Program-made: the position numbers and the translations under genes
Shown: piece by piece, positions 1 to 64,000 of the stretch
Layout: each line of letters starts with the position of its first letter
Numbering within the stretch: position 1 is the stretch's first letter
IMG/VR virus record: IMGVR_UViG_3300047388_000292
Span: 34,428-98,427 of that record
DNA: 64,000 nt
Source of the DNA: a virus
Direction: 5' to 3' (one strand)
The notes under the pieces: generated by a model
Databases searched by the model: none
What the model saw: the letters and a program-made list of their open reading frames with translations, nothing else
Told to the model about the DNA's origin: nothing

Positions 1-141
1 GCGTTTGCACTCATCCTCAAGATGAAGAACAACCTGCATCAACGCCGCACGCTCGATTACATACGCCTCGTCCCCGTGGACCGGAAACAGATGATCCGCA
101 TTTCCTCCTCCAGGCTGAACACTACTCGGAAAAACGCTCAT
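1..141 (-). CDS. Partial unknown protein, 5' end only (47 codons)
   Basis: Only the N-terminal 47 residues are in the window; the gene continues past the left edge. The ATG lies nine bases beyond the stop of the upstream gene, and a weak AAGAG precedes it. The visible part is hydrophilic, ends in an acidic stretch (EDECKR), and carries no motif I recognise. Its place downstream of the head genes suggests a head-tail joining or tail protein, but that is inference from gene order alone. Confidence 0.5.
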   Translation of the reverse strand, partial: MSVFPSSVQPGGGNADHLFPVHGDEAYVIERAALMQVVLHLEDECKR

Positions 142-150
142 CAAGCACTC

Positions 151-1062
151 TTACGGGAAAGGCCACGGTCCAGTCAACATTCCCCACCCTCTTCCGCCTG
201 TCATGAGACCCTCAGTACGAAGAGGATTCCTTGTCACATACCCAGGATCGAGCAATCCGCTGAGAGTCGACGCCGGCAATGGTGTTACGGTGCGCATCGC
301 CAGTCCGGGCTGGATCACCATCAGGTCGCGCCACTCCTGCGTGAGCTCGCGAACTAACCGCGGAGCAAGCTCTTTCAGCGACGCGATCATGTCCGGATAG
401 GACGTGACCTCAGAGGTCTGCGTCGAGCTTGCTGTCTTCCACTGACGAGACCAGAACTCGATAGCCGGATTGATGAGTTGGAGCGCAAGCCGCTTGGACA
501 GATAATCGAGGAAGACAATCCCAAGCCCTGATTCGGAGTCCGGGGAGACCGTTGTCCCGAGCACGCGCCACTTGATCACCTCGGCCTGCTGCTGCAACCA
601 CAGGTCACCGAATCGCTCGTCTTTGCGCAACGCCGACAAAGTCAGCGGCATATGCGCTGTGACGCCCATGACGATCATCCCAATCTGAGACCCAACTCCG
701 GGTCCGTGATCTCCAATGTAGATCGGGAATTCCGGGGAATCCTTCGGCCCAAAACCAGGCAGAACGAACTGCCACCAGGCCATGAAATCGCCTTCTCCAA
801 GGGACGATATATCGGTAGTCAGCCAGTCATGGCGTACGTTGTTCCCGTCCTGATCAGTTGGATAGATCGTGATTGCATTCGGTACTGATGGATTGATGAC
901 GGGGGCTCTCGAGATAAGTGGACGTACAAAGATCGACACAGTCGCCCCCGGAACCATTGCAATCACCTGACCGTTCAGAATGATCGAGTCGTAGATGCTT
1001 CCAGGTGCATCAATTGGAACAAAGACCGGCGTGCGTTGAGAGGGGATAGTACCCGGGCTCAT
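151..1062 (-). CDS. Putative head-tail region structural protein, 303 aa
   Basis: The product looks two-part. Residues about 10-135 are beta-rich and Ig-like, with a W-W-Q-F turn followed by D-S-P-E-F and H-G-P-G, a pattern I associate with phage domains of the type 'tested ligand strand then PEF..HGPG'. Residues about 150-260 look helical, as in head-tail connector proteins. The start overlaps the stop of the upstream repeat protein by four bases (ATGA), so the two are probably translationally coupled. A connector or baseplate role is an inference from fold impression and gene order. Confidence 0.5.
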   Translation of the reverse strand: MSPGTIPSQRTPVFVPIDAPGSIYDSIILNGQVIAMVPGATVSIFVRPLISRAPVINPSVPNAITIYPTDQDGNNVRHDWLTTDISSLGEGDFMAWWQFVLPGFGPKDSPEFPIYIGDHGPGVGSQIGMIVMGVTAHMPLTLSALRKDERFGDLWLQQQAEVIKWRVLGTTVSPDSESGLGIVFLDYLSKRLALQLINPAIEFWSRQWKTASSTQTSEVTSYPDMIASLKELAPRLVRELTQEWRDLMVIQPGLAMRTVTPLPASTLSGLLDPGYVTRNPLRTEGLMTGGRGWGMLTGPWPFP

Positions 1063-3134
1063 CTTTTCTGGATTCTACCGCTTCGGTTGCCAAGCGATGG
1101 AGGATTCTGTGGAGGCCCGAGTTTCACGAATGGAATTCCTCGTCTGTCAAGTTCTGGCGAATCTCTTGGAGGACCTACTCGCACGGATGGGATCCCTCGA
1201 GATCCTAACGTGACCTCGCCATACGCAGTCAGATTCGACAAAGGAACGAAGATCGGGACAACCGCTCCTGTCTGAGACTGTGTCGCTGAAGCAAAGAACA
1301 CAGAGACCACTACGGTTGATTGCGCGTTCGAAACAGTCTGGCTTGCGACTATCAACAACATTGCAGTCTTCATCGTCGCTGTAGCAGTAGCCGTCGACAT
1401 TGCTGCTGGCGTAAAATGCCCCGCTGCAGTCATGTTTACAGACCCAGTGGTGCTGACGACCGCAGTTGGAGATAGTTGTGCTGCGGAGTTCACTGAAACA
1501 AGCGAGGTAGTAGTCACAGACGGAGCAACGATAAATGGCTGAATAACAGTAGGCTGTGCGATCGTACTCGAAACGCTGCTTGCAGCGGAAACAATAAGTA
1601 CTCGAGCAGTCAGCGGTGTAGTGGCACCCAATATCGAGCTTGCGGTTGGGGCGATAAATGCGACACCAGGAGACGTTACCCCAGCGACCGACGATGTAAT
1701 GCTCGTCACCGATGGAGAGAGAAGACTCGCAGCGGACATAGGAGAAATAGCCGAAGTCGTGCTATTCGATGTCGGCGATATCAAGGTAGCTGCTGAAACC
1801 GGCACAGACACGCTCGAGACCATTATTGCCGAAACCGTGAACATAGCCGCCGCGGTAATCGGAACAGCAGCAGCACTTGAGCTTGTAGAAATCAAGTTCA
1901 CAAACGTCTTGGCACTAACCGGAACAACTGCCGCAGAAACTGCGCTGACGACTGGCACAAGCTGTGGTGCTCCCGCGAGGATCGTAACATTCACAGAACC
2001 AATGCTCGTGATAGCCAGGGTGATAAATGTAGGCGCGCTGGTTGGCGTGGTCGCTGTTGAGATAGACGTAACCGAAGGTACAAGTAGCACAGGCGCAGAG
2101 ATTGGAACTGTCGCAGAGCTAATCGCGGTTGTGGTCGAAGTAATCAAAGCAGCAGCAGTAAGCGGGATGCCTGCAACAGAACTAGAGTTCGTAGTAACAC
2201 TCAAAAATGTCTGTGCCGTTATGGGTATATTCGCTGTGCTGATGGCCCCAGCGGCTACAGTAAAGAACGTCTGCGCACTGATCGGGACACTGGTTGCACT
2301 AACCGCTGTAGCAGTTGGAGTAATAAACGGCAAACCGTTTTGTATTGGCGAAATTGACGCCGTAACAGACGTTGCTGTCGGCACAAACAATGCTGCTGCT
2401 GTCAATAGCCCAGTGGGGGTCGTCGTGCTGCCGGTAGATATGGATAGAAGTGAAGCTGCCGTGAGCGGCACTACAACAGCGCCAGTAGTCGTGGCGATCA
2501 CGGAGAAGAACGTTTGTGCGGAGATAGGTACAACAACAGAACCTATAGCTGTCGCGTTGGGCACCAAGAACGTCGTGGCGCTCACGGGGATGACCGCATT
2601 GGACACAGCAATCCCGGACACTGTGAATAAACTTGTAGCCGTCAGAGGCGCACTCGTAGAAGAGACCGCGACGGCAGTCGGATTGATCGGCTGTTGGACA
2701 GTAGTCTGCCCGGTCGCAGTAGATGTCGAGCTTACAGACGGACCAAGCAGCGCAGCAGCAGTAGTCGGGCTAGAAGCTGAGCTCGAGCTAGTTGTAGTCA
2801 ACGAGAAGAACGTCTGTGCGCTTGTTAGCACAGAGGCAGATGCATTCGCAATAGCTGATGGAGTCAATAGCGCAGCAGCAGTCACAGGCACTGTAGATGT
2901 AGAACTAGACTGTGCGGTTGGAGCAATCAACGACGGAGCGGTTATCGTCACAGCAGCTTGCGTTTGAGCATTGGCAGACACGACAAATGATGTCGTCGCA
3001 GTAATTATTACAGCGGCTGCGCTTATGACTGCGGCAGTTACCGCGCCAAGGTCCGCCGCGGTTATTGCGTTCGAGTTTACATTCGGGAGCTTCCCGACGA
3101 GAAGCGGCCCGGGTCCCGGCAGGAACAGGGTCAT
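1059..3134 (-). CDS. Thirty-repeat Ser/Thr/Ala/Val-rich surface or fibre-like protein, 691 aa
   Basis: Residues 42-645 divide into 30 units, 27 of exactly 20 residues, two of 21 and one of 22. The loose consensus is V-P-[IVL]-[ST]-A-x-x-[FL]-[FLI] followed by a Ser/Thr/Ala/Val stretch. The C-terminus (residues 646-691) is different: basic and Pro/Gly-rich, with two copies of a GIPxVxxGPP motif. A hydrophobic pair every 20 residues would suit a beta-solenoid or fibrous beta structure. It sits among virion surface genes and overlaps the next gene by four bases. I know of no named family; tail fibre, head fibre and adhesin are all possible. Confidence 0.7.
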   Translation of the reverse strand: MTLFLPGPGPLLVGKLPNVNSNAITAADLGAVTAAVISAAAVIITATTSFVVSANAQTQAAVTITAPSLIAPTAQSSSTSTVPVTAAALLTPSAIANASASVLTSAQTFFSLTTTSSSSASSPTTAAALLGPSVSSTSTATGQTTVQQPINPTAVAVSSTSAPLTATSLFTVSGIAVSNAVIPVSATTFLVPNATAIGSVVVPISAQTFFSVIATTTGAVVVPLTAASLLSISTGSTTTPTGLLTAAALFVPTATSVTASISPIQNGLPFITPTATAVSATSVPISAQTFFTVAAGAISTANIPITAQTFLSVTTNSSSVAGIPLTAAALITSTTTAISSATVPISAPVLLVPSVTSISTATTPTSAPTFITLAITSIGSVNVTILAGAPQLVPVVSAVSAAVVPVSAKTFVNLISTSSSAAAVPITAAAMFTVSAIMVSSVSVPVSAATLISPTSNSTTSAISPMSAASLLSPSVTSITSSVAGVTSPGVAFIAPTASSILGATTPLTARVLIVSAASSVSSTIAQPTVIQPFIVAPSVTTTSLVSVNSAAQLSPTAVVSTTGSVNMTAAGHFTPAAMSTATATATMKTAMLLIVASQTVSNAQSTVVVSVFFASATQSQTGAVVPIFVPLSNLTAYGEVTLGSRGIPSVRVGPPRDSPELDRRGIPFVKLGPPQNPPSLGNRSGRIQKR
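1200..3011 (-). repeat. Thirty tandem degenerate 60-bp protein-coding repeats
   Basis: These bases encode the 30 consecutive 20-residue units of the 691-residue protein. Extra residues occur only in units 12, 18 and 23. Periodicity is kept at protein level while the DNA units have diverged, so this is an old array under selection for period rather than a recent expansion. The biased codons also leave a 448-codon open frame on the opposite strand, which I regard as an artefact. Confidence 0.8.
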
Positions 3135-3140
3135 GACGGC

Positions 3141-3689
3141 CTAGTCAGGCGAGCGGATGTTGGCCCACTGGGTGGTCCAGGACCCGGCGACGCTCAGGGT
3201 CTTGGAGATCCAGATGGTCTGGTTCACCGAGTGGTCAAACGCCGCCGAGGTGCCTCCGAACACCACAAGGAGCTGGGTGTTGGCGGTCGCCGCGACGCCG
3301 CCGGACACGAAGAACCCGGTGCCCTTGATCGTGGCGTTGGTCCCGCCCGGCGCGCCGGTGGTCAGCACGGTCAGCATCATCCGCAGATACCAGGGGCCCG
3401 ACAGCGAGGAGGCCGGCACGGTCTGGGCGATCGAGGCCCCGAGCGTGGTGCCGGAGGCGTTGGTGGTGGAGATGGTCGGGCTGATGGTCAGCGCCCCGGT
3501 CGCCGCGGTGGTGATCAGCCCGCCCGCCTCGACGATGTACATCTTCCCCGGCCGCGGGTCGTAGGCGAAGATCGGCGTGTACTGCTGGCTGTTCCACATG
3601 CCGACCGCGGTGGTCGCCGCATTGGCGGCTAGCGGATCGGTGATGGCCGGCTCGACCGGGCCGGCATCCTGTAGGTATTGCCTCGCCAT
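3141..3689 (-). CDS. Virion-associated beta-rich protein, 182 aa
   Basis: The product is rich in Ser, Thr, Ala and Gly. Its C-terminal region (F-x-x-S-V-N-Q-T-I-W-I then T-L-S-V-A-G) resembles a common phage family found beside capsid and tail-fibre genes whose function is not established. It opens a run of four genes that are clearly more GC-rich than their neighbours. The start codon abuts the stop of the upstream gene (3690). Confidence 0.55.
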   Translation of the reverse strand: MARQYLQDAGPVEPAITDPLAANAATTAVGMWNSQQYTPIFAYDPRPGKMYIVEAGGLITTAATGALTISPTISTTNASGTTLGASIAQTVPASSLSGPWYLRMMLTVLTTGAPGGTNATIKGTGFFVSGGVAATANTQLLVVFGGTSAAFDHSVNQTIWISKTLSVAGSWTTQWANIRSPD

Positions 3690-4448
3690 CTACAAGATCC
3701 CTCCTTGGGGAGCCATGAACGGGATTGCCCGAAAGCTCGGCTGAGGGCCCACCACAGCAGCGGCGGGCGTCGATACGACCTCCAGCACAACGATCGTGTA
3801 CGGGCCGGTTGACGTGCCGGAATAGCCGAACGATTGCGAGCCGGTGGACGTCTCATCGTCCAGCTCGGTTAGGTAGAGGGTGTAGTTCGTGCTGAACGCC
3901 TGCGCGAACGGCGACGCTGTCGGCCCCGGCGCACCCGAGCCGTGAGTGGTCGCCGCGGGCGACGGCGACTCCACCGCATGCGCCGACCAGTCGCCCGCAG
4001 CCCAGCAGACGGACGAATCCACCTTCGTCATCGTTATCGCCCCGGTCTGCGGCGATGACGTCGCGCCCGTCACCAGCTGAGACGCCCCGACCGAGATCGT
4101 GTCGGTGCCCTGCGCGCGGAACTGATAGACGCCCATCCCCATCGCCATCGCAGCGCTGCTGGGACAGTTGGCCGTGATGATGCCGGAGCTGCCCGCGGTC
4201 GCGACGGCAGTCCATACGGCCACGCCACAGTCGGTTCCCGTCGTGCTATGGACTTGCTGCGGCGTCCAGGACAGACCCGATCCCGTGTTCGTCGGCGCGC
4301 TCCAGGCGTGCGACCCGTTGCCTTCGTTCCCCGCGAGGCAGACGAGAACATCACCCGTCTGCCACGTCAGTGTTGCCGATGCTTGGCTGTTGGTTCCGGT
4401 GGTGCCGCTGTTGGCTGAGGAGAACGCGATGAGGGTTGGCGCGGCCAT
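3690..4448 (-). CDS. Putative virion surface protein, 252 aa
   Basis: A Gly/Ser/Thr-rich protein with regularly spaced hydrophobic strands, a WSAP..WTP region near the N-terminus and a Tyr-Thr-Leu-Tyr-Leu strand near residue 190. Proteins of this look occur in many phages and prophages of soil actinobacteria, usually near tail-fibre genes, without assigned function. It belongs to the GC-rich segment 3.1-6.7 kb. No signal peptide, membrane segment or catalytic motif is visible. Confidence 0.5.
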   Translation of the reverse strand: MAAPTLIAFSSANSGTTGTNSQASATLTWQTGDVLVCLAGNEGNGSHAWSAPTNTGSGLSWTPQQVHSTTGTDCGVAVWTAVATAGSSGIITANCPSSAAMAMGMGVYQFRAQGTDTISVGASQLVTGATSSPQTGAITMTKVDSSVCWAAGDWSAHAVESPSPAATTHGSGAPGPTASPFAQAFSTNYTLYLTELDDETSTGSQSFGYSGTSTGPYTIVVLEVVSTPAAAVVGPQPSFRAIPFMAPQGGIL

Positions 4449-4451
4449 CGT

Positions 4452-4844
4452 CTACAGCGTCTCGTAGACAACCGACCCTGAGATCGTCGTTGGCGCTGTC
4501 GCCGTCAGGATGACCTGAAACGCCGTGTCGGTCGGGAACGGGGAGCCGATGCCGACCGACATCGTGTTCTCCGTGACCGTCACGCCTTTCGTGGTCACGG
4601 TCCCTCCGAAGAACGTGGCCGAGCCGATGTCACGCCACGTGGCGCCATTGTCGAGCGAGTATTGAATGTCGATCGTGAGCGCATCGGCAGGCGTGAGCGT
4701 GTTCAGCCACGGGTGGTTGCCGGCGCCGGCGCGCTCGATGATGACCTCGGCCTGCGACCAGGGCTGCGCGCTGTGCGCGAACGTGTTGAACGCGGTTTGC
4801 CCGGCGGCCAGCGTGATCGTTGGAATGTTCTGCGTTACCGACAC
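4452..4844 (-). CDS. Small beta-sandwich-like virion protein, 130 aa
   Basis: Short, beta-rich and without charged clusters. The centre (I-D-I-Q-Y-S-L-D-N-G-A-T-W-R-D-I-G) looks like a strand-turn-strand found in carbohydrate-binding or structural phage domains. Both neighbours are putative surface proteins in the same GC-rich segment. The function is unknown. Confidence 0.5.
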   Translation of the reverse strand: MSVTQNIPTITLAAGQTAFNTFAHSAQPWSQAEVIIERAGAGNHPWLNTLTPADALTIDIQYSLDNGATWRDIGSATFFGGTVTTKGVTVTENTMSVGIGSPFPTDTAFQVILTATAPTTISGSVVYETL

Positions 4845-4868
4845 GGCAAAGCCCCCCGAGAGGTTGGT

Positions 4869-6725
4869 TTACGGGTTGATCGGCGTGCCGTCGTCGTAAC
4901 GGTTCCCCGCCCCCCACACGTTCCCGGAGTCGGTGCCGCGCTGGTGGACGGTGCCGTTGTCCCAGCCCGCGATCGGGCCGTACACGCCGCACTGGCCGGT
5001 GACGCCGCGCCCGAAGACGTTATTGGCGATGTAGTCGCCGATCGTCGGATACGGCTTCTGCGTTCCCTGCCCCGGATACAGGCAGACCGCGACTTGGCTG
5101 CCGTCAGCATAGTTCGGTCCGGCGGGAGCCAGATAGTTGTATTCGGCGTCGAGCGTGACCTGGTTGAAGTCGGGGAACACTGACAGGTCGCCTGAGCAGC
5201 CTGCGTTCCCGCCGCCGACAACTGCGCCCGGTAGCGTGGCGGCCTGGTCGCCGCAGTTGATGTAGTCGTGAATGGCGGTGAGCTTGTTGCCCGGCCCGTT
5301 GCCGTTGCCACCGATCCCGTTCATGTGGAATGTGGATTGGACGACGAGGCCGTGCTCCCACGAGTCCTTGACGATGCAGTTCCCGTCGCAGTGGTCGGGG
5401 CCGTTGCCGCCGTGATTGTTGACGTGGTCCTCGTAGAAGTTGCCGTAGGAGATGTTTGCGCGGTTGACCTGGATCGTCGACCCGTCCGATGCGGTGTAGG
5501 TCGGCATGTCAGCCGTGTCGATCTCGTCGTAGCTCATCACGAGCGGGCCGTTGACGTCCACGTAACCGATGACCTTCGAGTTCTTCAGCGTCACGCACGG
5601 CGTCGCCGGGGAGCTGGTGCCGTTGCCAGCGTTGTCGGAGAAGCTGCCGGTGATGAGCAGGCCCGAGATGGTGACGTTGCACGAGTTGACCTCCACGGCC
5701 TGATTGCTGGCGTTCCAAGTCCAGCCCGGGCCGGAGGTCGCGTCCTGCGGGACGCGCGTGAGGACCGTTCCGGCCGGCACGCCGGTGCTGCTGGGGCCGG
5801 GCCAGCAGCCGCCCCACGGGTCGGGGCTGTCGGGCGCGTTCGGGGTGCTCGCCGGGCAGTTGCCGCTCGGCGTGGTCGACGTGGTGCTCGTCGTGCTGGT
5901 TGTGGTGGTCGGCGTTGTCGAGGTTGTCGAGGTGGTGGTCGGCGTCGTGGTGCTCGTGGTCGTGCTGGTCGCTCCGGTCCCCGAGACGTAGGCGCTGACC
6001 GGATTGGAGTTCCACTGCAGCGCGGGCGAGTAAGGGTTCGGGAAGCCGCTGCCGGACCAGTCGAGATTCGACCCGCCTGAGCCCATGTCCCGGTAGCTGA
6101 TCGTGCCGCCCGTCTTAGCGCCGAGCGCGATCCAGTACCGGGTGCCGCTGGTGATGCTCGCGTCGCCGGCCAGCGGGACGGTCGCCCACCCCGCCGCGTT
6201 AGAAGCGATGGTGGCGGTGTCGAGGCGGGCGCCCGGCTTGCCTGCGCTGTCGGCATACAGTCCGACCTGCGCGCCGTCCGTGGAGTCGAGGTACACGCTT
6301 ACGCTGGCGGCAGTGCCGGACGCACCGGCCGTGTAGCCGAATGCCTCGCTTGCAGGCGCAGAGCTTCCGTCGTGGGTGCCTTGGACAGTTTGGCTTCCCA
6401 GCAGCACCGTGCTGGGTGGAGGAGGGGGGGGCGTTGTCGGGACGGTGAAGCTGCCGATGATCGTTTCGGTGTGCGCGCCCGGCGCAAGGCCCGTCTGATT
6501 CAGCGGACTCGTACAGGCAGCCGGCGTGCCGCCGTCAAGCGAGCACTGGAAAGTCGCGCCCGGCTCATCGGACGAGAAGCTGAAGGATGGGCTTGAGCCG
6601 GCGCCGAGGGCGACCGCGCCGCCGATCCCGAGGATCAGCGCGAGGAGGCCGAGGACGATGTAGGTGGTCAGGTCGGGCTTGTAGATTCGGCGCACGTCAG
6701 CTCGCCAGTTCGGTGTTACCGGCAT
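4869..6725 (-). CDS. Membrane-anchored adhesin or tailspike-like protein with Ig-like and beta-helix domains, 618 aa
   Basis: Domain order: a basic N-terminus; one membrane segment at about residues 21-43; an Ig-like domain of actinobacterial type (C-S-L-D-G..C-x-S-P-L) at about 45-92; a Pro linker; a lectin-like module at about 105-250; a Thr/Ser linker of roughly 40 residues; then a Cys-containing right-handed beta-helix-like region to the end, with N-N-H-G-G-N-G and repeated Asn/Gly turns. This looks more like a host cell-surface protein than a classic tail fibre. The annotated ATG overlaps the upstream gene by 29 bases; a GTG at 6695, just past the upstream stop, fits junction spacing better. 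Confidence 0.65.
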   Translation of the reverse strand: MPVTPNWRADVRRIYKPDLTTYIVLGLLALILGIGGAVALGAGSSPSFSFSSDEPGATFQCSLDGGTPAACTSPLNQTGLAPGAHTETIIGSFTVPTTPPPPPPSTVLLGSQTVQGTHDGSSAPASEAFGYTAGASGTAASVSVYLDSTDGAQVGLYADSAGKPGARLDTATIASNAAGWATVPLAGDASITSGTRYWIALGAKTGGTISYRDMGSGGSNLDWSGSGFPNPYSPALQWNSNPVSAYVSGTGATSTTTSTTTPTTTSTTSTTPTTTTSTTSTTSTTPSGNCPASTPNAPDSPDPWGGCWPGPSSTGVPAGTVLTRVPQDATSGPGWTWNASNQAVEVNSCNVTISGLLITGSFSDNAGNGTSSPATPCVTLKNSKVIGYVDVNGPLVMSYDEIDTADMPTYTASDGSTIQVNRANISYGNFYEDHVNNHGGNGPDHCDGNCIVKDSWEHGLVVQSTFHMNGIGGNGNGPGNKLTAIHDYINCGDQAATLPGAVVGGGNAGCSGDLSVFPDFNQVTLDAEYNYLAPAGPNYADGSQVAVCLYPGQGTQKPYPTIGDYIANNVFGRGVTGQCGVYGPIAGWDNGTVHQRGTDSGNVWGAGNRYDDGTPINP

Positions 6726-7173
6726 CCGTGCGTTGGTATGGGCCTGGATGCGATCCTTCTACTAACCCAGCCTCAATCAGCAAATTGAGCTGCTCAAACA
6801 CTTGCCGAATCGTATCCTCGAGCGTGCCCGATATATCGAGCTTATCGGCCTCTGGATTCTGCGGGTTGAAGGTATGTGGGTCCAGCATCAGAGACCGAGT
6901 CAGCGCAGCCAGAGTGTTTCGAGGGCCATACGCTGTCTCATCTTCCTCATCTGCTATGAACCCGAGGACACGTCTAGTTAGAGACAAACGCTTGAACTTT
7001 GTTTCTGGTAGCACAGCACCAGGACCACCACCTGCAGTGAGGCTGACGCTCGCCCGAACACCAAGCATAAGAGCGGCTGCTACAGCAACCGGATCAGTCA
7101 CCTCTGGCGTGACTCCCTCGGGGATAGACGCAACGTCTGCGGGAGTGATCTCGATCGAATCTGAAGCTTCCAT
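6697..7173 (-). CDS. Unknown virion-region protein, 158 aa
   Basis: Acidic N-terminus, an Ala/Val-rich middle (about residues 22-52) and a helical C-terminal half ending near a Leu-rich segment (V-F-E-Q-L-N-L-L-I). No motif is recognised. It lies between a tail-fibre-like gene and the putative adhesin, so a virion role is likely by position only. Confidence 0.5.
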   Translation of the reverse strand: MEASDSIEITPADVASIPEGVTPEVTDPVAVAAALMLGVRASVSLTAGGGPGAVLPETKFKRLSLTRRVLGFIADEEDETAYGPRNTLAALTRSLMLDPHTFNPQNPEADKLDISGTLEDTIRQVFEQLNLLIEAGLVEGSHPGPYQRTDAGNTELAS

Positions 7174-7182
7174 CGCCTCCTC

Positions 7183-7818
7183 CTAACTTCCGGTGATGGA
7201 TAGTGACATCGCAGCCGAAGCGATTGTGGGCGGAGTTTGGGTCGTGCTGATTACCGTGCTCGTGACACTCGCGACCCACAGCAAGTTTGAGCCAGAAATC
7301 GTCGCCGAGTCGCTGATGCAGAACCCGAGCAGCGTCGAGGTCGAGGCCGTGCAGGCGCCCCAAGTGATCGCACCATTGTTCGTTACGACCGACGGGGTAG
7401 CGCTGGTCGCAGCGTTTGTCCATGTGCCGACCGTAGGTGTCAAGATCGCGTAGCCGGTGTAGGCTGCAACGGTTCCCGCAACGGTGGTGCCGGTGCTCGC
7501 GGTGGTCGGCGCAGTCGTGAGCAGTGATAGGCCGATGACGGCCGGCAGTGTCCACTGCGAGCCGTGGCCGACGCACATGTCGCCAACCTTCGCCATCGAA
7601 TACTGCGCCATCCCAGTAAGCGCAGTCGGACAACCAGCCGCGTCGAGCTCGCGAGCGATCTCCAAACCTTCGGGAATTTCGTGTGCGGCTAGGTTGCAGA
7701 TGTCCTGAAGCACATCCCGGAAACGCTCGATATCCTCGAGCCGCGTGTTCATCCAACGCTTGCCGTACTCGGTAAGCCGTGCTGGTTCAAGCTCGAGATA
7801 GACCGGCTCAATGCTCAT
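7183..7818 (-). CDS. Gp80-like phage tail-fibre/virion domain protein, 211 aa
   Basis: The N-terminal 75 residues are helical. The C-terminal half follows the pattern of the small phage tail-fibre (gp80-like) domain: T-x-G-T-W-T-N-A-x-x, V-T-N-N-G-A-I-T-W, then G-F-C-I-S-D and L-L-W near the end. The start codon follows directly on the stop of the upstream gene (TAAATG). The family name is from memory and the match is by eye. Confidence 0.55.
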   Translation of the reverse strand: MSIEPVYLELEPARLTEYGKRWMNTRLEDIERFRDVLQDICNLAAHEIPEGLEIARELDAAGCPTALTGMAQYSMAKVGDMCVGHGSQWTLPAVIGLSLLTTAPTTASTGTTVAGTVAAYTGYAILTPTVGTWTNAATSATPSVVTNNGAITWGACTASTSTLLGFCISDSATISGSNLLWVASVTSTVISTTQTPPTIASAAMSLSITGS

Positions 7819-8100
7819 TTACCCGGTGTTCCTTCCATTCGGCATAGATTGGAACATTTGCTGAGGCATGCCGGGAACTGCGATCTCTACGCGCTTCTTC
7901 GCAGGTTCACCGCGCAATTGCCCAGCGATGTCATCGGCAGCAAAGTCGTCGAGCGGAAACTGCCATTGCCGGCCAAACTGATCATCCTTGAACACAAGCA
8001 CACGGCCAGCGATGATTGTCTGTCCCGGATTCTGAGGATCAGGTGCCTGCTGTTCGGCGATGACGTATCCAACTCCGATGATTGTTTCTGCAATCGGCAT
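7819..8100 (-). CDS. Unknown small protein, 93 aa
   Basis: A short protein with a central F-G-R-Q-W-Q-F-P-L-D motif and a Pro/Met/Gln-rich C-terminus. It overlaps the upstream stop by one base (TGATG), so it is coupled to the next gene in the capsid operon. No family is recognised. Confidence 0.55.
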   Translation of the reverse strand: MPIAETIIGVGYVIAEQQAPDPQNPGQTIIAGRVLVFKDDQFGRQWQFPLDDFAADDIAGQLRGEPAKKRVEIAVPGMPQQMFQSMPNGRNTG

Positions 8101-8690
8101 CAGACATTCACTCCTGCCGGCTGCTGAATCTCACCCTCGTAAATACCACGATCCCATTCAACAATCGCCGGCCGATTCTTGTGTTCGCGCTCATATGCAA
8201 TGGCGTCCTTCACCAACGGATCTGAGGAAACCGAGAACTTCTCAAGGATCTGACGCACATCCCACTGGTCAAATCCATCGAACGGCTCGCGCTCACGAAC
8301 TGAGACGAAGTCCACAATGTCAGCACGACTCATACCGCCCTCGGCACGCTCGTAGTCCTTGGCCTGCCTGACCGTCGACACATCTGCGTCTCTCAGGCGA
8401 TCGATGATTTCCTGCGGATGCAAACCAACATAGTCAGGCCACGGCGGCTTGACTTCTGCACCCTCGAGCGTCCGCACACCGGCCAACTCTGTCGCCTTGA
8501 CGCGATACGAATACGCCTCGGACACAGTCAGCGGCTCGAAGCGCTCGCGATACCAGTCCGACCCCTCCTTGATCTTGTCGCGGATGAAGTCGTGGACCTC
8601 CCAGTCCGAGAGCACAGTGCCCTCTTGATGAACGAAGTGGTCGTTGTTGACGTTTCGAACAGTCGTGTGCTTTTTCAGCAGGTATGCCAT
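8100..8690 (-). CDS. Unknown protein downstream of the major capsid gene, 196 aa
   Basis: I place the start at the ATG at 8690, preceded by AGGAG. The longer open frame to 8843 runs into the capsid gene and its first 51 residues look non-coding. The product is charged and helical with an E-W-D-R-G-I-Y-E stretch near the end. It lies 23 bases after the capsid stop, a position often held by head-completion or minor capsid proteins, but no motif supports a specific role. Confidence 0.55.
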   Translation of the reverse strand: MAYLLKKHTTVRNVNNDHFVHQEGTVLSDWEVHDFIRDKIKEGSDWYRERFEPLTVSEAYSYRVKATELAGVRTLEGAEVKPPWPDYVGLHPQEIIDRLRDADVSTVRQAKDYERAEGGMSRADIVDFVSVREREPFDGFDQWDVRQILEKFSVSSDPLVKDAIAYEREHKNRPAIVEWDRGIYEGEIQQPAGVNV

Positions 8691-8713
8691 CAGGGCCTCG
8701 CTCCTGTTAGTTA

Positions 8714-9973
8714 CTAAAAACTTTTCATGTACAAAAATGCTTCGGGGCGCCGCAGACGACCAAACCGAGCCGACGCCTGACGGAAGAAGTGCTTCTTGGC
8801 ACCGTGGTCGACGATGATCTCCGACTGCGGTCCCTGCACCCACTTCAGCTCGTTGAAAGCGGCTGAGAGTGCAACCATGCCGTCAGCGACATCAGCGATG
8901 CGCTCACCTTCATGGACGTACTCGGTGGTGTACATGAGCTCGCCGTTGAGCAGGTACTTCGTCAACGCACCCATGCCTCGGGAGTATCCCTGCGTCTCCG
9001 AACGGTAGCCGGAGTCGGTAACGATGAGCTTCGGTGCCGGAGCCACATTCGAATCGACCTCGTCCATGCCTCCTCCCCAGAGCAGCGTCTGCATGTCTGC
9101 TGCCGTCGGCAAGTAGACGTTGCGGTCCGTCGGCGTGAGATAACCGCGGGCCTGGTTCGAACGCTGCAGATTCGAGAACGTAATCGTGTTCTGGTGGATC
9201 CTTGACGCGTAGACGCCGATGTCGTTGGCGATCAACTGCTGACCCGAACGAATGTCGTCGATCGGCGTGGAGTTCACGCGGTCCGTCCACGGCACCGACG
9301 TCGTGATGTTGTGGGTGCTCATGTACGGCCACGTGATCGTCGCTGATCCCTGGTCGTAGGTGACCACGAGGGACTGACCCTTGAACATAGCCCAGCGCAT
9401 GACTTCGGTAAGACGCTCGTTGCGCAACTGGAGCATGCGTCCCTGAGTAACAAGGTCGACACCTGCGCGAGCGCGGATCGACTCATCCTTCGAGGTCATG
9501 CGCAGCCACAGATCCTCCTGAATTGCCACCATCTCGTCGAGGAGGAGCAGCTCAGAGACTTCCTGAGTAAACGCCATCTTCGGGACGAAGATTTTCGGAG
9601 AAGCATCCGGAGCGCGGAACTGCCCGATTCCGAAGGCCGCGACTTCCGCGATCTCCCGCTTGATCGTGCGGTCATAGCACGGGACCAGCGGTGCAATCTG
9701 CGGGCCCATAGTTGGCAGCCGCTCGAGCACCGTCTCGAGATTGCGTCGCACCAGATCGGTAATCGCTGCCTGTTGGAAGACATCGAACACGTTCTGGTCT
9801 CCGGCCTGTGCGCCGGCAATGAGTGGCATTCCGTGCGGATACTTCTGCTGGAACCACTCCCACGACCCAACCATCGGTCGTGAATCGTCAGCTCGACGCC
9901 GGGGGTGTCCGAGATGATCGTGAGATCCCCCGTGTAGATACTTCATCCGCTTGCGGTTTTTGCGGTCGGCCAT
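8714..9973 (-). CDS. Major capsid protein, E type (HK97 fold), 419 aa
   Basis: The product has the features of the phage major capsid protein E family: a central region of spaced hydrophobic strands, an R-x-E-R-L-T-E-V-M-R-W-A-M-F-K-G helix near residues 185-200, and a C-terminal half ending in a basic R-F-G-R-L-R-R-P segment. Its length and its place after a protease/scaffold gene and a decoration-like gene agree. A basic N-terminus (R-K-N-R-K-R) may bind DNA or be trimmed. Confidence 0.8.
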   Translation of the reverse strand: MADRKNRKRMKYLHGGSHDHLGHPRRRADDSRPMVGSWEWFQQKYPHGMPLIAGAQAGDQNVFDVFQQAAITDLVRRNLETVLERLPTMGPQIAPLVPCYDRTIKREIAEVAAFGIGQFRAPDASPKIFVPKMAFTQEVSELLLLDEMVAIQEDLWLRMTSKDESIRARAGVDLVTQGRMLQLRNERLTEVMRWAMFKGQSLVVTYDQGSATITWPYMSTHNITTSVPWTDRVNSTPIDDIRSGQQLIANDIGVYASRIHQNTITFSNLQRSNQARGYLTPTDRNVYLPTAADMQTLLWGGGMDEVDSNVAPAPKLIVTDSGYRSETQGYSRGMGALTKYLLNGELMYTTEYVHEGERIADVADGMVALSAAFNELKWVQGPQSEIIVDHGAKKHFFRQASARFGRLRRPEAFLYMKSF

Positions 9974-10000
9974 GTGATGCTCCTTTCTATTCCGGCCGAC

Positions 10001-10777
10001 CTAGTACCAATCGCAGGTCGGGAGGGATGTCTTTGCCGTGGCCCCATACTGGAACCAGTTCGGCAACTTCGAAATGTCGAAGACACACTCGTGGAAGTAC
10101 ATCGGGATGGCCTCGTTATCTCCGACGACATTCCCGAAGAAGTCTCGATCAGGACCATCGAAGACACCCAGGAGATGCTGAGCGAAGGTACCCGGAGTGG
10201 TATGCACTGGCGTCACTACAGGAGTCGTGCCCCCGGTCAACCCGGAGCTGTTGGCAGTGATCAATGGCTGCGGCAAGTTCCCAAGTAGACCACCGAACGT
10301 CACAACCAGTGGCGTACCAGGGAACGCACCGCCGGTTACCGTAACGTTCGCGGTTGCACCAATCGTCGGCAACGCAACTAGCGCCGCCTGGAGCACCGTT
10401 GACGTGGAGTTGAACGCAATGTTGGTAGTAGTTGCGCCGTTGAACGTCAGCGTGTAGGTGCCTCCTGTCGGAGTACCCGTAGTCGTGAGCGTCTGCACAT
10501 CGTTGGCGTTGGATCCTGTGCCTGTGTATGCAGATACCTTGGTCGCGTCGTTCGGAGACTCGCCGAGGAACGTCCCGATCGGCAGTACATACGCCTGAAT
10601 CGTCTGAAGAAAGGACCCCCAGATATTCTGATACTGCAAAGGCGCCGAGATGGTCGTCGCAGTGAGCGTCGAGGCATCGAAGACGGCCGATTTGATGCTC
10701 CTCGTACCAGTGAACGCCCGAATACAGGTCGGCCGCGGAATCTCACGAGAGCGGAGGGTCTGTTGAATCGGTGACAT
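10001..10777 (-). CDS. Head decoration-like protein with an inserted beta-domain, 258 aa
   Basis: Residues about 90-185 form a self-contained domain of a type seen in actinobacterial surface and phage head proteins: Q-T-L-T..G-G-T-Y-T-L-T-F-N-G, then V-T-V-T-G-G..V-T-F-G-G-L-L-G-N, ending S-S-G-L-T-G-G. The flanking segments are unlike it, so the domain looks inserted. The gene sits between the capsid protease and the major capsid gene, the usual place of a decoration or head-stabilising protein. The role is inferred. Confidence 0.6.
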   Translation of the reverse strand: MSPIQQTLRSREIPRPTCIRAFTGTRSIKSAVFDASTLTATTISAPLQYQNIWGSFLQTIQAYVLPIGTFLGESPNDATKVSAYTGTGSNANDVQTLTTTGTPTGGTYTLTFNGATTTNIAFNSTSTVLQAALVALPTIGATANVTVTGGAFPGTPLVVTFGGLLGNLPQPLITANSSGLTGGTTPVVTPVHTTPGTFAQHLLGVFDGPDRDFFGNVVGDNEAIPMYFHECVFDISKLPNWFQYGATAKTSLPTCDWY

Positions 10778-10781
10778 CTAC

Positions 10782-11315
10782 CTACTCCTCCTTCCCGCCA
10801 ACAACCGGCGCGAGTTCGAGTTCCAGAGTCCCGCCAAGGGACTTCCGCATCCACGCCTCGAGCTGCTCACCGGTCATCTCTCCCTCGCCGGGGTTCTGAC
10901 CCTCCGGCTTGAGGTCAGGACGCCCGGGAAGCGGACTCGTGAGCAGGTTGGCCTTCTGCGCGAGAGCAAGCGTGCCCTCGTCATCCTTCGGCAGTGCAGC
11001 AACGATGCGATCAACGATTTGAGTGACCGTCTGGTGCTCGCTGCGATGCTCCTCGGAGAGGTTGAGCTTGATCGCTACCTGACCGTCGTCTGAGCGAAGG
11101 ACATCCTCAATCACCCGGAGAAATCCCGGACAATCCTTGAAGCCCATCTCAGAGAGCTTCGTCAGACGATCTGTGACGCCGTCTTCCTTGCGCTGCTTTC
11201 GGTAATCCTCGAGCTCGCGCTGCTCGGTCTGACTGGCATCCATCTCTCGCTGAAGCAGCTCCCGCGCATTGTCGTCGAGGTTGAGCCGATCCAGCAGTTC
11301 GAGGGTGAGACCCAT
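10782..11315 (-). CDS. Internally started scaffold protein, 177 aa (in frame with protease)
   Basis: An ATG at 11315 lies in the reading frame of the 759-residue protease gene (codon 583). It is preceded by a full AAGGAGG seven bases upstream. Read as protein, the ribosome site is the linker Q-Q-G-G-T-L just before the scaffold-like helical part. Nested protease/scaffold genes are known from lambda (C and Nu3) and other phages. Here the second product is inferred from the ribosome site and the module boundary. Confidence 0.65.
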   Translation of the reverse strand: MGLTLELLDRLNLDDNARELLQREMDASQTEQRELEDYRKQRKEDGVTDRLTKLSEMGFKDCPGFLRVIEDVLRSDDGQVAIKLNLSEEHRSEHQTVTQIVDRIVAALPKDDEGTLALAQKANLLTSPLPGRPDLKPEGQNPGEGEMTGEQLEAWMRKSLGGTLELELAPVVGGKEE

Positions 11316-13061
11316 GAGGGTTCCTCCTTGCTGGGGGGTTGACGGCTCGGAGAGCCGGAGTGCAGATGCCCGCTCAAGCGGGTCTTCGGGAAGAGAAGTG
11401 TTCGTCTTGCTGTCGCCCTGACTACTGTCAGTAAGCGTTGGATAACGCTTTTTCACAGCAGCGCGAATCGTGGCTAGACGCGTGCCAGTCTCATTCTGAA
11501 CACCGCGAGACAAAGCATTGCGCGCGTGAGCCAGATCATGAATTGGATACTCGCGCGTCTTCGGGAAGACAAAAGCGGTGTCAGGAAGATCCTTGCGTGA
11601 CTTGGCTGTCAGCGTCGCAAGATTGAGTTCATCTTCAGAAAGACTGAGGTCAGATTCCATCTGGAGGATAGCCTGTACCTCCTGCTTGTCGGTGTCGGCG
11701 TCTTCGTCCGTCACCCACTTCTGCTCCACAACCTTCCATTCACCGAAGTCGCTGAGATGAAGAATTCCTTCCGAATCCATTGAGTACGGGATCACCCAAG
11801 CATCGTTGGTTCCATCCGGATCCCCATAGTCGAGCCGCACAAGAGCTTTCGAAGCAGACACATCCATGACATCGAAATAAGCATTCTCCTCGTCATAGTC
11901 CGGAGAGCGTCCCATCGTGCGCAACTGCTCGTAGATCTGCCGCTGTACTTGTATAAGGGACGGCTCATCGCCCCACTGAACATCAGTAGCAAGCTTGAGT
12001 TCAGCCTCGAGCGATTCGATCGGACCGCGAGTGGAAAATATCGGACGCTTCGGTTGAGGCTCAGGTGCCGGTACCTTGATGTCCTCCGAGAGAAGCATGT
12101 CGACGATCGTTCGATTGTCAGAGAAACAATTCGACCCGTACGGTTCCATGCCGGTTACCCACGGTCGATTCGTCAGAGCAACATGCTCGATAACGTGCGG
12201 ATAAGTCTTTGCCGTCTCCTGGTTGGCATAACGATGCAAGATCCCACAAGAGCGAGAGAGCACCGACCCGCGCTCAACCATTCCTTCAACTTCAGGCTCG
12301 GTGAACTTGTGACCTCCGAGAATTACCTTCTCGCCCGGACGAGTCGTCGAATCGGCGATCTTCATCCTGACGATCGTCCCTGTGTTCTCAAACGTCCCGT
12401 TGGCGTGAGTCTTCGGAATCGTGACGTGCTCAACAGCCTTCTCGTTGAAGGCATCTACCAAATCCTCGAGACCGATCTCCTTGTTGTGATTCTCAGCATG
12501 CCCCGGAACAAACACGAGCGGTACCTTCTCTTTGCCGCCTGGAGCATCGGGATTCGGTCGCATCGCGAGCGTCCCGGAGCGAAGGATCGGAGCCCAGATC
12601 AGACCCTCGGCATCCTTCTGCAGGTCAACTCGCTCGCCGAGAAGATCAGCACGCGCGAAGACCTCAATCGAGAGGTGATCGGAATCAAGAAGGGTCTCGT
12701 CGAGATCAGGACCGCCGGCCTCGACAAGCGATGTCGCATCCATCGCAGCGCAACGGGAGGCAGACCATGATGCGCCGGCAGGGCCTCCCCACATCAAATC
12801 GTCAGCATGCTCAGGACTAGGCTCTCCAGCAGGACATCCGCCGCCACCGGAAGCAAACGGCATCGCGTGGCCAGAGTGGTACTCAGCCATCGAACGCACA
12901 TGATCATCGGAAATCTGCTGTCCCGAGGCGATCTTGCGACCTGACTTCAACGAGATCTCGTGGACCTGATCCTCGCTGACGTGACCGTCCTTGATCATCT
13001 GTAGCCCGCGCTGCGCAGCCGTTTTCATGGCGGTCGAAGGGGTATGTTTAGTCTTCGCCAT
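10782..13061 (-). CDS. Capsid maturation protease fused to scaffold, 759 aa
   Basis: Modules in order: an N-terminal domain (residues 1-105) ending W-G-G-P-A-G-A-S-W-S, seen in several actinophage head proteins; a Mu gpI-like protease region (about 170-310) with candidate catalytic His219, Ser271 in R-S-C-G-I-L, and the L-T-N-R-P motif at 296-300; a domain near 505-560 with Y-P-I-H-D-L-A-H-A-R-N-A-L; and a helical, charged C-terminus from about 583 that would serve as scaffold. The catalytic residues are a best guess. An in-frame internal start at codon 583 has a strong ribosome binding site. Confidence 0.7.
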   Translation of the reverse strand: MAKTKHTPSTAMKTAAQRGLQMIKDGHVSEDQVHEISLKSGRKIASGQQISDDHVRSMAEYHSGHAMPFASGGGGCPAGEPSPEHADDLMWGGPAGASWSASRCAAMDATSLVEAGGPDLDETLLDSDHLSIEVFARADLLGERVDLQKDAEGLIWAPILRSGTLAMRPNPDAPGGKEKVPLVFVPGHAENHNKEIGLEDLVDAFNEKAVEHVTIPKTHANGTFENTGTIVRMKIADSTTRPGEKVILGGHKFTEPEVEGMVERGSVLSRSCGILHRYANQETAKTYPHVIEHVALTNRPWVTGMEPYGSNCFSDNRTIVDMLLSEDIKVPAPEPQPKRPIFSTRGPIESLEAELKLATDVQWGDEPSLIQVQRQIYEQLRTMGRSPDYDEENAYFDVMDVSASKALVRLDYGDPDGTNDAWVIPYSMDSEGILHLSDFGEWKVVEQKWVTDEDADTDKQEVQAILQMESDLSLSEDELNLATLTAKSRKDLPDTAFVFPKTREYPIHDLAHARNALSRGVQNETGTRLATIRAAVKKRYPTLTDSSQGDSKTNTSLPEDPLERASALRLSEPSTPQQGGTLMGLTLELLDRLNLDDNARELLQREMDASQTEQRELEDYRKQRKEDGVTDRLTKLSEMGFKDCPGFLRVIEDVLRSDDGQVAIKLNLSEEHRSEHQTVTQIVDRIVAALPKDDEGTLALAQKANLLTSPLPGRPDLKPEGQNPGEGEMTGEQLEAWMRKSLGGTLELELAPVVGGKEE
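11323..11329 (-). promoter_or_regulatory. Strong internal ribosome binding site for scaffold
   Basis: AAGGAGG on the minus strand, seven bases before the in-frame ATG at 11315. It is one of the best Shine-Dalgarno matches in the head operon although it lies in the middle of a gene. Confidence 0.7.
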
Positions 13062-13234
13062 CAGGCAAATTCCTTGACTGTCCGTTGAAGCTCATCGCGA
13101 TGAATAATTTCTAACCCACGCATGTGAATCTCAATTTCCGGAGCGCAAAAGCAATTGGATTCGAGCACATGTCCAGGTTCAGTATCTGGAACAACATGAA
13201 CTTCGCCTTCATACTCTTGAACAATCCAACCCAT
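13061..13234 (-). CDS. Small Cys-containing phage protein, 57 aa
   Basis: A 57-codon gene linked by TGATG overlaps on both sides. It has a C-F-C-A-P-E-I-E-I motif followed by H-R-D-E-L near the C-terminus. I recall similar short proteins (CxCxP then VHR) beside head genes in many actinophages; their function is unknown. Confidence 0.65.
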   Translation of the reverse strand: MGWIVQEYEGEVHVVPDTEPGHVLESNCFCAPEIEIHMRGLEIIHRDELQRTVKEFA

Positions 13235-13791
13235 CAGACCGTCGCCGCCTCAACATACTCAGTCAGGAAGGTCTCTGAGGGAGATGGAGCCGGATCAAGA
13301 CCAAGCAGCACGCGACACGGATTGCAGTTGTCTGCAATGTCGAGCAGAACTGCGTGGACTTCGTCAGCGACGTCGGCGTATTCCTCTGGGATATCGAGCT
13401 TCGCGATGTGCCCGTATGGCCACTGCTTCGTGCCGGGGACATCTGCGTAAGCGATGCCGACGCCCGGAGTTCCTGCATCTGGGTGGCCGGGATGTGACCC
13501 TGCAGGAGGACCATGACGCCAGTCGGTACGACCTCTCAAAGTATCTTTCAAGACTCCACACAGGCCCCGAGTCTTAGGACCAAAACGCTTGAAATTGTCA
13601 TGAAAACAAGCAGTCCAGGGATGAGGGCTGGCGGCGTAATGCTTGAGCAGAAAACGGAGATAAGACATCTTTTGTCGATCTGCTGTCACAGCCTCAAATC
13701 GAGCAAGCAACGTCATAATTGCTTGATCAATCCGCTCATCTTGAGCAACTTCAATACGATTCCTCGCAGCGGCTTCAACAACAGCATCCAT
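13234..13791 (-). CDS. Conserved phage head-region protein with HPWTAC motif, 185 aa
   Basis: I choose the ATG at 13791, which forms a TGATG overlap with the endonuclease upstream; the longer frame to 13848 is an overlap artefact. The N-terminal 60 residues are helical. The core H-P-W-T-A-C..D-N-x-K-R-F-G..C-G-V-L-K-D-T-x-R-G-x-T-x-W-R matches a family I have seen near portal and protease genes of actinophages. No biochemical role is known to me. Confidence 0.6.
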   Translation of the reverse strand: MDAVVEAAARNRIEVAQDERIDQAIMTLLARFEAVTADRQKMSYLRFLLKHYAASPHPWTACFHDNFKRFGPKTRGLCGVLKDTLRGRTDWRHGPPAGSHPGHPDAGTPGVGIAYADVPGTKQWPYGHIAKLDIPEEYADVADEVHAVLLDIADNCNPCRVLLGLDPAPSPSETFLTEYVEAATV

Positions 13792-14321
13792 CAGACCAAC
13801 ATCGCCTTCTTCTTCGCTGCAGCAGCTTCTCGGCAACAGGCTCGACAATAACGATGCCCATTTCTGCGAATCCCTCGATTAGTACTACCACGTGGAGCAT
13901 CATCGTCAAGTCGATGGCCATTGCGGCAGTAAAGGAAAACTTCAATACGTTGCACAGATTGTTCTGCGTACTTCGCTACACACTCCTCGATCACAGCCCG
14001 ACGACGAGAACTCATAAGCGGATAGACAGCGACCATGATGTCGATCGCGCGTCTTGCTGTAACTCGATACTCCCAGTGTTCATTCCCGGCGACTGTGATG
14101 CTATTCATCCTCACGGGTCCTGGGAAGGTTGCAGTTAGCCGATCAAGAGGCTCTCGGAAATTCTGCGATGCAATGACAAGTGGATAACCAGAATGATCAA
14201 TCCGGCTCTCCGGACGCCGATCATCTCCGTACCAACCGAAGCACCCTTCACCTTCAAGGAACCCAGCGATCCAGTAGATCTCGGGATCTCGCTCCCATGT
14301 TTGAACTGACGCGTCAGACAT
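13791..14321 (-). CDS. LAGLIDADG-type homing endonuclease with C-terminal zinc-ribbon, 176 aa
   Basis: The start at 14321 has GGAG upstream; the longer frame to 14402 runs into the next gene. W-I-A-G-F-L-E-G-E-G-C-F (residues about 16-27) is a LAGLIDADG motif, and only one is seen, so the enzyme would act as a dimer. The last 50 residues add C-R-N-G-H and Y-C-R-A-C-C, which suggest a zinc-binding DNA-contact module. It is free-standing, between small head-region genes. Confidence 0.75.
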   Translation of the reverse strand: MSDASVQTWERDPEIYWIAGFLEGEGCFGWYGDDRRPESRIDHSGYPLVIASQNFREPLDRLTATFPGPVRMNSITVAGNEHWEYRVTARRAIDIMVAVYPLMSSRRRAVIEECVAKYAEQSVQRIEVFLYCRNGHRLDDDAPRGSTNRGIRRNGHRYCRACCREAAAAKKKAMLV

Positions 14322-14541
14322 TCGCAGTCTCCACTTGTGCCATGTTGCGAAGCATCTCCCCCATCTCGAAATCCGACATCCCGGGAGAGAAGATGTGTCC
14401 ACATCCGCTGCACTTGAGCACCACGTTCAGCTCGTCGGCATATTCCTCGACTCGCTGAAAATGCTTGTATGACAGGATGTTTCGGCGCATCTTGCAGTTA
14501 GGACAAAGCAGCCGACTACCCTGCATCAGGCGTGGCTTCAT
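14314..14541 (-). CDS. Small zinc-ribbon protein, 75 aa
   Basis: Two Cys pairs, C-P-N-C and C-S-G-C-G-H-I-F-S-P-G, about 30 residues apart make a zinc ribbon likely. The ATG at 14541 overlaps the stop of the HNH gene; a TTG at 14550 is an alternative. Its role may be DNA or RNA binding; I see no catalytic motif. Confidence 0.55.
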   Translation of the reverse strand: MKPRLMQGSRLLCPNCKMRRNILSYKHFQRVEEYADELNVVLKCSGCGHIFSPGMSDFEMGEMLRNMAQVETANV

Positions 14542-14542
14542 C

Positions 14543-14992
14543 TCATACAACTTCCATCATTGGTTTGAATTCAGACCAACGACGACCTGCCAATATCCTA
14601 CTAATCTGGCATGGATGAACCCCTACCATCGCGGCAATCGCTCTGTGTGTAATCCCAAAATTATGATGCAAGTAGATTGCCTGAACAAGCTCTTCAGTTA
14701 GTTTCGTACCGATACCTCGACGAATATTTACGGCCTGCGTCACAACTTCCATGTGATCGGGATTGACGCATGACGGCTGCCTACAAAGATGATCAATGAC
14801 CATCCCTTCAGCGATCTGTTCGTGTCGATCTTCATAATATGCTCGATGCGCACCTACAGACCTTCCATTCCTCCTCGTCTGAGGATAAGTACGAAATTTA
14901 CCTCGCGGAGTAGCTAACGCCCACAGCCAACATGGAGACGTATAGCCACAATCCTTCTCAACGTACTGAATTGGAGATTTAGCAGGCATCAT
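14543..14992 (-). CDS. HNH homing endonuclease, 149 aa
   Basis: The HNH core is V-I-D-H-L-C-R-Q-P-S-C-V-N-P-D-H-M-E (residues about 65-82), preceded by a C-W-L-W motif and A-H-R-A-Y-Y. The C-terminal part (I-T-H-R-A-I-A-A-M-V-G-V) is a helix-turn-helix for target binding. This is the usual build of free-standing phage HNH enzymes. It is the first of two neighbouring mobile endonucleases (the next is LAGLIDADG). Confidence 0.8.
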   Translation of the reverse strand: MMPAKSPIQYVEKDCGYTSPCWLWALATPRGKFRTYPQTRRNGRSVGAHRAYYEDRHEQIAEGMVIDHLCRQPSCVNPDHMEVVTQAVNIRRGIGTKLTEELVQAIYLHHNFGITHRAIAAMVGVHPCQISRILAGRRWSEFKPMMEVV

Positions 14993-15169
14993 GTAGCGAC
15001 GCTGAGCGCAGCACTGCGCCCAATCATCTGCTCGCGCGCCTATAAAGGTCGATGGGTATTTATACCCAGCGATTACTTTGCGTAAGATGCCGCCATGCAG
15101 TAGGATTGCTCTTGCAACACCTCTCCTCCCTCAGACTTGCGCCTCGGTTCCGGACCGGGGCGCTCGTCG
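14993..15169. promoter_or_regulatory. Intergenic region with a 16-bp palindrome
   Basis: No gene is seen. The region holds a palindrome, TGGGTATTTATACCCA, at 15053-15068 (7-bp arms) and GC-rich inverted pieces near 15150. It lies downstream of a LuxR-type regulator gene and upstream of the leftward HNH gene, so it may be an operator. No convincing -35/-10 pair could be fixed by eye. Confidence 0.4.
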
Positions 15170-15520
15170 TTAGGCAGCGTTACGATGCCCGAGAGTGAGT
15201 CCGCCAGAGTTGTAATAGAGATGATTACTCGACTCTGGAACGGTAACTACGCCATCAGAATCCAAAGCAAGTATCTCTAAGGCTATGGCAAGGACTACGG
15301 CATGAAGAGTATTCTTCGCGCCTAATCTTTCGCGTGCGGCCTCAAGAGTCTTGTGGACTGTTTGCTCGATTACAAAACATTCTTGCGCGATCTTCCGGTT
15401 AGTCTTCCCGGTAGCGCGGAGTGAGAGAAACTGCTGCTGCCTATATGACAGCAGGGGTCTAGGAGGACGCGGCTGGACCGACTGGGCGCCCTGCGGCTGC
15501 CCTGCGGGAATCGTCTCCAT
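15170..15520 (-). CDS. LuxR/NarL-type HTH protein, 116 aa
   Basis: Residues about 25-85 match a GerE/LuxR C-terminal DNA-binding domain: L-S-Y-R-Q-Q-Q-F-L-S-L, G-K-T-N-R-K-I-A-Q-E, then T-V-H-K-T-L and N-T-L-H-A-V. There is no receiver or ligand-binding domain. I start at the ATG at 15520, inside the 3' end of the overlapping upstream gene; a start at 15571 is possible. It may control early phage transcription or lysogeny, which is inference. Confidence 0.6.
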   Translation of the reverse strand: METIPAGQPQGAQSVQPRPPRPLLSYRQQQFLSLRATGKTNRKIAQECFVIEQTVHKTLEAARERLGAKNTLHAVVLAIALEILALDSDGVVTVPESSNHLYYNSGGLTLGHRNAA

Positions 15521-15983
15521 CAGACAAAAGCGTAGCAAGACGCTGTAGGTCGCAGCCGAAGTCGGTCTCAATCCACGCTTCAGCGGATTTCTCGAGCGCG
15601 TCTATAAGCCCGGCTGCAATCAGTTCACATCCAGTCATCTCGGCTGATTGAGACAACCACCAAAACAAGAACATTCCGACGATCTCGTGGGCCTGATGAA
15701 CGGCTTTAGGGTGTGCTTCTTCGTAGGACGCCTTGATTCGCTGTAGGACTTCGGCGACCTTCGACATCCTCGAGTCCGCATCCACAAAGCAGACTTGACC
15801 CGCATCGCCCTTCAACGACCGCGGAGGCCCGTCGTTGGGGACCAGGACTACAGTCTTCGCGCGCGAGTAGCGCTCAGCAAACGGAAGACCGAGGGGCACG
15901 AGATCGTCTGTAGACGAAGCTCCACGCACAATGAGAAGGTCACACTCCTCATCAATGCTCGGCAGATGCCGACCCTCGGTCAA
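15459..15983 (-). CDS. Unknown protein, 174 aa
   Basis: A protein with alternating beta and helix in the first 90 residues and a helical part with F-L-F-W-W-L-S-Q-S-A near residue 110. No motif is recognised. Its 3' end overlaps the LuxR-type gene by about 60 bases. Upstream, the intergenic stretch carries an inverted pair of GTAGGAC motifs, so the gene may be regulated by whatever binds them. Confidence 0.5.
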   Translation of the reverse strand: MTEGRHLPSIDEECDLLIVRGASSTDDLVPLGLPFAERYSRAKTVVLVPNDGPPRSLKGDAGQVCFVDADSRMSKVAEVLQRIKASYEEAHPKAVHQAHEIVGMFLFWWLSQSAEMTGCELIAAGLIDALEKSAEAWIETDFGCDLQRLATLLSDGDDSRRAAAGRPVGPAASS

Positions 15984-15998
15984 TCCCAGCTCGTTGAT

Positions 15999-16036
15999 CG
16001 TCCTACTGTACCACAGACCTATTAGGTTGTAGGACG
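15999..16036. promoter_or_regulatory. Inverted GTCCTAC/GTAGGAC pair
   Basis: GTCCTAC at 16000-16006 and GTAGGAC at 16029-16035 face each other in the short gap upstream of the 174-residue gene. The same heptamer recurs in other intergenic gaps of this window, so it is a candidate repressor or stoperator-like site. Confidence 0.35.
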
Positions 16037-16062
16037 CTTCTCACGACGCTTCGCACGTGCGA

Positions 16063-16332
16063 TCAGGAGCCTACGGTCGAAGTCGTCCACTCGCCGCCAC
16101 ACGTAGGACAAACGGACGGATGCGGATCTGGCTCGTCTAGAGCCGGCGTGACTGCCCACCATGATTTCCCATCTTCTTTCTTCCCGCCAATGTTCTCCGT
16201 CTTGACCATCACGATGGTGTCCTCGATTGAGTCAAGGCATTGGAGCGAATCACCCCACGCGTCATAGACCTCAAGCAGTCGAGATCCGTCGGTGATGTAC
16301 TTCGGACGGATCAGGGGTGGCGCTGCGCTCAT
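16063..16332 (-). CDS. Unknown small protein with a CxxC pair, 89 aa
   Basis: The C-terminus has V-C-P-T-C-G-G-E-W, half of a zinc ribbon, and the N-terminal part is beta-like (L-L-E-V-Y-D-A-W). It is a single gene with about 50 free bases on the upstream side. The function is unknown. Confidence 0.5.
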   Translation of the reverse strand: MSAAPPLIRPKYITDGSRLLEVYDAWGDSLQCLDSIEDTIVMVKTENIGGKKEDGKSWWAVTPALDEPDPHPSVCPTCGGEWTTSTVGS

Positions 16333-16383
16333 GGCTAGGGAGAGCGGGGACTACAACCACCGTAGCGCGATTATCAGGAATGT

Positions 16384-16593
16384 CTAGCGGATCTGTCCCG
16401 AGACAGCCAAGACCATGAAACACCAAAATCCAAAGCCTACGACAAACCGTAGGCCACTCGGGATGCTCTTGTCGCCAACAAACTTCCAGACCGCGTAGAT
16501 CAGGAGAAGCGGCCAGAGGAAAACAAGGAAGATGAGTGGAAACGCAGGAAGCGAGACTCCAGTTCGTCTTGAAGTGCGGAAGAAGAACCTCAT
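16384..16593 (-). CDS. Small membrane protein, 69 aa
   Basis: Two hydrophobic stretches (P-L-I-F-L-V-F-L-W-P-L-L-L-I-Y and V-V-G-F-G-F-W-C-F-M-V-L) predict two membrane spans after a basic start. The ATG at 16593 overlaps the upstream stop (ATGA). No family is recognised. Confidence 0.55.
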   Translation of the reverse strand: MRFFFRTSRRTGVSLPAFPLIFLVFLWPLLLIYAVWKFVGDKSIPSGLRFVVGFGFWCFMVLAVSGQIR

Positions 16594-16838
16594 TGATATG
16601 ACTTCCATGCAGTCGAATATCGATCTTTGATATATCTCATCGCAGAGATTGCATTATCGACCGGATTGAGATAATCAATCATCCGTGCATGAGCGAGATC
16701 ACGGTCCTCCTGCCACATCTCCCAGTAGTTACCTTGATGCGCCCACGGACGCACAACCCTGCCACTAGGGATATGTCCATCTTGGATGTTCTCTACGCGC
16801 TTGATGTATCGAACAATATCGCGTGCTAGATCACTCAT
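16590..16838 (-). CDS. Unknown small protein, 82 aa
   Basis: Helical and charged, with W-E-M-W-Q-E-D-R-D-L near the centre. It is coupled to both neighbours by four-base overlaps. It resembles the many unassigned early genes of actinophages, and no function can be read from it. Confidence 0.5.
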   Translation of the reverse strand: MSDLARDIVRYIKRVENIQDGHIPSGRVVRPWAHQGNYWEMWQEDRDLAHARMIDYLNPVDNAISAMRYIKDRYSTAWKSYQ

Positions 16839-17011
16839 GGTTGGATCCCCAACTGTCCGTTACGAAGTCTTCCAGCCATCCACTCGAGATAGTCAGCTCG
16901 ACGGGGATTCTTGTTCAAAGCATGTTCTGCCGCTTCGTCTTCCCAAGACTCAATCAAATCGACAACTGCATTCACGTAGCGAGCGTGGAGCATGATCTTT
17001 ATCTGATCCAT
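16835..17011 (-). CDS. Unknown small protein, 58 aa
   Basis: A 58-codon gene with an ATGA junction downstream and a TGATG junction upstream. The product is helical, with A-R-Y-V-N-A-V-V-D-L-I-E-S-W and a region (N-P-R-R-A-D-Y-L-E-W-M) that suggests a small helical bundle. The function is unknown. Confidence 0.55.
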   Translation of the reverse strand: MDQIKIMLHARYVNAVVDLIESWEDEAAEHALNKNPRRADYLEWMAGRLRNGQLGIQP

Positions 17012-17205
17012 CACGCACGTCGCTTCTGCTCGCGGCGAATCTCATCCAATACGCGCACTGCCCGTCGACAACGATCGACTTCCATTTGAGCAGCATCGTA
17101 GTGGCCTGCATCAAAGAACTCGCGCGCTTCTCGACCAGCCTCTTCCAATTCCTTGAGCGCTCGTGTAGCTCGTGCCACATCGAGTCCCGGGAAGAGATCG
17201 ATCAT
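17011..17205 (-). CDS. Unknown helical protein, 64 aa
   Basis: Nearly all helix, rich in Arg, Glu and Ala, ending R-R-E-Q-K-R-R-A. It may form a coiled coil. Its stop overlaps the next start (TGATG), and it lies directly after a ribbon-helix-helix gene. Confidence 0.5.
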   Translation of the reverse strand: MIDLFPGLDVARATRALKELEEAGREAREFFDAGHYDAAQMEVDRCRRAVRVLDEIRREQKRRA

Positions 17206-17208
17206 CGT

Positions 17209-17457
17209 TTACTCCTCGAAAATATCCATCCGTAGGCCGGGAGAATGTCTAGGTAGTGCTTTGTCCTCGCGCTTCTTCGCCGGCTGTGCTCGAGTTCCGG
17301 AAACGCGGCGGATGTGGGCCTCTTCGTCAGCAAGGTAGGTGTCGATCGCATCGCGCACGATCTGAGAGACCGTAGTCCCCTCTCCCTGAGCAAATCGCCG
17401 GAGCTCGCTCTCCATCTCATCGTTGATTCGCACCCGCAGGACTGTAGATGACGCCAT
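17209..17457 (-). CDS. Ribbon-helix-helix DNA-binding protein, 82 aa
   Basis: The N-terminal half fits the RHH (CopG/Arc) fold: strand T-V-L-R-V-R-I-N, helix E-M-E-S-E-L-R-R-F-A, turn G-T-T-V-S, helix Q-I-V-R-D-A-I-D-T-Y. The C-terminus is basic and unstructured. RHH proteins act as dimeric repressors. Its target here is unknown, but it is a good candidate for controlling this leftward early operon. Confidence 0.65.
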   Translation of the reverse strand: MASSTVLRVRINDEMESELRRFAQGEGTTVSQIVRDAIDTYLADEEAHIRRVSGTRAQPAKKREDKALPRHSPGLRMDIFEE

Positions 17458-17485
17458 GAGAGCGAACCTATCAGGTTAGAACGCT

Positions 17486-17692
17486 TCATGTAGATTTCTC
17501 CTCGTTTTTCTCGCGCTCAATGTCCTGCCGCTCCCGTTCCCACGCGCCGTGACGGCAATGCCGCTTGCAACAACACAGGCACGATGGATGGCCGCACCAC
17601 TTGGCCAACCTTCTCGCCTCTTCCCTCGCAACAGCCTTGATCTTCTTCCGTTTCTCCCGCTCAACCAGCCATCTATGAAACCAGCGAATCAT
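17486..17692 (-). CDS. Small basic Cys-rich protein, 68 aa
   Basis: A cluster C-G-H-P-S-C-L-C-C-C-K-R-H-C-R-H lies between two strongly basic helical arms. The five Cys and three His would bind one or two zinc ions. A nucleic-acid binding role is plausible; no family is recognised. Confidence 0.55.
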   Translation of the reverse strand: MIRWFHRWLVEREKRKKIKAVAREEARRLAKWCGHPSCLCCCKRHCRHGAWERERQDIEREKNEEKST

Positions 17693-17976
17693 CAGTCCTC
17701 CAAGGTCTCGTTCAGCGCAGCGCGAGGACGCTGAGGTTGACCTACTACTTCAGCGAGCCTGTGCAATTCAAATCCCAAACGACCTGCCCCCAACGCTGGC
17801 GTGTCCCAGAACGCCTCCACCACTCTCGTGGCCGCGTCCCGTACAGGATCAGGCAACGCCAGAAGGGCATCCACAATGCACGCGGCATTCCTCCGCTTCA
17901 ACGCGAAATGATCGGGCATCGAAGTGGGGAGCTGCGACAGCACCGCCTCGATCGCTCTCTCCCGCTCAGGAGTCAT
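17692..17976 (-). CDS. Unknown helical protein, 94 aa
   Basis: An all-helical appearance with A-C-I-V-D-A-L-L-A-L-P and a C-terminal basic tail. The TGATG/ATGA-type junctions on both sides show it is part of the operon. No motif is recognised. Confidence 0.5.
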   Translation of the reverse strand: MTPERERAIEAVLSQLPTSMPDHFALKRRNAACIVDALLALPDPVRDAATRVVEAFWDTPALGAGRLGFELHRLAEVVGQPQRPRAALNETLED

Positions 17977-18323
17977 ATCCGCCTCGTCGGAGTCTTGTCA
18001 ATACGCAACGCATCACTACGTCGGGCATGAATCAACGTCGAGTACAGGTCGTTGGTGGTCTGGCAGTCAAGGGCGTTCGATGCGCCGGTGCGAGTGTCAG
18101 TGACTCGGATGATCGAGGTCAAAGTCCGCGGACCGTGGCAAACAACATCAATATCTCCGTGATCGCGGAACACAGTCCAAGTAATCGGCCAACCTCGGTA
18201 GATGATCAACTCAGTCTGCCCTGACTTGATTGTCCACGGGCCGGACAGATGACCGTTAGTCTGTAGCGCGTTCGCCGTCACTGGCAGTACTAATAGCAGC
18301 ACGAGAATTAGGATGGCCTTCTT
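17973..18323 (-). CDS. Secreted or periplasm-facing small protein with signal peptide, 116 aa
   Basis: I start at the ATG at 18323 because it opens a clear signal peptide: M-K-K-A-I-L-I-L-V-L-L-L-V-L-P-V-T-A-N-A, with cleavage likely after A-N-A. The mature part is beta-like (W-T-I-K-S-G-Q-T-E-L-I-I-Y) with two Cys that could pair. Export by a phage early gene suggests an action at the host envelope, for example superinfection exclusion. That is inference. Confidence 0.55.
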   Translation of the reverse strand, partial: KKAILILVLLLVLPVTANALQTNGHLSGPWTIKSGQTELIIYRGWPITWTVFRDHGDIDVVCHGPRTLTSIIRVTDTRTGASNALDCQTTNDLYSTLIHARRSDALRIDKTPTRRI

Positions 18324-18328
18324 CATTC

Positions 18329-18652
18329 TTAGTTCCTTTCTTCCAGAGCGTCGACCCACTTTCGCCACTCCTCATTGTCTCGGACTAGCCGGCGGACGTC
18401 GTCAGAGACTTCGAGGTGGTCATACTCAGCAAACTCATCACTATCTCCACCAACTCCCCGCGCGCACACGAAGCCGTACTTGATCCTCTGGTAGATGTGC
18501 ACATGTTCTCCGTCTCTGACTTCGTCGTCGAGTTGATCGAGCGCATCAATGTTGTAGGTGTCTGGATTGTGCACAACGCGCAAGAAGACCGGATAACGAG
18601 AGATATACATCTTGCTGCCACGGGCCGGCCCACCAATGAATGTCGCAGCCAT
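18329..18652 (-). CDS. Conserved actinophage-type small protein, 107 aa
   Basis: It begins M-A-A-T-F-I-G-G-P-A-R-G, a pattern (F-I/V-G-G-P..G) I recall from small proteins shared by actinobacteria and their phages, and continues with a V-H-I-Y-Q-R segment. Function is not known. The C-terminal half is acidic and helical. Confidence 0.5.
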   Translation of the reverse strand: MAATFIGGPARGSKMYISRYPVFLRVVHNPDTYNIDALDQLDDEVRDGEHVHIYQRIKYGFVCARGVGGDSDEFAEYDHLEVSDDVRRLVRDNEEWRKWVDALEERN

Positions 18653-18948
18653 CAGACCTCCTCAGTTTTCCGGGCTTCCATGAACATCGCAGTCACGATC
18701 TCAATCAACTGCATACCAGTCACATACTCTGACCCGTCACTTGAGATCTTCTCTGCAGATTCATTGATCGCGTCAAAAGCAATAGTGCAGTTCTTGATCA
18801 GATCGACGGGACTGAAGTCCAGCGAAGAATGAAGTTTGTCGCGAACATAGGACATCACTCGAAATCTCTGATCTCCATTCAAAGGTTCGAGGGCTTTCAG
18901 CACTGTCGAGATCGCGCGGAGTTCTGGGTCTTGCTGAGTCGCCATCAC
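18652..18948 (-). CDS. Unknown helical protein, 98 aa
   Basis: Residues 10-45 (L-R-A-I-S-T-V-L-K-A-L-E-P-L, R-F-R-V-M-S-Y-V) match a motif common in small phage proteins ('L..ALEPL....R.RV..YV') with no assigned role. The rest is helical and acidic. It is coupled to both neighbours. Confidence 0.5.
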   Translation of the reverse strand: MMATQQDPELRAISTVLKALEPLNGDQRFRVMSYVRDKLHSSLDFSPVDLIKNCTIAFDAINESAEKISSDGSEYVTGMQLIEIVTAMFMEARKTEEV

Positions 18949-19214
18949 TTCTCCAACTTCGCGAGCTCGCGTTTGCCAGATTCCAGAAGAGGAACAACAG
19001 GATCCTCTTTCGTCACGCGAGCAGTTCTGTAAGAGTCATGGCTTGGCCAAGTGATCAAGCCGGCGTAGAGCAACTTCTCTCGGAGCCGGCGGTCAGGGCG
19101 CTTCTTCTCCCCGTCAATGGTGTAACGACCAGCGCGGTTGATTCTCAGCTTCTCATCTCGCGCAGCGCGGAGAATCCGCAAGACTTCGGGTTTATCTAAA
19201 TCATCAAAGTACAT
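18945..19214 (-). CDS. Unknown small protein, possibly winged-helix, 89 aa
   Basis: I start at the ATG at 19214; the longer frame to 19241 overlaps the next gene. The pattern V-L-R-I-L-R-A-A-R, R-L-R-E-K-L-L-Y-A-G-L-I followed by a short beta region could be a winged helix. This is weak. No closer family is seen. Confidence 0.45.
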   Translation of the reverse strand: MYFDDLDKPEVLRILRAARDEKLRINRAGRYTIDGEKKRPDRRLREKLLYAGLITWPSHDSYRTARVTKEDPVVPLLESGKRELAKLEK

Positions 19215-19413
19215 CTTCGTCTCCTCTCGTGAACCGTTCAACCAGCGCAGGTGGAACGTCCTCTACGTACGTAGAAACAATTCCTTCAACACCTTGAATG
19301 TCGCGCATGATCCTCCAATAGTCATTCAAACTAGCGTCGGTGACACGGATCCTCACATCGAACTCAACGAAGATATTGTCTCCGTAGCGGATCACCTGGA
19401 AATTCTCAGGCAT
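19204..19413 (-). CDS. Unknown small protein, 69 aa
   Basis: Start taken at the ATG at 19413, just inside the upstream stop. The product is beta-alpha-like (F-V-E-F-D-V-R-I-R-V-T-D, then I-V-S-T-Y-V-E-D-V). No function can be read. Confidence 0.45.
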   Translation of the reverse strand: MPENFQVIRYGDNIFVEFDVRIRVTDASLNDYWRIMRDIQGVEGIVSTYVEDVPPALVERFTRGDEDVL

Positions 19414-19783
19414 CTTTATCTTCTCTCGGCTCTGGTACGACGTTGTGGCAGACAATGCATTTTTTGCCGTGGTAGATCTTGCGCATCTCTTTGCTGTCGC
19501 AGACGGTACAAGGCACGCGAGAAGACGAAGCAGCCAGAGCTTCTTCCAAGACCTCTCGAGAATCGCGGGTATTAGGACGCTTCCCAGTCTCGGCTTCGAT
19601 CTGATCTCCTATGGACTCTCGGATCTGAGCATTAGCTTTGCGTTTAGGAACCTCAGAGACTTCCCGAGCGATCTGCTTCAAGATCCAAGCATTGCGGGAT
19701 AGACCTCCTCGAAGCTTCTCCATCTCGTTGTAGATCACACGGGGCATACGTACCGTCACCTGCTCCCAGCCATCATCAGCCAT
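19406..19783 (-). CDS. RHH-like protein with C-terminal zinc ribbon, 125 aa
   Basis: The N-terminal segment (V-T-V-R-M-P-R-V-I-Y-N-E-M-E-K-L, then S-R-N-A-W-I-L-K-Q-I) resembles a ribbon-helix-helix DNA-binding unit. The C-terminal part has C-T-V-C and C-I-V-C, a zinc ribbon. A two-module regulator is likely, placed near the start of the leftward operon. Confidence 0.55.
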   Translation of the reverse strand: MADDGWEQVTVRMPRVIYNEMEKLRGGLSRNAWILKQIAREVSEVPKRKANAQIRESIGDQIEAETGKRPNTRDSREVLEEALAASSSRVPCTVCDSKEMRKIYHGKKCIVCHNVVPEPREDKDA

Positions 19784-20087
19784 TTCCGTCTCCTTTCATG
19801 CGCAGGATCAGTCGCGCGAGCGGAGCCAAACGCCGGCGGCATTGGTATGGCGTAGGCGGAGCGAATAGTGGAAGACTTCTACGGAAGTGAAACTCCTGCT
19901 CGAGTGCGTTGCAATAACGCTTCAGATCACGGACTTCCTGGCGACGCTCTCGGTAGCGCGCTATCAAAATAGCTACGTCGGCAGGAGCAGGTCGGTGATC
20001 TGAAGGCCAGAAACGACCATCACCGAAGTTAGCGTAAGAACTTAGACGCTGAACTACTTCGCTAAACATGTTGTCCTGCACAGCCAT
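19776..20087 (-). CDS. Unknown basic protein, first gene of leftward operon, 103 aa
   Basis: The ATG at 20087 has GGAGGAG six bases upstream, the best site in this area, so I prefer it to a start at 20102. The product has a helical middle (R-Y-R-E-R-R-Q-E-V-R-D-L-K-R-Y) and a very basic C-terminus. It is the promoter-proximal gene of the run 20.1 to 15.2 kb. The function is unknown. Confidence 0.5.
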   Translation of the reverse strand: MAVQDNMFSEVVQRLSSYANFGDGRFWPSDHRPAPADVAILIARYRERRQEVRDLKRYCNALEQEFHFRRSLPLFAPPTPYQCRRRLAPLARLILRMKGDGNG

Positions 20088-20777
20088 GTGTTTCTCCTCC
20101 ATTCAAGAATTCCTTGACTTGATTGCTCCCCAAACCGCTTCTGCACATAGCAAATCGTAGGCACTGCTCGTCTCCTCTCGTTGAAGCCATGAGTCAGTCA
20201 GTGAATGACTGAATGAATGAATCTATCACGATCCGTCCTACAATCCCAAAATTTTCCTCATTCAGTCATTCATTCAGTGAATCATTCAATGCCCTGCGGC
20301 CCATTTCCCCCAAATTATCCGATTGTGTTTGCTGCCTACCATCGGGGGCGCTAGGGCGCCGGTATGTGCTCAGTCGTTTCCCCCTGGGGGTGGGGAATGT
20401 ATCGATTTGCAGGGCTTTGTACCTACTGAGGATGTAGGTAGGAACATGTTCGAGTGTGCGTGAGGAGCAAGGTGGGAAGTCATATCAAGTCAGTGGAGAG
20501 GCTAGTCAGATGCCTTACAATGGCTGTCTGTAGCCTCACACTGTGGTTCGAAGGTATGTCCAGTATCTACCTACCTTCATCCCGCGGATTTCAGATCTTC
20601 TCGCTACATGTCCGGTGTCCTACGGCATATGTCCGCCGATCTCGGCGCATGTAGTGGAGTAGAGGTCTACTGAGCTTAGGAAGGCTTACATCCGCGCGAT
20701 TCTGACGCTACGGTGGGATCATGGAGATAGGATCAGTAGTTACTACTGTTGATTCTGTATGTGGGAGGAGTATTGTC
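20088..20777. promoter_or_regulatory. Divergent intergenic region with inverted GAATGA iterons
   Basis: About 690 bases with no convincing gene separate the leftward and rightward gene blocks. At 20191-20292 the plus strand carries GAATGA/ACTGAAT-type units (GAATGACTGAATGAATGAAT), and about 40 bases later their inverse (CATTCAGTCATTCATTCAG). A GTCCTAC lies at 20235-20241 between them and another at 20617-20623. GTAGGTAG and CTACCTAC form a second inverted pair (about 20434 and 20567). The region should hold divergent promoters and perhaps an origin or repressor sites, but I cannot fix any -10/-35. Confidence 0.5.
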
Positions 20778-21023
20778 GTGCACATGTCGACCACACACCT
20801 AGCCACTAGTTCGGTCTCTCCGAGTAGCGCGATTCTCGACATGGCAGGGATGCCGTGCGGACTACGGCCGGATACTGCCGATCAAGCTAGGTGTATGTGC
20901 CGGCCTACTCATATCCTCGCGCAAGGTACCTTTCGGTATCTGCGCCATGATCTCGGTGTCTGTGATGTCTATGCGATCGAGCTTGCCTTGATCGTCGCTT
21001 CTCGAGCCCGCGATACCAACTAG
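20778..21023 (+). CDS. Possible small protein, 81 aa, GTG start
   Basis: GGGAGGAG lies seven bases before a GTG, and the stop falls nine bases before the next gene's start, which is the spacing seen through this operon. The product has C-M-C-R and otherwise no motif, and its composition is ordinary. It could be the first gene of the rightward block or chance. Confidence 0.35.
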   Translation: MHMSTTHLATSSVSPSSAILDMAGMPCGLRPDTADQARCMCRPTHILAQGTFRYLRHDLGVCDVYAIELALIVASRARDTN

Positions 21024-21032
21024 GGAGATCTA

Positions 21033-21281
21033 ATGTCCGCAGCACTCATCCGCAAGTCCGATCCTACCCTCGACAGCTATACGCAGCGAGAAGATTGGGA
21101 GCTCAGGCGCCGTAGTATGCGCTATCCGATCGGATCGGCCGAGCGTACTGCGTTCGCCTATGCGGCGGATCGTATGTTTGATCGGATCGACTATGCGGCT
21201 AGGGTTGATCTCGCCAAGCTTGGCCAATCGATCTCAGGCCGGCGCGACGACCTACACACTATCGTCTCGGAGGAGATCTAA
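21033..21281 (+). CDS. Unknown helical protein, 82 aa
   Basis: A good GGGAGATC ribosome site and the same codon style (many GATC and CGC codons) as its neighbours support the gene. The product is basic and helical (D-R-M-F-D-R-I-D-Y-A-A-R-V-D-L-A-K-L). No family is recognised. Confidence 0.5.
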   Translation: MSAALIRKSDPTLDSYTQREDWELRRRSMRYPIGSAERTAFAYAADRMFDRIDYAARVDLAKLGQSISGRRDDLHTIVSEEI

Positions 21282-21283
21282 TC

Positions 21284-21379
21284 ATGCCCGCCGATGACCG
21301 CCGATATATGCCGTTTGAGCTCCGCGCGATCGATGATCCGCGCTACCGTGGGGAGATCTCGCGCAATGCGCCACCATAG
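21284..21379 (+). CDS. Micro-protein, 31 aa
   Basis: GGAGGAG lies nine bases ahead of the ATG, and the end overlaps the next gene by 14 bases. The product (M-P-A-D-D-R-R-Y-M-P-F-E-L-R) is too short for assignment. It could be a regulatory leader rather than a stable protein. Confidence 0.4.
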   Translation: MPADDRRYMPFELRAIDDPRYRGEISRNAPP

Positions 21380-21584
21380 CGATTGTGATGGATTTCGCAC
21401 TGAGCATAGAGTCTCGATTGTCTCAGCCGGCGCCGGAATGTATCGCGCGGTGTGCGAAGACTGCGGGGCCCTACATGCCGGCGCCTATGGTCGAACCTAT
21501 TCGGCCAATGACGTTTGGCGCATGTATGCCGATCATCCCCGCGAGATCCCGTGTGATGGCCGATGCCGGCAATGGGAAGACTAA
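21366..21584 (+). CDS. Small zinc-binding-like protein, 72 aa
   Basis: I choose the ATG at 21366 (GGGGAG upstream). The product has C-E-D-C-G in the middle and G-R-T-Y-S-A-N-D-V-W-R-M-Y..H later, a layout I have seen in small actinophage proteins, plus a C-D-G-R-C pair at the end. It probably binds one zinc ion; the function is unknown. Confidence 0.5.
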   Translation: MRHHSDCDGFRTEHRVSIVSAGAGMYRAVCEDCGALHAGAYGRTYSANDVWRMYADHPREIPCDGRCRQWED

Positions 21585-21588
21585 CGCC

Positions 21589-21684
21589 ATGCGAACCTAT
21601 ATCTATGAATACGATGGCGCCCTATATCGGGTTACTGTCGACTATGCCGGACATATCGTCCGGTTTGAGGAGATCTCGACATGA
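21589..21684 (+). CDS. Micro-protein, 31 aa
   Basis: A three-strand-like peptide (T-Y-I-Y-E-Y-D-G-A-L-Y-R-V-T-V) with GGGAAG upstream and an ATGA overlap with the next gene. The function is unknown. Confidence 0.4.
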   Translation: MRTYIYEYDGALYRVTVDYAGHIVRFEEIST

Positions 21685-21791
21685 CCGCACAAGTTCTAAT
21701 CAGTCATCGCGCGGAGCTCGCTTGTAGGCTCGCTGAGCTCCGGCGCATGTCCGATCATACAATTGTCAATAGGCCGGCGCACAAGCGCTAA
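21681..21791 (+). CDS. Micro-protein, 36 aa
   Basis: Starts in an ATGA overlap and ends 13 bases before the next ATG. Helical and basic (R-A-E-L-A-C-R-L-A-E-L-R-R-M). Unassigned. Confidence 0.4.
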   Translation: MTAQVLISHRAELACRLAELRRMSDHTIVNRPAHKR

Positions 21792-21804
21792 AGGAGATCG
21801 ATCG

Positions 21805-21948
21805 ATGACTGAGCTCCGCCCAGATCAGCGATGCCACCATCGCGATTGTCCGCGCAAGCGCGATAAGGGTTGGACTACATGCGCCAGACATCACACCGCG
21901 GGAATTAGCATCCGCCAATGGAATAAGCGCACTAAGGGGAAGCGATGA
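21805..21948 (+). CDS. Small Cys/His-rich basic protein, 47 aa
   Basis: A strong AAAGGAGATC site precedes the ATG. The product has C-H-H-R-D-C-P-R-K-R-D and C-A-R-H-H, spaced like a zinc finger, and a basic tail. It is likely a small nucleic-acid binding protein. Confidence 0.5.
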   Translation: MTELRPDQRCHHRDCPRKRDKGWTTCARHHTAGISIRQWNKRTKGKR

Positions 21949-22136
21949 CAATCGAGCTCATCGAACGTGAGGCTAGCGGCGAGCTTTGCGCGCTTGTATC
22001 GGTCAACGGAGACTTGATCGAGGTAACCCGCCGTTTCGGTAGCTGGACCACGCTACCTAACGAGAACACTGGCAAGTTTCGAGAGATCTTGCCGGCATAT
22101 GCGCGCGAGCTCCAGCTTGCGGCAAAACATATCTAG
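21945..22136 (+). CDS. Unknown small protein, 63 aa
   Basis: ATGA overlap with the gene before. Beta-rich first half (L-C-A-L-V-S-V-N-G-D-L-I-E-V-T-R-R-F) and helical end. The function is unknown. Confidence 0.5.
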   Translation: MTIELIEREASGELCALVSVNGDLIEVTRRFGSWTTLPNENTGKFREILPAYARELQLAAKHI

Positions 22137-22149
22137 AGGAGATCGAACT

Positions 22150-22788
22150 ATGTTCGGAGACATCACAAACGAGACTGTCCGCGATACGGAAGACCGGCGC
22201 TATGGCGACGTCGATATGGGTGGCTGGACGATCTACGCTCAGCGCTTCTCAGCGCCGATCCGGGAAGGCTTCCACTACTTCGGCAGCTTTGAAGAGGAGA
22301 CCTACTCAGGGCCCTGCAATAGCGCTGAGGATGTCTGGACAGAGATCCTCGAGATACGCGCGGAGATTCGCCCCAACGGGCTAGCCGCACTTGATCCGCG
22401 CGGGAATGCATTGGAGCTCGAACGCGCTTCAATTATCGCGCTAGCACGGCGCCTAAGCAATCCTGGGGAGTTTGACGCCGAGACATCCTATAACGGACCT
22501 GGGCGATTTGAGGGTGCCGACGATCGCGCGCTAGTAGTCTCGCTGGACATTCTGAGCTCGCACGGCTACGCCGACGATCAGGCCGGCTCGACAGAGTACG
22601 GTCTCTATCTCGAACGTTTCGGCCGGCATGTCCTCGCGCATGACGATCGCGGGTTTGTCGTGGCATATCGCATGGACACGGAGGAGCTCGCACAAGCGGA
22701 GCTAGACGCTGAGGATGCGCGACAGAATCCGATTTGTGAGAAGTGCGGAGAATCGCACGACGAAATGAATCCAACATGCGCGTCTTAG
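22150..22788 (+). CDS. Unknown acidic protein, 212 aa
   Basis: Start chosen at the ATG at 22150 with AGAGGAGATC upstream. An acidic protein with a Y-S-G-P-C-N-S-A-E-D-V-W motif, a region D-R-A-L-V-V-S-L-D-I-L, and C-E-K-C-G-E-S-H..C near the end that could bind zinc. No family is recognised. Confidence 0.5.
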   Translation: MFGDITNETVRDTEDRRYGDVDMGGWTIYAQRFSAPIREGFHYFGSFEEETYSGPCNSAEDVWTEILEIRAEIRPNGLAALDPRGNALELERASIIALARRLSNPGEFDAETSYNGPGRFEGADDRALVVSLDILSSHGYADDQAGSTEYGLYLERFGRHVLAHDDRGFVVAYRMDTEELAQAELDAEDARQNPICEKCGESHDEMNPTCAS

Positions 22789-22991
22789 TCTTAGCCGGCA
22801 TCGTCGGATTCATCATCGCGGCACAATTCCTAGTGCGAGGCCAAGACTCGACGTTTCTACCACCGCAGCGCGTACCCACTGGAGTCTGTCTCCGCGGATA
22901 TGCGCAGGATGCCGAGTATGTCCGGTCTACGGATACCGTGCGAGTCTTGTGCTCAGACGGTACATACGTCGTCGGCACCTATCACCCGTAG
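22776..22991 (+). CDS. Small membrane-anchored protein, 71 aa
   Basis: Begins inside the previous gene. M-R-V-L-V-L-A-G-I-V-G-F-I-I-A-A-Q-F-L-V is a single membrane span or uncleaved signal, followed by a short outside domain with two Cys that may pair. The function is unknown. Confidence 0.5.
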   Translation: MRVLVLAGIVGFIIAAQFLVRGQDSTFLPPQRVPTGVCLRGYAQDAEYVRSTDTVRVLCSDGTYVVGTYHP

Positions 22992-23019
22992 GTCAATCAA
23001 CGTCTGAGGAGACGAGAGA

Positions 23020-23310
23020 ATGAGTAACGCACACTTCACTACCGCGCGGGATCTCCGCGCAAGTCAGACTGCCGAGTATCGCGCTAAGACAGCGCGTATG
23101 GAATTCGAGCACAAGCTACGCGCGATCGATGGTCTACGGGTCTCGACTATGGGGGCTACCCGAGACATCCTCGCCGCGCGCTACGTCGCGCGCATCCGGA
23201 ACAAGCGCAAGCGAGAATACGCAAGCGCATATCTGGCGTTCTTACGTCAGGAAGCGACGATTGCGCCAGCTCATAACGGTCTCTCTTTCATGGCCGCGCA
23301 AGCGGTCTAG
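23020..23310 (+). CDS. Unknown basic helical protein, 96 aa
   Basis: Strong GAGGAGACGAGAG upstream region. Rich in Arg, Ala and Tyr with R-N-K-R-K-R-E-Y in the middle. Perhaps DNA or RNA binding; no motif is recognised. Confidence 0.5.
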   Translation: MSNAHFTTARDLRASQTAEYRAKTARMEFEHKLRAIDGLRVSTMGATRDILAARYVARIRNKRKREYASAYLAFLRQEATIAPAHNGLSFMAAQAV

Positions 23311-23348
23311 ATGAGACTACGCGCGATCTTGAGAGGAGATGAGACGCG

Positions 23349-23549
23349 ATGACTGATTCTCAGACGGTTTACTACGTCTGCGACCGTTGCGCGCATGTTG
23401 AATCATGGCCAAGCGAACATGCTGATGAGATGCCTGACCGATGCGAGAATTGCCGAACATGCGCTAACCAACACGGACCATTCGAGGATCTCGGCACGGC
23501 TGAGGATCTCTCACAAGACATCCTCGACAATCAAGGGACGTATCGATGA
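23349..23549 (+). CDS. Small zinc-ribbon protein, 66 aa
   Basis: C-D-R-C-A-H and C-E-N-C-R-T-C about 20 residues apart make a zinc ribbon; the tail is acidic. It overlaps the next micro-gene by four bases. Confidence 0.55.
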   Translation: MTDSQTVYYVCDRCAHVESWPSEHADEMPDRCENCRTCANQHGPFEDLGTAEDLSQDILDNQGTYR

Positions 23550-23641
23550 TCGATAGCAAGCGCACACAATCCGCGCGAGCCGAGACCTTGCGCCGACGCA
23601 CAGTTCGAGCAATCAAATACGGGACGGAGACGAGACGATGA
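23546..23641 (+). CDS. Basic micro-protein, 31 aa
   Basis: ATGA-coupled at both ends between two better supported genes. Ten of its 31 residues are Arg or Lys, so nucleic-acid binding is possible. It may also act only as a translational coupler. Confidence 0.4.
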   Translation: MIDSKRTQSARAETLRRRTVRAIKYGTETRR

Positions 23642-24528
23642 CCGATACAACCACAATTCGCGCCGAGATCGGCACTAGCGGAGACTTCGGCGAGGTTACG
23701 CTTACAAGTGATCCACACGAAGCTATCGGCGACGCGGTCGAGCTCGAACATTCTTGTGAAGATGCTGCCTGCGACATCTCGCGGGCCCTTGACGATGGTT
23801 TCCCGCTATGGTCAGCATATCTCTTGCAGGGTGCTACAGAGTGCCCGTTGCTTGACGCTGTCATCGGACACTACGCAGGCACGGAAGCCTTGCCAGACTG
23901 GCAGGAAGCCGCAGAAGCCGAACGCGTTGCATGGCTCGCTTCCGACACCTGGACTAAGCACGCACACGAGTGCGAGTCTTGCGGCGCCTACACATTTGGC
24001 GATGACTATTGGACTCCTGAGCGTTGCGAGAACTGTCTAGCCGTATTCCCGCGGCTATCCGACGATGAGCTAGACGAGTTTGTCACTGGCTATATCGAGT
24101 CTGCCTTATGGTCGAGCTCGATTGAGGAAGACTTCGCCCGCGCGCATAACGCCGAGACGGGCGATGACATCGCGCCAGATACGTCTATGCAATCGTTCGG
24201 TCTCACGGATGACGATATCTCCGATGACGCACGCTCAGCGATCGAGGATGAGTGCCGAGACTTCTGTAAGGCTACCTACGCCGATCTCTGCGCTTACGTC
24301 GAACGTATGGGGGAATGGCACGGTCAAGACTCAGTCCGCGGCGCCGATGCGCGCTATAGCGGTTGGGAGCAAGCCGGCGGCGACTTCTGGCTTACTCGCA
24401 ACGGTCACGGCGTCGGATTCTGGGATAGGGGACTAGGCGAGCTAGGAGACCGTCTCACGGCTGCCTCTAAGCCTCACGGATCGTCTGACCTATACATCGG
24501 CGACGATGGGAAGGTGTCTGTCTCGTGA
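23638..24528 (+). CDS. Conserved phage/plasmid protein with LTRNGHG motif, 296 aa
   Basis: The C-terminal quarter carries D-F-W-L-T-R-N-G-H-G-V-G-F-W-D-R-G-L-G followed by L-Y-I-G-D-D-G, a signature I have seen in many phage and plasmid proteins of unknown function. The middle has C-E-S-C-G and C-E-N-C, a zinc ribbon. The whole protein is strongly acidic, which would suit a DNA mimic or an inhibitor, but that is only inference. Confidence 0.6.
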   Translation: MTDTTTIRAEIGTSGDFGEVTLTSDPHEAIGDAVELEHSCEDAACDISRALDDGFPLWSAYLLQGATECPLLDAVIGHYAGTEALPDWQEAAEAERVAWLASDTWTKHAHECESCGAYTFGDDYWTPERCENCLAVFPRLSDDELDEFVTGYIESALWSSSIEEDFARAHNAETGDDIAPDTSMQSFGLTDDDISDDARSAIEDECRDFCKATYADLCAYVERMGEWHGQDSVRGADARYSGWEQAGGDFWLTRNGHGVGFWDRGLGELGDRLTAASKPHGSSDLYIGDDGKVSVS

Positions 24529-24659
24529 GCGCTGAGCGTAAGCCTCAGAGTGCGTCTAAGGAATGGGCCCGCGGTAAGGCGGGAGTGTCGAGCCTAGTCC
24601 GTTGGTCTGAGGATCGAAAGAGTATCCGCGCCGAGCTCCGTCGATCTGGGTTGCTGTGA
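24525..24659 (+). CDS. Small basic protein, 44 aa, GTG start
   Basis: GTGA overlap with the previous stop and a TGATG-type junction to the next gene. Helical and basic (S-L-V-R-W-S-E-D-R-K-S-I-R-A-E-L-R-R). Unassigned. Confidence 0.45.
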   Translation: MSAERKPQSASKEWARGKAGVSSLVRWSEDRKSIRAELRRSGLL

Positions 24660-24886
24660 TGACTAGCTCTAAGCCGTTTATCTACATCGATCGACGTCCC
24701 GGCAAACCGATCGAGCGCGGTATTCCATCCGGTGTTCGAGTTGCAATACACCTTCCCGGGCGAGATTGTCTAGAGCTCCACGTCGACCCTAATGGTTGCT
24801 GGCGCGTCCAGGTTGGGCCCGAGCTGGGCGAGTCAGGCGAGTTTCGCAAGCTTGCCGATGGGCGCCTAATCAAGTGGGAGCGATGA
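24659..24886 (+). CDS. Unknown small protein, 75 aa
   Basis: I choose the ATG at 24659. Beta-rich with V-A-I-H-L-P-G-R-D-C-L-E-L-H-V-D and W-R-V-Q-V-G-P. The function is unknown. Confidence 0.5.
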   Translation: MTSSKPFIYIDRRPGKPIERGIPSGVRVAIHLPGRDCLELHVDPNGCWRVQVGPELGESGEFRKLADGRLIKWER

Positions 24887-24969
24887 GATTTACTCGCCGA
24901 CCATATCCAACGAGCATGGTTGTCTACATGCTCGCAATCAGTAAAGCTAAAAGAGACGAGAGACGATGA
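24883..24969 (+). CDS. Micro-protein, 28 aa
   Basis: ATGA overlaps on both sides suggest translation. The peptide has a short hydrophobic centre (M-V-V-Y-M-L-A-I) between basic ends and might touch membranes. Unassigned. Confidence 0.35.
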   Translation: MRFTRRPYPTSMVVYMLAISKAKRDERR

Positions 24970-25208
24970 GTCAGTTTCCATATACAGACGAGACCGGTAG
25001 GCGAGTCAGGCCGGCGCCGCTGACGTTCGAGATCGAATGGCTTGATTACAAGCGTAAGGTGATCGGGCGAGATGAGATCCGTAAGGTGGATCTCTCGGCG
25101 GCGATCAACTACGCCTGCAATCAGTTGAAAGCAGCCAAGCGCTCTCCAATATGGGACGCTCACGGCTTCTTTGTCCAGTCCAAGCGAGAGGAGATGATGC
25201 AACGATGA
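24966..25208 (+). CDS. Unknown small protein, 80 aa
   Basis: Preceded by GAGACGAGAGACG and coupled on both sides. L-T-F-E-I-E-W-L-D-Y-K-R-K-V-I-G then a helix with Y-A-C-N-Q-L-K-A-A-K. No family is recognised. Confidence 0.5.
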   Translation: MSQFPYTDETGRRVRPAPLTFEIEWLDYKRKVIGRDEIRKVDLSAAINYACNQLKAAKRSPIWDAHGFFVQSKREEMMQR

Positions 25209-25567
25209 GCACAACTGAGAAACATCAGGGATATACAAACTACGCGACGTTTGGCGTAGCGGTAACACTCGACAATAATCGGCCGTGGGCGGAACGCATT
25301 CACGCGATTACGTTTGCAGCGATCGATAATGCTCCAACCGACGAGAACGTCTCCGGGAACATCTGGACCGTTGAGGAAACGGAGCGCTTCCGGCTCTCCG
25401 ATGCGATCAGGGATTACGTAGAGAATCTATGCGAGTCTGGCATCCGATCGGTGAGCGACGCTGGCCTAATGGCGTCTCAGATGGTGCAAGCTGGACTATG
25501 CGAGGTCGATTGGCAGGATCTCGCGCGCACCTATCTCGACCTAGCGAAAACTGAGTGGGAGCGATGA
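25205..25567 (+). CDS. DUF7249-like phage protein, 120 aa
   Basis: G-Y-T-N-Y-A-T-F-G-V-A-V-T-L-D-N-N resembles the N-terminal signature ('TYETWNVALWxxND') of small phage proteins grouped, as I recall, under DUF7249. The C-terminal half is helical with W-Q-D-L-A. The function is unknown. Confidence 0.5.
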   Translation: MSTTEKHQGYTNYATFGVAVTLDNNRPWAERIHAITFAAIDNAPTDENVSGNIWTVEETERFRLSDAIRDYVENLCESGIRSVSDAGLMASQMVQAGLCEVDWQDLARTYLDLAKTEWER

Positions 25568-26061
25568 CAGAATCATTTGAGAATCTGCGCGCCACGTCGC
25601 TGAACCCAGAGCAGCACGAGCGCACGTGTGGATACTGGTACACGGTGACCAATGGCGCGATGGCTCATACAGCGTTCGCTACTCGTGCCGGACTAAACCG
25701 CTGGCTACAGGAGCGTGGGTTGAGTCTCAAGACTGACCTACCCGCACAAGGCGAGTGGGGTACTACCGCGATCGTCGGCACATATCGCAAACGCGCGTAT
25801 TTGTACGACACTGACAAATTCGAGGAGATGCTTAGCGATCTAGAGGGTTCGCCAGATTACCGCGATCGTCGAGACCGCGCGATTGCTACTGCGGTTCTCG
25901 ACAATGCTAACTATATCGACGGACAAATCGATGATGAACTGAGAGAGATACCCGGGGAGATCGAGACAATCTGGCGTCTCGCCCGATCACTGGACTGTGA
26001 CTACGTACGGTTGGATGCAGACGGACCAGTTGACGAGACCCTGCCGACCTGGGATTGGTAG
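25564..26061 (+). CDS. Conserved phage protein with AGLNRWLQERGL motif, 165 aa
   Basis: A family seen in phages and prophages: Y-W-Y-T-V-T, H-T-A-F-A-T-R-A-G-L-N-R-W-L-Q-E-R-G-L, then I-V-G-T-Y-R. The fold and role are not known to me. Start at the ATG at 25564 in an ATGA-type overlap. Confidence 0.55.
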   Translation: MTESFENLRATSLNPEQHERTCGYWYTVTNGAMAHTAFATRAGLNRWLQERGLSLKTDLPAQGEWGTTAIVGTYRKRAYLYDTDKFEEMLSDLEGSPDYRDRRDRAIATAVLDNANYIDGQIDDELREIPGEIETIWRLARSLDCDYVRLDADGPVDETLPTWDW

Positions 26062-26472
26062 ATGAATCCAGCCGTAGCCATCGGCGCCACAGTTCTAGGC
26101 GCCGTCGCAGCAATCTCGCTCAGCACATCACCTGGAGGGGGGAGTCCTACTCCTGCGAGCACTCCTAAGCCCATAGACCTATGCGCGACGAGTCAACCCG
26201 CGGCTTACTGCACCGCGCTCGCATGGCAACGCGCAGGAAGCCCAGAGACAACGCCACCGCACTCGGCGAGCAAGGGAGATCCGCTGAGAGGAGCCCTCTA
26301 CAAGATCGCCCCGCCGATCATCGTCGCGAAGACAACCAAGACGCCGAAGACCAAGACGAGAACGAAAACGGTTTACAAGACTCGAACTATCACTCAATAC
26401 CGCACAACGCCAACTCCAGTCCAGACGACGACGTTCTCGGTGCTGGGAAAAACAAAAACGCAAATTCCATAG
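26062..26472 (+). CDS. Membrane-anchored Pro/Thr/Lys-rich protein, 136 aa
   Basis: The N-terminus (V-A-I-G-A-T-V-L-G-A-V-A-A-I-S-L) is a membrane span or signal. The rest is disordered, with a Lys/Thr stretch (K-T-T-K-T-P-K-T-K-T-R-T-K-T) that could bind cell-wall polymers. No family is recognised. Confidence 0.5.
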   Translation: MNPAVAIGATVLGAVAAISLSTSPGGGSPTPASTPKPIDLCATSQPAAYCTALAWQRAGSPETTPPHSASKGDPLRGALYKIAPPIIVAKTTKTPKTKTRTKTVYKTRTITQYRTTPTPVQTTTFSVLGKTKTQIP

Positions 26473-26486
26473 AGGGAGATGAACAC

Positions 26487-26729
26487 ATGAACACTCGAAG
26501 GATCATTAGCACAATCTCAATCGCGGGGTCTATTGCACTCGGCGTCTCCGCTTGCGGCGGACAATCCGGCCCGTGCGTCGTTCTCGCGAACGGCGGAAAT
26601 ACGCTCTGCGGCGGAACGGCTGCGAGCTGGTGTCGAGCGACAGACCCACTACGGCAATTAGCGGCGAGTAATCTGACGAACTCCTCAAACGATCTCTGCC
26701 AAACGATCGAGAGTCAGTACCCACAATGA
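26487..26729 (+). CDS. Small lipoprotein, 80 aa
   Basis: AGAGGGAG precedes the ATG. The signal ends in L-G-V-S-A-C-G-G, a lipobox, so the mature protein would be lipid-anchored with four further Cys. Small phage lipoproteins often block superinfection; that role is an inference here. Confidence 0.6.
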   Translation: MNTRRIISTISIAGSIALGVSACGGQSGPCVVLANGGNTLCGGTAASWCRATDPLRQLAASNLTNSSNDLCQTIESQYPQ

Positions 26730-26896
26730 AGTTTCCATACAACATGATCGAAAAGCTAGAGGAATATCGAGACTACTACTCAGTCTCACCAAACTCAGAC
26801 GCGTGGCGCCGACTTGGCGAGAAGTCCGTCAACGAGATCAAACAGGACGAGATCGCTCTATGCCGACTTGAAGATGACGGAGGACCCTGCCGATGA
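26726..26896 (+). CDS. Unknown small protein, 56 aa
   Basis: ATGA overlaps at both ends. Tyr-rich and charged (Y-R-D-Y-Y-S-V-S-P-N-S-D-A-W-R-R-L), with two Cys at the end. Unassigned. Confidence 0.5.
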   Translation: MKFPYNMIEKLEEYRDYYSVSPNSDAWRRLGEKSVNEIKQDEIALCRLEDDGGPCR

Positions 26897-27078
26897 CTGA
26901 GCAAGACTACTGCCGCACAGTCGCCTTTGGACTAATTCGCGCCGCCGATGCCGCACTCTGGCACGCACATTCACTACTCGACGCCGCCAAAGACGAACAC
27001 CGCGATCGAACGCGCGAGGTAGCACAACGAACGCGACGACTTGGAGATGACCTACACAACGTAATCGAGTGCTCATGA
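26893..27078 (+). CDS. Unknown helical protein, 61 aa
   Basis: All helix with alternating charges (A-A-K-D-E-H-R-D-R-T-R-E-V-A-Q-R-T-R-R). It could be a small coiled coil. Coupled to both neighbours. Confidence 0.5.
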   Translation: MTEQDYCRTVAFGLIRAADAALWHAHSLLDAAKDEHRDRTREVAQRTRRLGDDLHNVIECS

Positions 27079-27293
27079 CGATATTCGTCGCGATCGTGCT
27101 GACCGCCGATGAAGCCAAGGCTGCGGCTAATGCTTGTGCGTCGGTAATGACGGCTGGCCGCGGGTTGTTTTCTCTTGGCCATCCAGTATTCACCGCTGCT
27201 CTCGCCATCGAAGATGCGATGGTCAAAGCCGGCGCAATGGACCCACTACCACGCCATCTGCGAAACAAAGAAGAGAAATATGACCTGGGCTGA
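27075..27293 (+). CDS. Unknown small protein, 72 aa
   Basis: M-T-I-F-V-A-I-V-L-T-A-D-E-A-K-A-A-A-N-A is a strand then a helix; the second half is helical. Overlaps the next gene by 14 bases. The function is unknown. Confidence 0.45.
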   Translation: MTIFVAIVLTADEAKAAANACASVMTAGRGLFSLGHPVFTAALAIEDAMVKAGAMDPLPRHLRNKEEKYDLG

Positions 27294-27579
27294 GACCGTC
27301 CAACGCCGGAACCGTCTGATTGCCGTCGCCGCTGAGCTTGAGTCCGCGGAGGAGCGCATCCGAGAAGCTGTAGTCGCGTGGGAGAAGACCGTCGAGCTCG
27401 CTGAGGATCCCGACTTCGGTCTTCCCTGCTGCGCTCAGAGTCCTTGCCACGACCTACACGACGAGATGATCGCTGTATGCCGTCGCCTACGACTCTCTCG
27501 GCGAGTTGTCGAGCACCGAGTAGAAGCGCTGAGGCGAGAAGCTCAGAATGTCCCACAACGAGAGGAGATCCACGCATGA
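27280..27579 (+). CDS. Coiled-coil-like protein with Cys pair, 99 aa
   Basis: Start chosen at the ATG at 27280 with AAGAAGAG upstream. Mostly helical (L-E-S-A-E-E-R-I-R-E-A-V-V-A-W-E-K), with a C-C-A-Q-S-P-C-H insert. Unassigned. Confidence 0.5.
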   Translation: MTWAETVQRRNRLIAVAAELESAEERIREAVVAWEKTVELAEDPDFGLPCCAQSPCHDLHDEMIAVCRRLRLSRRVVEHRVEALRREAQNVPQREEIHA

Positions 27580-27710
27580 GCCAAGATAACTGGCACAAAC
27601 TCCGAGACTGGCTAACGAGAGTCTTCGGCGAGACTGAAGGCGAAAAGATGTTTGCCGATCACGTCAAAGAAGCCCGGAAGAACGGACTCGAACTACCACA
27701 GGACAAATAG
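27576..27710 (+). CDS. Small protein, 44 aa
   Basis: ATGA-coupled, preceded by GAGAGGAG. A compact helical peptide (W-H-K-L-R-D-W-L-T-R-V-F-G-E). After it comes a short inverted repeat (AGCCTA..TAGGCT) and a GTAGGAC, marking a sub-operon boundary. Confidence 0.5.
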   Translation: MSQDNWHKLRDWLTRVFGETEGEKMFADHVKEARKNGLELPQDK

Positions 27711-27764
27711 CCTAACCTGATAGGCTTGACTGTAGGACAATTCAACGAGTTGAAGGAGACGAGA
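27711..27764 (+). promoter_or_regulatory. Short gap with inverted repeat and GTAGGAC
   Basis: AGCCTA and TAGGCT (27709-27725) can form a six-base-pair stem, followed by TTGACT and GTAGGAC (27732-27738). TTGACT could be a -35 element, but no clear -10 follows at the right distance. A weak promoter/operator candidate. Confidence 0.3.
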
Positions 27765-27989
27765 ATGACTGTTGTAGATGATGATGAGAGGGCTCGAGAT
27801 GCTGCGATCGAGAGCGAACTTCTTCCCGGCCCTTACCGAATCAATCCTGCCACCGATCAAGCAATGAGGCTTGAGTACCAAGTCCCCGAGCGAGGCCACG
27901 TCGTCGTGACCGATGTATTTGGGGGTTGCGAAAGGACGATCACGGCGGATGAGTGGAACGAGTGGAAGCGTTGCGGGTCAAATGACTGA
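27765..27989 (+). CDS. Unknown small protein, 74 aa
   Basis: Start at the ATG after GGAGACGAGA. Acidic N-terminus and a beta-like middle (G-H-V-V-V-T-D-V-F-G-G). The function is unknown. Confidence 0.5.
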   Translation: MTVVDDDERARDAAIESELLPGPYRINPATDQAMRLEYQVPERGHVVVTDVFGGCERTITADEWNEWKRCGSND

Positions 27990-28110
27990 CGTCGAGAGAG
28001 TCATCGGATCTTCAATCGCTATCGGATTTTGGGCGATGATCACCGCAGTAGGTATCGGCGAGTTGGCCTACAAGATCACGACGAAGATCATTGAGAGGAG
28101 GCGAGGATGA
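27982..28110 (+). CDS. Single-span membrane micro-protein, 42 aa
   Basis: I-G-S-S-I-A-I-G-F-W-A-M-I-T-A-V-G-I-G is a single membrane span followed by a basic tail (I-I-E-R-R-R-G). Overlaps both neighbours. Possibly a small inner-membrane effector. Confidence 0.5.
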   Translation: MTDVERVIGSSIAIGFWAMITAVGIGELAYKITTKIIERRRG

Positions 28111-28343
28111 TGAGCGACGTCAAGATGAATCCTGAGATCCTGCAACATGGCGTCGAGGCAACTATCGCACAACTACACGACTATCCCCGCCGGATCGTCG
28201 TCGCGCTGACAGAGGACGAGATCATGGAGTTAGACAGGATGTGCGTCGAACCGAAGTACGAGATGTCTCAGGTTGTCCGGGAAGACATCCACAAAAAGCT
28301 TCGCACCGCGCAAATGGATGCCTTTGTAGCGAGACACGGATGA
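28107..28343 (+). CDS. RHH-like small protein, 78 aa
   Basis: The C-terminal part (R-I-V-V-A-L-T-E-D-E-I-M-E-L-D-R-M then M-S-Q-V-V-R-E-D-I-H-K-K-L) resembles a ribbon-helix-helix unit. GGAGGCGAGG lies right before the start. It might be a regulator; the call is weak. Confidence 0.45.
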   Translation: MMSDVKMNPEILQHGVEATIAQLHDYPRRIVVALTEDEIMELDRMCVEPKYEMSQVVREDIHKKLRTAQMDAFVARHG

Positions 28344-28744
28344 GTGATACTAAATACGTCCATCTCGGCGAGGAGGAAATCTCTATCTTCCAGTCGATCG
28401 CTGCGTCGCTGGAGAAAATCGCTAATCCTCCAATCATCATGGATGATCATAGTAATCCGATCCTTTTATCAACTCTCCCTCAATACCTCGCCGGCCTGCG
28501 TGAAGCGCTAGATAGCGCAATGAAGTCACAGGCTTATTGGTGTTCACGATACGACGAAGCAATTTCTCACAGTCTCCCACATCGCAGAGATCCAGTCGCG
28601 ACGTACATCAAGCGTTGGCGAAACCGCTACGACGAGAACACCTCGGGATGGATCGCGCTCGACAACCTCCTCGATGATTATCGCTTACATGCCGACACCG
28701 GCACCAAGCTCAGCGACGACGTCAGAATAGGAGATGAATCATGA
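28340..28744 (+). CDS. Unknown protein, 134 aa
   Basis: ATGA-coupled to the previous gene. Helical with an I-F-Q-S-I-A-A-S-L-E-K-I segment and a W-C-S-R-Y-D-E-A. No motif is recognised. Confidence 0.5.
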   Translation: MSDTKYVHLGEEEISIFQSIAASLEKIANPPIIMDDHSNPILLSTLPQYLAGLREALDSAMKSQAYWCSRYDEAISHSLPHRRDPVATYIKRWRNRYDENTSGWIALDNLLDDYRLHADTGTKLSDDVRIGDES

Positions 28745-29421
28745 AACTTGTAGGTATGGTTTCCTTCTGGGATGAAGACCCAAACTTGCTACGCAGTTGC
28801 TTCGATGGGATGACAAAGCTTGGCGTTACTCACGTCGTCGCAGTAGACGGAGTCCTTGACCTCTACCCCGGCGGAGAATCAAACTCTGCCGTCTACAAAC
28901 ACAAGATCATACTCGAGATGACAGAAGCCCGCGGAATGGATCTCCTCCTCTACCGCAACCAAGAGCGCTGGACTGGGAACGAAGTCGGCAAACGACAGTT
29001 CATGCTAGATCTAGCGCTCGCCATAACGACAGCCGAGGACTGGCTCCTCGTCTGGGACACCGACTACGTCCTGCTGGAACCATTCCATCCAAGATATCTG
29101 TTGGAACATACCGACCTCAACTTTGCCGATGTTTCCTACGGCGAGGACCCAGACCATCTCTACCACGCCCGCTTACTTATGCGCGCTCAGACCGGACTCC
29201 AGTTGAGGACAAACCACTACGCCTACTACGAGGACCTCACTGATGTGATCGGCTCGTGGTTCCTACCAGACAACCGCCGCGACGGCGGAGAGAATCCGCA
29301 AGCACTCGACCTGACCAAGCTCATCCGAGTCCACCACGACCATTCTCTGCGTCCACAGGAGAGGCTCGACGGGCGCACGGTGTTCTATGAGCGGCGCGAT
29401 GAACAGAAAGTGGAGTGGTAA
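28741..29421 (+). CDS. GT-A-type glycosyltransferase-like protein, 226 aa
   Basis: The N-terminal fold (V-G-M-V-S-F-W-D-E then H-V-V-A-V-D-G-V) and the metal-binding D-x-D at residues 106-108 (L-L-V-W-D-T-D-Y) fit a small family-2-like glycosyltransferase. The C-terminal third is charged and may hold the acceptor site. Phage glycosyltransferases modify host surface sugars or phage DNA; which applies here cannot be told. It lies in the accessory block next to a DNA translocase. Confidence 0.6.
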   Translation: MKLVGMVSFWDEDPNLLRSCFDGMTKLGVTHVVAVDGVLDLYPGGESNSAVYKHKIILEMTEARGMDLLLYRNQERWTGNEVGKRQFMLDLALAITTAEDWLLVWDTDYVLLEPFHPRYLLEHTDLNFADVSYGEDPDHLYHARLLMRAQTGLQLRTNHYAYYEDLTDVIGSWFLPDNRRDGGENPQALDLTKLIRVHHDHSLRPQERLDGRTVFYERRDEQKVEW

Positions 29422-29606
29422 TGAACAAGCTACGTGGGGAGTGGGGCACCTGGATCGAAAACAAAGATCATCACATAACAACGATCGTGGGATGGCTACC
29501 AGACGATGAGAGTGAACCGACAAGCCACAAAATGGCGATGGAGTCTCATCGTGACGCACATCTTCTCGTCGATATTCTGAAATCACTTGAGGCGAAACCA
29601 CAATGA
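29421..29606 (+). CDS. Unknown small protein, 61 aa
   Basis: TAATG and ATGA junctions join it to the glycosyltransferase and FtsK-like genes. W-G-T-W-I-E-N-K-D-H-H-I-T-T then a helix. Unassigned. Confidence 0.5.
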   Translation: MNKLRGEWGTWIENKDHHITTIVGWLPDDESEPTSHKMAMESHRDAHLLVDILKSLEAKPQ

Positions 29607-30742
29607 CTTGGCGACTCCCACCCTGGGACTTTCCGGTCTCCGAGCGTCCATTCGACGACGACAAGATCCTCGACGCGGGCATTGCGCTTGTCGAGAAGTT
29701 CGCTTCGCTAGGCGTCGAGTGTGAAGTTCAGGACATCTCTGTCGGCCCATCCACAACCATCTACGAGCTGCGCGCAGGCCCGAAGACGACGATGCGCGAG
29801 TTTCGGCGCCTAGACCGCGCTCAGGATCTCGCGTACGAGCTCGGAGCAGCCAGCGTACGGATCCAGACCCCGATCCCCGGCCGGCGCGTCGTCGGTGTGG
29901 AAGTTGGGAGCCAGAATCGCCGACCTGTCGTCCTCGGAGACGTCCTGCAGGCTGCGTCTGCACCGCTCACAGCCGCGCTGGGGCTCACGGACGCTGGTCC
30001 GCTGGGGTTGGCGCTCAACGAGTGCCCGCACACGCTCCTGGCAGGCCGCAGCGGTGCCGGGAAGTCAAACCTCCTGCACGGGATCCTCGCCTCTCTGCTC
30101 GTGTGCTCGACCCCAGATGATCTTCGTCTTATATTAGTGGACACTAAGATGACCGAGCTCGTGAAGTGGGCTGGCATCCCGCACTTGCTGGGAGAGCCAC
30201 TGACGAACGTCAACCGCGCACTCGACGGCTTCGACTGGCTCTGCATGGCAATGGAGGAGCGCTACGAGGAGATCGCCTCGATGGGCTGCAGTGACATCGC
30301 TGAGTACAACGCGACGCGGTCACTCCTCAAGCTCTCGACGATGCCCTACTACCTGCTCGTGTGCGATGAACTCGCAGACGCGATGATGATGGCTGCCGGC
30401 GAACTCGAGTCCTACGTCGTGCGCCTGGGTCAGAAGGGGCGCGCGGCCGGCGTGCATCTGCTACTTGCCACGCAAAGCCCGCGGGCACAAGTGTGTTCAG
30501 GGCTCATCAAGGCAAACATGGGCGCCAAGATCGCGCTACGCACGGGAACGGCACTCGACAGCCGTGTGATCCTCGACCAAAACGGTGCCGAGAGCTTGCT
30601 AGGCAAAGGTGATGGCTTGTTTGATGACGGCTCGAGTGGCCAGCTCCAGCGTTTCCAAGCTCCACTCATCGCACCTGAGACCATCCGCGAGATTACCGGA
30701 TGGTGGAAAGCACAAGTACGAGAGGAGGTTGCTGCAGCATGA
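29603..30742 (+). CDS. FtsK/SpoIIIE-like DNA translocase ATPase, 379 aa
   Basis: Walker A is A-G-R-S-G-A-G-K-S (147-155) and Walker B is L-L-V-C-D-E-L-A-D (251-259). Between them and after lie the FtsK features: L-R-L-I-L-V-D-T-K..L and G-R-A-A-G-V-H-L-L-L-A-T-Q-S-P. The N-terminal 120 residues resemble the FtsK alpha/beta entry. There are no membrane spans and no gamma winged helix, so it is about half the length of FtsK, closer to the soluble translocases of conjugative elements and actinophages. It might move phage or plasmid DNA during replication or segregation. Confidence 0.75.
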   Translation: MTWRLPPWDFPVSERPFDDDKILDAGIALVEKFASLGVECEVQDISVGPSTTIYELRAGPKTTMREFRRLDRAQDLAYELGAASVRIQTPIPGRRVVGVEVGSQNRRPVVLGDVLQAASAPLTAALGLTDAGPLGLALNECPHTLLAGRSGAGKSNLLHGILASLLVCSTPDDLRLILVDTKMTELVKWAGIPHLLGEPLTNVNRALDGFDWLCMAMEERYEEIASMGCSDIAEYNATRSLLKLSTMPYYLLVCDELADAMMMAAGELESYVVRLGQKGRAAGVHLLLATQSPRAQVCSGLIKANMGAKIALRTGTALDSRVILDQNGAESLLGKGDGLFDDGSSGQLQRFQAPLIAPETIREITGWWKAQVREEVAAA

Positions 30743-30918
30743 ACCCTCATTGGCAAATCAGGACCAAAGACGGAAAAGTGTTTCCAATCTATCACGCGTC
30801 TGATCAGCAACGCATCATGGCAAAGTGCTTATGGGTCTACCTTCACCCAAAACTTACCGGATCATCTCGCGAGGTACTCCAATATATAGATGAAGTCGAA
30901 AGAATGGTTGCAGCATGA
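30739..30918 (+). CDS. Unknown small protein, 59 aa
   Basis: ATGA overlaps join it to the FtsK-like gene and the following membrane protein. W-Q-I-R-T-K-D-G-K-V-F-P-I-Y start and helical end. Unassigned. Confidence 0.5.
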   Translation: MNPHWQIRTKDGKVFPIYHASDQQRIMAKCLWVYLHPKLTGSSREVLQYIDEVERMVAA

Positions 30919-31082
30919 AGTATGAACTCGCCGCGATTGCTTGCGCTCTGCTTGCCATCGCCATAAACGATGGGACCAAAGGTCTTGAAACTAGTCGTTC
31001 CGTAAATACCCTAATAGCGCTCATCTGGGCGGCGCTCGTCACTATCGCCACTGTCTTCGTCTTCAAAGGTGTTGCAGCATAA
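30915..31082 (+). CDS. Two-span small membrane protein, 55 aa
   Basis: Two hydrophobic segments (L-A-A-I-A-C-A-L-L-A-I-A-I and L-I-A-L-I-W-A-A-L-V-T-I-A-T-V-F) separated by a polar loop. Coupled to the FtsK-like operon. A holin-like or membrane-anchor role is possible. Confidence 0.55.
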   Translation: MKYELAAIACALLAIAINDGTKGLETSRSVNTLIALIWAALVTIATVFVFKGVAA

Positions 31083-31115
31083 ACACTGCTCGATAACCCG
31101 CATTACGGAGACCTG
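31083..31115 (+). repeat. Intergenic GCTCGATAAC repeat, copy 1
   Basis: GCTCGATAAC at 31088-31097 followed by TTACGGAGAC about six bases later and then the ATG. This is one of three copies placed before consecutive genes. Confidence 0.5.
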
Positions 31116-31418
31116 ATGAAACGCGACGACATCAACGTGGAGGCCGTGAAGTACCAGATCATCGTCCAAGGCGACGATGGCGACGAACTATGGGAGGCCG
31201 ACAGCGACTATGAAACCAATCGCGGCAAGGCGCGACTCGCAGCAAAGACGATGTTGCGCTTCGGTCGGCGGATGGTCACGCAGCCACCCGAAGCCGCCCG
31301 CGACGTGGAACTAATCGCCTACATCTACGAGGGCAAAATGGTCAACGTCGGCGACGAGACCGACGAGGATTGGGTGTTTGAGTCCGACCCAGCCATCCAA
31401 GCCGAGATCGTCCACTAA
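31116..31418 (+). CDS. Unknown protein, 100 aa
   Basis: Preceded by the GCTCGATAAC/TTACGGAGAC element. The product alternates strands and helices (Y-Q-I-I-V-Q-G-D-D-G-D-E-L) and is acidic. No family is recognised. Confidence 0.5.
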   Translation: MKRDDINVEAVKYQIIVQGDDGDELWEADSDYETNRGKARLAAKTMLRFGRRMVTQPPEAARDVELIAYIYEGKMVNVGDETDEDWVFESDPAIQAEIVH

Positions 31419-31460
31419 CGCTCGATAACGCGGTCTAGCGACCCCTTACGGAGACACGAT
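31419..31460 (+). repeat. Intergenic GCTCGATAAC repeat, copy 2
   Basis: GCTCGATAAC at 31420-31429 and TTACGGAGAC at 31446-31455, the latter serving as ribosome site for the next gene. Confidence 0.5.
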
Positions 31461-31676
31461 ATGGAAACCACACACCCGCCACTGCTCGGCCTCGGTGCCG
31501 TGCTCGCACCCGAGAGCGAGGAGCTAGCCACTCGCCAGCGGGACGCCTTCAATCACGCCGCTCTGGCCTACTCAGAGGTTACCGGAGCATGTGTGCCAGA
31601 GGCCATGCATCGGGCCATCGACACCTACCTCCGCGTGATGCGCGAGGGGGTTCATAACGAAACGACACCCGCGTAG
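31461..31676 (+). CDS. Unknown helical protein, 71 aa
   Basis: Follows copy 2 of the repeat. Helical, with E-S-E-E-L-A-T-R-Q-R-D-A-F-N-H-A and a C-V-P-E-A-M-H region. Unassigned. Confidence 0.5.
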   Translation: METTHPPLLGLGAVLAPESEELATRQRDAFNHAALAYSEVTGACVPEAMHRAIDTYLRVMREGVHNETTPA

Positions 31677-31735
31677 CGGAACGCTCGATAACGTCGTCTT
31701 ACGTCAAACCAACATCAACGAGAAGAGACGAGTAA
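31677..31735 (+). repeat. Intergenic GCTCGATAAC repeat, copy 3
   Basis: GCTCGATAAC at 31683-31692; here the TTACG.. half is degenerate (TTACGTC) and a GAGAAGAGACGAG ribosome site follows before the patatin-like gene. Confidence 0.45.
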
Positions 31736-32671
31736 ATGACCACTACACAAGCAGATGGAATCTTCAGCGGAGGGGGCATCAAAGGTTTGGCGTTTGCCGG
31801 CGCAATCCAAGCTGCCGAGGAAGCTGGCTACACAGAGTGGGGAAGCCTCGCCGGCACATCCGCAGGCGCGATCTGCGCGCTTGCAATGGCTCTCGGCTAC
31901 GACGCCGCTGGACTCAAACAACTGTTCTCCTACGATTTCTCGAAGCTCGACGACGAGATCCTCGGATTCATCCCCAACTACTTTGGCCATGCGATCACAA
32001 AGGGCAACGGCCTGACAGCGTTCATCGCGTCAATCCTCGCCAACGCACCGCTCAAGACCAGTTCGTTTGAGGTCTTTGGTGAGTTGCCGGACGGCAAGCT
32101 GCAGGTGATCAGCACTGACATCACCCGTCAGCGCATGATCGTCTTCCCTCGAGACGCGGCGCTCTACATCGACCCGCTAACCGACAAGCCGTATAAACCG
32201 AGCATGTTTCCACTCGCGCTCGCTGTGCGGATCAGCGCCGGCTACCCCGGATTCTTCCCACCGGTCCTGTTGAAAGACGCAGCATCCGGGCAGGACTCAG
32301 CGCTTGTCGACGGGGGCGTGACTTCCGGCTTCCCGATCTTCCTGTTCGACACACCGAAGCCCACGCGGCCAACCTGGGGATTCGAGCTCTACGACGGGCC
32401 ACCGAACAATCCGATCAGCGGACTACTGTGGCCAATCGGCATGATCAACGCAATCATCAACACCGGCATCAACTCACTCGACACGTTCGAACTCGAAACA
32501 TTCGGAAACCGGATCGTCGCGATCCCCACTGGCTCGGTATCAGCACTCAACTTCTCGCTGACCGACGTACAGAGGAAAGAGCTCTACGACTCGGGCTACC
32601 AGACAACGAAGAAGTTCTTCGCAGCGATCCCGGATCCTACGAACCGCTTCGGCGCAACACCAAGCGTCTGA
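31736..32671 (+). CDS. Patatin-like phospholipase, 311 aa
   Basis: All patatin hallmarks are present: oxyanion loop G-G-G-I-K-G (12-17), nucleophile elbow G-T-S-A-G with Ser42, and the D-G-G motif with Asp192. The family hydrolyses membrane phospholipids. There is no signal peptide, so it acts from inside the cell. In a phage it could help lysis, alter the membrane of lysogens, or act as an abortive defence effector as CapV does in CBASS, but no cyclase partner is visible nearby. It is the last gene of the rightward block and ends five bases from a convergent gene. Confidence 0.85.
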   Translation: MTTTQADGIFSGGGIKGLAFAGAIQAAEEAGYTEWGSLAGTSAGAICALAMALGYDAAGLKQLFSYDFSKLDDEILGFIPNYFGHAITKGNGLTAFIASILANAPLKTSSFEVFGELPDGKLQVISTDITRQRMIVFPRDAALYIDPLTDKPYKPSMFPLALAVRISAGYPGFFPPVLLKDAASGQDSALVDGGVTSGFPIFLFDTPKPTRPTWGFELYDGPPNNPISGLLWPIGMINAIINTGINSLDTFELETFGNRIVAIPTGSVSALNFSLTDVQRKELYDSGYQTTKKFFAAIPDPTNRFGATPSV

Positions 32672-32675
32672 TTCC

Positions 32676-32873
32676 TTACTGCGACGGAGGCGTCCTACGT
32701 CCTACAGGGACAGCTAATTGTGTGTAGCCACCTAGCAGGACATCGACTGCCCAGAAGATGAGTCCTCCGGAAATCCAAGCGTCCCAATTAGCACCGAGTA
32801 CAGCAGTCGGGACGAGCGCACAGATCAGCGCAACGACGAGACAGACAACGGAGAGAAGCATTAGTAAACGCAT
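32676..32873 (-). CDS. Two-span small membrane protein, 65 aa
   Basis: Two hydrophobic stretches (M-L-L-S-V-V-C-L-V-V-A-L-I-C-A-L and W-I-S-G-G-L-I-F-W-A-V-D-V-L-L) predict two spans. It converges on the patatin gene with no visible terminator. GTCCTAC copies lie inside its 3' end and just upstream of its start. Confidence 0.55.
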   Translation of the reverse strand: MRLLMLLSVVCLVVALICALVPTAVLGANWDAWISGGLIFWAVDVLLGGYTQLAVPVGRRTPPSQ

Positions 32874-32901
32874 GTCCTACAGTCTACCCCTGTTGTAGGA
32901 C
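32874..32901. promoter_or_regulatory. Inverted GTCCTAC/GTAGGAC pair upstream of membrane gene
   Basis: GTCCTAC at 32874-32880 and GTAGGAC at 32895-32901, 14 bases apart, form an inverted pair immediately upstream of the leftward membrane gene. Two direct GTCCTAC copies lie 180 bases away (32692-32705). Confidence 0.4.
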
Positions 32902-32903
32902 AC

Positions 32904-33053
32904 TCACAACCCCATCAGAAGATTCATGGGATGCCACGGGAACCACTGAGACCCGAGCAGCTCCCAGTAGCCAGACGCCGTCTCACCAATGATGCTCACA
33001 AGCCAACCACCCTTGCGGCCGTAATTCTCGTCACATTGGAACCGACGCATCAT
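32904..33053 (-). CDS. Small Trp-rich protein, 49 aa
   Basis: ATGA-coupled to the gene upstream. Five Trp in 49 residues (G-G-W-L-V-S, G-Y-W-E-L-L, S-Q-W-F-P-W-H-P). It may bind membranes. Unassigned. Confidence 0.45.
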   Translation of the reverse strand: MMRRFQCDENYGRKGGWLVSIIGETASGYWELLGSQWFPWHPMNLLMGL

Positions 33054-33298
33054 GGGATAAAGTACGGCTCCGAAGCTCGATAGATCGGATCCACCCCGGC
33101 AGCCTTGAGCATCTCGCAGTAGTCAACCGCCTGACCTATATCGAACGTTTCTGTCAAACCGTCAGTAGGCGCGACGATGTAAAAGCGTCTGACCCCAAAT
33201 CCGTACGCCTGCCAGCCAGTGATGAAACCGGCGATCTTGGCGCCGCGGAACATCGCTCTAATCTCCCTATCTTCGTAGGGCACACTCACCGGAAGCAC
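33050..33298 (-). CDS. Unknown small protein, 82 aa
   Basis: GTG start at 33298 inside the previous gene's 3' end; a second GTG a few codons on is an alternative. Beta-alpha-like (A-G-F-I-T-G-W-Q-A-Y-G-F-G-V-R-R-F-Y-I-V). The function is unknown. Confidence 0.45.
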   Translation of the reverse strand: MLPVSVPYEDREIRAMFRGAKIAGFITGWQAYGFGVRRFYIVAPTDGLTETFDIGQAVDYCEMLKAAGVDPIYRASEPYFIP

Positions 33299-33444
33299 TC
33301 CTCAATCGCGCGGCATATCGCCGACCGATCAGCCTTTCGATACATCTTCCAGGTCAAGTAAGCGCGACAGGAGGATGAGATCAACTGATAGACGTTCCCG
33401 AGAACGAAGACCAGAAGAGCGGCATCAATTGTCCTACGAACCAT
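33286..33444 (-). CDS. Small membrane-associated protein, 52 aa
   Basis: A hydrophobic N-terminal helix (A-A-L-L-V-F-V-L-G-N-V-Y-Q-L-I) and a basic C-terminus. I take only the last 52 codons of a longer open frame, from the ATG at 33444. A GTCCTAC lies seven bases inside its start. Confidence 0.45.
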   Translation of the reverse strand: MVRRTIDAALLVFVLGNVYQLISSSCRAYLTWKMYRKADRSAICRAIEECFR

Positions 33445-33446
33445 AA

Positions 33447-33791
33447 CTACGTGAGGATGTAGATAACCCCCGCGATGCTTCCCGTGACTGATAGGAAGAT
33501 CGAGCCACTGAAAACCTCGACTGGGTTTGCAGGTGGCTGAGCCGCAGATACTCCGTTCTGCTGAAGGTTGATATCCATGAGCTCGACGCCACCCGTTCCC
33601 GTTCCATCGAACAACCTCACTCGAGCAATTCCCGAGCCAGTCTCGTAGACCTCCCAGCCAGCAAGCCCGGAAATCGAAGGAATCTTGACCCCAGATGCAT
33701 CCCCAGGAAGCTGCGTGACACCGACCTGTGCGATGACCGACGAGACAGTCGTCGGATTCGGAAGCGCAATAGGTACGCTCGCGCCAGACAC
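33447..33791 (-). CDS. Putative virion protein, 114 aa
   Basis: GTG start with GGAG upstream. Residues 35-80 (I-S-G-L-A-G-W-E-V-Y-E-T-G-S-G-I-A-R-V-R-L) look like a small beta-sandwich of the kind found in phage decoration or head-fibre proteins. No specific family can be named. Confidence 0.5.
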   Translation of the reverse strand: MSGASVPIALPNPTTVSSVIAQVGVTQLPGDASGVKIPSISGLAGWEVYETGSGIARVRLFDGTGTGGVELMDINLQQNGVSAAQPPANPVEVFSGSIFLSVTGSIAGVIYILT

Positions 33792-33809
33792 GGTACGATC
33801 TCCGTCGTA

Positions 33810-34070
33810 CTACGTGTTGACAACCATCACGATATGGGATAGAGAGAACCAGACAGTCTCTCCGCCTGGATCCCCATCGCCCATCCCGCCGGCTGCAGTC
33901 GTTGCCGTGAAGCCATTGAGCGATCCACTCGCGGTGATCATCGCAGCGATGGTCGCTGGCGAGGAGCACCTGACCGTCCGCGTGCCAGACTGCGGAGCGG
34001 CACTCGTGTCTACGGTTACTGCGATGCCAGCTATGACTTCGTCTCCTTTGCTCGTTGAAAAGCACTTCAA
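33810..34070 (-). CDS. Putative small virion or secreted-like protein, 86 aa
   Basis: Ala/Thr/Gly-rich and beta-like with V-R-C-S-S-P-A-T-I. A TTG start at 34070 is weakly supported; a better AAGGAG lies 25 bases further in without a standard start after it, so the true N-terminus is uncertain. Confidence 0.4.
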   Translation of the reverse strand: MKCFSTSKGDEVIAGIAVTVDTSAAPQSGTRTVRCSSPATIAAMITASGSLNGFTATTAAGGMGDGDPGGETVWFSLSHIVMVVNT

Positions 34071-34384
34071 ATCATAGCGCCTTGCGGGGTCGCATCACCA
34101 AAGCCCGCAAGAATCTCCCGCGATAGGCAGAAAAAACCAGCCTCGACGGTCTACCTGACAGGGTCCTGTGGTAGATTGCTCGTGCGTTCCGGCTACTCAC
34201 CGGACGCAGCGGGTTCGTCTCCCGCTCGTTGAGCGACTGGACCCCTCGACAGTCTCTGGCTAGAAGAGCATCGGGGGGTCCTTTCGCGTCATGCGCGCGG
34301 AACCTAACTGATGGGGTTCGTCTACCCGTTCTTTTTGAGCGCTGGACTTCCTTGGTTCCCTACAACCAACACAGATACTACTGC
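34071..34384. other. Structured non-coding region with two related hairpin elements
   Basis: About 310 bases with no credible gene but strong pairing. 34151-34175 can form CTACC..ACAGG/CCTGT..GGTAG; 34184-34207 can form CCGG-loop-CCGG arms; 34209-34225 is GCGGG-TTCGTCT-CCCGC; 34223-34235 is CGCTC-GTT-GAGCG; and GGACCCCTCGA (34239) pairs with TCGGGGGGTCC (34271). The segment GGTTCGTCT..GAGCG..CTGGAC occurs twice (34212-34242 and 34315-34346). On the minus strand a TTTTTT at about 34131 follows the first hairpin. It could be a leftward leader RNA or small RNA; its role is unknown. Confidence 0.45.
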
Positions 34385-34579
34385 CTACTCCATCCGGCGC
34401 GTAGGCTCTTTGCACTCCTGAATTCCCGCAATTTGCTCTTTTTGGCAGCGCATCGCCCAACGCCAACACAAGTACTCGATCGGGTTCCTCCTGGAAATAC
34501 CTCTGGAACCCAACATAAACCCGACTATTCCTCCAATAGTTAGAGACCACACCACAATGATGACGATCAAGAAGCTCAT
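34385..34579 (-). CDS. Single-span small membrane protein, 64 aa
   Basis: The ATG at 34579 opens a clear membrane span (S-F-L-I-V-I-I-V-V-W-S-L-T-I-G-G-I-V-G-F) followed by a basic, Cys-containing tail. A GTG at 34603 would add eight residues. It lies in the lysis/membrane gene cluster. Confidence 0.55.
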   Translation of the reverse strand: MSFLIVIIVVWSLTIGGIVGFMLGSRGISRRNPIEYLCWRWAMRCQKEQIAGIQECKEPTRRME

Positions 34580-34622
34580 CTGTCCTGTTGGTAAGTCAAC
34601 CACTTACCATATATATAAGATC

Positions 34623-34856
34623 CTACACACGTTCCCCCACAACTTCCCATTCCACCCCGGCATAGGGATCGATCCGCACCCGCACCTTGCGGCCACCATC
34701 GCCGACCATGGTCAACGTGACCGATGGCCAGCCGGGCGCACTCAACTGAGTTCGCTCCTCTTTCTCTACCCCTCCGATCTCGTGTAGGAGGTTGACCAGA
34801 TCAGACTGAACAGAGGTGAGGGACGAGTCGGTAGGAGACATCATCAATCCGTCAGC
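34623..34856 (-). CDS. Unknown protein, 77 aa
   Basis: Start set at the ATG at 34856 because the rest of the open frame lies over other genes. Helical start (V-Q-S-D-L-V-N-L-L-H-E-I-G-G) and a beta end (V-T-L-T-M-V-G-D-G-G-R-K-V-R-V-R-I). The function is unknown. Confidence 0.45.
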   Translation of the reverse strand, partial: ADGLMMSPTDSSLTSVQSDLVNLLHEIGGVEKEERTQLSAPGWPSVTLTMVGDGGRKVRVRIDPYAGVEWEVVGERV

Positions 34857-34951
34857 CATGCGCCCACGATCAAAATCAAGATCAACACAATGGCGAACAC
34901 CCCAAAGGTCCAGTAGTCGTAGCTGTGCAAGCCGAGGAACGCGAAGATCAT
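34844..34951 (-). CDS. Membrane micro-protein, 35 aa
   Basis: A short gene with GGGAGG just upstream and an ATGA overlap with the DUF1003-like gene. Almost the whole peptide is one membrane span (F-G-V-F-A-I-V-L-I-L-I-L-I-V-G-A-W). It could be a pinholin-like or antiholin-like partner of its neighbour. Confidence 0.55.
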   Translation of the reverse strand: MIFAFLGLHSYDYWTFGVFAIVLILILIVGAWLTD

Positions 34952-35451
34952 TTGTCCTCCCGATCGAAACGATCAAGGATTGACTTGATGCCACCCTCAG
35001 TGTGCTCATCCAAGCGGTCGACGATCGTCTCAATATCAGAAAATTGCTTCTCTGCCCGCGCATCAGATACTTTCTGCTGAACATCTTGGCCAACCATGAT
35101 GATCGACAGAAGAACGAGCTGAATAAACGTCTGCGCGATCCAAGAGACGATCAGAATCAACCCCGGCTTGGTCATGAACGTCGGCACCGAGCTCGCCTTG
35201 ATCACCCCGGCTTCGATCAAAATCGCTGGCAGCGAGACCAACGCGATCAAACAGAACAAGTAGGCGCAGGCCATCGTGCCAACTGCCCCAGTCACAATCA
35301 CCGCAACCTTGGCATTCAGCCCTTCAACCGCTGCCATGTCACGCTTGATCTGAGCAGGAGAGAATCGAACCGCTGCAGCAAGATGATGACGAGTCTTCGG
35401 AACGCTCACCCTGACAATTCCTCTATTGGTTTCACGAGCAAGCTTTGTCAT
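34948..35451 (-). CDS. DUF1003-like two-span membrane protein, 167 aa
   Basis: ATGA overlaps define the start at 35451. Two spans (V-G-T-M-A-C-A-Y-L-F-C-L-I-A-L-V-S-L-P-A and W-I-A-Q-T-F-I-Q-L-V-L-L-S-I-I-M) are followed by V-G-Q-D-V-Q..S-D-A-R-A and a helical tail, which resembles DUF1003 (I-M-S-Q-N-R-Q..D-R). Such proteins occur in actinophages near lysis genes, so a holin or lysis-control role is plausible. Confidence 0.6.
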   Translation of the reverse strand: MTKLARETNRGIVRVSVPKTRHHLAAAVRFSPAQIKRDMAAVEGLNAKVAVIVTGAVGTMACAYLFCLIALVSLPAILIEAGVIKASSVPTFMTKPGLILIVSWIAQTFIQLVLLSIIMVGQDVQQKVSDARAEKQFSDIETIVDRLDEHTEGGIKSILDRFDREDK

Positions 35452-35672
35452 TTCGTAGGCCAAACCCCTATCCAACCGGTGAGCTCGAGTAGAAAAGTGC
35501 AACCCTGGCAGCGTTCGTCGTCAGCGCCAGCGAGACGCGAGCCATTATTCCTGTGACCACAGAGCGCCACGTCACCAACCATAGGCGCCCGAGGAGAAGA
35601 CGGCCTCAAATAGAAGTGAACAACCGTAGACGGCGCCAGCCCCGCGAGCTCACCCGGATTGGTGATGCTCAT
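35448..35672 (-). CDS. Small zinc-binding-like protein, 74 aa
   Basis: C-G-H-R-N-N and C-Q-G-C-T suggest one zinc site. Coupled to both neighbours. It stands between a nuclease-like gene and the membrane proteins. Unassigned. Confidence 0.5.
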   Translation of the reverse strand: MSITNPGELAGLAPSTVVHFYLRPSSPRAPMVGDVALCGHRNNGSRLAGADDERCQGCTFLLELTGWIGVWPTK

Positions 35673-36097
35673 CGTTGACCCCTCAACGATAATGTTGATC
35701 CGTCCTCTACCCCCTGAAGGATTTTTGGCGTATCGGCCATACGACGACGCTCTTCTCCTCGAGACTCGCCACCGGAAAGCGGCTGAGCACCTGACGAGAG
35801 CACTCCGATGACGTCGGAAAGGCGCGCGACGAATAACTCTTCGCCATCATCGTCAAGCAGGGCGAGCGCGGCTGGCCTGCCAGTCCCAATTGAATCGTCG
35901 ATGGCATCTTTCAGCTCTCGACGCGTCTGCGACCACGACCTGCCGCGCTCAGCTTTTGCCTGGATCAGGAAGACCGCTTGAACATCACCACGCGAGCTCC
36001 ACTTGTTACCGCTACCAGGAACCAGATGACCACCAGAAATAACCGAGACACGTTCCTCCCAATCCCGGCCTCTCTGGAGTGCGACCTGATCAGGCAT
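35669..36097 (-). CDS. PD-(D/E)XK-like nuclease or Holliday-junction resolvase-like protein, 142 aa
   Basis: Start at the ATG at 36097. The core runs G-R-D-W-E-E-R-V (Glu), V-P-G-S-G-N-K-W, G-D-V-Q-A-V-F-L-I-Q-A-K-A: an E-x-n-D-x-n-Q-x-K arrangement of a PD-(D/E)XK fold with Gln in place of the second acid. Similar small phage proteins are often called resolvases or endonucleases. Catalysis is not proven from sequence. Confidence 0.55.
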   Translation of the reverse strand: MPDQVALQRGRDWEERVSVISGGHLVPGSGNKWSSRGDVQAVFLIQAKAERGRSWSQTRRELKDAIDDSIGTGRPAALALLDDDGEELFVARLSDVIGVLSSGAQPLSGGESRGEERRRMADTPKILQGVEDGSTLSLRGQR

Positions 36098-36104
36098 CTT
36101 CCTC

Positions 36105-36263
36105 CTACTGTTGCGGCTTCGGAGTAGGAGAGTCTGGAATGCCTTCGCCACCGGTGGGTTGATTCACAGGAGGCACTTGAATCTCAGAACGATCATCCTG
36201 AGCTGCAGACGTGGCCTGCTCTGGAGTCCCGGCACCAATGATTTCCTCAATCTCCTCAGTCAT
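36105..36263 (-). CDS. Small acidic Pro-rich protein, 52 aa
   Basis: ATGA-coupled to the gene upstream. Acidic, rich in Glu, Pro and Gln, probably unfolded. The function is unknown. Confidence 0.5.
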   Translation of the reverse strand: MTEEIEEIIGAGTPEQATSAAQDDRSEIQVPPVNQPTGGEGIPDSPTPKPQQ

Positions 36264-36940
36264 GCCGATCCTTCGGCGTCCGCGGTCAGATTCTCTGCGA
36301 TGTCCGTCTTCGTGTCCGCCGACTTGACATCCACGCCCGCTTCGCCGGCTGCGGCCACGAGCTCGTCCTTGCTGTGATCTGAGACCATCTGCTCCGGCTC
36401 CACGGCCGGGTCGGCAGCTTGCTCTGCAACGGTCGGAGCAGCCCCCTCAGCGTCACCAGACGGGGGCACATCCGACAACGCTTCGCCCGACCGGGGGTCT
36501 GAGTCGGACTCCGGGGACTGCTCCTCCTGCGCCGGGGATTCGGTCGGCGCAGTCTCTGTGGGAATCGGGTACGCGCCGACGACGCCACTGTCCGACAGTG
36601 GGGCCTCAGTCGTTTGCTCAGGCTCGGAAGGACTCGCAGCCAGCGCATCAGCGATCGGCATCGGCTCTCGCGCAGCAGGAGGAACTGCATCCGGCTCCAG
36701 TACACCAAAAACATGGATCACAACACTGTCTCCGGGGCCTGACTCGGAGGCCGCATGTCCTGACGCACTCGCTCGAACATGTCCACCGAACGCCTTGACG
36801 ACATTCCGAACAGCCTCCTCGACAGCGCGCACCACGCTCTGCTCGCGTTCTCCCATACTGTTGACGTAGTCAGGAACAAACTCATGGCTCTCGAGGTGTT
36901 CCTCAGCATTGCCATCAAACGAATTCAGGTTGAAAGACAT
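36260..36940 (-). CDS. Acidic linker protein with C-terminal HeH-like motif, 226 aa
   Basis: Residues 1-90 form a folded-looking part with G-H-V-R-A-S-A-S-G-H and V-V-I-H-V-F. Residues about 90-190 are a disordered acidic Pro/Glu/Ser stretch. The end (S-K-D-E-L-V-A-A-A-G-E-A-G-V-D-V, T-K-T-D-I-A-E-N-L) is a helix-extended-helix motif known from DNA-binding phage proteins. It may tether a structural protein to DNA. Confidence 0.55.
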   Translation of the reverse strand: MSFNLNSFDGNAEEHLESHEFVPDYVNSMGEREQSVVRAVEEAVRNVVKAFGGHVRASASGHAASESGPGDSVVIHVFGVLEPDAVPPAAREPMPIADALAASPSEPEQTTEAPLSDSGVVGAYPIPTETAPTESPAQEEQSPESDSDPRSGEALSDVPPSGDAEGAAPTVAEQAADPAVEPEQMVSDHSKDELVAAAGEAGVDVKSADTKTDIAENLTADAEGSA

Positions 36941-36967
36941 GTGGGTCTCCTTATTTGTCGGATTTTC

Positions 36968-37663
36968 TTACTGCCTTGCGCCGGCTGGAACTGTGACATC
37001 GCCTTGTTCTGCGAGCAACTGTGCCCATGTGTCCCAACTCATGTAGAACCGACCGCCGACGCCGTAGGACGGGCCCCACGAATTCATAAATCCGACGAGT
37101 TGGTTGGGAGCGTCGATCTCGTCCGCCATGAACTCGTGCCCGCCGCGAACTGTCGCATCAGAGGCAATCTCCACCAACCCACTAGAATCCGGTTGATCAA
37201 ACGAGCTATACCAATTGACACCAGTGATCACAGAGCCGAGAACGAGCGCACCGAGAGCATGCTGAACATCGAACGCGTGCGCGTAAGACTTGATCATCCC
37301 GAGCTCGACCGCAGCCTTGCACACCTCGAGCCCAGACCCACCCGGATCGTTGGGCGGGTAGGGCTGCCCCTCGTTCGCGGTCTCCCGCTCATACAGCCTG
37401 ACAGCGCCGCGCTCGGTCCACGGGCCATGCGCCGGCACGTTCGGTTTGGTGTTCAGGTGCCCGATGAGCGCGTTAGCAGTGCAGGACCCGATGTTTCCTT
37501 GATCGAGCGGCAGGCCGATCGAGGCATGCTTGATCGACACAATGGTGGATGCAGTAGGCGCAGCGAAGTTGCGCGACCGCGAATCATGCACGACATGACG
37601 TCCAAGTGGCTTTCCAACAACATGTATCTCGGGAATTAGGATGCGGACGATGTCGACAGACAA
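36968..37663 (-). CDS. Papain-like (C1-type) cysteine protease, 231 aa
   Basis: TTG start at 37663 with GAGGAG five bases ahead. Catalytic residues are visible: D-Q-G-N-I-G-S-C-T-A-N (Cys61), G-G-H-E-F (His176) and N-S-W-G (Asn194), and the end G-G-R-F-Y-M-S-W is typical of C1A enzymes. There is no signal peptide or long prodomain. Such proteases are found in some actinophages with unclear roles. Cleaving host or virion proteins is inference. Confidence 0.8.
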   Translation of the reverse strand: MSVDIVRILIPEIHVVGKPLGRHVVHDSRSRNFAAPTASTIVSIKHASIGLPLDQGNIGSCTANALIGHLNTKPNVPAHGPWTERGAVRLYERETANEGQPYPPNDPGGSGLEVCKAAVELGMIKSYAHAFDVQHALGALVLGSVITGVNWYSSFDQPDSSGLVEIASDATVRGGHEFMADEIDAPNQLVGFMNSWGPSYGVGGRFYMSWDTWAQLLAEQGDVTVPAGARQ

Positions 37664-37956
37664 GACTTCTCCTCGGTTATTTCGTAGATCTGAAGGAACA
37701 CTTGATCTTTACATGGATAGTATTCGTTCTCCACGCCCTGAATAATCCAGTCAGTCTGACCTGCCTTCATGTCTCCCTCGAGTGTCGAAACGATGATGAA
37801 GGCAGTCTCATTCAGCGGTAGACGCAGGATCCCCCCGCACCAATCAGCAAGATCTTGAGCTTGGCGCCGGAATTCACGCCAATTATCCTCGAACTCTTCG
37901 ATCGGAACAAACCTCCGAGCTTCGACAACCACAGGGATTTTCCGGAAGAACGGCAT
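37636..37956 (-). CDS. PGDYG-like phage protein, 106 aa
   Basis: Start at the ATG at 37956 (TGATG overlap). It follows a very common small phage family: R-K-I-P-V-V-V-E-A at the N-terminus, I-V-S-T-L-E-G-D-M-K-A in the middle, then T-D-W-I-I-Q-G-V and Y-Y-P-C-K-D-Q-V-F. The canonical PGDYG motif is changed to QTDWI. The function is unknown. Confidence 0.65.
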   Translation of the reverse strand: MPFFRKIPVVVEARRFVPIEEFEDNWREFRRQAQDLADWCGGILRLPLNETAFIIVSTLEGDMKAGQTDWIIQGVENEYYPCKDQVFLQIYEITEEKSCLSTSSAS

Positions 37957-38156
37957 CAGAGCTGTGTCAAAACATGCTTTCGCAGACTGGCACGAATACT
38001 GATCGATTCCCAATCTGAAACCTCTGGATGTCTAGCGAGAGCCATCAATAACGCATGGTTGATACTAAATGCCTGCACGTCTTCAGAGACAATGCGTGAG
38101 GAAGTGTGTCGCTGCTTGAACGCCACATGAAAGCAATGTTTATCGACTTCCATCAT
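37956..38156 (-). CDS. Unknown small protein, 66 aa
   Basis: The ATG at 38156 has GAGAAGGGG directly ahead. The long upstream open frame in this frame is an overlap of the holin-like gene. The product is helical with I-N-H-A-L-L-M-A-L-A-R-H. Unassigned. Confidence 0.5.
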   Translation of the reverse strand: MMEVDKHCFHVAFKQRHTSSRIVSEDVQAFSINHALLMALARHPEVSDWESISIRASLRKHVLTQL

Positions 38157-38175
38157 CCCCTTCTCTATTAGCCCT

Positions 38176-38631
38176 TCACTGAACGAGAGGAGACTGAGAC
38201 TGGACAGGAACCTCAGAGGTCTGAGGAGCAAGACCAGCAGTACCGAGCTTGGAGAACAGCGCATTGATCGACTGACCGACCGCAACAGGAACATGCTGAT
38301 CGATCGCCTTCTCGATCTCAGCCTGATGTGTCCGAAAGAGCTCCTCGATGTCCTTGATGGGGACAACAGTTTGCGGGTTAGCGGCAATTTCAGCGCGAAC
38401 CTTCGCCTCAATCCCAGCAGCCGACTGCGTCAGCGCAACCCACTTCGCTCGATGGTGAAGCCAGGTGAGTGCAGCACCACCGGCAACGGTGAACCCAGCA
38501 ATCATCGGCGCGACAATCTGATCAGACGGGACGTGGATGGCATGCTTAGCCAGCCACCCACTGAGCACCCCGGCAGCGGCAGCGAACAGAGGAGTGAGAA
38601 CGGCAACAGTACGTTCGATAGACCAAGTCAT
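38176..38631 (-). CDS. Holin-like membrane protein, 151 aa
   Basis: Two short hydrophobic spans (V-L-T-P-L-F-A-A-A-A-G-V-L-S-G-W-L and I-V-A-P-M-I-A-G-F-T-V-A-G-G-A-A-L) within the first 65 residues, followed by a long helical soluble tail. The gene directly follows the GH25-like lysin, the usual holin position. The assignment is by topology and context. Confidence 0.6.
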   Translation of the reverse strand: MTWSIERTVAVLTPLFAAAAGVLSGWLAKHAIHVPSDQIVAPMIAGFTVAGGAALTWLHHRAKWVALTQSAAGIEAKVRAEIAANPQTVVPIKDIEELFRTHQAEIEKAIDQHVPVAVGQSINALFSKLGTAGLAPQTSEVPVQSQSPLVQ

Positions 38632-38643
38632 GCAGATATTCTC

Positions 38644-39615
38644 CTAACCGCCTAGAGGCTTTGAGTTGAAGGGCAACGAATGAACACGCCACCCCTTACC
38701 ACTGACCGTCCAATGGCCCTTCGTAATTCGTACAGTTGCGCTACCAGATGCAGCCGGAACCTGTATCTCAGCGCTCGACTGCTTAGCTGCAGGTGGCTTT
38801 GGCGGCGGCGGCTTCGGTGCGACAGGCAGCTTGGTAATCCCATAGTCGACATTCACGTCGTCACGTCCGATACCGGGAACACTCACAACTGGCCCATATC
38901 GTCCGTCGGTGAACTGCCATGCCAAAATAGATTGTGATGTCAACGATCCAACCGAACAGGTCCAGACGCACGGTGTATGCGCCGGCCCGAATGCGGCGGT
39001 CCACATCGGCAAGCCTGGATTCGAGCTGTCCGGGTTCGAGCCGGGCGACGTGTACTCCACCACCGTCAACCCTGCTCGCCTAACGATCGGTGCCATGCAC
39101 GCGTCGTAGCCGCGAGCCTCCGGCGTCTCCGAGTCAAACACGACAACCTTTAGACCAAATTTCTGCGCCGCCCACACGATCAGCCCCGCCTCATGTGCAC
39201 AGCCGGTGTTGCGCACAAACCAGTAGCCCGCGCGCCAGAAACCCAGCCGTGCCGTTTCGCTCGCGTTGCGTGTCGCCTGCGAATCAAGCGTGTACTCGCC
39301 GAGCTTGAAGATGCCGGCCAGATGCCAACCGTGAGAACGCTGCCATTGAGCAACAGAGCCCCAGTTGACGGCCCCTTGCCATACGCTCACATCCGGATAT
39401 AAAGACCCAGACGGCGCAGTCAGCGTAGGATTGAGCAACAGCGAGACCGAGGCGTTGCAACCCATTTGCGCCTCATTCTTCGGACAAGGATTTGTCGACG
39501 CTGTATGCGGCGACGGCCCAGGAGAAACCGTAGATGTGGACTTAGAAGTACTTCCCCCGCATGAGGAGGCTAGTCCTACACACAGGATCGCGCACGTAAG
39601 CATGCGGATCTTCAT
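38644..39615 (-). CDS. GH25-like lysin with lipoprotein signal, 323 aa
   Basis: The ATG at 39615 (GGAG eight bases ahead) opens a signal sequence ending L-A-S-S-C-G-G, a lipobox. After a Ser/Pro linker comes a GH25/TIM-barrel region: Y-P-D-V-S-V-W-Q-G-A-V-N-W, V-V-V-F-D-S-E-T-P-E, and I-L-A-W-Q-F near the end. A Pro/Lys linker and a short beta tail complete it. A phage lysin exported as a lipoprotein would not need a holin for release. It could instead be a surface protein of lysogens. Confidence 0.65.
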   Translation of the reverse strand: MKIRMLTCAILCVGLASSCGGSTSKSTSTVSPGPSPHTASTNPCPKNEAQMGCNASVSLLLNPTLTAPSGSLYPDVSVWQGAVNWGSVAQWQRSHGWHLAGIFKLGEYTLDSQATRNASETARLGFWRAGYWFVRNTGCAHEAGLIVWAAQKFGLKVVVFDSETPEARGYDACMAPIVRRAGLTVVEYTSPGSNPDSSNPGLPMWTAAFGPAHTPCVWTCSVGSLTSQSILAWQFTDGRYGPVVSVPGIGRDDVNVDYGITKLPVAPKPPPPKPPAAKQSSAEIQVPAASGSATVRITKGHWTVSGKGWRVHSLPFNSKPLGG

Positions 39616-39693
39616 TATTTGACTCCAACTCGTTGAGGACAACGATCCTACGCCTACCTGACAAGATCGTCAAGGTGTAGGACAAAACGACCT

Positions 39694-40446
39694 TTACACG
39701 ACCTTCCTCCTCATTTCGTCCGTAATCTTATTCAGGTCGTCGTTGAGCTCAGACGACCCAAAATGAAATGCAAGCCAACGAGCGATGTAGTCGAGAAAAC
39801 TTGAAGCCCAAGGGATGTCTGGATTATCAGTCTCGCCAAGTGGCTCAAATCTTCTATGAGCGAACTTGCGAACAAGCATGTCGAAGTCAGCTCCATACTG
39901 GGCACCGATACTCCACATGGTCGCGTACCCATCGAGGAGACCTTGAATAGTGCTCCCCTCCTTACCTGCACCTTTGATAAAAATCTCTCCCACAGTCCCG
40001 TCGTCGTAGAGGCCCGCAGTGATGTAGAAACGGAATCCTCCGACGGACGCATGATGTGTGAGACCTCTGCGCTCGATCGGCATCTTCCGTCGCTGAAGAG
40101 CCTCTTTGGATCCCTCCACTCTTCCTCCATTCACGAGCAAGTCATACGGCGACGGTGAACGCAACTCAATTTGTCGAGCTCGCCGATCTGCCTCGTTCTG
40201 GACCACTTCCACACGTTTCTGATCCTGCTTGCGCTGCCGATCATCCTCGGCAACACGAAGATCTACCCAAACACGCACCGTGTGATGAGTCACACCAAGT
40301 TCCGCAGCAATCCCCCTGTAGGACATCCCATCCCGGAACATCTCTCGAGCGCGCTCCCGACGCTGCTCGCGCGCCAACTGCACCCCATCACGACGCCGAT
40401 CTATATCCTCCGGATCGACACCGACCATCAGCTCGATTGGTCGCAA
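39694..40446 (-). CDS. HTH domain fused to class II ribonucleotide reductase C-terminal domain, 250 aa
   Basis: TTG start at 40446 with AAGGAG six bases ahead. Residues about 30-65 are a helix-turn-helix (R-D-G-M-S-Y-R-G-I-A-A-E-L-G-V-T-H-H-T-V-R-V-W). Residues about 125-235 match the C-terminal domain of B12-dependent reductase NrdJ: G-G-F-R-F-Y-I-T-A-G-L-Y, G-E-I-F-I-K, G-S-T-I-Q-G-L-L-D, Q-Y-G-A-D-F-D, R-F-E-P-L-G, D-Y-I-A-R-W-L-A. The catalytic barrel is absent. It may be a regulator using the reductase domain as a sensor or docking unit. Confidence 0.7.
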   Translation of the reverse strand: MRPIELMVGVDPEDIDRRRDGVQLAREQRRERAREMFRDGMSYRGIAAELGVTHHTVRVWVDLRVAEDDRQRKQDQKRVEVVQNEADRRARQIELRSPSPYDLLVNGGRVEGSKEALQRRKMPIERRGLTHHASVGGFRFYITAGLYDDGTVGEIFIKGAGKEGSTIQGLLDGYATMWSIGAQYGADFDMLVRKFAHRRFEPLGETDNPDIPWASSFLDYIARWLAFHFGSSELNDDLNKITDEMRRKVV

Positions 40447-40576
40447 GTTCGTCTCCTTCGTTGAGTCCTCTTCCTCAAATGAATCGCCCCGATCCGTCAG
40501 GTACTCAAGACCAGGGCGAAACTACACGGGAATCTGTCGAGGCAGGTATTCCATCAGCACCACCTCCTCTATTTGT

Positions 40577-43500
40577 TCATCGCAGACGCAGCATTTCGCC
40601 AACGGCGAGCGCGTAAACCTGAGCATCCTCGTCGCTGACAGACTCAGAGACGTAGAGGACTTCCTTGTCAGAGTCGTAACCAGCGAGCTCACCGTGTCCA
40701 TTCAGATGAACCGGGACCATAGGAACTCGCTCAACAACAAGATGATCAGTCGAAAGCGGCGAGAACCACAACGTCCCCCGTATATGCTCCTCCGCGGCAC
40801 GCGAAATCGCCTCATCGACAGATAACACTTCTCCATTTATCCTACGGCACTCACTATCCGTAAGCTGGTCACGCCCATCAGAAGCATCATGGGCCTGAAC
40901 CTGTCCTACACCCGCATCACGGAAGGCAAAGAGCGCTCCGTGGTTGTAGGCCGGCAACGCTTCAGCGAGAACAACACGCTCTGAATGGGTCTCCGCGGTG
41001 TCCGCGAAACGCTCCTCAGCATCCTTAGCCACCTTCGCCGAGTCAGTCTCCTTCTGAAGCTCTTGCTCGAGAAACGTCTGCATCTCCGCGCGAATGGTCT
41101 CATCGATTGACTGCACAACGAACGACGCCCTCTGCTGTGCGTGTTGGGCGAGCACTCCCTCATCAACCACCTCGGCGCCAAGGTGTGCCTGCTTGAGCTC
41201 GCGTCGCGCCGCCCGGATCGCGATGGCCAAGAGAATGGCTGCGATCGTCGTAGCAGCAAGGTCGGCGCTGCGTCCAGTCTGCCACGCACCCACGACAGAC
41301 GCAGCAGTACCGGCAGCAGCGATTGCCGATAGCCCAGCGGGCAGTGCCATATGTTGAGACATCGACTGCTGAGCAAGGTGTAAGACAGTCTGGTCAAGCA
41401 TCGAAACGAACGAGGAGACCTGCTCCTTGTAGCGCTCGAGCATCACCTTGCGCAGCCGCATCATCGACGCACGCACCGACGCGTCTCCGTACGCCGGCAC
41501 CCCATCGGGAAGTTCAGCGAGGAATCCCTGTCCAGAAGTCGAGAGATCAATGCGCTGCGGCGGCTGAACATAGATGAAGCCATTCTGGGTCTTCTCAACT
41601 CCCGAGTTGTAACCCTGCATCCCTACCTTGCTTGGCGGCATCTGTGCAGGCTGCATCGCTGCGGCTTCCTTGGCAATCTGCTCTAGTTGTTGCTTCTGTT
41701 GCTTCTCGGTGAGCACTGGAATACCCATGCGCTTTAGTACCTCATAGATGTTCACCGGAAGAACATTGCCTTGCACCTGTCCAACCAATTGAATTACTTG
41801 CTTCATTATTTCCGTGTCATATTCCCCAAATCCCTCCGTGACTTTCTCGCACGGTATTCCTGCGTACTCCGGGAAGTTAGACGCAATGAACTGAGGGATC
41901 ATGTGATCGTTGATCTCACGATCATTCTCATCAGCAAGCATCTGCTGAGACTCTTGATAAACCTCACCGAGCTGGATCCCCATCAATCTCGACGAACCTC
42001 CCTGCGATCCAGACGAAGAACTCTTTGTACCCTCAATGAATGCCTGCTCAGGAATGAGCATCGAATTATGAAGCACAACACCCCCGGAGATGAAGTTCTT
42101 GCGCTCGTCAGGAGCGTCAATCGCTACATCCCATACGTCCTCAATTCCGTCAAATTCTACTAAGACAACCGTGACTGCATCGCATTGCTCCTCGAATGAT
42201 GGAGTAGGACCTGATCTGGCTCCCATCAGACGTCCAGTTGTTTCATCGACATGCCCATTACGCTCACGCCATGATCGGTTGTCTCGAATTCCATGTTCAT
42301 ACCTGCACGCCTGGCACTGATACTGCCGAGACCCAGTTGGAGCATACTCGCGGCCACACTCATCGCAATGCTTGAGTTTGAAATCGACTGAAGATCTCGG
42401 AGGTAATGCGACCTCTTCCAGTTCTCCGTGATAACGAGCAAGTTGATAGTGGTTGTTGCATAGCCCGCGAGCATAGACCCGACCACTACACCCCTCTCGA
42501 TCACAATCCATAGGCGTCTCATCAAGCACACGCCGACGCTCCTCCAAGAGAAGATCATCAGCAGCATGGAGGTCAGACACCCTCGCAGCTCGTCGTTCAT
42601 CACTGATCTTCAAGTGAGATTCGCTCTGCTTTCTCCTAGTCTCCGCTCCCCAACGCCGACCAGTACGTTCAATCGCATGATGCTCTGCGCTCGTGACACC
42701 TTGAAGATTCTCGACAGCGGTGTTCGCATGCATCGCATCTACATGATGTGTATGCAATTTCTCCTCACCGCCACGTATTCCCATCCATGCAGAAACCTCG
42801 TCGTACTCCTGAGTTCTGCAACCACTATGCGATGCCGGATCCAACTTCACACGTGGCTCAAAATCACGTCGGAATTCAATCAGTCGATCGCCTTCGACCA
42901 ACTCTCCAAGAATCTTCCACTTCAAATCAGTTGTCAAAAACGGATGATTAGCAGTTCCTCGAATATCTTTCCCGTTCGACAAGTGGACCTTGAAGACTGG
43001 TTGATCTTGCTGAGTCAGCATTGCTGCTTTCACAGGGCTAAGCTCGAACCTGAGAGTCATCAAGTTGAACGTCCAGACAGGGTCTCCAGATTTCAGCATC
43101 GAGATCGGCACGCCATCAGGGAACCGTCGATGATCACGAGGACAATCGATCGGGGTATCCGCTGTGACGCAGCGGAACTTCAAGCTATCCAAGTACGAGA
43201 ACGAATGTGCAAGCTCATCGAACTTGACCGGTGGATCGTAGTAACCAGCTTCCCACTTACGATGAGTCGACTGACGCCCTTGCTCATCCATCATGAAGTC
43301 ACCCGGCCACGCCACCGTCTGGCCAGAGCGCATCTGATCACCCATCGAGAGCGCAAGTTGCTGCAGATGCTTGATCGTCGGAGTACCAGTCTCGAGACCG
43401 GGATCCTCCGGATCAAGTGCCCACGGCACATCAGTGGGGTAGTAGACATATCGAGGAGGATCAGCCGCATTCTCGAAAGCTCTGTCGGATAAAGCCCATC

Positions 43501-44587
43501 GATACCAATAGCTCCACCAGTAGCGGTACGCACGTGCCGTGCGGGGATATCCGTAAATAGATCCGAAATTACGAGTTTGTTCATTGACCGGCCACATCGC
43601 AAACTCTGATTGGATCTCAAAGCCAGGAACAACTGAGTATCCATAGAGGTTTGCGAGCCCGATCTGAATCGGGTTAGGCAACGGGACAATCGAGTAATAG
43701 AAACCAGCAAACTCTCCGCGCTGGTTCCATCTCGGCATGCAGTGCTCTGGCGCCAATACATACGGCGTATCCCACATCAGAGGTGCAACGTTGGAATCCC
43801 AGACAGGAATATCGTGCTCCGGATCATCGCCGTTGGGATCTCGATATGAAGACTTGAGTTCGCCGAGCTTGAAGCGCTTGCACATCGGCTGATATCCGTA
43901 TGGCAACTTCCCGTTGATACCTACTTGGAGCTTAGGATTGACCGGACGAAGAGCCTCATCCACAGCCGCCGCGACTTGAGCCACTGGACACTTTATATAC
44001 CACGGCGCACGAACAAGAGGAACATCCGTGAAGTGGAGCGCAAAATTGACCATCGGGTCCGTCGTCATGTCACGTAGGACACTGAACGGAAGCCGGCGTA
44101 CGGAGAAGGGATTACCAAGACGCTCGTAGAGCAGAGTCAGATTGATGAGCTCGCCCTGCGTCTGTTGACGTGCAGACGGAGCGATCGAGCGCGCGTTCCG
44201 AAGACGATCAGCTACGCCCTTGTCGATATCGACCCGGAGTGAAGCCACTTCCTCTGGCGAGAGACCTTGGACGGCCTCGTACCCACCAAACGGTGTCTGC
44301 CCGTAGGCCGGCCCTCCACCGCGTCCTACAGGAGGCGTTTGCACCCCTGTCAGCGGCGCCTCAGTCGGCGTCTGAGGACTGTAGGACATCGGACCCTCTG
44401 CCCCAGTAAATCTCGGATCCTGCGTGTTCGATCCAGGCGACGTCGACTTGAAGCTCGATTGACCTCGATCACGTCCCTCCGGCGCCGTCGATACATATCC
44501 AGGGACACGCCCTTGCGATTTTCCACCTCGAGTTGCCCGACTACGAGCGAGGAAGAGATCGAGATCGGTGAGATTGTCGCTACTCAT
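40577..44587 (-). CDS. Portal protein fused to MuF-like domain, interrupted by an intein, 1336 aa
   Basis: The N-terminal extein (to residue 472) and residues 842 to about 1000 form the portal; Y-R-Y-W-W-S-Y-W-Y-R-W near residue 365 lies in its core. A region near 1085-1130 has two hydrophobic segments. The C-terminal 250 residues look like the Mu gpF head-morphogenesis domain (A-E-A-L-P-A-Y-N-H-G-A, D-G-R-D-Q-L-T-D-S-E-C-R-R-I-N-G-E, then G-T-L-W-F-S-P). Splicing out the intein leaves 967 residues. ATGA overlap at the start. The gene follows terminase and two small genes, as expected. Confidence 0.8.
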   Translation of the reverse strand: MSSDNLTDLDLFLARSRATRGGKSQGRVPGYVSTAPEGRDRGQSSFKSTSPGSNTQDPRFTGAEGPMSYSPQTPTEAPLTGVQTPPVGRGGGPAYGQTPFGGYEAVQGLSPEEVASLRVDIDKGVADRLRNARSIAPSARQQTQGELINLTLLYERLGNPFSVRRLPFSVLRDMTTDPMVNFALHFTDVPLVRAPWYIKCPVAQVAAAVDEALRPVNPKLQVGINGKLPYGYQPMCKRFKLGELKSSYRDPNGDDPEHDIPVWDSNVAPLMWDTPYVLAPEHCMPRWNQRGEFAGFYYSIVPLPNPIQIGLANLYGYSVVPGFEIQSEFAMWPVNEQTRNFGSIYGYPRTARAYRYWWSYWYRWALSDRAFENAADPPRYVYYPTDVPWALDPEDPGLETGTPTIKHLQQLALSMGDQMRSGQTVAWPGDFMMDEQGRQSTHRKWEAGYYDPPVKFDELAHSFSYLDSLKFRCVTADTPIDCPRDHRRFPDGVPISMLKSGDPVWTFNLMTLRFELSPVKAAMLTQQDQPVFKVHLSNGKDIRGTANHPFLTTDLKWKILGELVEGDRLIEFRRDFEPRVKLDPASHSGCRTQEYDEVSAWMGIRGGEEKLHTHHVDAMHANTAVENLQGVTSAEHHAIERTGRRWGAETRRKQSESHLKISDERRAARVSDLHAADDLLLEERRRVLDETPMDCDREGCSGRVYARGLCNNHYQLARYHGELEEVALPPRSSVDFKLKHCDECGREYAPTGSRQYQCQACRYEHGIRDNRSWRERNGHVDETTGRLMGARSGPTPSFEEQCDAVTVVLVEFDGIEDVWDVAIDAPDERKNFISGGVVLHNSMLIPEQAFIEGTKSSSSGSQGGSSRLMGIQLGEVYQESQQMLADENDREINDHMIPQFIASNFPEYAGIPCEKVTEGFGEYDTEIMKQVIQLVGQVQGNVLPVNIYEVLKRMGIPVLTEKQQKQQLEQIAKEAAAMQPAQMPPSKVGMQGYNSGVEKTQNGFIYVQPPQRIDLSTSGQGFLAELPDGVPAYGDASVRASMMRLRKVMLERYKEQVSSFVSMLDQTVLHLAQQSMSQHMALPAGLSAIAAAGTAASVVGAWQTGRSADLAATTIAAILLAIAIRAARRELKQAHLGAEVVDEGVLAQHAQQRASFVVQSIDETIRAEMQTFLEQELQKETDSAKVAKDAEERFADTAETHSERVVLAEALPAYNHGALFAFRDAGVGQVQAHDASDGRDQLTDSECRRINGEVLSVDEAISRAAEEHIRGTLWFSPLSTDHLVVERVPMVPVHLNGHGELAGYDSDKEVLYVSESVSDEDAQVYALAVGEMLRLR
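42065..43171 (-). mobile_element. Intein with HNH endonuclease and zinc-finger inserts, 369 aa
   Basis: It starts at Cys473 (C-V-T-A-D-T-P-I, block A-like) and ends G-G-V-V-L-H-N at Asn841 before Ser842 as the +1 residue. T-A-N-H-P-F-L-T is the block B region. Between lie an HNH-like centre (H-T-H-H-V-D-A-M-H-A-N-T-A-V-E-N-L), then two Cys clusters (C-D-R-E-G-C..R-G-L-C-N-N-H-Y, and C-D-E-C-G..C-Q-A-C). The second block is typical of free-standing phage HNH enzymes, so the intein seems to have absorbed such a module. Ends are read from motifs and keep the frame exactly. Confidence 0.8.
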
Positions 44588-44775
44588 ACCAACAACCCTC
44601 CCGACCTGATGCCCGCTTGATAGTTGTCCACGGTCCGCAAAACATCGCTTGCCTTTTCCCTGTATCGATCACCTACATTGGATGCCCAATCGTTAGCTCC
44701 AATGTGATTCCCGTCCTGTTTCGCCAAACAACGTGCAACCGCATCCTCTAAACCCTGATCAAGTTGCAGATTCAC
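44584..44775 (-). CDS. Unknown small protein, 63 aa
   Basis: GTGA overlap with the gene upstream and ATGA with the portal. Helical and charged. Small proteins in this slot between terminase and portal are usual but unassigned. Confidence 0.5.
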   Translation of the reverse strand: MNLQLDQGLEDAVARCLAKQDGNHIGANDWASNVGDRYREKASDVLRTVDNYQAGIRSGGLLV

Positions 44776-45098
44776 GGCGTCATCACGCCGTCGTTGATGT
44801 GGCCATGCCAGTTGCCGGGACCCGCACCATCACCCGCGTTGATCGACGGAGTGACGGTGATGTTCGGCGGTTCTCCGGTGACCTCCCACATGCGACCAGT
44901 AGTCGAGCCATCTATGTTCGAATCGTCGGCAACGTAGGTCGTCCACCAGATCCCGGCGCGGTTCGGGAGCACGATTACCCACGCTTCACGGCCATCACGA
45001 TCAAGGTCTGGCCAACGCCACATCGCACCTGGATCATCCATCATGATGCCTTGACTGATGTACTCAGGCTCATCGACAATGTGAAGAGTCGTGCTCAT
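44772..45098 (-). CDS. Conserved phage protein with WHGxI motif, 108 aa
   Basis: ATGA overlap with terminase fixes the start at 45098. Beta-rich with W-R-W-P-D-L..A-W-V-I-V-L-P-N-R and an end I-T-V-T-P-S-I-N..N-W-H-G-H-I-N-D-G-V, a motif found in small phage proteins near terminase and portal genes. The role is unknown. Confidence 0.6.
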   Translation of the reverse strand: MSTTLHIVDEPEYISQGIMMDDPGAMWRWPDLDRDGREAWVIVLPNRAGIWWTTYVADDSNIDGSTTGRMWEVTGEPPNITVTPSINAGDGAGPGNWHGHINDGVMTP

Positions 45099-47056
45099 AC
45101 CGGATTGCGCCAATCATTCACTCCCGGATTACCTGGGCCCATCATTCCGTAAGATCGCCGCCAATTCTCAGATTGGACACCACTCGCTGAGGTTGGAAGG
45201 ATAGCCGACAAAGCCCCGCTGTCCAACGACGCCCGCTCCTTGACAACAGGGAGCGCTCGATTGGATGTCTGGTTGCGCCCTTCCCGGCGCTCGAGCACGA
45301 TTACATTTGCCAATCCATATCTGCTCGCCGCAGGACCGTGGGTCGAATCGTCACGCACCTCTTTTCCGTCTTTTGCCCTCCACGACTCGAAGTCATCACA
45401 TAGGCTCGAGCACTTATTCACGTCGACATAGAGACGTCCATTATCCACGAGCCCCTGAATGGCATCAACCGTAGGGTCGAAGTCTCTGGAGATATACCAC
45501 TGAGTTCTGAGCGGAGGATTGTGCTCAGCCCAGTCAGCTCGTTGCTGCGCGCCGGCCATGTCGGCAAAGCGTCCGCGCACACGCCAGTTAGGAAACTGAG
45601 CTCGCCACGCTGCTTCGCGCATGCACACCATGTCGGCCAACAGAGTCGCACCAGTCCGCGGCGCCTCGATCTGATCGAAGATCACATAGGAATCCTGGGG
45701 AACAATCACCGGTTGTCCATCGAACCCCGGGAGCTCAACAGGATGATTGAGCGGGCCTTGGATCCAAACGATGACAGAGTTCGCTGCGCCACCCCAGTCG
45801 ACTCCCTGCGTCAGGCGCCCGTACTCCGGCCTCGCGATCCAACCACGCACTGTGTAACGCTGACGAGTGAAGTTCTCTAGGTAGAGACCATCTGCTAGCG
45901 GGCGCCGACACTCCATCTCTGCGTCCCACTTGACCTGAGTGTTCTGCATGAACTTACGATCAACATCACTGTGCGGCATCCACCCACGCGATTTGAAGAA
46001 ACGCCCGCGACAAACAGATTCAAGAGTGCGGTCAACACCCTCTCTCCATTCACCTTGAACTGATCGATCACATTCACAAAGCTCGCGTGGATCACGGCCA
46101 AGTTGAACAAGTCGATGTACGCGCTCGATTGGATCCGCGCATCGACAAGTTGGTTCTTCGGCGGCGATCTCTGCCACACAGTATGAGTAAAGCTTCCAAG
46201 ACGGTTTGTTCCCCTTACGAATCGCATCATTGATCCCGTCGATCAACTTCTGCATGAGCCCCTTCATCGACTTACGTGTCGACGTAGCAATGTCAAGCGC
46301 TGGGATATACCTACCATCGGTACCCTTACCGCTGGAAGACATATTCCTACTCTGCTGCCACACTTCCTCATCCATAATGTCGATCTCATCTGCGTGGACT
46401 ACGTGAGGATGAGGACTGTTGACCCCGGCTACCGTTCCGATGATGATTTCGATAATACTTCCGGTCTTCCAGTTTGTCTCAGTCCTAGTTGGGTCTCCCT
46501 CGATCTGTGGCTTCGGGATCTTATTCCCATTCTCATCACGTGTATAGATAAAGGACTTGACGTGTTTGTACGCACGCTTAGCCTGCGCCTGAACAGTCGC
46601 AAAAGTGCAAGCTTCTGAGCCAGGTTTCGTCTCCGCGTTGGCGTAGTGAAGTATCGATACTCCGAGCGTCTTCCCTGATTCTCTGCTGCCAAGTACTAAC
46701 ATCGCGTCGTGGCGATTGAAATATGCGTCCTCGATCACATCAAAAGGTGCACAATGATCTTCACACACAGCAACACGCGGAATGTCGTACCCAGTCTCTT
46801 TTATAATCCAGGCATGTAGCTCATCACCATTACGCGGAGCCCGCGGAGTCGCAACGATCGCGCGTGCCTGTTGCTCCTTCTCTATCTCCGACGAGAGTTT
46901 GCGCTGTGACGGTCGAAGTTGCCGGATAAGAGCACGCTTCTCCTCATCATCGAGATGCGGAATGCGCTTAGCAAGCTCTTCGATCTCGCCAAGATCTAAC
47001 TGACCATTTCCATTGGTCTTTTTCTTACTGCGAGACGGGGGCTTCGTAGCCGCCAA
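45095..47056 (-). CDS. terL: Terminase large subunit, 653 aa
   Basis: ATPase: Walker A G-S-R-E-S-G-K-T (123-130) and Walker B V-V-H-A-D-E (219-224). Nuclease: acidic residues at G-V-D-W-G-G (Asp420) and F-A-D-M-A-G (Asp499), with a third likely near residue 590 (D-D-S-T-H-G). TTG start with GAGGA five bases ahead, overlapping terS by 32 bases. It packages DNA into proheads with the portal. A Cys-rich insert near residues 304-330 (C-R-C, C-E-C) is unusual and may bind zinc. Confidence 0.85.
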   Translation of the reverse strand: MAATKPPSRSKKKTNGNGQLDLGEIEELAKRIPHLDDEEKRALIRQLRPSQRKLSSEIEKEQQARAIVATPRAPRNGDELHAWIIKETGYDIPRVAVCEDHCAPFDVIEDAYFNRHDAMLVLGSRESGKTLGVSILHYANAETKPGSEACTFATVQAQAKRAYKHVKSFIYTRDENGNKIPKPQIEGDPTRTETNWKTGSIIEIIIGTVAGVNSPHPHVVHADEIDIMDEEVWQQSRNMSSSGKGTDGRYIPALDIATSTRKSMKGLMQKLIDGINDAIRKGNKPSWKLYSYCVAEIAAEEPTCRCADPIERVHRLVQLGRDPRELCECDRSVQGEWREGVDRTLESVCRGRFFKSRGWMPHSDVDRKFMQNTQVKWDAEMECRRPLADGLYLENFTRQRYTVRGWIARPEYGRLTQGVDWGGAANSVIVWIQGPLNHPVELPGFDGQPVIVPQDSYVIFDQIEAPRTGATLLADMVCMREAAWRAQFPNWRVRGRFADMAGAQQRADWAEHNPPLRTQWYISRDFDPTVDAIQGLVDNGRLYVDVNKCSSLCDDFESWRAKDGKEVRDDSTHGPAASRYGLANVIVLERREGRNQTSNRALPVVKERASLDSGALSAILPTSASGVQSENWRRSYGMMGPGNPGVNDWRNPV

Positions 47057-47567
47057 CGCTTTCCTCTACTTCCTCCGCTTCACCATCAAAGTCATAGTCA
47101 GGAGTGTCAAACTCATCCATACCCGTCAGCTCGCGCAAAATGGAGAACAACTCGCTCGTCAGTTCGTCGCCAGCAAGCCGAGCAAGATGATCTTCTTCTT
47201 CGCGGCGCTCAGACCGGACTTTGTGCTCAGCCTCAAAAAGAAGCTTGATCGCATTCTGCCGCTGCGTAATCGGTACATCCCCCTTACCGATTTTTCCTTC
47301 GCTATCCACATTCAACGCCTGCCGAATGAGCTCATCAGCAATCTTCGCCCCGTTGACTGCCGCCTTCGCCGCAGTGATCTCGTACGCCGGCCTACGCTTG
47401 CGGCGCCCGTAACCAGCCTTCCCAGAGAGCTTACCTTGCTCAATCAAAGCCTTGGCGCGCTCAGACTGCTTCAAGCGCTCCTCGGGGTGCGCATCCCACC
47501 AAGCCTTGTCCCGCTTACCTCCAGGGGATGCTAGTTGGACGTCCGTACCAGGCTGTTCGTCTGCCAT
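47025..47567 (-). CDS. terS: Putative terminase small subunit, 180 aa
   Basis: Located directly upstream of terL with overlap. N-terminal helical basic part (K-A-W-W-D-A-H-P-E-E-R-L, G-R-R-K-R-R-P), a central helix region with R-Q-N-A-I-K-L-L-F-E-A, and an acidic tail. This fits a small terminase by size, charge and place; no specific motif proves it. A GTAGGAC lies just upstream of its start (47569-47575). Confidence 0.5.
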   Translation of the reverse strand: MADEQPGTDVQLASPGGKRDKAWWDAHPEERLKQSERAKALIEQGKLSGKAGYGRRKRRPAYEITAAKAAVNGAKIADELIRQALNVDSEGKIGKGDVPITQRQNAIKLLFEAEHKVRSERREEEDHLARLAGDELTSELFSILRELTGMDEFDTPDYDFDGEAEEVEESVGGYEAPVSQ

Positions 47568-47673
47568 CGTAGGACAGATCGTACCGTAGAACTCTCATCA
47601 TCTCAGTATGTGGTAGCGAGGAGGCAATGCATCCTCTCCTTCCTCGCCCTTACCTGATGCTCTGACCACAGTC

Positions 47674-48063
47674 CTACCGTTCTGTCGCTGAAATCCTTCC
47701 CATCCGCTGCTCATGACGCTCAAGATAAGCCATCATCAGCCTCGCCCACACAAACGTGATGTATCGACGAAGTCGGAAGTTGCATTGGAAACATAGAAGT
47801 CCACGAATTTCCATCGTGGCATGGTCATGATCCCTATTGAGAACCCTCCCCGGCTTCGGCGACCGACCACAGATCCCACAGACTTCACCAAACATCGCGA
47901 CGCACTCCTCATACGAAACGTCCGGCACATCACGCGGACTCGCAGCAGTCTTCGGTCGGCGCTTACCGCAAGCCACACAAATTTGAAGCCGACGCGGATT
48001 TACGTGCCCGCAGCGAATTCCATTCGTAACCCTTTTACATGTCCAAACTCGAACAGACATCAC
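47674..48063 (-). CDS. Recombination endonuclease VII-like HNH protein, 129 aa
   Basis: An N-terminal zinc ribbon (C-G-H..C-V-A-C-G) precedes C-G-I-C-G-R, L-N-R-D-H-D-H and G-L-L-C-F-Q-C-N, the endonuclease VII signature. T4 endonuclease VII resolves branched DNA before packaging, and the gene's place next to terminase fits that. A homing role is also possible. Confidence 0.75.
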   Translation of the reverse strand: MMSVRVWTCKRVTNGIRCGHVNPRRLQICVACGKRRPKTAASPRDVPDVSYEECVAMFGEVCGICGRSPKPGRVLNRDHDHATMEIRGLLCFQCNFRLRRYITFVWARLMMAYLERHEQRMGRISATER

Positions 48064-48070
48064 TCATCGA

Positions 48071-48298
48071 TCAGAACGCAAACGGATTTTCATCATGCGA
48101 TTGCTTCTGCATCCTCATCTGACGATGACGATCAGTCTCAGTTTCGTACGCCCAGGCAAACGGAACTACATCGTCTTCCTCAATGCAATACCCAAACTCA
48201 TCATCAAGATATGCCTCTCCGACATGACGAAGTATCTCATCGTCGTTCTCCAAACATTCCTGCTTAGAGATCAGAACAGCACCGCAAGGACAAATCAT
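48071..48298 (-). CDS. Small acidic Cys-containing protein, 75 aa
   Basis: Start at the ATG at 48298 (AAGGA ahead). C-P-C-G at the N-terminus and an acidic middle. The longer open frame upstream overlaps the next gene. Unassigned. Confidence 0.45.
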   Translation of the reverse strand: MICPCGAVLISKQECLENDDEILRHVGEAYLDDEFGYCIEEDDVVPFAWAYETETDRHRQMRMQKQSHDENPFAF

Positions 48299-48323
48299 TT
48301 CCTTGCGCTTCTGCGTGAAAGCG

Positions 48324-48551
48324 TCACTGGAGCATCCCCAGGTCCAACGCCGACAGCAGATCACTGATGGCTTGGATCGGCCCCTCGTCATTGACAACGA
48401 CTCTCCCGCGCCGCCGCCACCGCTTTGTCCGGTCATCGCGTACGAGCAGTGCTGCACCGAACGATGGCTCCATTGAGGTTCCGATCCAGCAACGCTCAAC
48501 GTCCACGCGCCACGTTCCGGGGAGGTCTGCGAAGCTGATGCTTTGACTCAT
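48324..48551 (-). CDS. Unknown small protein, 75 aa
   Basis: ATGA-coupled to the gene upstream. Beta-like with W-R-V-D-V-E-R-C-W-I-G-T and a basic centre. The function is unknown. Confidence 0.5.
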   Translation of the reverse strand: MSQSISFADLPGTWRVDVERCWIGTSMEPSFGAALLVRDDRTKRWRRRGRVVVNDEGPIQAISDLLSALDLGMLQ

Positions 48552-48880
48552 GAGCGCCTCATTTCCTCAGCCGTAGCGTTTGGGCGCAGCCGCTCGTCAT
48601 CGCCGTAGACGCGAAGAACCTGCTGACATCGAAAACGCAGCTGGCCGTGCCAGTCGCCAGTGTCCGGAACGAGCTTGAGCGCTTCGAGGAGGTTGACCGC
48701 TTCGTAGGGCGACATCGGCACGTCGGGATGCCAGCAGCTTCCTTGCGCTCGCCGGGGCGGGTACTGGTCAAGGAGCGGAGCGCCGCACTCCCGGCACGGC
48801 TTCAGGCCGTGCCAATAGTCAGACGTAATCTCTACCTGGCGCTTGTACTGTGTTGCGTCGCTTTGCTCGGGTTGTGCCAC
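48548..48880 (-). CDS. Unknown protein with CxxC, 110 aa
   Basis: C-R-E-C-G-A-P-L-L near the N-terminus plus C-W-H further on could bind zinc; the remainder is helical. It lies between unassigned genes. Confidence 0.5.
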   Translation of the reverse strand: MAQPEQSDATQYKRQVEITSDYWHGLKPCRECGAPLLDQYPPRRAQGSCWHPDVPMSPYEAVNLLEALKLVPDTGDWHGQLRFRCQQVLRVYGDDERLRPNATAEEMRRS

Positions 48881-48883
48881 TTT

Positions 48884-49144
48884 TTACCCCATCGTCGGAT
48901 TGACGTACGCTCGATGTTCAGACTGCGACATGGCCCCTGGAGACGCCGAGACCGGAAGCCTGACCTTCCCAGCCGCCACATAACGCACGGCTGACGGAGC
49001 CACGAAGATCGTCCCGAAGTCTGCCTCGCACTCCACCAGCTTCCCACCCTCGATGTCAGCGACTACTTCATCCACCAGTCGCTCGACATACAAAGCATGG
49101 ATGGTGGAGTCATCGAGGTTTGCGGCGATCGTCGTAGTAGGCAT
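48884..49144 (-). CDS. Unknown small protein, 86 aa
   Basis: Start at the ATG at 49144, preceded by GGAG. Helical N-terminus (L-V-D-E-V-V-A-D-I-E-G-G) then a beta region I-F-V-A-P-S-A-V-R-Y. The function is unknown. GTCCTAC occurs in the gap upstream. Confidence 0.5.
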   Translation of the reverse strand: MPTTTIAANLDDSTIHALYVERLVDEVVADIEGGKLVECEADFGTIFVAPSAVRYVAAGKVRLPVSASPGAMSQSEHRAYVNPTMG

Positions 49145-49189
49145 GTTTGGCTCCTTGGCTGGGATGAAGACCAGTTTACGCCGCACGTC

Positions 49190-50848
49190 CTACGGCGTCC
49201 CGCGCTTCGCTGGATTCTCTTCGCCGTATCTCATCGAGAACTCTCGAGAGCACCGCTGACAGGTCAGATGAGCGTTGTCGCGGAGCACCTTGAGCTTGTT
49301 CACAACCTTGCGTACCTCATGTGCCTGCTGCTCGTACGCCTGCACTTGTGGATCCACGTCAATGAGAGCCTGCATCTGATCCTTCGTTGGTGCTTTGCCC
49401 TCACGAGGCAAATTACGCACCTCGGCTCCACGCACGTTCTTCAACCGCTCGAGATCATCGATCTCATCCTCGTGCTGAGAGATGACCCAATTGAGCCGAC
49501 TCTCGACAGCGTGGAATCGTCCGTGAACCGAGCGAAGCTCCTCGTCGGAGATCTTCGAGATGTCTCCCGGCAACTTTGGAGGATCATCGATGTCGGGCGG
49601 AATCGGAGCCTTCTCCCTCGCGATAACCGCCATCGCCCGCTCAGATCCGGATGCAACCTGCACGGACGGAGGAATGATCGGCACACCGGCAGCCGCCGCA
49701 CGCTCCTTCGTCTCGCCGGGGACAGCGAGACTGGGCGGTGAAAGAAGTGCGACGGCTTGGGGCAGTGCCGGCGGGGTAGGAGAAAATGCCGCAGATGGAT
49801 CCAAGAAGCTCTCGCCCTGCGGTCTGGTAGTTGGGCCGGCGGGGTAGGAGATCATCTCCCCGAGCTCGACGTCTGAGAGGTTGACGACATCGACGCGGCC
49901 ACGACGCCAAGCCTTGAGCATGGGCCCGGTAATCTGCTCCTCGAGCTTCGCGCGCTCAGCCGAAATACCAGCAGATACTGGCTGCTGAGCTACACCAGGC
50001 GCAGCAAGCATAAGCTCAATGTGCTCGGTGGGCATCTGCTCGAGATCTTGGAAAGTCTTGCCGTACGTCTCGAGCACACCCAGCGTGACATGACGCATCA
50101 ACGCAGCACGCCGCTCATCTTCCGTAAGCGCTTGAGCGGCAGGTCCCGGCCCTTGCTGACTCGGTTGAGGAGTTTCATGCCCTGGGTCAACGGGGGCATT
50201 GGCGAGGGGCCGAGGCTGTCCTGCAGCGTCAATGCCTCCCGTAGGTAGCTGCTGTCCTGCGACTTCTGGATCCGGTGAAGATGGAATAGTCGGTCCCGCC
50301 GATATCGCAGGCGGTTGGGGTGGCGCCGCTGCCGTCGGCGCTGGCGGTGGGACTTGGGCTTGCGGCTGCGTACCGATGCCACTCTGTCTCCTTATCTGCT
50401 CGGCTCGATGACGTTCGATCTCCACCTTGACCGCTGGGATGCCTTGGTTGGGCATCAGCGCTTCAAGGATCTGAGAAAGCTGTTCGTCCGTCAGCGCCGC
50501 GAGCTGGGGGTCTGACCCATTCGGTTGCGCCGGCGGCGCCATAGGCGCAGGAGCGAACGCTGCGGCCGGATCAACCGTAGGCTGCGCAGCAGGCGGATCC
50601 GGAACACTATCGGACTTCTGGTCTACATCAGCGAGAAGACAGATCTGACTGACTTCTTCCCGCGTATTTCCGTTGTCCCGCGCTCTGCGTGCCTGATACA
50701 CCATCGTCGCTGCATCAGTCCTTCTCATCTCAGGATCAGTCGGGACCGAACCGTCATACATTCCTGCCTTGATCAAGTAGTCGATGATCGCGTCTACCTG
50801 CTCATCGTTCAAAACTACCTGCTGAATCGGATCAGTCGTTGCTGACAC
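49190..50848 (-). CDS. Large Pro/Ala/Gln-rich protein with coiled coil and zinc-like end, 552 aa
   Basis: About half the protein (residues 80-260 and 345-420) is low-complexity Pro/Ala/Gln. Residues about 430-530 are helical and charged, a likely coiled coil (V-E-S-R-L-N-W-V-I-S-Q-H-E-D-E-I-D-D). The end has C-Q-R-C-S-R-E-F-S-M-R-Y. It overlaps the RecB-like nuclease by 17 bases, so a role with recombination or DNA is suggested by context. No family is recognised. Confidence 0.55.
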   Translation of the reverse strand: MSATTDPIQQVVLNDEQVDAIIDYLIKAGMYDGSVPTDPEMRRTDAATMVYQARRARDNGNTREEVSQICLLADVDQKSDSVPDPPAAQPTVDPAAAFAPAPMAPPAQPNGSDPQLAALTDEQLSQILEALMPNQGIPAVKVEIERHRAEQIRRQSGIGTQPQAQVPPPAPTAAAPPQPPAISAGPTIPSSPDPEVAGQQLPTGGIDAAGQPRPLANAPVDPGHETPQPSQQGPGPAAQALTEDERRAALMRHVTLGVLETYGKTFQDLEQMPTEHIELMLAAPGVAQQPVSAGISAERAKLEEQITGPMLKAWRRGRVDVVNLSDVELGEMISYPAGPTTRPQGESFLDPSAAFSPTPPALPQAVALLSPPSLAVPGETKERAAAAGVPIIPPSVQVASGSERAMAVIAREKAPIPPDIDDPPKLPGDISKISDEELRSVHGRFHAVESRLNWVISQHEDEIDDLERLKNVRGAEVRNLPREGKAPTKDQMQALIDVDPQVQAYEQQAHEVRKVVNKLKVLRDNAHLTCQRCSREFSMRYGEENPAKRGTP

Positions 50849-51926
50849 CAGCCATCTCCTCCTGTCGTCTACTTAGATCCTCGGCACCCCACCGGAACAG
50901 CACCGAAGAGCGCTTCTGTTCAAGATCGTAGTCCGGCCGAATCCCTCTTGCGAATCCTATCAGGTTGGAGTCCGAAAGTCTCATGGTCTTGTTCTGATAG
51001 TCCGTCTTACAAAATGCTCCCTTGAAATCACAGTTAGCACAGGCAGGAGCGGTCCACTTCTTAGCTCGGCCCTCGTACGGATGAGCAGGAATTTCCCCTC
51101 GAAGGAAGTAATCCCTCCACTCCGCGAGCCTCACGCGTCCTACAGCGAGGAACTCAGGGTCGTAGAACACCCGAAACGACGCGGTGGTCAGAGGATCCTC
51201 GCGTGAGCTGTAGATCAGCGTCCCATCATCTGGTGGCATCAGCGGGATCGACTCGAAAGCACAGCGCTGACCGTGGATCGGACAGATGTAGTCGTCTCGC
51301 GACGAGATGATTGCTCCAGACTCGTTGCAGATATGAACGGTCGGCGTGTAAGGCATCTCGTGCGCGAGACCGATATATGTTTTGAGCTGCCTCACATACT
51401 TCGGATGCTGTAGCGGGAACGTCGGCTTCTCCGCACGCATCGCGAGCACTTTCTCATGACTCGTAGTCTTTATCTCGACCAAGTGAGGCTTCATCCATCC
51501 ACGCGGTAGAACGATCGCATCGCAAGATCCTGTGAGCCAATGCTCCTCATCCTCGAACCCGGTCTGGAAGTCATCCTCAGCAGTCACATCAGCGGAAAGA
51601 AGCACCCCGTAATTCCGCAGCCGTCTAATCCAGTTGTGCTCCAATGCATTGCCAATATCAAACCACGCCTGCAGAAACGGTTTCCTCGGCGCCGGCGCTG
51701 GAGGATCAAGCAATCCATAGACCAACTTTCGCCCACAGGCATCAGGATCATCACCAGGGAAAGAACTCGCGTGGAACGAAGAAAACCAAGGTTGACCATG
51801 AGGAGAACGATCTTCACTGCGCCACTCTTGTTCAAGTTCCTGCTCGTACGCAGCCATGATCAACGGAGAAACAACTGGGGCATGCTCCTCAACCATTGCC
51901 CACAATTGAGTGCGCGAAAGTCCCAT
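50832..51926 (-). CDS. RecB/Cas4-like PD-(D/E)XK exonuclease, 364 aa
   Basis: TAATG overlap sets the start at 51926. The nuclease core is G-S-C-D-A-I-V-L (Asp136) and L-V-E-I-K-T-T (Glu151, Lys153) with a following Q-L-K-T-Y. Cys64 and the C-terminal trio Cys296, Cys299, Cys306 are placed like the four Cys that hold an iron-sulphur cluster in Cas4/AddB-type nucleases. It is likely the phage's recombination exonuclease, working with the RecA-like protein two genes upstream. Confidence 0.75.
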   Translation of the reverse strand: MGLSRTQLWAMVEEHAPVVSPLIMAAYEQELEQEWRSEDRSPHGQPWFSSFHASSFPGDDPDACGRKLVYGLLDPPAPAPRKPFLQAWFDIGNALEHNWIRRLRNYGVLLSADVTAEDDFQTGFEDEEHWLTGSCDAIVLPRGWMKPHLVEIKTTSHEKVLAMRAEKPTFPLQHPKYVRQLKTYIGLAHEMPYTPTVHICNESGAIISSRDDYICPIHGQRCAFESIPLMPPDDGTLIYSSREDPLTTASFRVFYDPEFLAVGRVRLAEWRDYFLRGEIPAHPYEGRAKKWTAPACANCDFKGAFCKTDYQNKTMRLSDSNLIGFARGIRPDYDLEQKRSSVLFRWGAEDLSRRQEEMAGVSND

Positions 51927-52408
51927 TATGCCCCCGCCAACATCGCTCGCTTGATTCTGCAAATCGTCGCCTGCCCCACTCCATATTCTTTAGCGATTTC
52001 CCGCTGGGTACGAAGATCCTTAGATATCGCCTCTACCTGTTGTACATTCAACTTCGACCTTCCATCAAATATCGCATGACATCGGTCACATAGCTCAAAC
52101 CAATCCGCAAAGTTCAACGTATACCTATGACCAATACACGCATACTCGGTTTTAGCATCCACGCGACCGCAATATTCACATCGACCGCTGTATGGATATA
52201 TTTCCCGCATCAATTGATGAATACGAAAATACGGGCTCGCAAAATGTCCGCCCCCTAACTCAACAACATGGCTAAACCAAGATCTCTCACGATTATATTT
52301 GGAGAAAGATGGGTCTCCATATCTGAGCCACCGCTTGTAATGCTTGGCGCATAACCCACGCGCCCTGACTACTCGGTTACAGTCAAGAACTGAACAGATC
52401 TCGATCAT
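51926..52408 (-). CDS. HNH-type endonuclease with C-terminal HTH, 160 aa
   Basis: N-terminal finger C-S-V-L-D-C-N-R-V-V-R-A-R-G-L-C-A-K-H-Y-K-R-W, middle C-E-Y-C-G and C-D-R-C-H-A-I-F-D (an HNH variant), and an end Q-R-E-I-A-K-E-Y-G-V-G-Q-A-T-I-C-R that is a helix-turn-helix. It is wedged between recA and the nuclease with ATGA and TAATG overlaps, so it probably entered without disturbing either. Confidence 0.7.
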   Translation of the reverse strand: MIEICSVLDCNRVVRARGLCAKHYKRWLRYGDPSFSKYNRERSWFSHVVELGGGHFASPYFRIHQLMREIYPYSGRCEYCGRVDAKTEYACIGHRYTLNFADWFELCDRCHAIFDGRSKLNVQQVEAISKDLRTQREIAKEYGVGQATICRIKRAMLAGA

Positions 52409-53541
52409 CCCCCCGACATCATTGCCCTACGAATTCTTTGCTGGAGCATCGGATCGCCTGAGATGAGATAGCAAAGAGCGTCCATCCCGTGCGCCGACTT
52501 CTCATATCCATCGGGCCGATAAAACGATCCACTCTGAATCACCATCGGAGAACGTCCCGACCGATGCGCTAGCTCTCCCTGCTCGTCGTAGGCGAGCGAT
52601 GCCTCAGCCAACTCCCAATCCTGATCGAAGCGCATCGTGTTCAGATCGAGCCGCATCGTGGCATCTCGGAGAGGGCGACACACTCTGCTCTTATTCACGC
52701 GTACCTTCACCTCAGTACCATCAGCCTGCTTCGTACCCCGCGGGTCATCCTTGAATGTCTCCTTGACCTTGTCGTAGACATCGAGACGCCCATTTTTGTT
52801 GTAGTAAAGATGCGCGCCCTTCTTGAGGTGAATCGAGAGGTCAGATCGAAACGCCATTCGCTTGCCAGACAAGGCATACTCAACCTTGTTCATATCCTGA
52901 GAAGCATGATCGATGATTACGATCGCGTTCTCATCCTTGTCCATGCGATGATGAATTCGATTGATCGCAAACTTCCAAGCTCGAGCGTGGAGCCCTTGCT
53001 GTGAGTAGACGTCGTACTCCGGACGCTTTGATCCCTTCGGACCAGCGATCTCGCCCATCGGTGTAGCGAACGAAGCAGAGTCAAGAACATGTAAGTGGAT
53101 AGATCCGAGGGCCAGTTCCATCGCTCCGGCTATGTCCTCGATCAGCGTGTATCCCTCAAACAGTTCCAGCTTCTCCAGGTCAATCCCGAACGTCGCCGCG
53201 TGAACAGAATCGAACTGCCCCTCGATATTCCAATACGCAGTCGTGATCCCATCCGGGAATCGCTCTGATCGATACTGCTGAGCCGCAGCGATGATGTAGT
53301 AGGTGATCATCGTCTTCCCTGTCGAAGTGTCTCCCCACAACCTCGTAATGCGACCCATAGGTATGCCAGCAATCACACGCCCCTCATCATCGTGCGTCGA
53401 AATGATCCGCATAATCTCCGGCAGAGGAAGAGGGATCCGCTCAACAGGAATCTGATCAGAAGCACGATGAAGAGACTCGTTCCCGTAACGCTGACGCAAA
53501 AGCTTTGAATCACGATCGAATAACGACACATCCACGGTCAT
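52405..53541 (-). CDS. recA: RecA-like recombinase, 378 aa
   Basis: Walker A G-D-T-S-T-G-K-T (70-77); the Walker B strand is I-H-L-H-V-L-D-S-A; then A-I-V-I-I-D-H-A-S-Q-D-M-N as the third ATPase motif. The C-terminal part is reduced compared with bacterial RecA, as in phage UvsX-type proteins. It should pair DNA in recombination and replication restart, alongside the nuclease and the ssDNA-binding-like protein. Confidence 0.75.
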   Translation of the reverse strand: MTVDVSLFDRDSKLLRQRYGNESLHRASDQIPVERIPLPLPEIMRIISTHDDEGRVIAGIPMGRITRLWGDTSTGKTMITYYIIAAAQQYRSERFPDGITTAYWNIEGQFDSVHAATFGIDLEKLELFEGYTLIEDIAGAMELALGSIHLHVLDSASFATPMGEIAGPKGSKRPEYDVYSQQGLHARAWKFAINRIHHRMDKDENAIVIIDHASQDMNKVEYALSGKRMAFRSDLSIHLKKGAHLYYNKNGRLDVYDKVKETFKDDPRGTKQADGTEVKVRVNKSRVCRPLRDATMRLDLNTMRFDQDWELAEASLAYDEQGELAHRSGRSPMVIQSGSFYRPDGYEKSAHGMDALCYLISGDPMLQQRIRRAMMSGG

Positions 53542-53780
53542 GTCGCAACCTTTGTCTTCACTTTAGGTTTCGCAGGTGGATCGACCTGATACAGCATGGT
53601 CACGATCCCGCCCTGAGGAGCACTACAGACCAGAACCGGCATGTCATGACTAACGGCATACTCAAGAGCCTCTTTATAAGCGGCATCAACACCCCACACC
53701 CAGAACGATCTCGACCGTCCTTGAGTCGGGATCAACCGATGTCGAGACTCAACCTGGAATGGATCAGCAACTAATCCCAC
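53538..53780 (-). CDS. Unknown small protein, 80 aa
   Basis: GTG start overlapping the dnaE stop (TAGTG). Alpha/beta-like (F-W-V-W-G-V-D-A-A-Y-K-E-A-L-E-Y-A and V-L-V-C-S-A-P) with a Lys/Pro tail. Sits between dnaE and recA. Confidence 0.5.
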   Translation of the reverse strand: MGLVADPFQVESRHRLIPTQGRSRSFWVWGVDAAYKEALEYAVSHDMPVLVCSAPQGGIVTMLYQVDPPAKPKVKTKVAT

Positions 53781-56700
53781 TATGCCGCTACCTTTGCCTT
53801 CTGATCCTCAATCCACTCTTGCACGCTCATCGACGCCTTGACAACGACCTTGTCCGAAGAATCTTTCGAGCCCTCGACGATGATCCCATTCCCGACTGTG
53901 AGCAACCCATTCGCCGCCGCCCACGGAGCCGGAAAGAATGTGCAGTTCCACTCATCAAGACCGAACTTCATCCGAACATGACCCATCGCCTGACCTGGAT
54001 TCCGTCCCTTCTTCGTCACAGTCGGACGCACGTCTGAGATCACACCGGCGATCACGATGCGGTCACCCGGATCCATTTCATCGAACTCATCCTGAGAGAA
54101 GACATTGCGTAGCACAAGTTCTTCATCATCTCCAAACGTTGCCCCCGGCCTGAGCGCCATCCCAAGCCTGCGCAGCTCGGTCGCCGCCTTCTGAGAGTCG
54201 GTCCAATCGGTGCGGGCCCCGAGAGAATCAAGCGCGCCAGCCTCGAGTAGCGCCTGCCTATGCCCCTTGTTCACTTTCGAATACTTGAAGCTGTGCGACA
54301 GCTCGAAGTGCTCGACCGAGTCATATGGAGCTCGTTCAACAACTTGATCAGCAGCGATCTTCCCCACCCCATCCACTCCGATCAACCCGTAGCGGATCGC
54401 GCCGGCGTCATAGTCCACCGTGAACCCGATACCACCTCGATTGATATCCGGCGCCTCGATCGAGACACCAAAGTGCCTGGACTCCCGAATCGCCCTCGGA
54501 GTCTTCTCATCCTCGAGCGTCAAAAGCACAGCGTAGAACTCGAAAGGATAGTGGACCTTCAACCAATCGTCTTGATATGCCTGCACGCTGTACCCGCTCG
54601 CATGAGGGCGATTGAATGAATACCCAGTGTAAGGAAGAATCTCCTGCCATAGCTCCTCAGCCGGATCAACACCGATATGCTCAGACGCCTTCGCAATGAA
54701 CTCTTCCTTGCGCGCGGCCAACCGAATCCTTCCCTGATCACTCTTCCCTCGGTTGAGCTTGTCAATCTCCTTACGCACATCATCAGCTTGCGCCGCCGTA
54801 TACCCAACGAGAACCTGGAAGATCTCCATAATCTGCTCCTGGAAGCAGAGACTTCCGTACGTGTCAGCAAGCACAGGCTCAAGAACTGACGGGATCTCTA
54901 CATCCTCAGCACCATTCTTGCGCTTGACGTAACGATTGTGTCCACCTGACCCCATCGGACCCGGTCGATAGATGGCATTGACCGCAGAGAGATCGACTAC
55001 ATTCATCGGCCGCGCTTGTTTCAAGTATGACGTGATCCCTGAACCCTCAAACTGCCAGATGCCGAGAGTGAATCCATGATGGAACACCTCCATCACCTCT
55101 GGCTCAACGTCGTACGGATCGAAACAGACTGGCAATGAGTCAAGGTCGATCTGTTGGCCAGTACGTTCAGCGATCAGCGTCACTATCTGATTCTGCTGAG
55201 TCATGCCGCGGATGCTGAGGAAGTCCCACTTGCAGAATCCAAAATCATCAACAATCGAAAGACGCGGAGTTTCCGACCAAGCAGTGCGTGATGTCGGATC
55301 TTCCTCACTAGCCCTGATCGTCGGCATGTAGTCATTGATTGGACCTGGAGTGATGATCACACCAGCAGCATGCTTACTGAGCCGACGATTGAATGGATCA
55401 CCGTGATTCTCCAAACGCACAGACGAACGCCATGCATCCGGATATTTGTTGGCCCACGCATCAAGACCAAAAACATAAGACCGCATCTCTTCAAGATCTT
55501 CATCGTGGATCGGATCAATGTTGTCTGTGACCACACGTGTTTCCATGTAGTCAATACCCATAATGCGCGCCACATCAAGGATCGCCGCCCGTGGAGTAAA
55601 CCTCTGCATCGCCACGATGTCCGCGACTCGATCACGTCCGTGCTTACGAGCCACATACTCTTTGATCAGATCGCGCTTGTCATCCGGAAAGTCGATGTCA
55701 ATATCCGGAAGCCCCTTACGCCCTGGATTGAGAAATCGCTCGAACTTGAGCTTGTGCCTGATTGGATTGATACCCGTAATACGGGCCGTGTAACAAACCA
55801 ACGAAGCTCCCGCTGATCCTCTAGACGACCCTACTCTGATCGGTCGCTTCGGCTGGGGATTTGGATCTTCAGGTGTTGACGGCAACGGATCAGTGGAACG
55901 AGCCCACCGTACGACATCACCAGTCAGATACAAATACTGCCAGTGGCCCTTCATATCGATGATCGAGAACTCGTAGTCAAGCTGTTGCTCGTACTGCTGA
56001 TCGCCAACAACGCCAAGCCGATCCATTCCCTCCCTACACCACTGACGCACAATACGTTCAGCGTCAGCCATCGTCGGGGCACCGCGGGGCATCTTCAGCG
56101 ATCGATCAACAAGGAATGGGATGATCGACTGAGCAATGCGCTCGTTATTCGACACAGCCTCGTGTACGACTGACTGCGGTATTCCTGGGTGATTGACCGC
56201 GAACTTCGAGAGAACCTCCTCGGTACTCATCAAATGCATCCCATCGTGCCATAGATCGTATGGCTCAAGACCCTCCGCGCGCTTGGCCTCCTGCTTCTCC
56301 TCCCAAGCCTCGACGGTCTTGTTCATGCCGATAAGAATCGCGATCTTCTGCGTATCGACCCAGCCCTCGTGAACGTAGTGTGCGTCTCCTCCGACCGAAA
56401 GCGGTATCCCCCACTTGTTAGCGCGGTAAACAATCTCCGGGTTGACAGCTCGCTGAATCTCGAAGTCGTGTGGCTGGATCTCGAAGTAGAGCCTGTCCTT
56501 GAATCGATCAACCATGCGCTGAATCCACCCGTCGATCGCAGCGTCAGTGGCTGACTGGATCAGATAGGAGAGAGGACCGAGCACGCACGCAGTGGTACAG
56601 ATCAGTCCCTCGTGGTACTGGTCAAGCAACTCATCCGTCACCGAGGGATACTGATAAAAATTCTCCGGTCGGTACGCCGCCGAGGAGATCTTCAACAGGT

Positions 56701-56993
56701 TATGCCAGCCCGTGAGATTCTGCGCGAGAAGAATCATGTGCCAACGTCGATGCTGCCACTCCTTCTCGCGAATCACCGTCGGTCTGTAGTACGCCTCAAT
56801 ACCCATGATCGGTTGAATCCCGGACTTCTCACACGCCTTCATATGCTTCAGAGCACCGTTGACGTTGCCATGATCAGTCTGCGCAAGCGCCCACATCCCG
56901 AGCTCGGCTGCACGCTCGGCGAACATGGATGCAGTCCCACACCCATCAGAGATAGCTGTCGTCAGAGTGACGATGAAGCTCTATATATTGCAC
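53780..56993 (-). CDS. dnaE: DNA polymerase III alpha subunit (DnaE-type), with an in-frame break after codon 15
   Basis: From 56926 the frame encodes 1048 residues: rest of the PHP domain (A-Q-T-D-H-G-N), catalytic L-P-D-I-D-I-D-F-P-D-D, a second active-site region W-D-F-L-S-I-R, and an OB fold near the C-terminus. The missing start is present upstream: GTG at 56993 begins V-Q-Y-I-E-L-H-R-H-S-D-D-S-Y-L and meets TGA at 56948; skipping one base gives D-G-C-G-T-A-S and joins the polymerase frame. So the metal-binding H-x-H is encoded but needs a +1 shift. Otherwise translation starts at 56926 without it. It is the replicative polymerase of the phage. Confidence 0.8.
56946..56954 (-). other. 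dnaE: Candidate +1 frameshift site TAT CTC TGA in dnaE
   Basis: The junction TAT-CTC-TGA-T reads Y-L-stop in the first frame and Y-L-D-G-C-G after a +1 shift. It is two bases from the RF2 (prfB) site TAT-CTT-TGA-C. No upstream Shine-Dalgarno stimulator like that of prfB is visible, and CTC is a poorer slip codon than CTT, so a sequencing error or true mutation remains possible. Confidence 0.4.
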
Positions 56994-57000
56994 AGCCAGA

Positions 57001-57630
57001 TCACCCCCTCTCAACCAACTCCGAGAGATGCTTCCAACTACGACGTTCTACTATCGCCTGAATGGTCGTTCTCGCAACACCATACTTCTCGGCAAGAAAA
57101 GTTTGCCTTGATCCGGTTGCATACTCTTGCAGAATCTCTAGAACCTGTTCCTCATGCAAGATCGCTTGTCCGTGCTTCTCTCCGGTCGTCGGATTGTGAC
57201 GACCGCGCCGCATCTTGTCAGCCATGTTGTCAGCTTGCGTTCCTGCGTATAAATGATCTGGGCGAACGCAATTCGGAACATCACATGTATGCAAGACCTG
57301 AAGACCATCTTGAACACATCCAACCAACAGCCTGTAAGCAAATACGTGAGCGCCAATAAATTTCCCGTCAACCCAAAGCTTCCCATGCCCAAAATCATTC
57401 GCTGGAGTACCAGTCCAAAGCCAACATGTATCAGTCTTCTCGACATGCAACCAAAAACGCGTTACAGGATCTCCGTATCCAACACGATTTGAAATAAGCG
57501 GATTGCCATGCTTTGCCCATCGCTTGTAGTGCATTGAACACCACCCGCGCGCACGCACCTTACGAAAACACCCGTCTACAGAACAGGAGTCGTCGCTATG
57601 TCTGTGAAGCTCGATGTACTGCATGCCCAT
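57001..57630 (-). CDS. HNH endonuclease fused to a copy of the DnaE N-terminus, 209 aa
   Basis: The first 15 residues (M-G-M-Q-Y-I-E-L-H-R-H-S-D-D-S) are those of DnaE; the typical HNH-family start C-S-V-D-G-C-F-R-K-V-R-A-R-G-W-C follows at once. HNH core: C-W-L-W-T-G, L-H-T-C-D-V-P-N-C-V-R-P-D-H-L. A helix-turn-helix (F-L-A-E-K-Y-G-V-A-R-T-T-I-Q) ends it. Its start overlaps the dcd 3' end by 35 bases, where dnaE itself would be expected to begin, so it has taken over the dnaE start. Confidence 0.8.
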   Translation of the reverse strand: MGMQYIELHRHSDDSCSVDGCFRKVRARGWCSMHYKRWAKHGNPLISNRVGYGDPVTRFWLHVEKTDTCWLWTGTPANDFGHGKLWVDGKFIGAHVFAYRLLVGCVQDGLQVLHTCDVPNCVRPDHLYAGTQADNMADKMRRGRHNPTTGEKHGQAILHEEQVLEILQEYATGSRQTFLAEKYGVARTTIQAIVERRSWKHLSELVERG

Positions 57631-58159
57631 ATCGACTTGCGACCACGCCTACAGAGTCCTGGTAATGGTTGCGCTCATTCGAGTAGAGACGTTCGCATCT
57701 AGCCGAGAGCTCCTCGAAGCGCAACTGAGCAATCAACAATTCTGACCAAATCCGCATCGGCCGTGGCCAGAAGTTGACGATCTCAAGAGTCACGTTGCCA
57801 TGAAATCCGGGATCTAGATAGCCAGCACTTTCAATCTGCATACCCTGCCTTGCCCGACTCGACTTGCCAACAACAATGCCAACCAGCACGCTCGGAATGT
57901 GAACTGATTCGACTGTTGATCCAAGCACAAACTCACCGCTGGCTATCAAGAACCCGTCACTGATGTCAACTTCTTCCATCATGTCATCAGTCATTGGCTC
58001 TCGTATGTCGAGCACGCCATGATTGCGACTCGGCACAAGGATCTTCGATGACAGCCGGCAGTCATAGGAAGAAGGTTGAAGCTGCTTCTCATCATATGGA
58101 TCAATCAATTCATCGCTAAGCACGTAGCGACGAATATGATGATCAGGAAGAACGGTCAT
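57596..58159 (-). CDS. dcd: dCTP deaminase-like protein, 187 aa
   Basis: Start at the ATG at 58159. Family motifs are L-Q-P-S-S-Y-D-C-R-L-S near the N-terminus, G-K-S-S-R-A-R-Q-G-M-Q-I-E-S-A-G-Y-L-D-P-G-F-H-G-N-V-T-L-E-I with the catalytic Glu in the I-E-S-A-G-Y stretch and trimer-forming strands. It makes dUTP from dCTP (some members go on to dUMP), feeding ThyX encoded just upstream. The family also includes dUTPases, so activity should be tested. Confidence 0.8.
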   Translation of the reverse strand: MTVLPDHHIRRYVLSDELIDPYDEKQLQPSSYDCRLSSKILVPSRNHGVLDIREPMTDDMMEEVDISDGFLIASGEFVLGSTVESVHIPSVLVGIVVGKSSRARQGMQIESAGYLDPGFHGNVTLEIVNFWPRPMRIWSELLIAQLRFEELSARCERLYSNERNHYQDSVGVVASRYGHAVHRASQT

Positions 58160-58932
58160 ACCTTCTGGTACTCCGGAACCCACGATCCATCTACATCGAG
58201 ATTGAAATCCTGGAAAAGCAGCGGAGCCTCTTGCTGCATGATGTATCCAACCCTCTCGAAGACAAACCGAATCTCTTCCTCGGCTCCCGCTGCCGTGCGC
58301 GCAGCAATCACATGACGAAGGGTCCGAATGTTTGCCGTCCAGACCATGCCAGTGGAGAGACCAAGAGGAGCCAGCCGACGCAGCGCAGACGTAACTTCCT
58401 TCTTGACGTGGAATGGCACGCCATCATCATCCAGACCCAGCTTGTCTGCAGCCTCGATCTGGAATTCCTCCAACCTCTCCACCATACTGATGACGGATTG
58501 ACGCATCGGCTCCAACCCTGGCGGTACACGGAACCCAAGCTCAGTCAAGCGCACATACCGCAGAGACTCCTGACTGATTGCCACACCAGCACGATGACGG
58601 ACAAGCTCGTGCGTAAATACCCTCGAGACATTGTGGAAGATGAAGGTGTAATAGGCATGTTCAAGAACGCTGCCGTGACGAGACTTGAGCAAGTTATCGA
58701 AGTACTCCCGCTGGTCCGTGCGAATCTTCGTAACGTTCTTGTTGAGGCCCGGCTTCCACGAGCGATAGCAGTAACGCCCACAGAACTCAACCAACGACTC
58801 TGCATCCTTCTCATCGTGCGTACCGCTATCAAGCCAGTCCTCTCCACCGACCAACTCCAAGTACTCAATAACAGCATCCCAGATCAACGCAGGACGTGCG
58901 ATCAAATAAACCTTTGGCTCTGTCTCAATCAT
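58156..58932 (-). CDS. thyX: Flavin-dependent thymidylate synthase ThyX, 258 aa
   Basis: The ThyX signature R-H-R-x7-S is present: R-H-R at 112-114 and Ser123 in R-H-R-A-G-V-A-I-S-Q-E-S. Other family features are H-G-S-V-L-E-H at 86-92 and R-H-V-I-A-A-R-T near the C-terminus. It methylates dUMP using FAD and methylene-folate. With dcd and a DUF1599 gene alongside, it forms a thymidylate-supply cluster. Confidence 0.88.
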   Translation of the reverse strand: MIETEPKVYLIARPALIWDAVIEYLELVGGEDWLDSGTHDEKDAESLVEFCGRYCYRSWKPGLNKNVTKIRTDQREYFDNLLKSRHGSVLEHAYYTFIFHNVSRVFTHELVRHRAGVAISQESLRYVRLTELGFRVPPGLEPMRQSVISMVERLEEFQIEAADKLGLDDDGVPFHVKKEVTSALRRLAPLGLSTGMVWTANIRTLRHVIAARTAAGAEEEIRFVFERVGYIMQQEAPLLFQDFNLDVDGSWVPEYQKV

Positions 58933-59270
58933 ACGAATGGCCGTCCAGTCGATACCGGAAGAGCTTCTTCACGCTTCTCCGTCACGAGTCCGAGCAACAG
59001 GAACCCATAAAGGATCAGATCGTGGATGCGTCCCTCGATCGGCTCTGATTGCACGTCGCCCTCGCGCACGTAGGTCATGATCGAACGCCAATGCTTGCCA
59101 GCATGCACACTCCAAATCTGTTCTGGAGTCACACCAGACTCGGCACCCTGCTCCTTGAAATTTGCAAGCGCATCATCATCGCCTGCATAGTCGTGCCCCT
59201 TCCTCGTGTTTGTCTCGAGCAAACTCTCGAACTCATTCTTCATAAGTTCCTGAAACTGATCTCTGCGCAT
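58929..59270 (-). CDS. DUF1599/Nmad1-like protein, 113 aa
   Basis: K-G-H-D-Y-A-G-D-D-D-A-L-A-N-F-K, then G-K-H-W-R-S-I-M-T-Y and D-L-I-L-Y-G-F-L-L fit the DUF1599 pattern (K..DYA....NF; K..R; DL..Y). The family is linked by some authors to nucleotide modification; activity is not established. It is coupled to thyX (ATGA). Confidence 0.6.
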   Translation of the reverse strand: MRRDQFQELMKNEFESLLETNTRKGHDYAGDDDALANFKEQGAESGVTPEQIWSVHAGKHWRSIMTYVREGDVQSEPIEGRIHDLILYGFLLLGLVTEKREEALPVSTGRPFV

Positions 59271-59272
59271 AT

Positions 59273-60226
59273 CTACGCCACGTTCGGCGGAGGAATGGGT
59301 GGCATAGACGCATGCATGGGTTGAGCGCCTTGCTCAAACGGATTCACCCCGCCCACCTGCGGAACCGCCGGCACCAGAGTCGGAATTGACGGCGGCATCC
59401 CCGGCATCCCGCCTCTCATAAATGTCTCCTGGGGCCCGGAAGTCGCGACGTTTCCAGAGAGGATCTTCTGAATGTTCTCAAGTGGCTCTGGAGTGATGAA
59501 GGGCTCAAGGTCATACTTCGCCGCCGCCAGTGCCATGTCCGTCGCGCTCATCGGCTGCGAAACGTTGTTGACGTCGTATGGCTCGACAAAATACGCGGTG
59601 TCCTGCATTGTCGAGCCCTGCCGGCGAACAGTGAAGTCACAAGACATCAACCCACGGTATGTCGAGTCCTTAGACATCAACTCCTGGAAGACAGTATTCG
59701 AACACTTCCAGAGGAAGACCCCGTCGGCGTAGCCAGTGATGATCTTTGCCTTCGTCTGGGGATCGGTCTCCGGGAGTCCCTGCTGCGAGCGCTTGTAGAC
59801 CGGCGCGAGACTGTAGGTCAGATATGGCGACAGTTGCTGAGCCATCCTCTGCTGATTCTGAGCAAGGATCTGCTGATTGACCTGTTGGATCGGCGCACCA
59901 CCCCGCCAGATGACGTTGACGAATCCCTTCGTCGAGCGACTCCTGATCTCTTTATCTTCGTGAGAGCACATCGGACAAGGAGTCCCATCGTCCTGCTGGT
60001 CGAGACAGAGAACGTCATTCGGATACTTCGAGCTTCCGTACTGGACTCGATGGGAAGCTGCATACGCGAGCTCCTCTCCCTGCTCGAGAAAACGGACCAC
60101 GGCGATCTGTCCTGAATTCAGCGTGAAGAAATCCGCTCGTGGTCCAAATGACGAAAGCGCTTGTTCTCTACGCTGCTCCACCGCCACAGCGTGCCGAGTA
60201 AATGATGCAGTGCCCCTCGGGGACAT
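59273..60226 (-). CDS. ssDNA-binding-like phage protein, 317 aa
   Basis: A basic start, then F-F-T-L-N-S-G-Q-I-A-V-V-R-F-L-E, H-R-V-Q-Y and C-L-D..C-P-M-C-S-H: the arrangement of gp32-type phage ssDNA-binding proteins (OB core with a zinc module). The last 70 residues are Pro/Gly/Met-rich and probably disordered. Lying between primase and nucleotide genes, it fits the replication module. The family call is by pattern only. Confidence 0.6.
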   Translation of the reverse strand: MSPRGTASFTRHAVAVEQRREQALSSFGPRADFFTLNSGQIAVVRFLEQGEELAYAASHRVQYGSSKYPNDVLCLDQQDDGTPCPMCSHEDKEIRSRSTKGFVNVIWRGGAPIQQVNQQILAQNQQRMAQQLSPYLTYSLAPVYKRSQQGLPETDPQTKAKIITGYADGVFLWKCSNTVFQELMSKDSTYRGLMSCDFTVRRQGSTMQDTAYFVEPYDVNNVSQPMSATDMALAAAKYDLEPFITPEPLENIQKILSGNVATSGPQETFMRGGMPGMPPSIPTLVPAVPQVGGVNPFEQGAQPMHASMPPIPPPNVA

Positions 60227-60313
60227 ATATTCGTCTCCTACACTCGTTGAAGTGCCTCGCCGACCGAGGCTCCTGGTTTTTGCTGAGGTCCAGCGACCTC
60301 TTGTACTACGTTA

Positions 60314-61330
60314 TCAGATAGGTACAACAGTAATCGAGAGCGCTGGTACCACGCCCTCCACCAATTCCTCAATCTCCTCAGCACTCAACTCCGCGGCGTC
60401 TCCCTTAGCACCTACGACTACAGACACGGGCATATATGGAGAGAGCATCTCGATCGCCTTCTGACGACCTCTCACCCCAGCCGAGTCTTCATCGAAATAG
60501 ACGACAACGCTTCCGCACCGCTCAACAATCAATGCTCGTTGAGTCTCAGAGAACTCTGAGCCGGCGACTCCTACCGCAAAGATATGCGGAGTCTTCTGCG
60601 ACATCGCTACAACATTGAGTTCTCCCTCAACGATCACTACTTTCGACATCCACGGAACTCGATTCAGACCATAGACATGCTTTGACTTATGATACGGATC
60701 AAAGCCATAGCGAGGAATGTCGCTTCTCCGCGCGTCTCCCAATATCAGATAGCGCGGCTCTTTGTTCCCAAATGTTCGCGCCTTGAAACCCACAAGCGTT
60801 CCCATAACATTCCTCACTGGTATCGCAACACGCCCTGAAATGGGATCAAAACCGATCTCCCAATCGTCAAGCACCTCTCGCTCAAACCCACGTCCACGCA
60901 TATAAGAAATCGATGTTCGTCCCTCAGAGTTCATCCGCCACGATTTCATGAAGAACTCAACCCAAGACTCTGTGGGCAATACCCTCCCATCCGGCATCGT
61001 CGCCCTGATCGGCGTGAGGTTCCGCTTGACCTCCTGCTCGAGCTCACCAATCGCCTCAGTGGGACCAGATCCATATCGACGATCGATATGCCCTCGAGCC
61101 TCTGCATTCGTCATTCCGCGAAGTTGCGCGAGGAAAGAGATCGCATTCCCCGTAGCGTGACAAGTCGAACAGATAAAGAGCGTCGTCTTCAAATGCATCC
61201 GCGCCGATGGATGTCGATCATTCCCGTGAAGTGGGCAATGCATCAAGATGTTCTCGCCACTCACGCCGGCGGTCTGAACACCGAGCGCTGAAAGGAAATC
61301 TCGCACATCAACCCGCGAAAAGTCAGTCAT
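60314..61330 (-). CDS. DnaG-type primase, 338 aa
   Basis: TGATG overlap sets the start at 61330. CHC2 zinc finger: C-P-L-H (Cys32, His35) and C-S-T-C (Cys54, Cys57). TOPRIM: V-V-I-V-E-G-E (Glu235) and V-V-V-Y-F-D-E-D-S-A-G (Asp280, Asp282). There is no helicase-binding domain, so it is shorter than bacterial DnaG. Its first 16 codons are also found in a truncated copy at 61.7-61.8 kb. Confidence 0.82.
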   Translation of the reverse strand: MTDFSRVDVRDFLSALGVQTAGVSGENILMHCPLHGNDRHPSARMHLKTTLFICSTCHATGNAISFLAQLRGMTNAEARGHIDRRYGSGPTEAIGELEQEVKRNLTPIRATMPDGRVLPTESWVEFFMKSWRMNSEGRTSISYMRGRGFEREVLDDWEIGFDPISGRVAIPVRNVMGTLVGFKARTFGNKEPRYLILGDARRSDIPRYGFDPYHKSKHVYGLNRVPWMSKVVIVEGELNVVAMSQKTPHIFAVGVAGSEFSETQRALIVERCGSVVVYFDEDSAGVRGRQKAIEMLSPYMPVSVVVGAKGDAAELSAEEIEELVEGVVPALSITVVPI

Positions 61331-61474
61331 CACCCCTCCTCAACAGGGCCTCGCAGCTCAGCCGCGACACGCTCGCCCTCCTCACGGGACGTGATGCGCC
61401 AGCGAATCCCATCGGCGCAGCCCGCTTTGATCGCCGCCGTGTCATCGGAGATGTAGACCACATCGAGGATCGTG
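61281..61474. repeat. Direct repeat copy A (primase 5' end plus small gene)
   Basis: This segment is matched at 61737-61951 with scattered substitutions and a small insertion. It holds the first codons of the primase and most of the 52-residue gene. The two copies lie about 456 bases apart in the same orientation. Confidence 0.7.
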
Positions 61475-61488
61475 GGTAGCGCGTTCAT
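61330..61488 (-). CDS. Small protein, 52 aa, paralogue of the gene at 61783-61968
   Basis: The sequence I-L-D-V-V-Y-I-S-D-x-x-A-A-I-K-A-G-C is shared with the second copy, as is I-R-W-R-I-T-S-R-E-E-G-E-R-V-A-A-E-L. Coupled to the primase by TGATG. Alpha/beta-like; unassigned. Confidence 0.55.
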   Translation of the reverse strand: MNALPTILDVVYISDDTAAIKAGCADGIRWRITSREEGERVAAELRGPVEEG

Positions 61489-61700
61489 CGCCCCGCCTCT
61501 CCGGGAACGAGAGCCGTCCAGGGTTCCATATCCTTCTCAACCCGCTCGGACTGCTGCCGGTCGAAAGGACGCGCAAAGTAGGCAGCGTGCTCGTCGCAGA
61601 CTTCGTAGTGGACGGTGTTCTGCTTAGTGCTGAACCATGAGCCCACGTCGAACGCTTGCGTCGCGGGGCGCCTGCACTTCCGATGTGCACATGCTCTCAT
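61485..61700 (-). CDS. Small Cys/His-containing protein, 71 aa
   Basis: C-A-H-R-K-C-R-R-P-A-T then V-C-D-E-H-A-A-Y-F-A-R-P is a zinc-finger-like layout common in small actinophage proteins. It ends V-P-G-E-A-G-R, one of several genes here with that same C-terminus. It lies between the two halves of the tandem duplication. Confidence 0.55.
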   Translation of the reverse strand: MRACAHRKCRRPATQAFDVGSWFSTKQNTVHYEVCDEHAAYFARPFDRQQSERVEKDMEPWTALVPGEAGR

Positions 61701-61786
61701 CAAGACGCCTCGCCGGGACTGAAGCGGCGGAACGGGCCGAGCGCTGAAAGGAAATCTCGCACATCAACCCGCGAAAAATCAGTCAT
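61700..61786 (-). pseudogene. Truncated primase remnant, 28 codons
   Basis: The first 16 codons (M-T-D-F-S-R-V-D-V-R-D-F-L-S-A-L) match the primase N-terminus, then it turns into G-P-F-R-R-F-S-P-G-E-A-S and stops. It is a by-product of the tandem duplication, but its stop and start still form TGATG/ATGA junctions with its neighbours. Confidence 0.65.
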
Positions 61787-61951
61787 CGCCCATCCTCAAC
61801 AGGATCTCGAAGCTCCGCAGCAAGCTCAGCCGCGACACGCTCGCCCTCCTCACGGGACGTGATGCGCCAGCGGATTCCATCGCTGCAACCCGCTTTGATA
61901 GCTGCACGAGCATCGGAGATATAAACCACGTCAAGAATTACTGGTCCCACG
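61737..61951. repeat. Direct repeat copy B (primase remnant plus small gene)
   Basis: Second copy of the segment at 61281-61474, with a 15-base insertion within the small gene's 3' part and several substitutions. The divergence is light, so the duplication is fairly recent. Confidence 0.7.
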
Positions 61952-61968
61952 ACTTGCCTGCCTCTCAT
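61783..61968 (-). CDS. Small protein, 61 aa, paralogue of the gene at 61330-61488
   Basis: Most positions match the 52-residue paralogue, with a repeated A-A-E-L near the C-terminus and a different N-terminus (M-R-G-R-Q-V-V-G-P-V). The function is unknown. Confidence 0.5.
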   Translation of the reverse strand: MRGRQVVGPVILDVVYISDARAAIKAGCSDGIRWRITSREEGERVAAELAAELRDPVEDGR

Positions 61969-62248
61969 AGATCAAACACATGTTCGCCCCCTGAGAAATA
62001 GGAGGGTGCCCCACCCAAAAAACTCCCATCCGTGCACAGCTTCCGAGAAACCCCTGCATCTCAGTGCAGCCCGGTGCAGTTGGCTGAGCAGGAAAAACTC
62101 CAGCATCTGCGCAGTTTGCAGCCCCATGCAGCTCTACCAGAGCAGTGCCCCCGGCAGGTCTGATCGACATGAAAGTCTCTGGAAATACAAACAATTCTTC
62201 TTGTGGTTCCCTCCCAAATTCCTCCCATAGCTCTTCTGTATATAGCAA
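61931..62248 (-). CDS. Possible protein, 105 aa (start uncertain)
   Basis: TTG or internal ATG start; the part from M-S-I-R-P-A-G-G-T-A-L-V-E-L reads like protein with four Cys. A competing frame (ATG 62255, ATGA-coupled) gives an Arg/Cys-rich product that looks less natural. It overlaps the next gene by 38 bases. This stretch may also be non-coding. Confidence 0.3.
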   Translation of the reverse strand: MLYTEELWEEFGREPQEELFVFPETFMSIRPAGGTALVELHGAANCADAGVFPAQPTAPGCTEMQGFLGSCARMGVFWVGHPPISQGANMCLIYERQASRGTSNS

Positions 62249-62251
62249 CGA

Positions 62252-62452
62252 TCATCGGAGACCCATCGCAAGGTCCAACGCCGACTCGAATTCGTCCACA
62301 TCAAGTCGGCCAGCCAAGTAATGCTCCGTCAACCGCTCAACCGCATCAGGTGCCGAGTAACGTCTCCGGTTCCACTCCGCGGCCAACTGCTGCCAACTGG
62401 CCAGGACCCAGACAACGCAGACGACCATCACAAACACGACTATCTCAATCAT
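62252..62452 (-). CDS. Membrane protein with DUF1707/SHOCT-like tail, 66 aa
   Basis: One membrane span (I-V-V-F-V-M-V-V-C-V-V-W-V-L-A) is followed by A-P-D-A-V-E-R-L-T-E-H-Y-L-A-G-R-L-D-V-D-E-F-E, which matches the short DUF1707/SHOCT pattern ('L..A...GRLD..EF..R'). The function is unknown. The ATG is part of a repeated junction sequence. Confidence 0.55.
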   Translation of the reverse strand: MIEIVVFVMVVCVVWVLASWQQLAAEWNRRRYSAPDAVERLTEHYLAGRLDVDEFESALDLAMGLR

Positions 62453-62691
62453 CGCCCCGCCTTGTCGGGAACGCTCGCAATCGCCTTCAGCTCATCGAGT
62501 GTGTAGCCAAACCAAAGATCCACGCCACGATCAACGCAGTGATGCGGCCAAGGCCCCTCAACATGCCAGCCACGGATTTCCCATCGGCCATCGGAATGTC
62601 GAAGCACAAGCCCGGAACTAATAACCGTGTTCGGAGGATCGTCGGGCCGATGAAGGCCCTCGGGACGCGGAACTGTGTGCGGAAGAGTCAT
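62449..62691 (-). CDS. Unknown small protein, 80 aa
   Basis: Trp/His-rich middle (W-E-I-R-G-W-H-V-E-G-P-W-P-H-H-C). It ends S-V-P-D-K-A-G-R, encoded by a copy of the repeated junction. Unassigned. Confidence 0.5.
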   Translation of the reverse strand: MTLPHTVPRPEGLHRPDDPPNTVISSGLVLRHSDGRWEIRGWHVEGPWPHHCVDRGVDLWFGYTLDELKAIASVPDKAGR

Positions 62692-62879
62692 CGCCCCGCC
62701 TCGCCGGGAACGCTCGGGGAAGGGCGAAGAGTCCGAAACCCGTTCACACTGAGCCTCCCGGCGTCGCAGTTCGGATTCCAGCAGTAGCCCGCCCAGAGCC
62801 CGAGCGGACTACCGTAGACGACCGAGTAGGGGGCGAACCTCAGCCACCATCGGCACTTGGGACAACGGGCCCCGCTCAT
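62688..62879 (-). CDS. Small zinc-binding-like protein, 63 aa
   Basis: Start at the ATG at 62879; the longer frame to 63038 lies over another gene. C-P-K-C-R-W-W-L and C-W-N-P-N-C form a zinc pair. It ends S-V-P-G-E-A-G-R from the junction repeat. Confidence 0.55.
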   Translation of the reverse strand: MSGARCPKCRWWLRFAPYSVVYGSPLGLWAGYCWNPNCDAGRLSVNGFRTLRPSPSVPGEAGR

Positions 62880-62916
62880 CGCCCCGCCTCGCCGGAAACA
62901 ACCTTCGGTGACCAGC

Positions 62917-63096
62917 TCATCGCAGCCACCCAAAGACTCGCCCGACCACCCGCTCAATCCGCGATGGTCGCCGTATATACGCCGTGCCGCCACGCACGAG
63001 CCAGACATAGAAGCAACCGCGCGTCCCGCTGATGACAATCCGATACTCGCGAGACGCCGCCGGAAGCGGCACGCTCGTGCTAAGCGAATTCCTCAT
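62917..63096 (-). CDS. Small basic protein, 59 aa
   Basis: ATGA-coupled to the integrase stop. Basic and beta-like (E-Y-R-I-V-I-S-G-T-R-G-C-F-Y-V-W-L-V). Followed by a 14-codon open frame (62920-62876) that again ends G-E-A-G-R. Unassigned. Confidence 0.5.
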   Translation of the reverse strand: MRNSLSTSVPLPAASREYRIVISGTRGCFYVWLVRGGTAYIRRPSRIERVVGRVFGWLR

Positions 63097-64000
63097 CGCC
63101 CCGCCTCGCCAAGCACATCTAGTTCCACCTGCTCTACTACCTCGGGCTGCTCGAATGCCGCCCGGATCCGATCTCGAGAACGATCCTTGTAGAGATGAAT
63201 ATAGACCCGCTGACAGACTTCCTCGGAGTTCCCTAGTTGCTCAGCAATGTCTCGGGCCGTCATCCCTCGATCAGCCAACAACGACCCGCAATAGTGACGG
63301 AGCTCATAGAAGTCAAGATGATCTTGTGGATCTTCCTCAAGCCTCTTCGGCAACCAGTGAGTCTTGGGAAGCTCACGCTCGAACGCATCGCGGACAGGGC
63401 GCCAGTAGTAGCCCCAAGATCCTTTCGAAAATGACTTCCCCGTCGGCGTCGTGAAGAGCCACTCAACATGCTGCACCGGCATCGATCGAATCGCATCGGC
63501 AGCCTGCGTCGGCATCACGATCAATCGCTTGCGCTTGGTCTTGGGAAGCTTGAGCCCATCCTTCCGGAGCTGACGCTCAACGTTGACGGTGCCGGCGGCG
63601 AAGTCGAGATCATCATGACGCATCCCGGCGAGCTCTCCCGGCCGGCATCCAGTCCAAGCGGCAAACAGGATCATCGCCCTGAATGTGGACCCGAAGAGCA
63701 CACCGTGAACCTCGACTGAAATATCCCCTAAACGCCGTACCTCGACCTCCGTGAGAGGCGTAATGTCCTGTCTTCCTTTCCCCTCATGGACGAGCATCGC
63801 AAACGGGTTGCCAGCACGATAGCCCTCCATGTAGCGGATCGCGTCGTTGTACATCGCACTGACGGTCTTAGCGACATGGGGTCGATACTCCGCAACTCTT
63901 CGAGCCTCAGCCTTCATGATCCGATCTGGCCTACGATCGCCAAACTCCTCGAGAAACAGACGTAAGTTCGCTGCGTGATAGTCGCACGTAGTCTGCTCTG
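63093..64000 (-). CDS. int: Tyrosine integrase, 5' end cut by the window edge (302 codons seen)
   Basis: The frame stays open to the edge; the SAM-like DNA-binding part (D-Y-H-A-A-N-L-R-L-F-L-E-E-F-G-D-R) is incomplete. Catalytic signs: Arg in T-G-C-R-P-G-E-L, K-T-K-R-K-R strand, E-L-R-H-Y-C-G-S-L-L (HxxRH variant where the first His is replaced by Phe/Tyr region), and a C-terminal Tyr in V-Y-I-H-L. It ends L-G-E-A-G-R from the junction repeat. This marks a temperate phage or prophage. No attP core could be identified. Confidence 0.85.
   Translation of the reverse strand, partial: EQTTCDYHAANLRLFLEEFGDRRPDRIMKAEARRVAEYRPHVAKTVSAMYNDAIRYMEGYRAGNPFAMLVHEGKGRQDITPLTEVEVRRLGDISVEVHGVLFGSTFRAMILFAAWTGCRPGELAGMRHDDLDFAAGTVNVERQLRKDGLKLPKTKRKRLIVMPTQAADAIRSMPVQHVEWLFTTPTGKSFSKGSWGYYWRPVRDAFERELPKTHWLPKRLEEDPQDHLDFYELRHYCGSLLADRGMTARDIAEQLGNSEEVCQRVYIHLYKDRSRDRIRAAFEQPEVVEQVELDVLGEAGR

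Follow-up and report, generated by a model that had tools for sequence, protein, structure and literature searches.

A homing-type HNH element has, with a probability that we put at about 70%, entered the polymerase gene dnaE of a virus after about codon 13, bringing with it a foreign, differently coded dnaE start together with an RBS. The window, i.e., the whole stretch of 64,000 nucleotides that was analysed, is part of a 98,427-bp IMG/VR virus record, and its minus strand carries, in this order, an SSB-like gene, a small gene, thyX, the dCTP deaminase gene dcd, the HNH gene, dnaE, another small gene and a recA-like gene. The insertion, the recoded end and the stranded end are seen directly; the HNH enzyme would cut the uninterrupted dnaE start, and it is plausible that the recoded start resists such cutting.

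Two dnaE starts flank the HNH gene

The dnaE N-terminal peptide QYIELHRHSDDS is encoded twice on the minus strand, at 57621-57586 (copy 1) and at 56990-56955 (copy 2; 56955-56993 with its GTG start codon). Copy 1 forms the in-frame leader of an HNH_3 endonuclease ORF of 209 amino acids, leader included (57001-57630, minus strand; Pfam HNH_3, E=5e-8; PHROG endonucleases; starts at ATG 57630 or 57624), and copy 2, which probably arrived with the HNH gene, provides a second dnaE start in other codons. The sequence-only reading had placed the same peptide at the N-terminus of the HNH gene and just ahead of the polymerase body, and all 12 residues are indeed identical; its count of nine differing codons among these 12 has to be lowered to eight, nine being reached only as 9/13, with the start codon (ATG/GTG) included. 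At the nucleotide level, 12 of the 36 positions differ without a single amino acid change. When 12 random substitutions were introduced per 36 nucleotides, the complete 12-residue peptide was preserved in 0 of 200,000 trials; therefore, both copies were under protein-level selection until recently. The two copies therefore diverged at a time when each still served as a functional dnaE start. Their joining is recent, because copy 1 is conserved although it does nothing for DnaE as part of the HNH protein, in the structure model of which residues 1-10 are disordered (pLDDT about 50, the remainder being confident). If the dnaE start had been duplicated in tandem on the spot and the copies had then diverged, both would yield the same peptide, but this is highly improbable given the outcome of the random trials and the change of one third of the nucleotides with unchanged amino acids, although copy 1 has no role in DnaE; a simple recent duplication, which would have refuted the sequence-only reading, is thus not what is seen.

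The number of codon differences itself is not exceptional. Pairs of DnaE proteins with 75-85% identity commonly share an identical N-terminal 10-mer in which 8-10 of 10 codons differ. Divergence between ordinary orthologues thus produces equally many codon changes, so that directed recoding is a needless assumption for the window, and we rejected it as a requirement. Both spellings occur in intact relatives: copy-1-type codons are found in L178 (CTG CAC AGA CAC AGC GAT GCT TCG) and copy-2-type codons in L212 (CTA CAT CGC CAT TCT GAC CAC AGT).

The HNH gene

The HNH protein opens with MGMQYIELHRHSDDS, followed by CSVDGC..., which is the usual start of the family; its relatives begin right at this finger, for example with MTNGCSIDDC or MKLCTVVEC. 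The HNH_3 endonuclease is intact, and copy 1 is its in-frame leader. The protein consists of the N-terminal finger, the HNH core and a C-terminal helix-turn-helix region. Residues H114, C116, C121, H126 and N135 are invariant across 19 relatives, and the HNH_3 domain has the conserved catalytic and zinc residues that characterize phage HNH homing endonucleases. The absence of the HNH gene from most relatives, and its position within or next to a conserved gene, are likewise typical of homing endonucleases. The best fold match is I-HmuI (1u3e), a weak one (E=0.0019).

Introns often house HNH enzymes (PMC2988022), and the unit sits within a gene, so a self-splicing intron or an intein bearing the HNH gene was considered. 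No intron RNA core was detected near the HNH gene by Rfam even at E<=1 across 50-62 kb, and no intein domain was detected by Pfam; the HNH ORF takes up the interval and closes with a stop codon at 57001, and a full copy of the upstream exon is not expected in an intron. Accordingly, the group I or II intron was rejected for lack of an Rfam match (the sequence-only reading had already argued against a group I intron), and the intein for lack of a splicing domain and of an HNH ORF open through to a C-extein; the probability of either is close to nil.

The dcd gene (57596-58183, minus strand; Pfam DCD, E=1e-32; PHROG dCTP deaminase) is an intact ORF that ends with a stop codon at 57598-57596, such that the last dcd codons overlap copy 1 in a different frame.

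The frame break and the start of dnaE

Copy 2 reads ...DDSYL and then runs into TGA (56948-56946), which closes its frame, while the body of the PolIII alpha-type polymerase is in the +1 frame (53780-56926, minus strand; 1048 codons open from ATG 56926; Pfam PHP, DNA_pol3_alpha, DNA_pol3_finger and HHH_6). Thus, dnaE as assembled is not open from GTG 56993, and its only start is ATG 56926, at which the first PHP strand is missing. Omitting the extra T at 56948, which lies at the putative insertion site (dnaE codons 13-15), gives DDSYLDGCGTASMFAERAAEL, i.e., SYLDGCGTASM, matching S-x-LDG-x-G of the relatives. GTG 56993 is preceded by a near-perfect RBS, GAGAGGGGGTGATC (56999-57012, minus strand), which is located within the 3' end of the HNH gene and forms an anti-SD duplex of -25.1 kcal/mol, compared with -4.6 to -9.9 kcal/mol for the other candidate starts. 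The sequence-only reading, which gave GTG 56993 for copy 2, overlooked the frame break before the body.

The extra T56948 may have been left as a scar at the junction, may be a recent mutation that disables the gene, or may be an error of the assembly. Since the conserved genes neighbouring the HNH/dnaE locus are intact, full-length ORFs, a random assembly error precisely at this position is not the obvious explanation. The prfB programmed frameshift site is CUU-UGA. A comparable programmed +1 frameshift at CTC-TGA seems remote here: no stimulatory SD was found near the site, and re-pairing is expected to be poor. A more extensive error, in which an assembly chimera merged two related strains with different dnaE starts and thereby produced both the double start and the frame break, would suit a metagenomic contig with a 1-nt frame break at the boundary and an arrangement that has no second record in IMG/VR. 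The full length of the adjoining ORFs, the position of the HNH stop within a near-perfect RBS placed for GTG 56993, and a like layout in another gene of finished isolate genomes (see below) speak against such a chimera, which we consider quite improbable. As a separate observation, L172 and L173, which are 99.96% identical to each other, have, at about 4930-4980, a frame-shifting insertion in the dnaE start, in the LHR/HS motif, relative to L171; the motif is the same as in the window, and the change is a different one.

dnaE loci of related phages

The closest DnaE relatives, which are 50-52% identical (L167, L168, L169, L178, L212 and L213), all have single, uninterrupted dnaE starts. No duplication of the dnaE start was found among 98 other phage dnaE loci, in which an upstream copy of the N-terminus scored at most 36, compared to 80 in the window. 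Similarly, in a flank-repeat scan that covered 82 related HNH loci, the window scored 75, compared with a null maximum of 49, and none of the 81 other sampled viral HNH loci has a clear flank repeat, such that the window alone stands out. It should be noted that the evidence from the window consists of a single metagenomic contig with 12 informative codons. A search of IMG/VR returned no second record of this virus or of either dnaE start, the four matches to either start in a genome search were unrelated chance matches, and no distant DNA match of the HNH/dnaE locus was found in phage records.

Among 111 dnaE loci, only L213 has an HNH gene of the window's family within 1.5 kb upstream of dnaE; in L213, this is a free-standing HNH_3 gene, the stop of which overlaps the dnaE start, without duplication. 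The dnaE gene is a recurrent target in this phage group. Inteins were observed in DnaE of L212 (4929-9014) and L213 (4926-8990) by Pfam Intein_splicing, with an HNH_2 signal in L212.

A mirror case in methylase genes of cultured phages

Scanning the flanks of about 15 HNH loci of isolate phages revealed only one clear second case, Mycobacterium phage Awesomesauce (MT553347); the score of 55 for DumpsterDude is due to low-complexity arginine-rich sequence. In Awesomesauce (L201, 1911-2655; also L301 and L302), a C5 methylase gene with a recoded C-terminus is followed by an HNH gene and then by the displaced native C-terminus. The methylase ends with ...QVRQSGNAVTPCAARDLVGVVAQSLGVSA and overlaps the subsequent HNH gene at ATGA; a second, startless methylase end, SRNAVTPPAARDLVGVVAESLGVTS, lies immediately past the HNH stop. 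This HNH protein belongs to the family of the window's HNH, with about 35% identity, and is also present in SkinnyPete, DocMcStuffins, Misha28 and TootsiePop, with the match extending across the locus.

We compared both methylase ends with those of HNH-less relatives (TChen, Piper2020, Sparky, Mao1 and EdnaMode). The displaced end has 83-100% DNA and 100% protein identity to these relatives, and that of Misha28 equals that of TChen over 60 nt. The end before the HNH gene (Awesomesauce, DocMcStuffins and Misha28) has 60-63% DNA and 90% protein identity to them, with 2-4 of 20 codons in common. The polarity is known because the HNH-less relatives match the displaced end: these alignments clearly indicate that the end joined to the gene is foreign and that the displaced end is native. 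The GC3 is 0.25 for the methylase end before the HNH gene, 0.90 for the methylase gene body and 0.66 for the HNH gene. The recoding has a sharp onset 5 codons ahead of the insertion point and continues to the stop, and the inserted end is in phase with the gene body. The methylase case thus resembles the window in that a recoded end is joined to the gene and the native end is displaced beyond the HNH gene; it differs in being C-terminal, in frame and present in several finished isolate genomes.

These data bear on mosaic recombination, in which an L213-like lineage and an HNH-less lineage would have recombined by one illegitimate crossover that left both starts, with the HNH gene as a passenger and no cutting by its product required. 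The free-standing HNH gene ahead of dnaE in L213, the occurrence of both codon types in intact relatives, and the finding that phage recombination boundaries are often marked by nuclease genes (PMC10448857) are in its favour. However, dnaE codons 13-15 are where copy 1 breaks off, where the duplication ends and where the extra T is located, and the methylase genes have a sharp recoded tract across the insertion point, so that we regard a mere crossover as unlikely.

Other HNH loci differ in what has been retained. In the Gordonia phages Bradissa (L199, 1995-2660) and Wrigley (L303, 1928-2590), a related HNH gene and the displaced methylase end remain, and the methylase core is missing at this position. 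EvePickles has a related HNH gene behind a methylase with a native-looking end, with neither a recoded end nor a remnant, and in phi18-2, where the HNH gene lies behind thyX, no duplication was found. EvePickles, together with the 81 viral loci devoid of a clear flank repeat, implies that elements of this kind are in the minority.

Which copy is native

The sequence-only reading joined a donor start plus HNH gene to the resident dnaE. The two independently evolved starts hold; the direction is more likely the reverse, i.e., copy 1 is probably the displaced native dnaE start, and copy 2 is probably foreign and was carried by the HNH unit. Copy 1 is taken as native because it overlaps the end of dcd and because copy 2 fits the codon usage of the HNH gene. 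Specifically, the codon usage of copy 2 falls in the 31st percentile for HNH and in the 0.7th percentile for dnaE, and that of copy 1 falls in the 8th percentile for dnaE; a second comparison gave a similar outcome, with copy 2 among the lowest 0.5% of dnaE windows. With 12 codons, this amounts to moderate evidence. Copy 2 is more likely foreign also because the foreign copy is the one joined to the working gene in the methylase phages.

Proposed course of the insertion

Under the preferred reading, insertion of a homing element, the HNH enzyme would cut a conserved gene near one end, and repair of the break from a donor would bring in the HNH gene plus the donor's version of the cut end. The gene would regain an end, the new junction would no longer match the HNH target, and the native end would be stranded beyond the HNH gene. 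In the window, the insertion point would be HRHSDDS^YLDG, after about dnaE codon 13, and the inserted unit (about 57585-56955) would comprise the HNH gene, the strong RBS and a dnaE start from a related lineage. The stranded end is here the start codon region and would thus have turned into the HNH leader: the native start, still attached to dcd, would now drive the HNH gene as a passenger leader. After the insertion, dnaE would still be startable, with the original target interrupted (copy 1) and its place taken by a version in other codons (copy 2).

More generally, some phage HNH homing elements may be natural "home and rescue" drives, of which dnaE, the methylase and ShiLan (see below) would be three versions; we give this generalization even odds, and the methylase phages contribute more to it than the window does. 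Such an element would disrupt an important gene close to its start or its end. It would also supply a substitute for the broken end, spelled in other codons, resistant to cutting and equipped with a translation signal, which would allow life in a coding sequence without an intron or intein. In the usual view, homing endonucleases in coding sequences need an intron or intein, or leave a split gene. If the generalization is true, recoded replacement of the severed end would be a third way, to our knowledge so far known from fungal mitochondria, the repeat at the ShiLan methylase insertion would be explained, and recoded rescue gene drives would have a natural counterpart.

Comparison with known systems

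In Allomyces atp6 and in Glomus atp6, atp9, cox2 and nad3, two copies of a gene end enclose a homing endonuclease ORF (PMC3630166); the atp6 copies have 63.5% DNA and 91% protein identity, the differences are mainly synonymous, and the gene-joined copy is the foreign one (PMC3630166). The window likewise has an endonuclease ORF between two gene-end copies, and in both the window and the methylase phages the copies differ synonymously with the protein conserved. The fungal mobile-ORF gene hybrids are, however, C-terminal, mitochondrial, mostly LAGLIDADG, in phase and transcript-tested (PMC3630166), unlike the window, in which the duplicated N-terminus belongs to a phage polymerase, the enzyme is of the HNH type and the new start is, as assembled, 1 nt out of phase. 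In the fungal hybrids, the inserted end is in phase with the gene body; because copy 2 is not, as assembled, we describe the window as working like a mobile-ORF gene hybrid and do not call it a member. What is new here is the phage, HNH, N-terminal form of a layout known from fungal mitochondria, and a search of open-licence literature yielded no paper that describes phages with recoded replacement ends.

The seg and mob genes of T4 are free-standing phage homing endonucleases that home without introns, by break repair with co-conversion (PMC2988022), and the window's HNH gene resembles them in lying beside or inside an essential replication gene. Aeh1 nrdA and gene 43 of phage 25 stay in two pieces (PMC2988022); unlike these, the window element would supply a replacement for the severed piece. 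In ShiLan, an HNH insertion in a mycobacteriophage methylase gene is neither an intron nor an intein; read in the frame of the methylase, it opens with 11 residues that are similar to the 11 directly following it, with 65.7-67.8% nucleotide identity (PMC11855218). The authors weighed this repeat as a sign of an intron, and a replacement target flank was not among their proposals (PMC11855218). In the ShiLan genome, we found that the repeat SYEPVCVAVKP / AFEPIVVARKP flanks the hidden HNH insertion in gp65 (L307, 1502-2140), with 7/11 amino acids and 18/33 nucleotides identical, which suggests the same kind of duplicated target flank. Unlike in the window, the ShiLan insertion is internal and read through in frame, with the HNH ORF in a different frame (PMC11855218).

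Other elements in the window

Three further ORFs on the minus strand of the window were observed. A portal-like protein (40577-44587) seems to harbour an intein-like insertion (CVTADTPIDC ... VLHNS), the finger motif of which resembles the one in the HNH family. A finger-plus-helix-turn-helix ORF related to HNH endonucleases (51926-52408) follows immediately after the recA-like gene. Finally, an ORF at 13791-14402 has a LAGLIDADG-like start (YWIAGFLEGEGCFGWY) and may represent a second kind of homing endonuclease.
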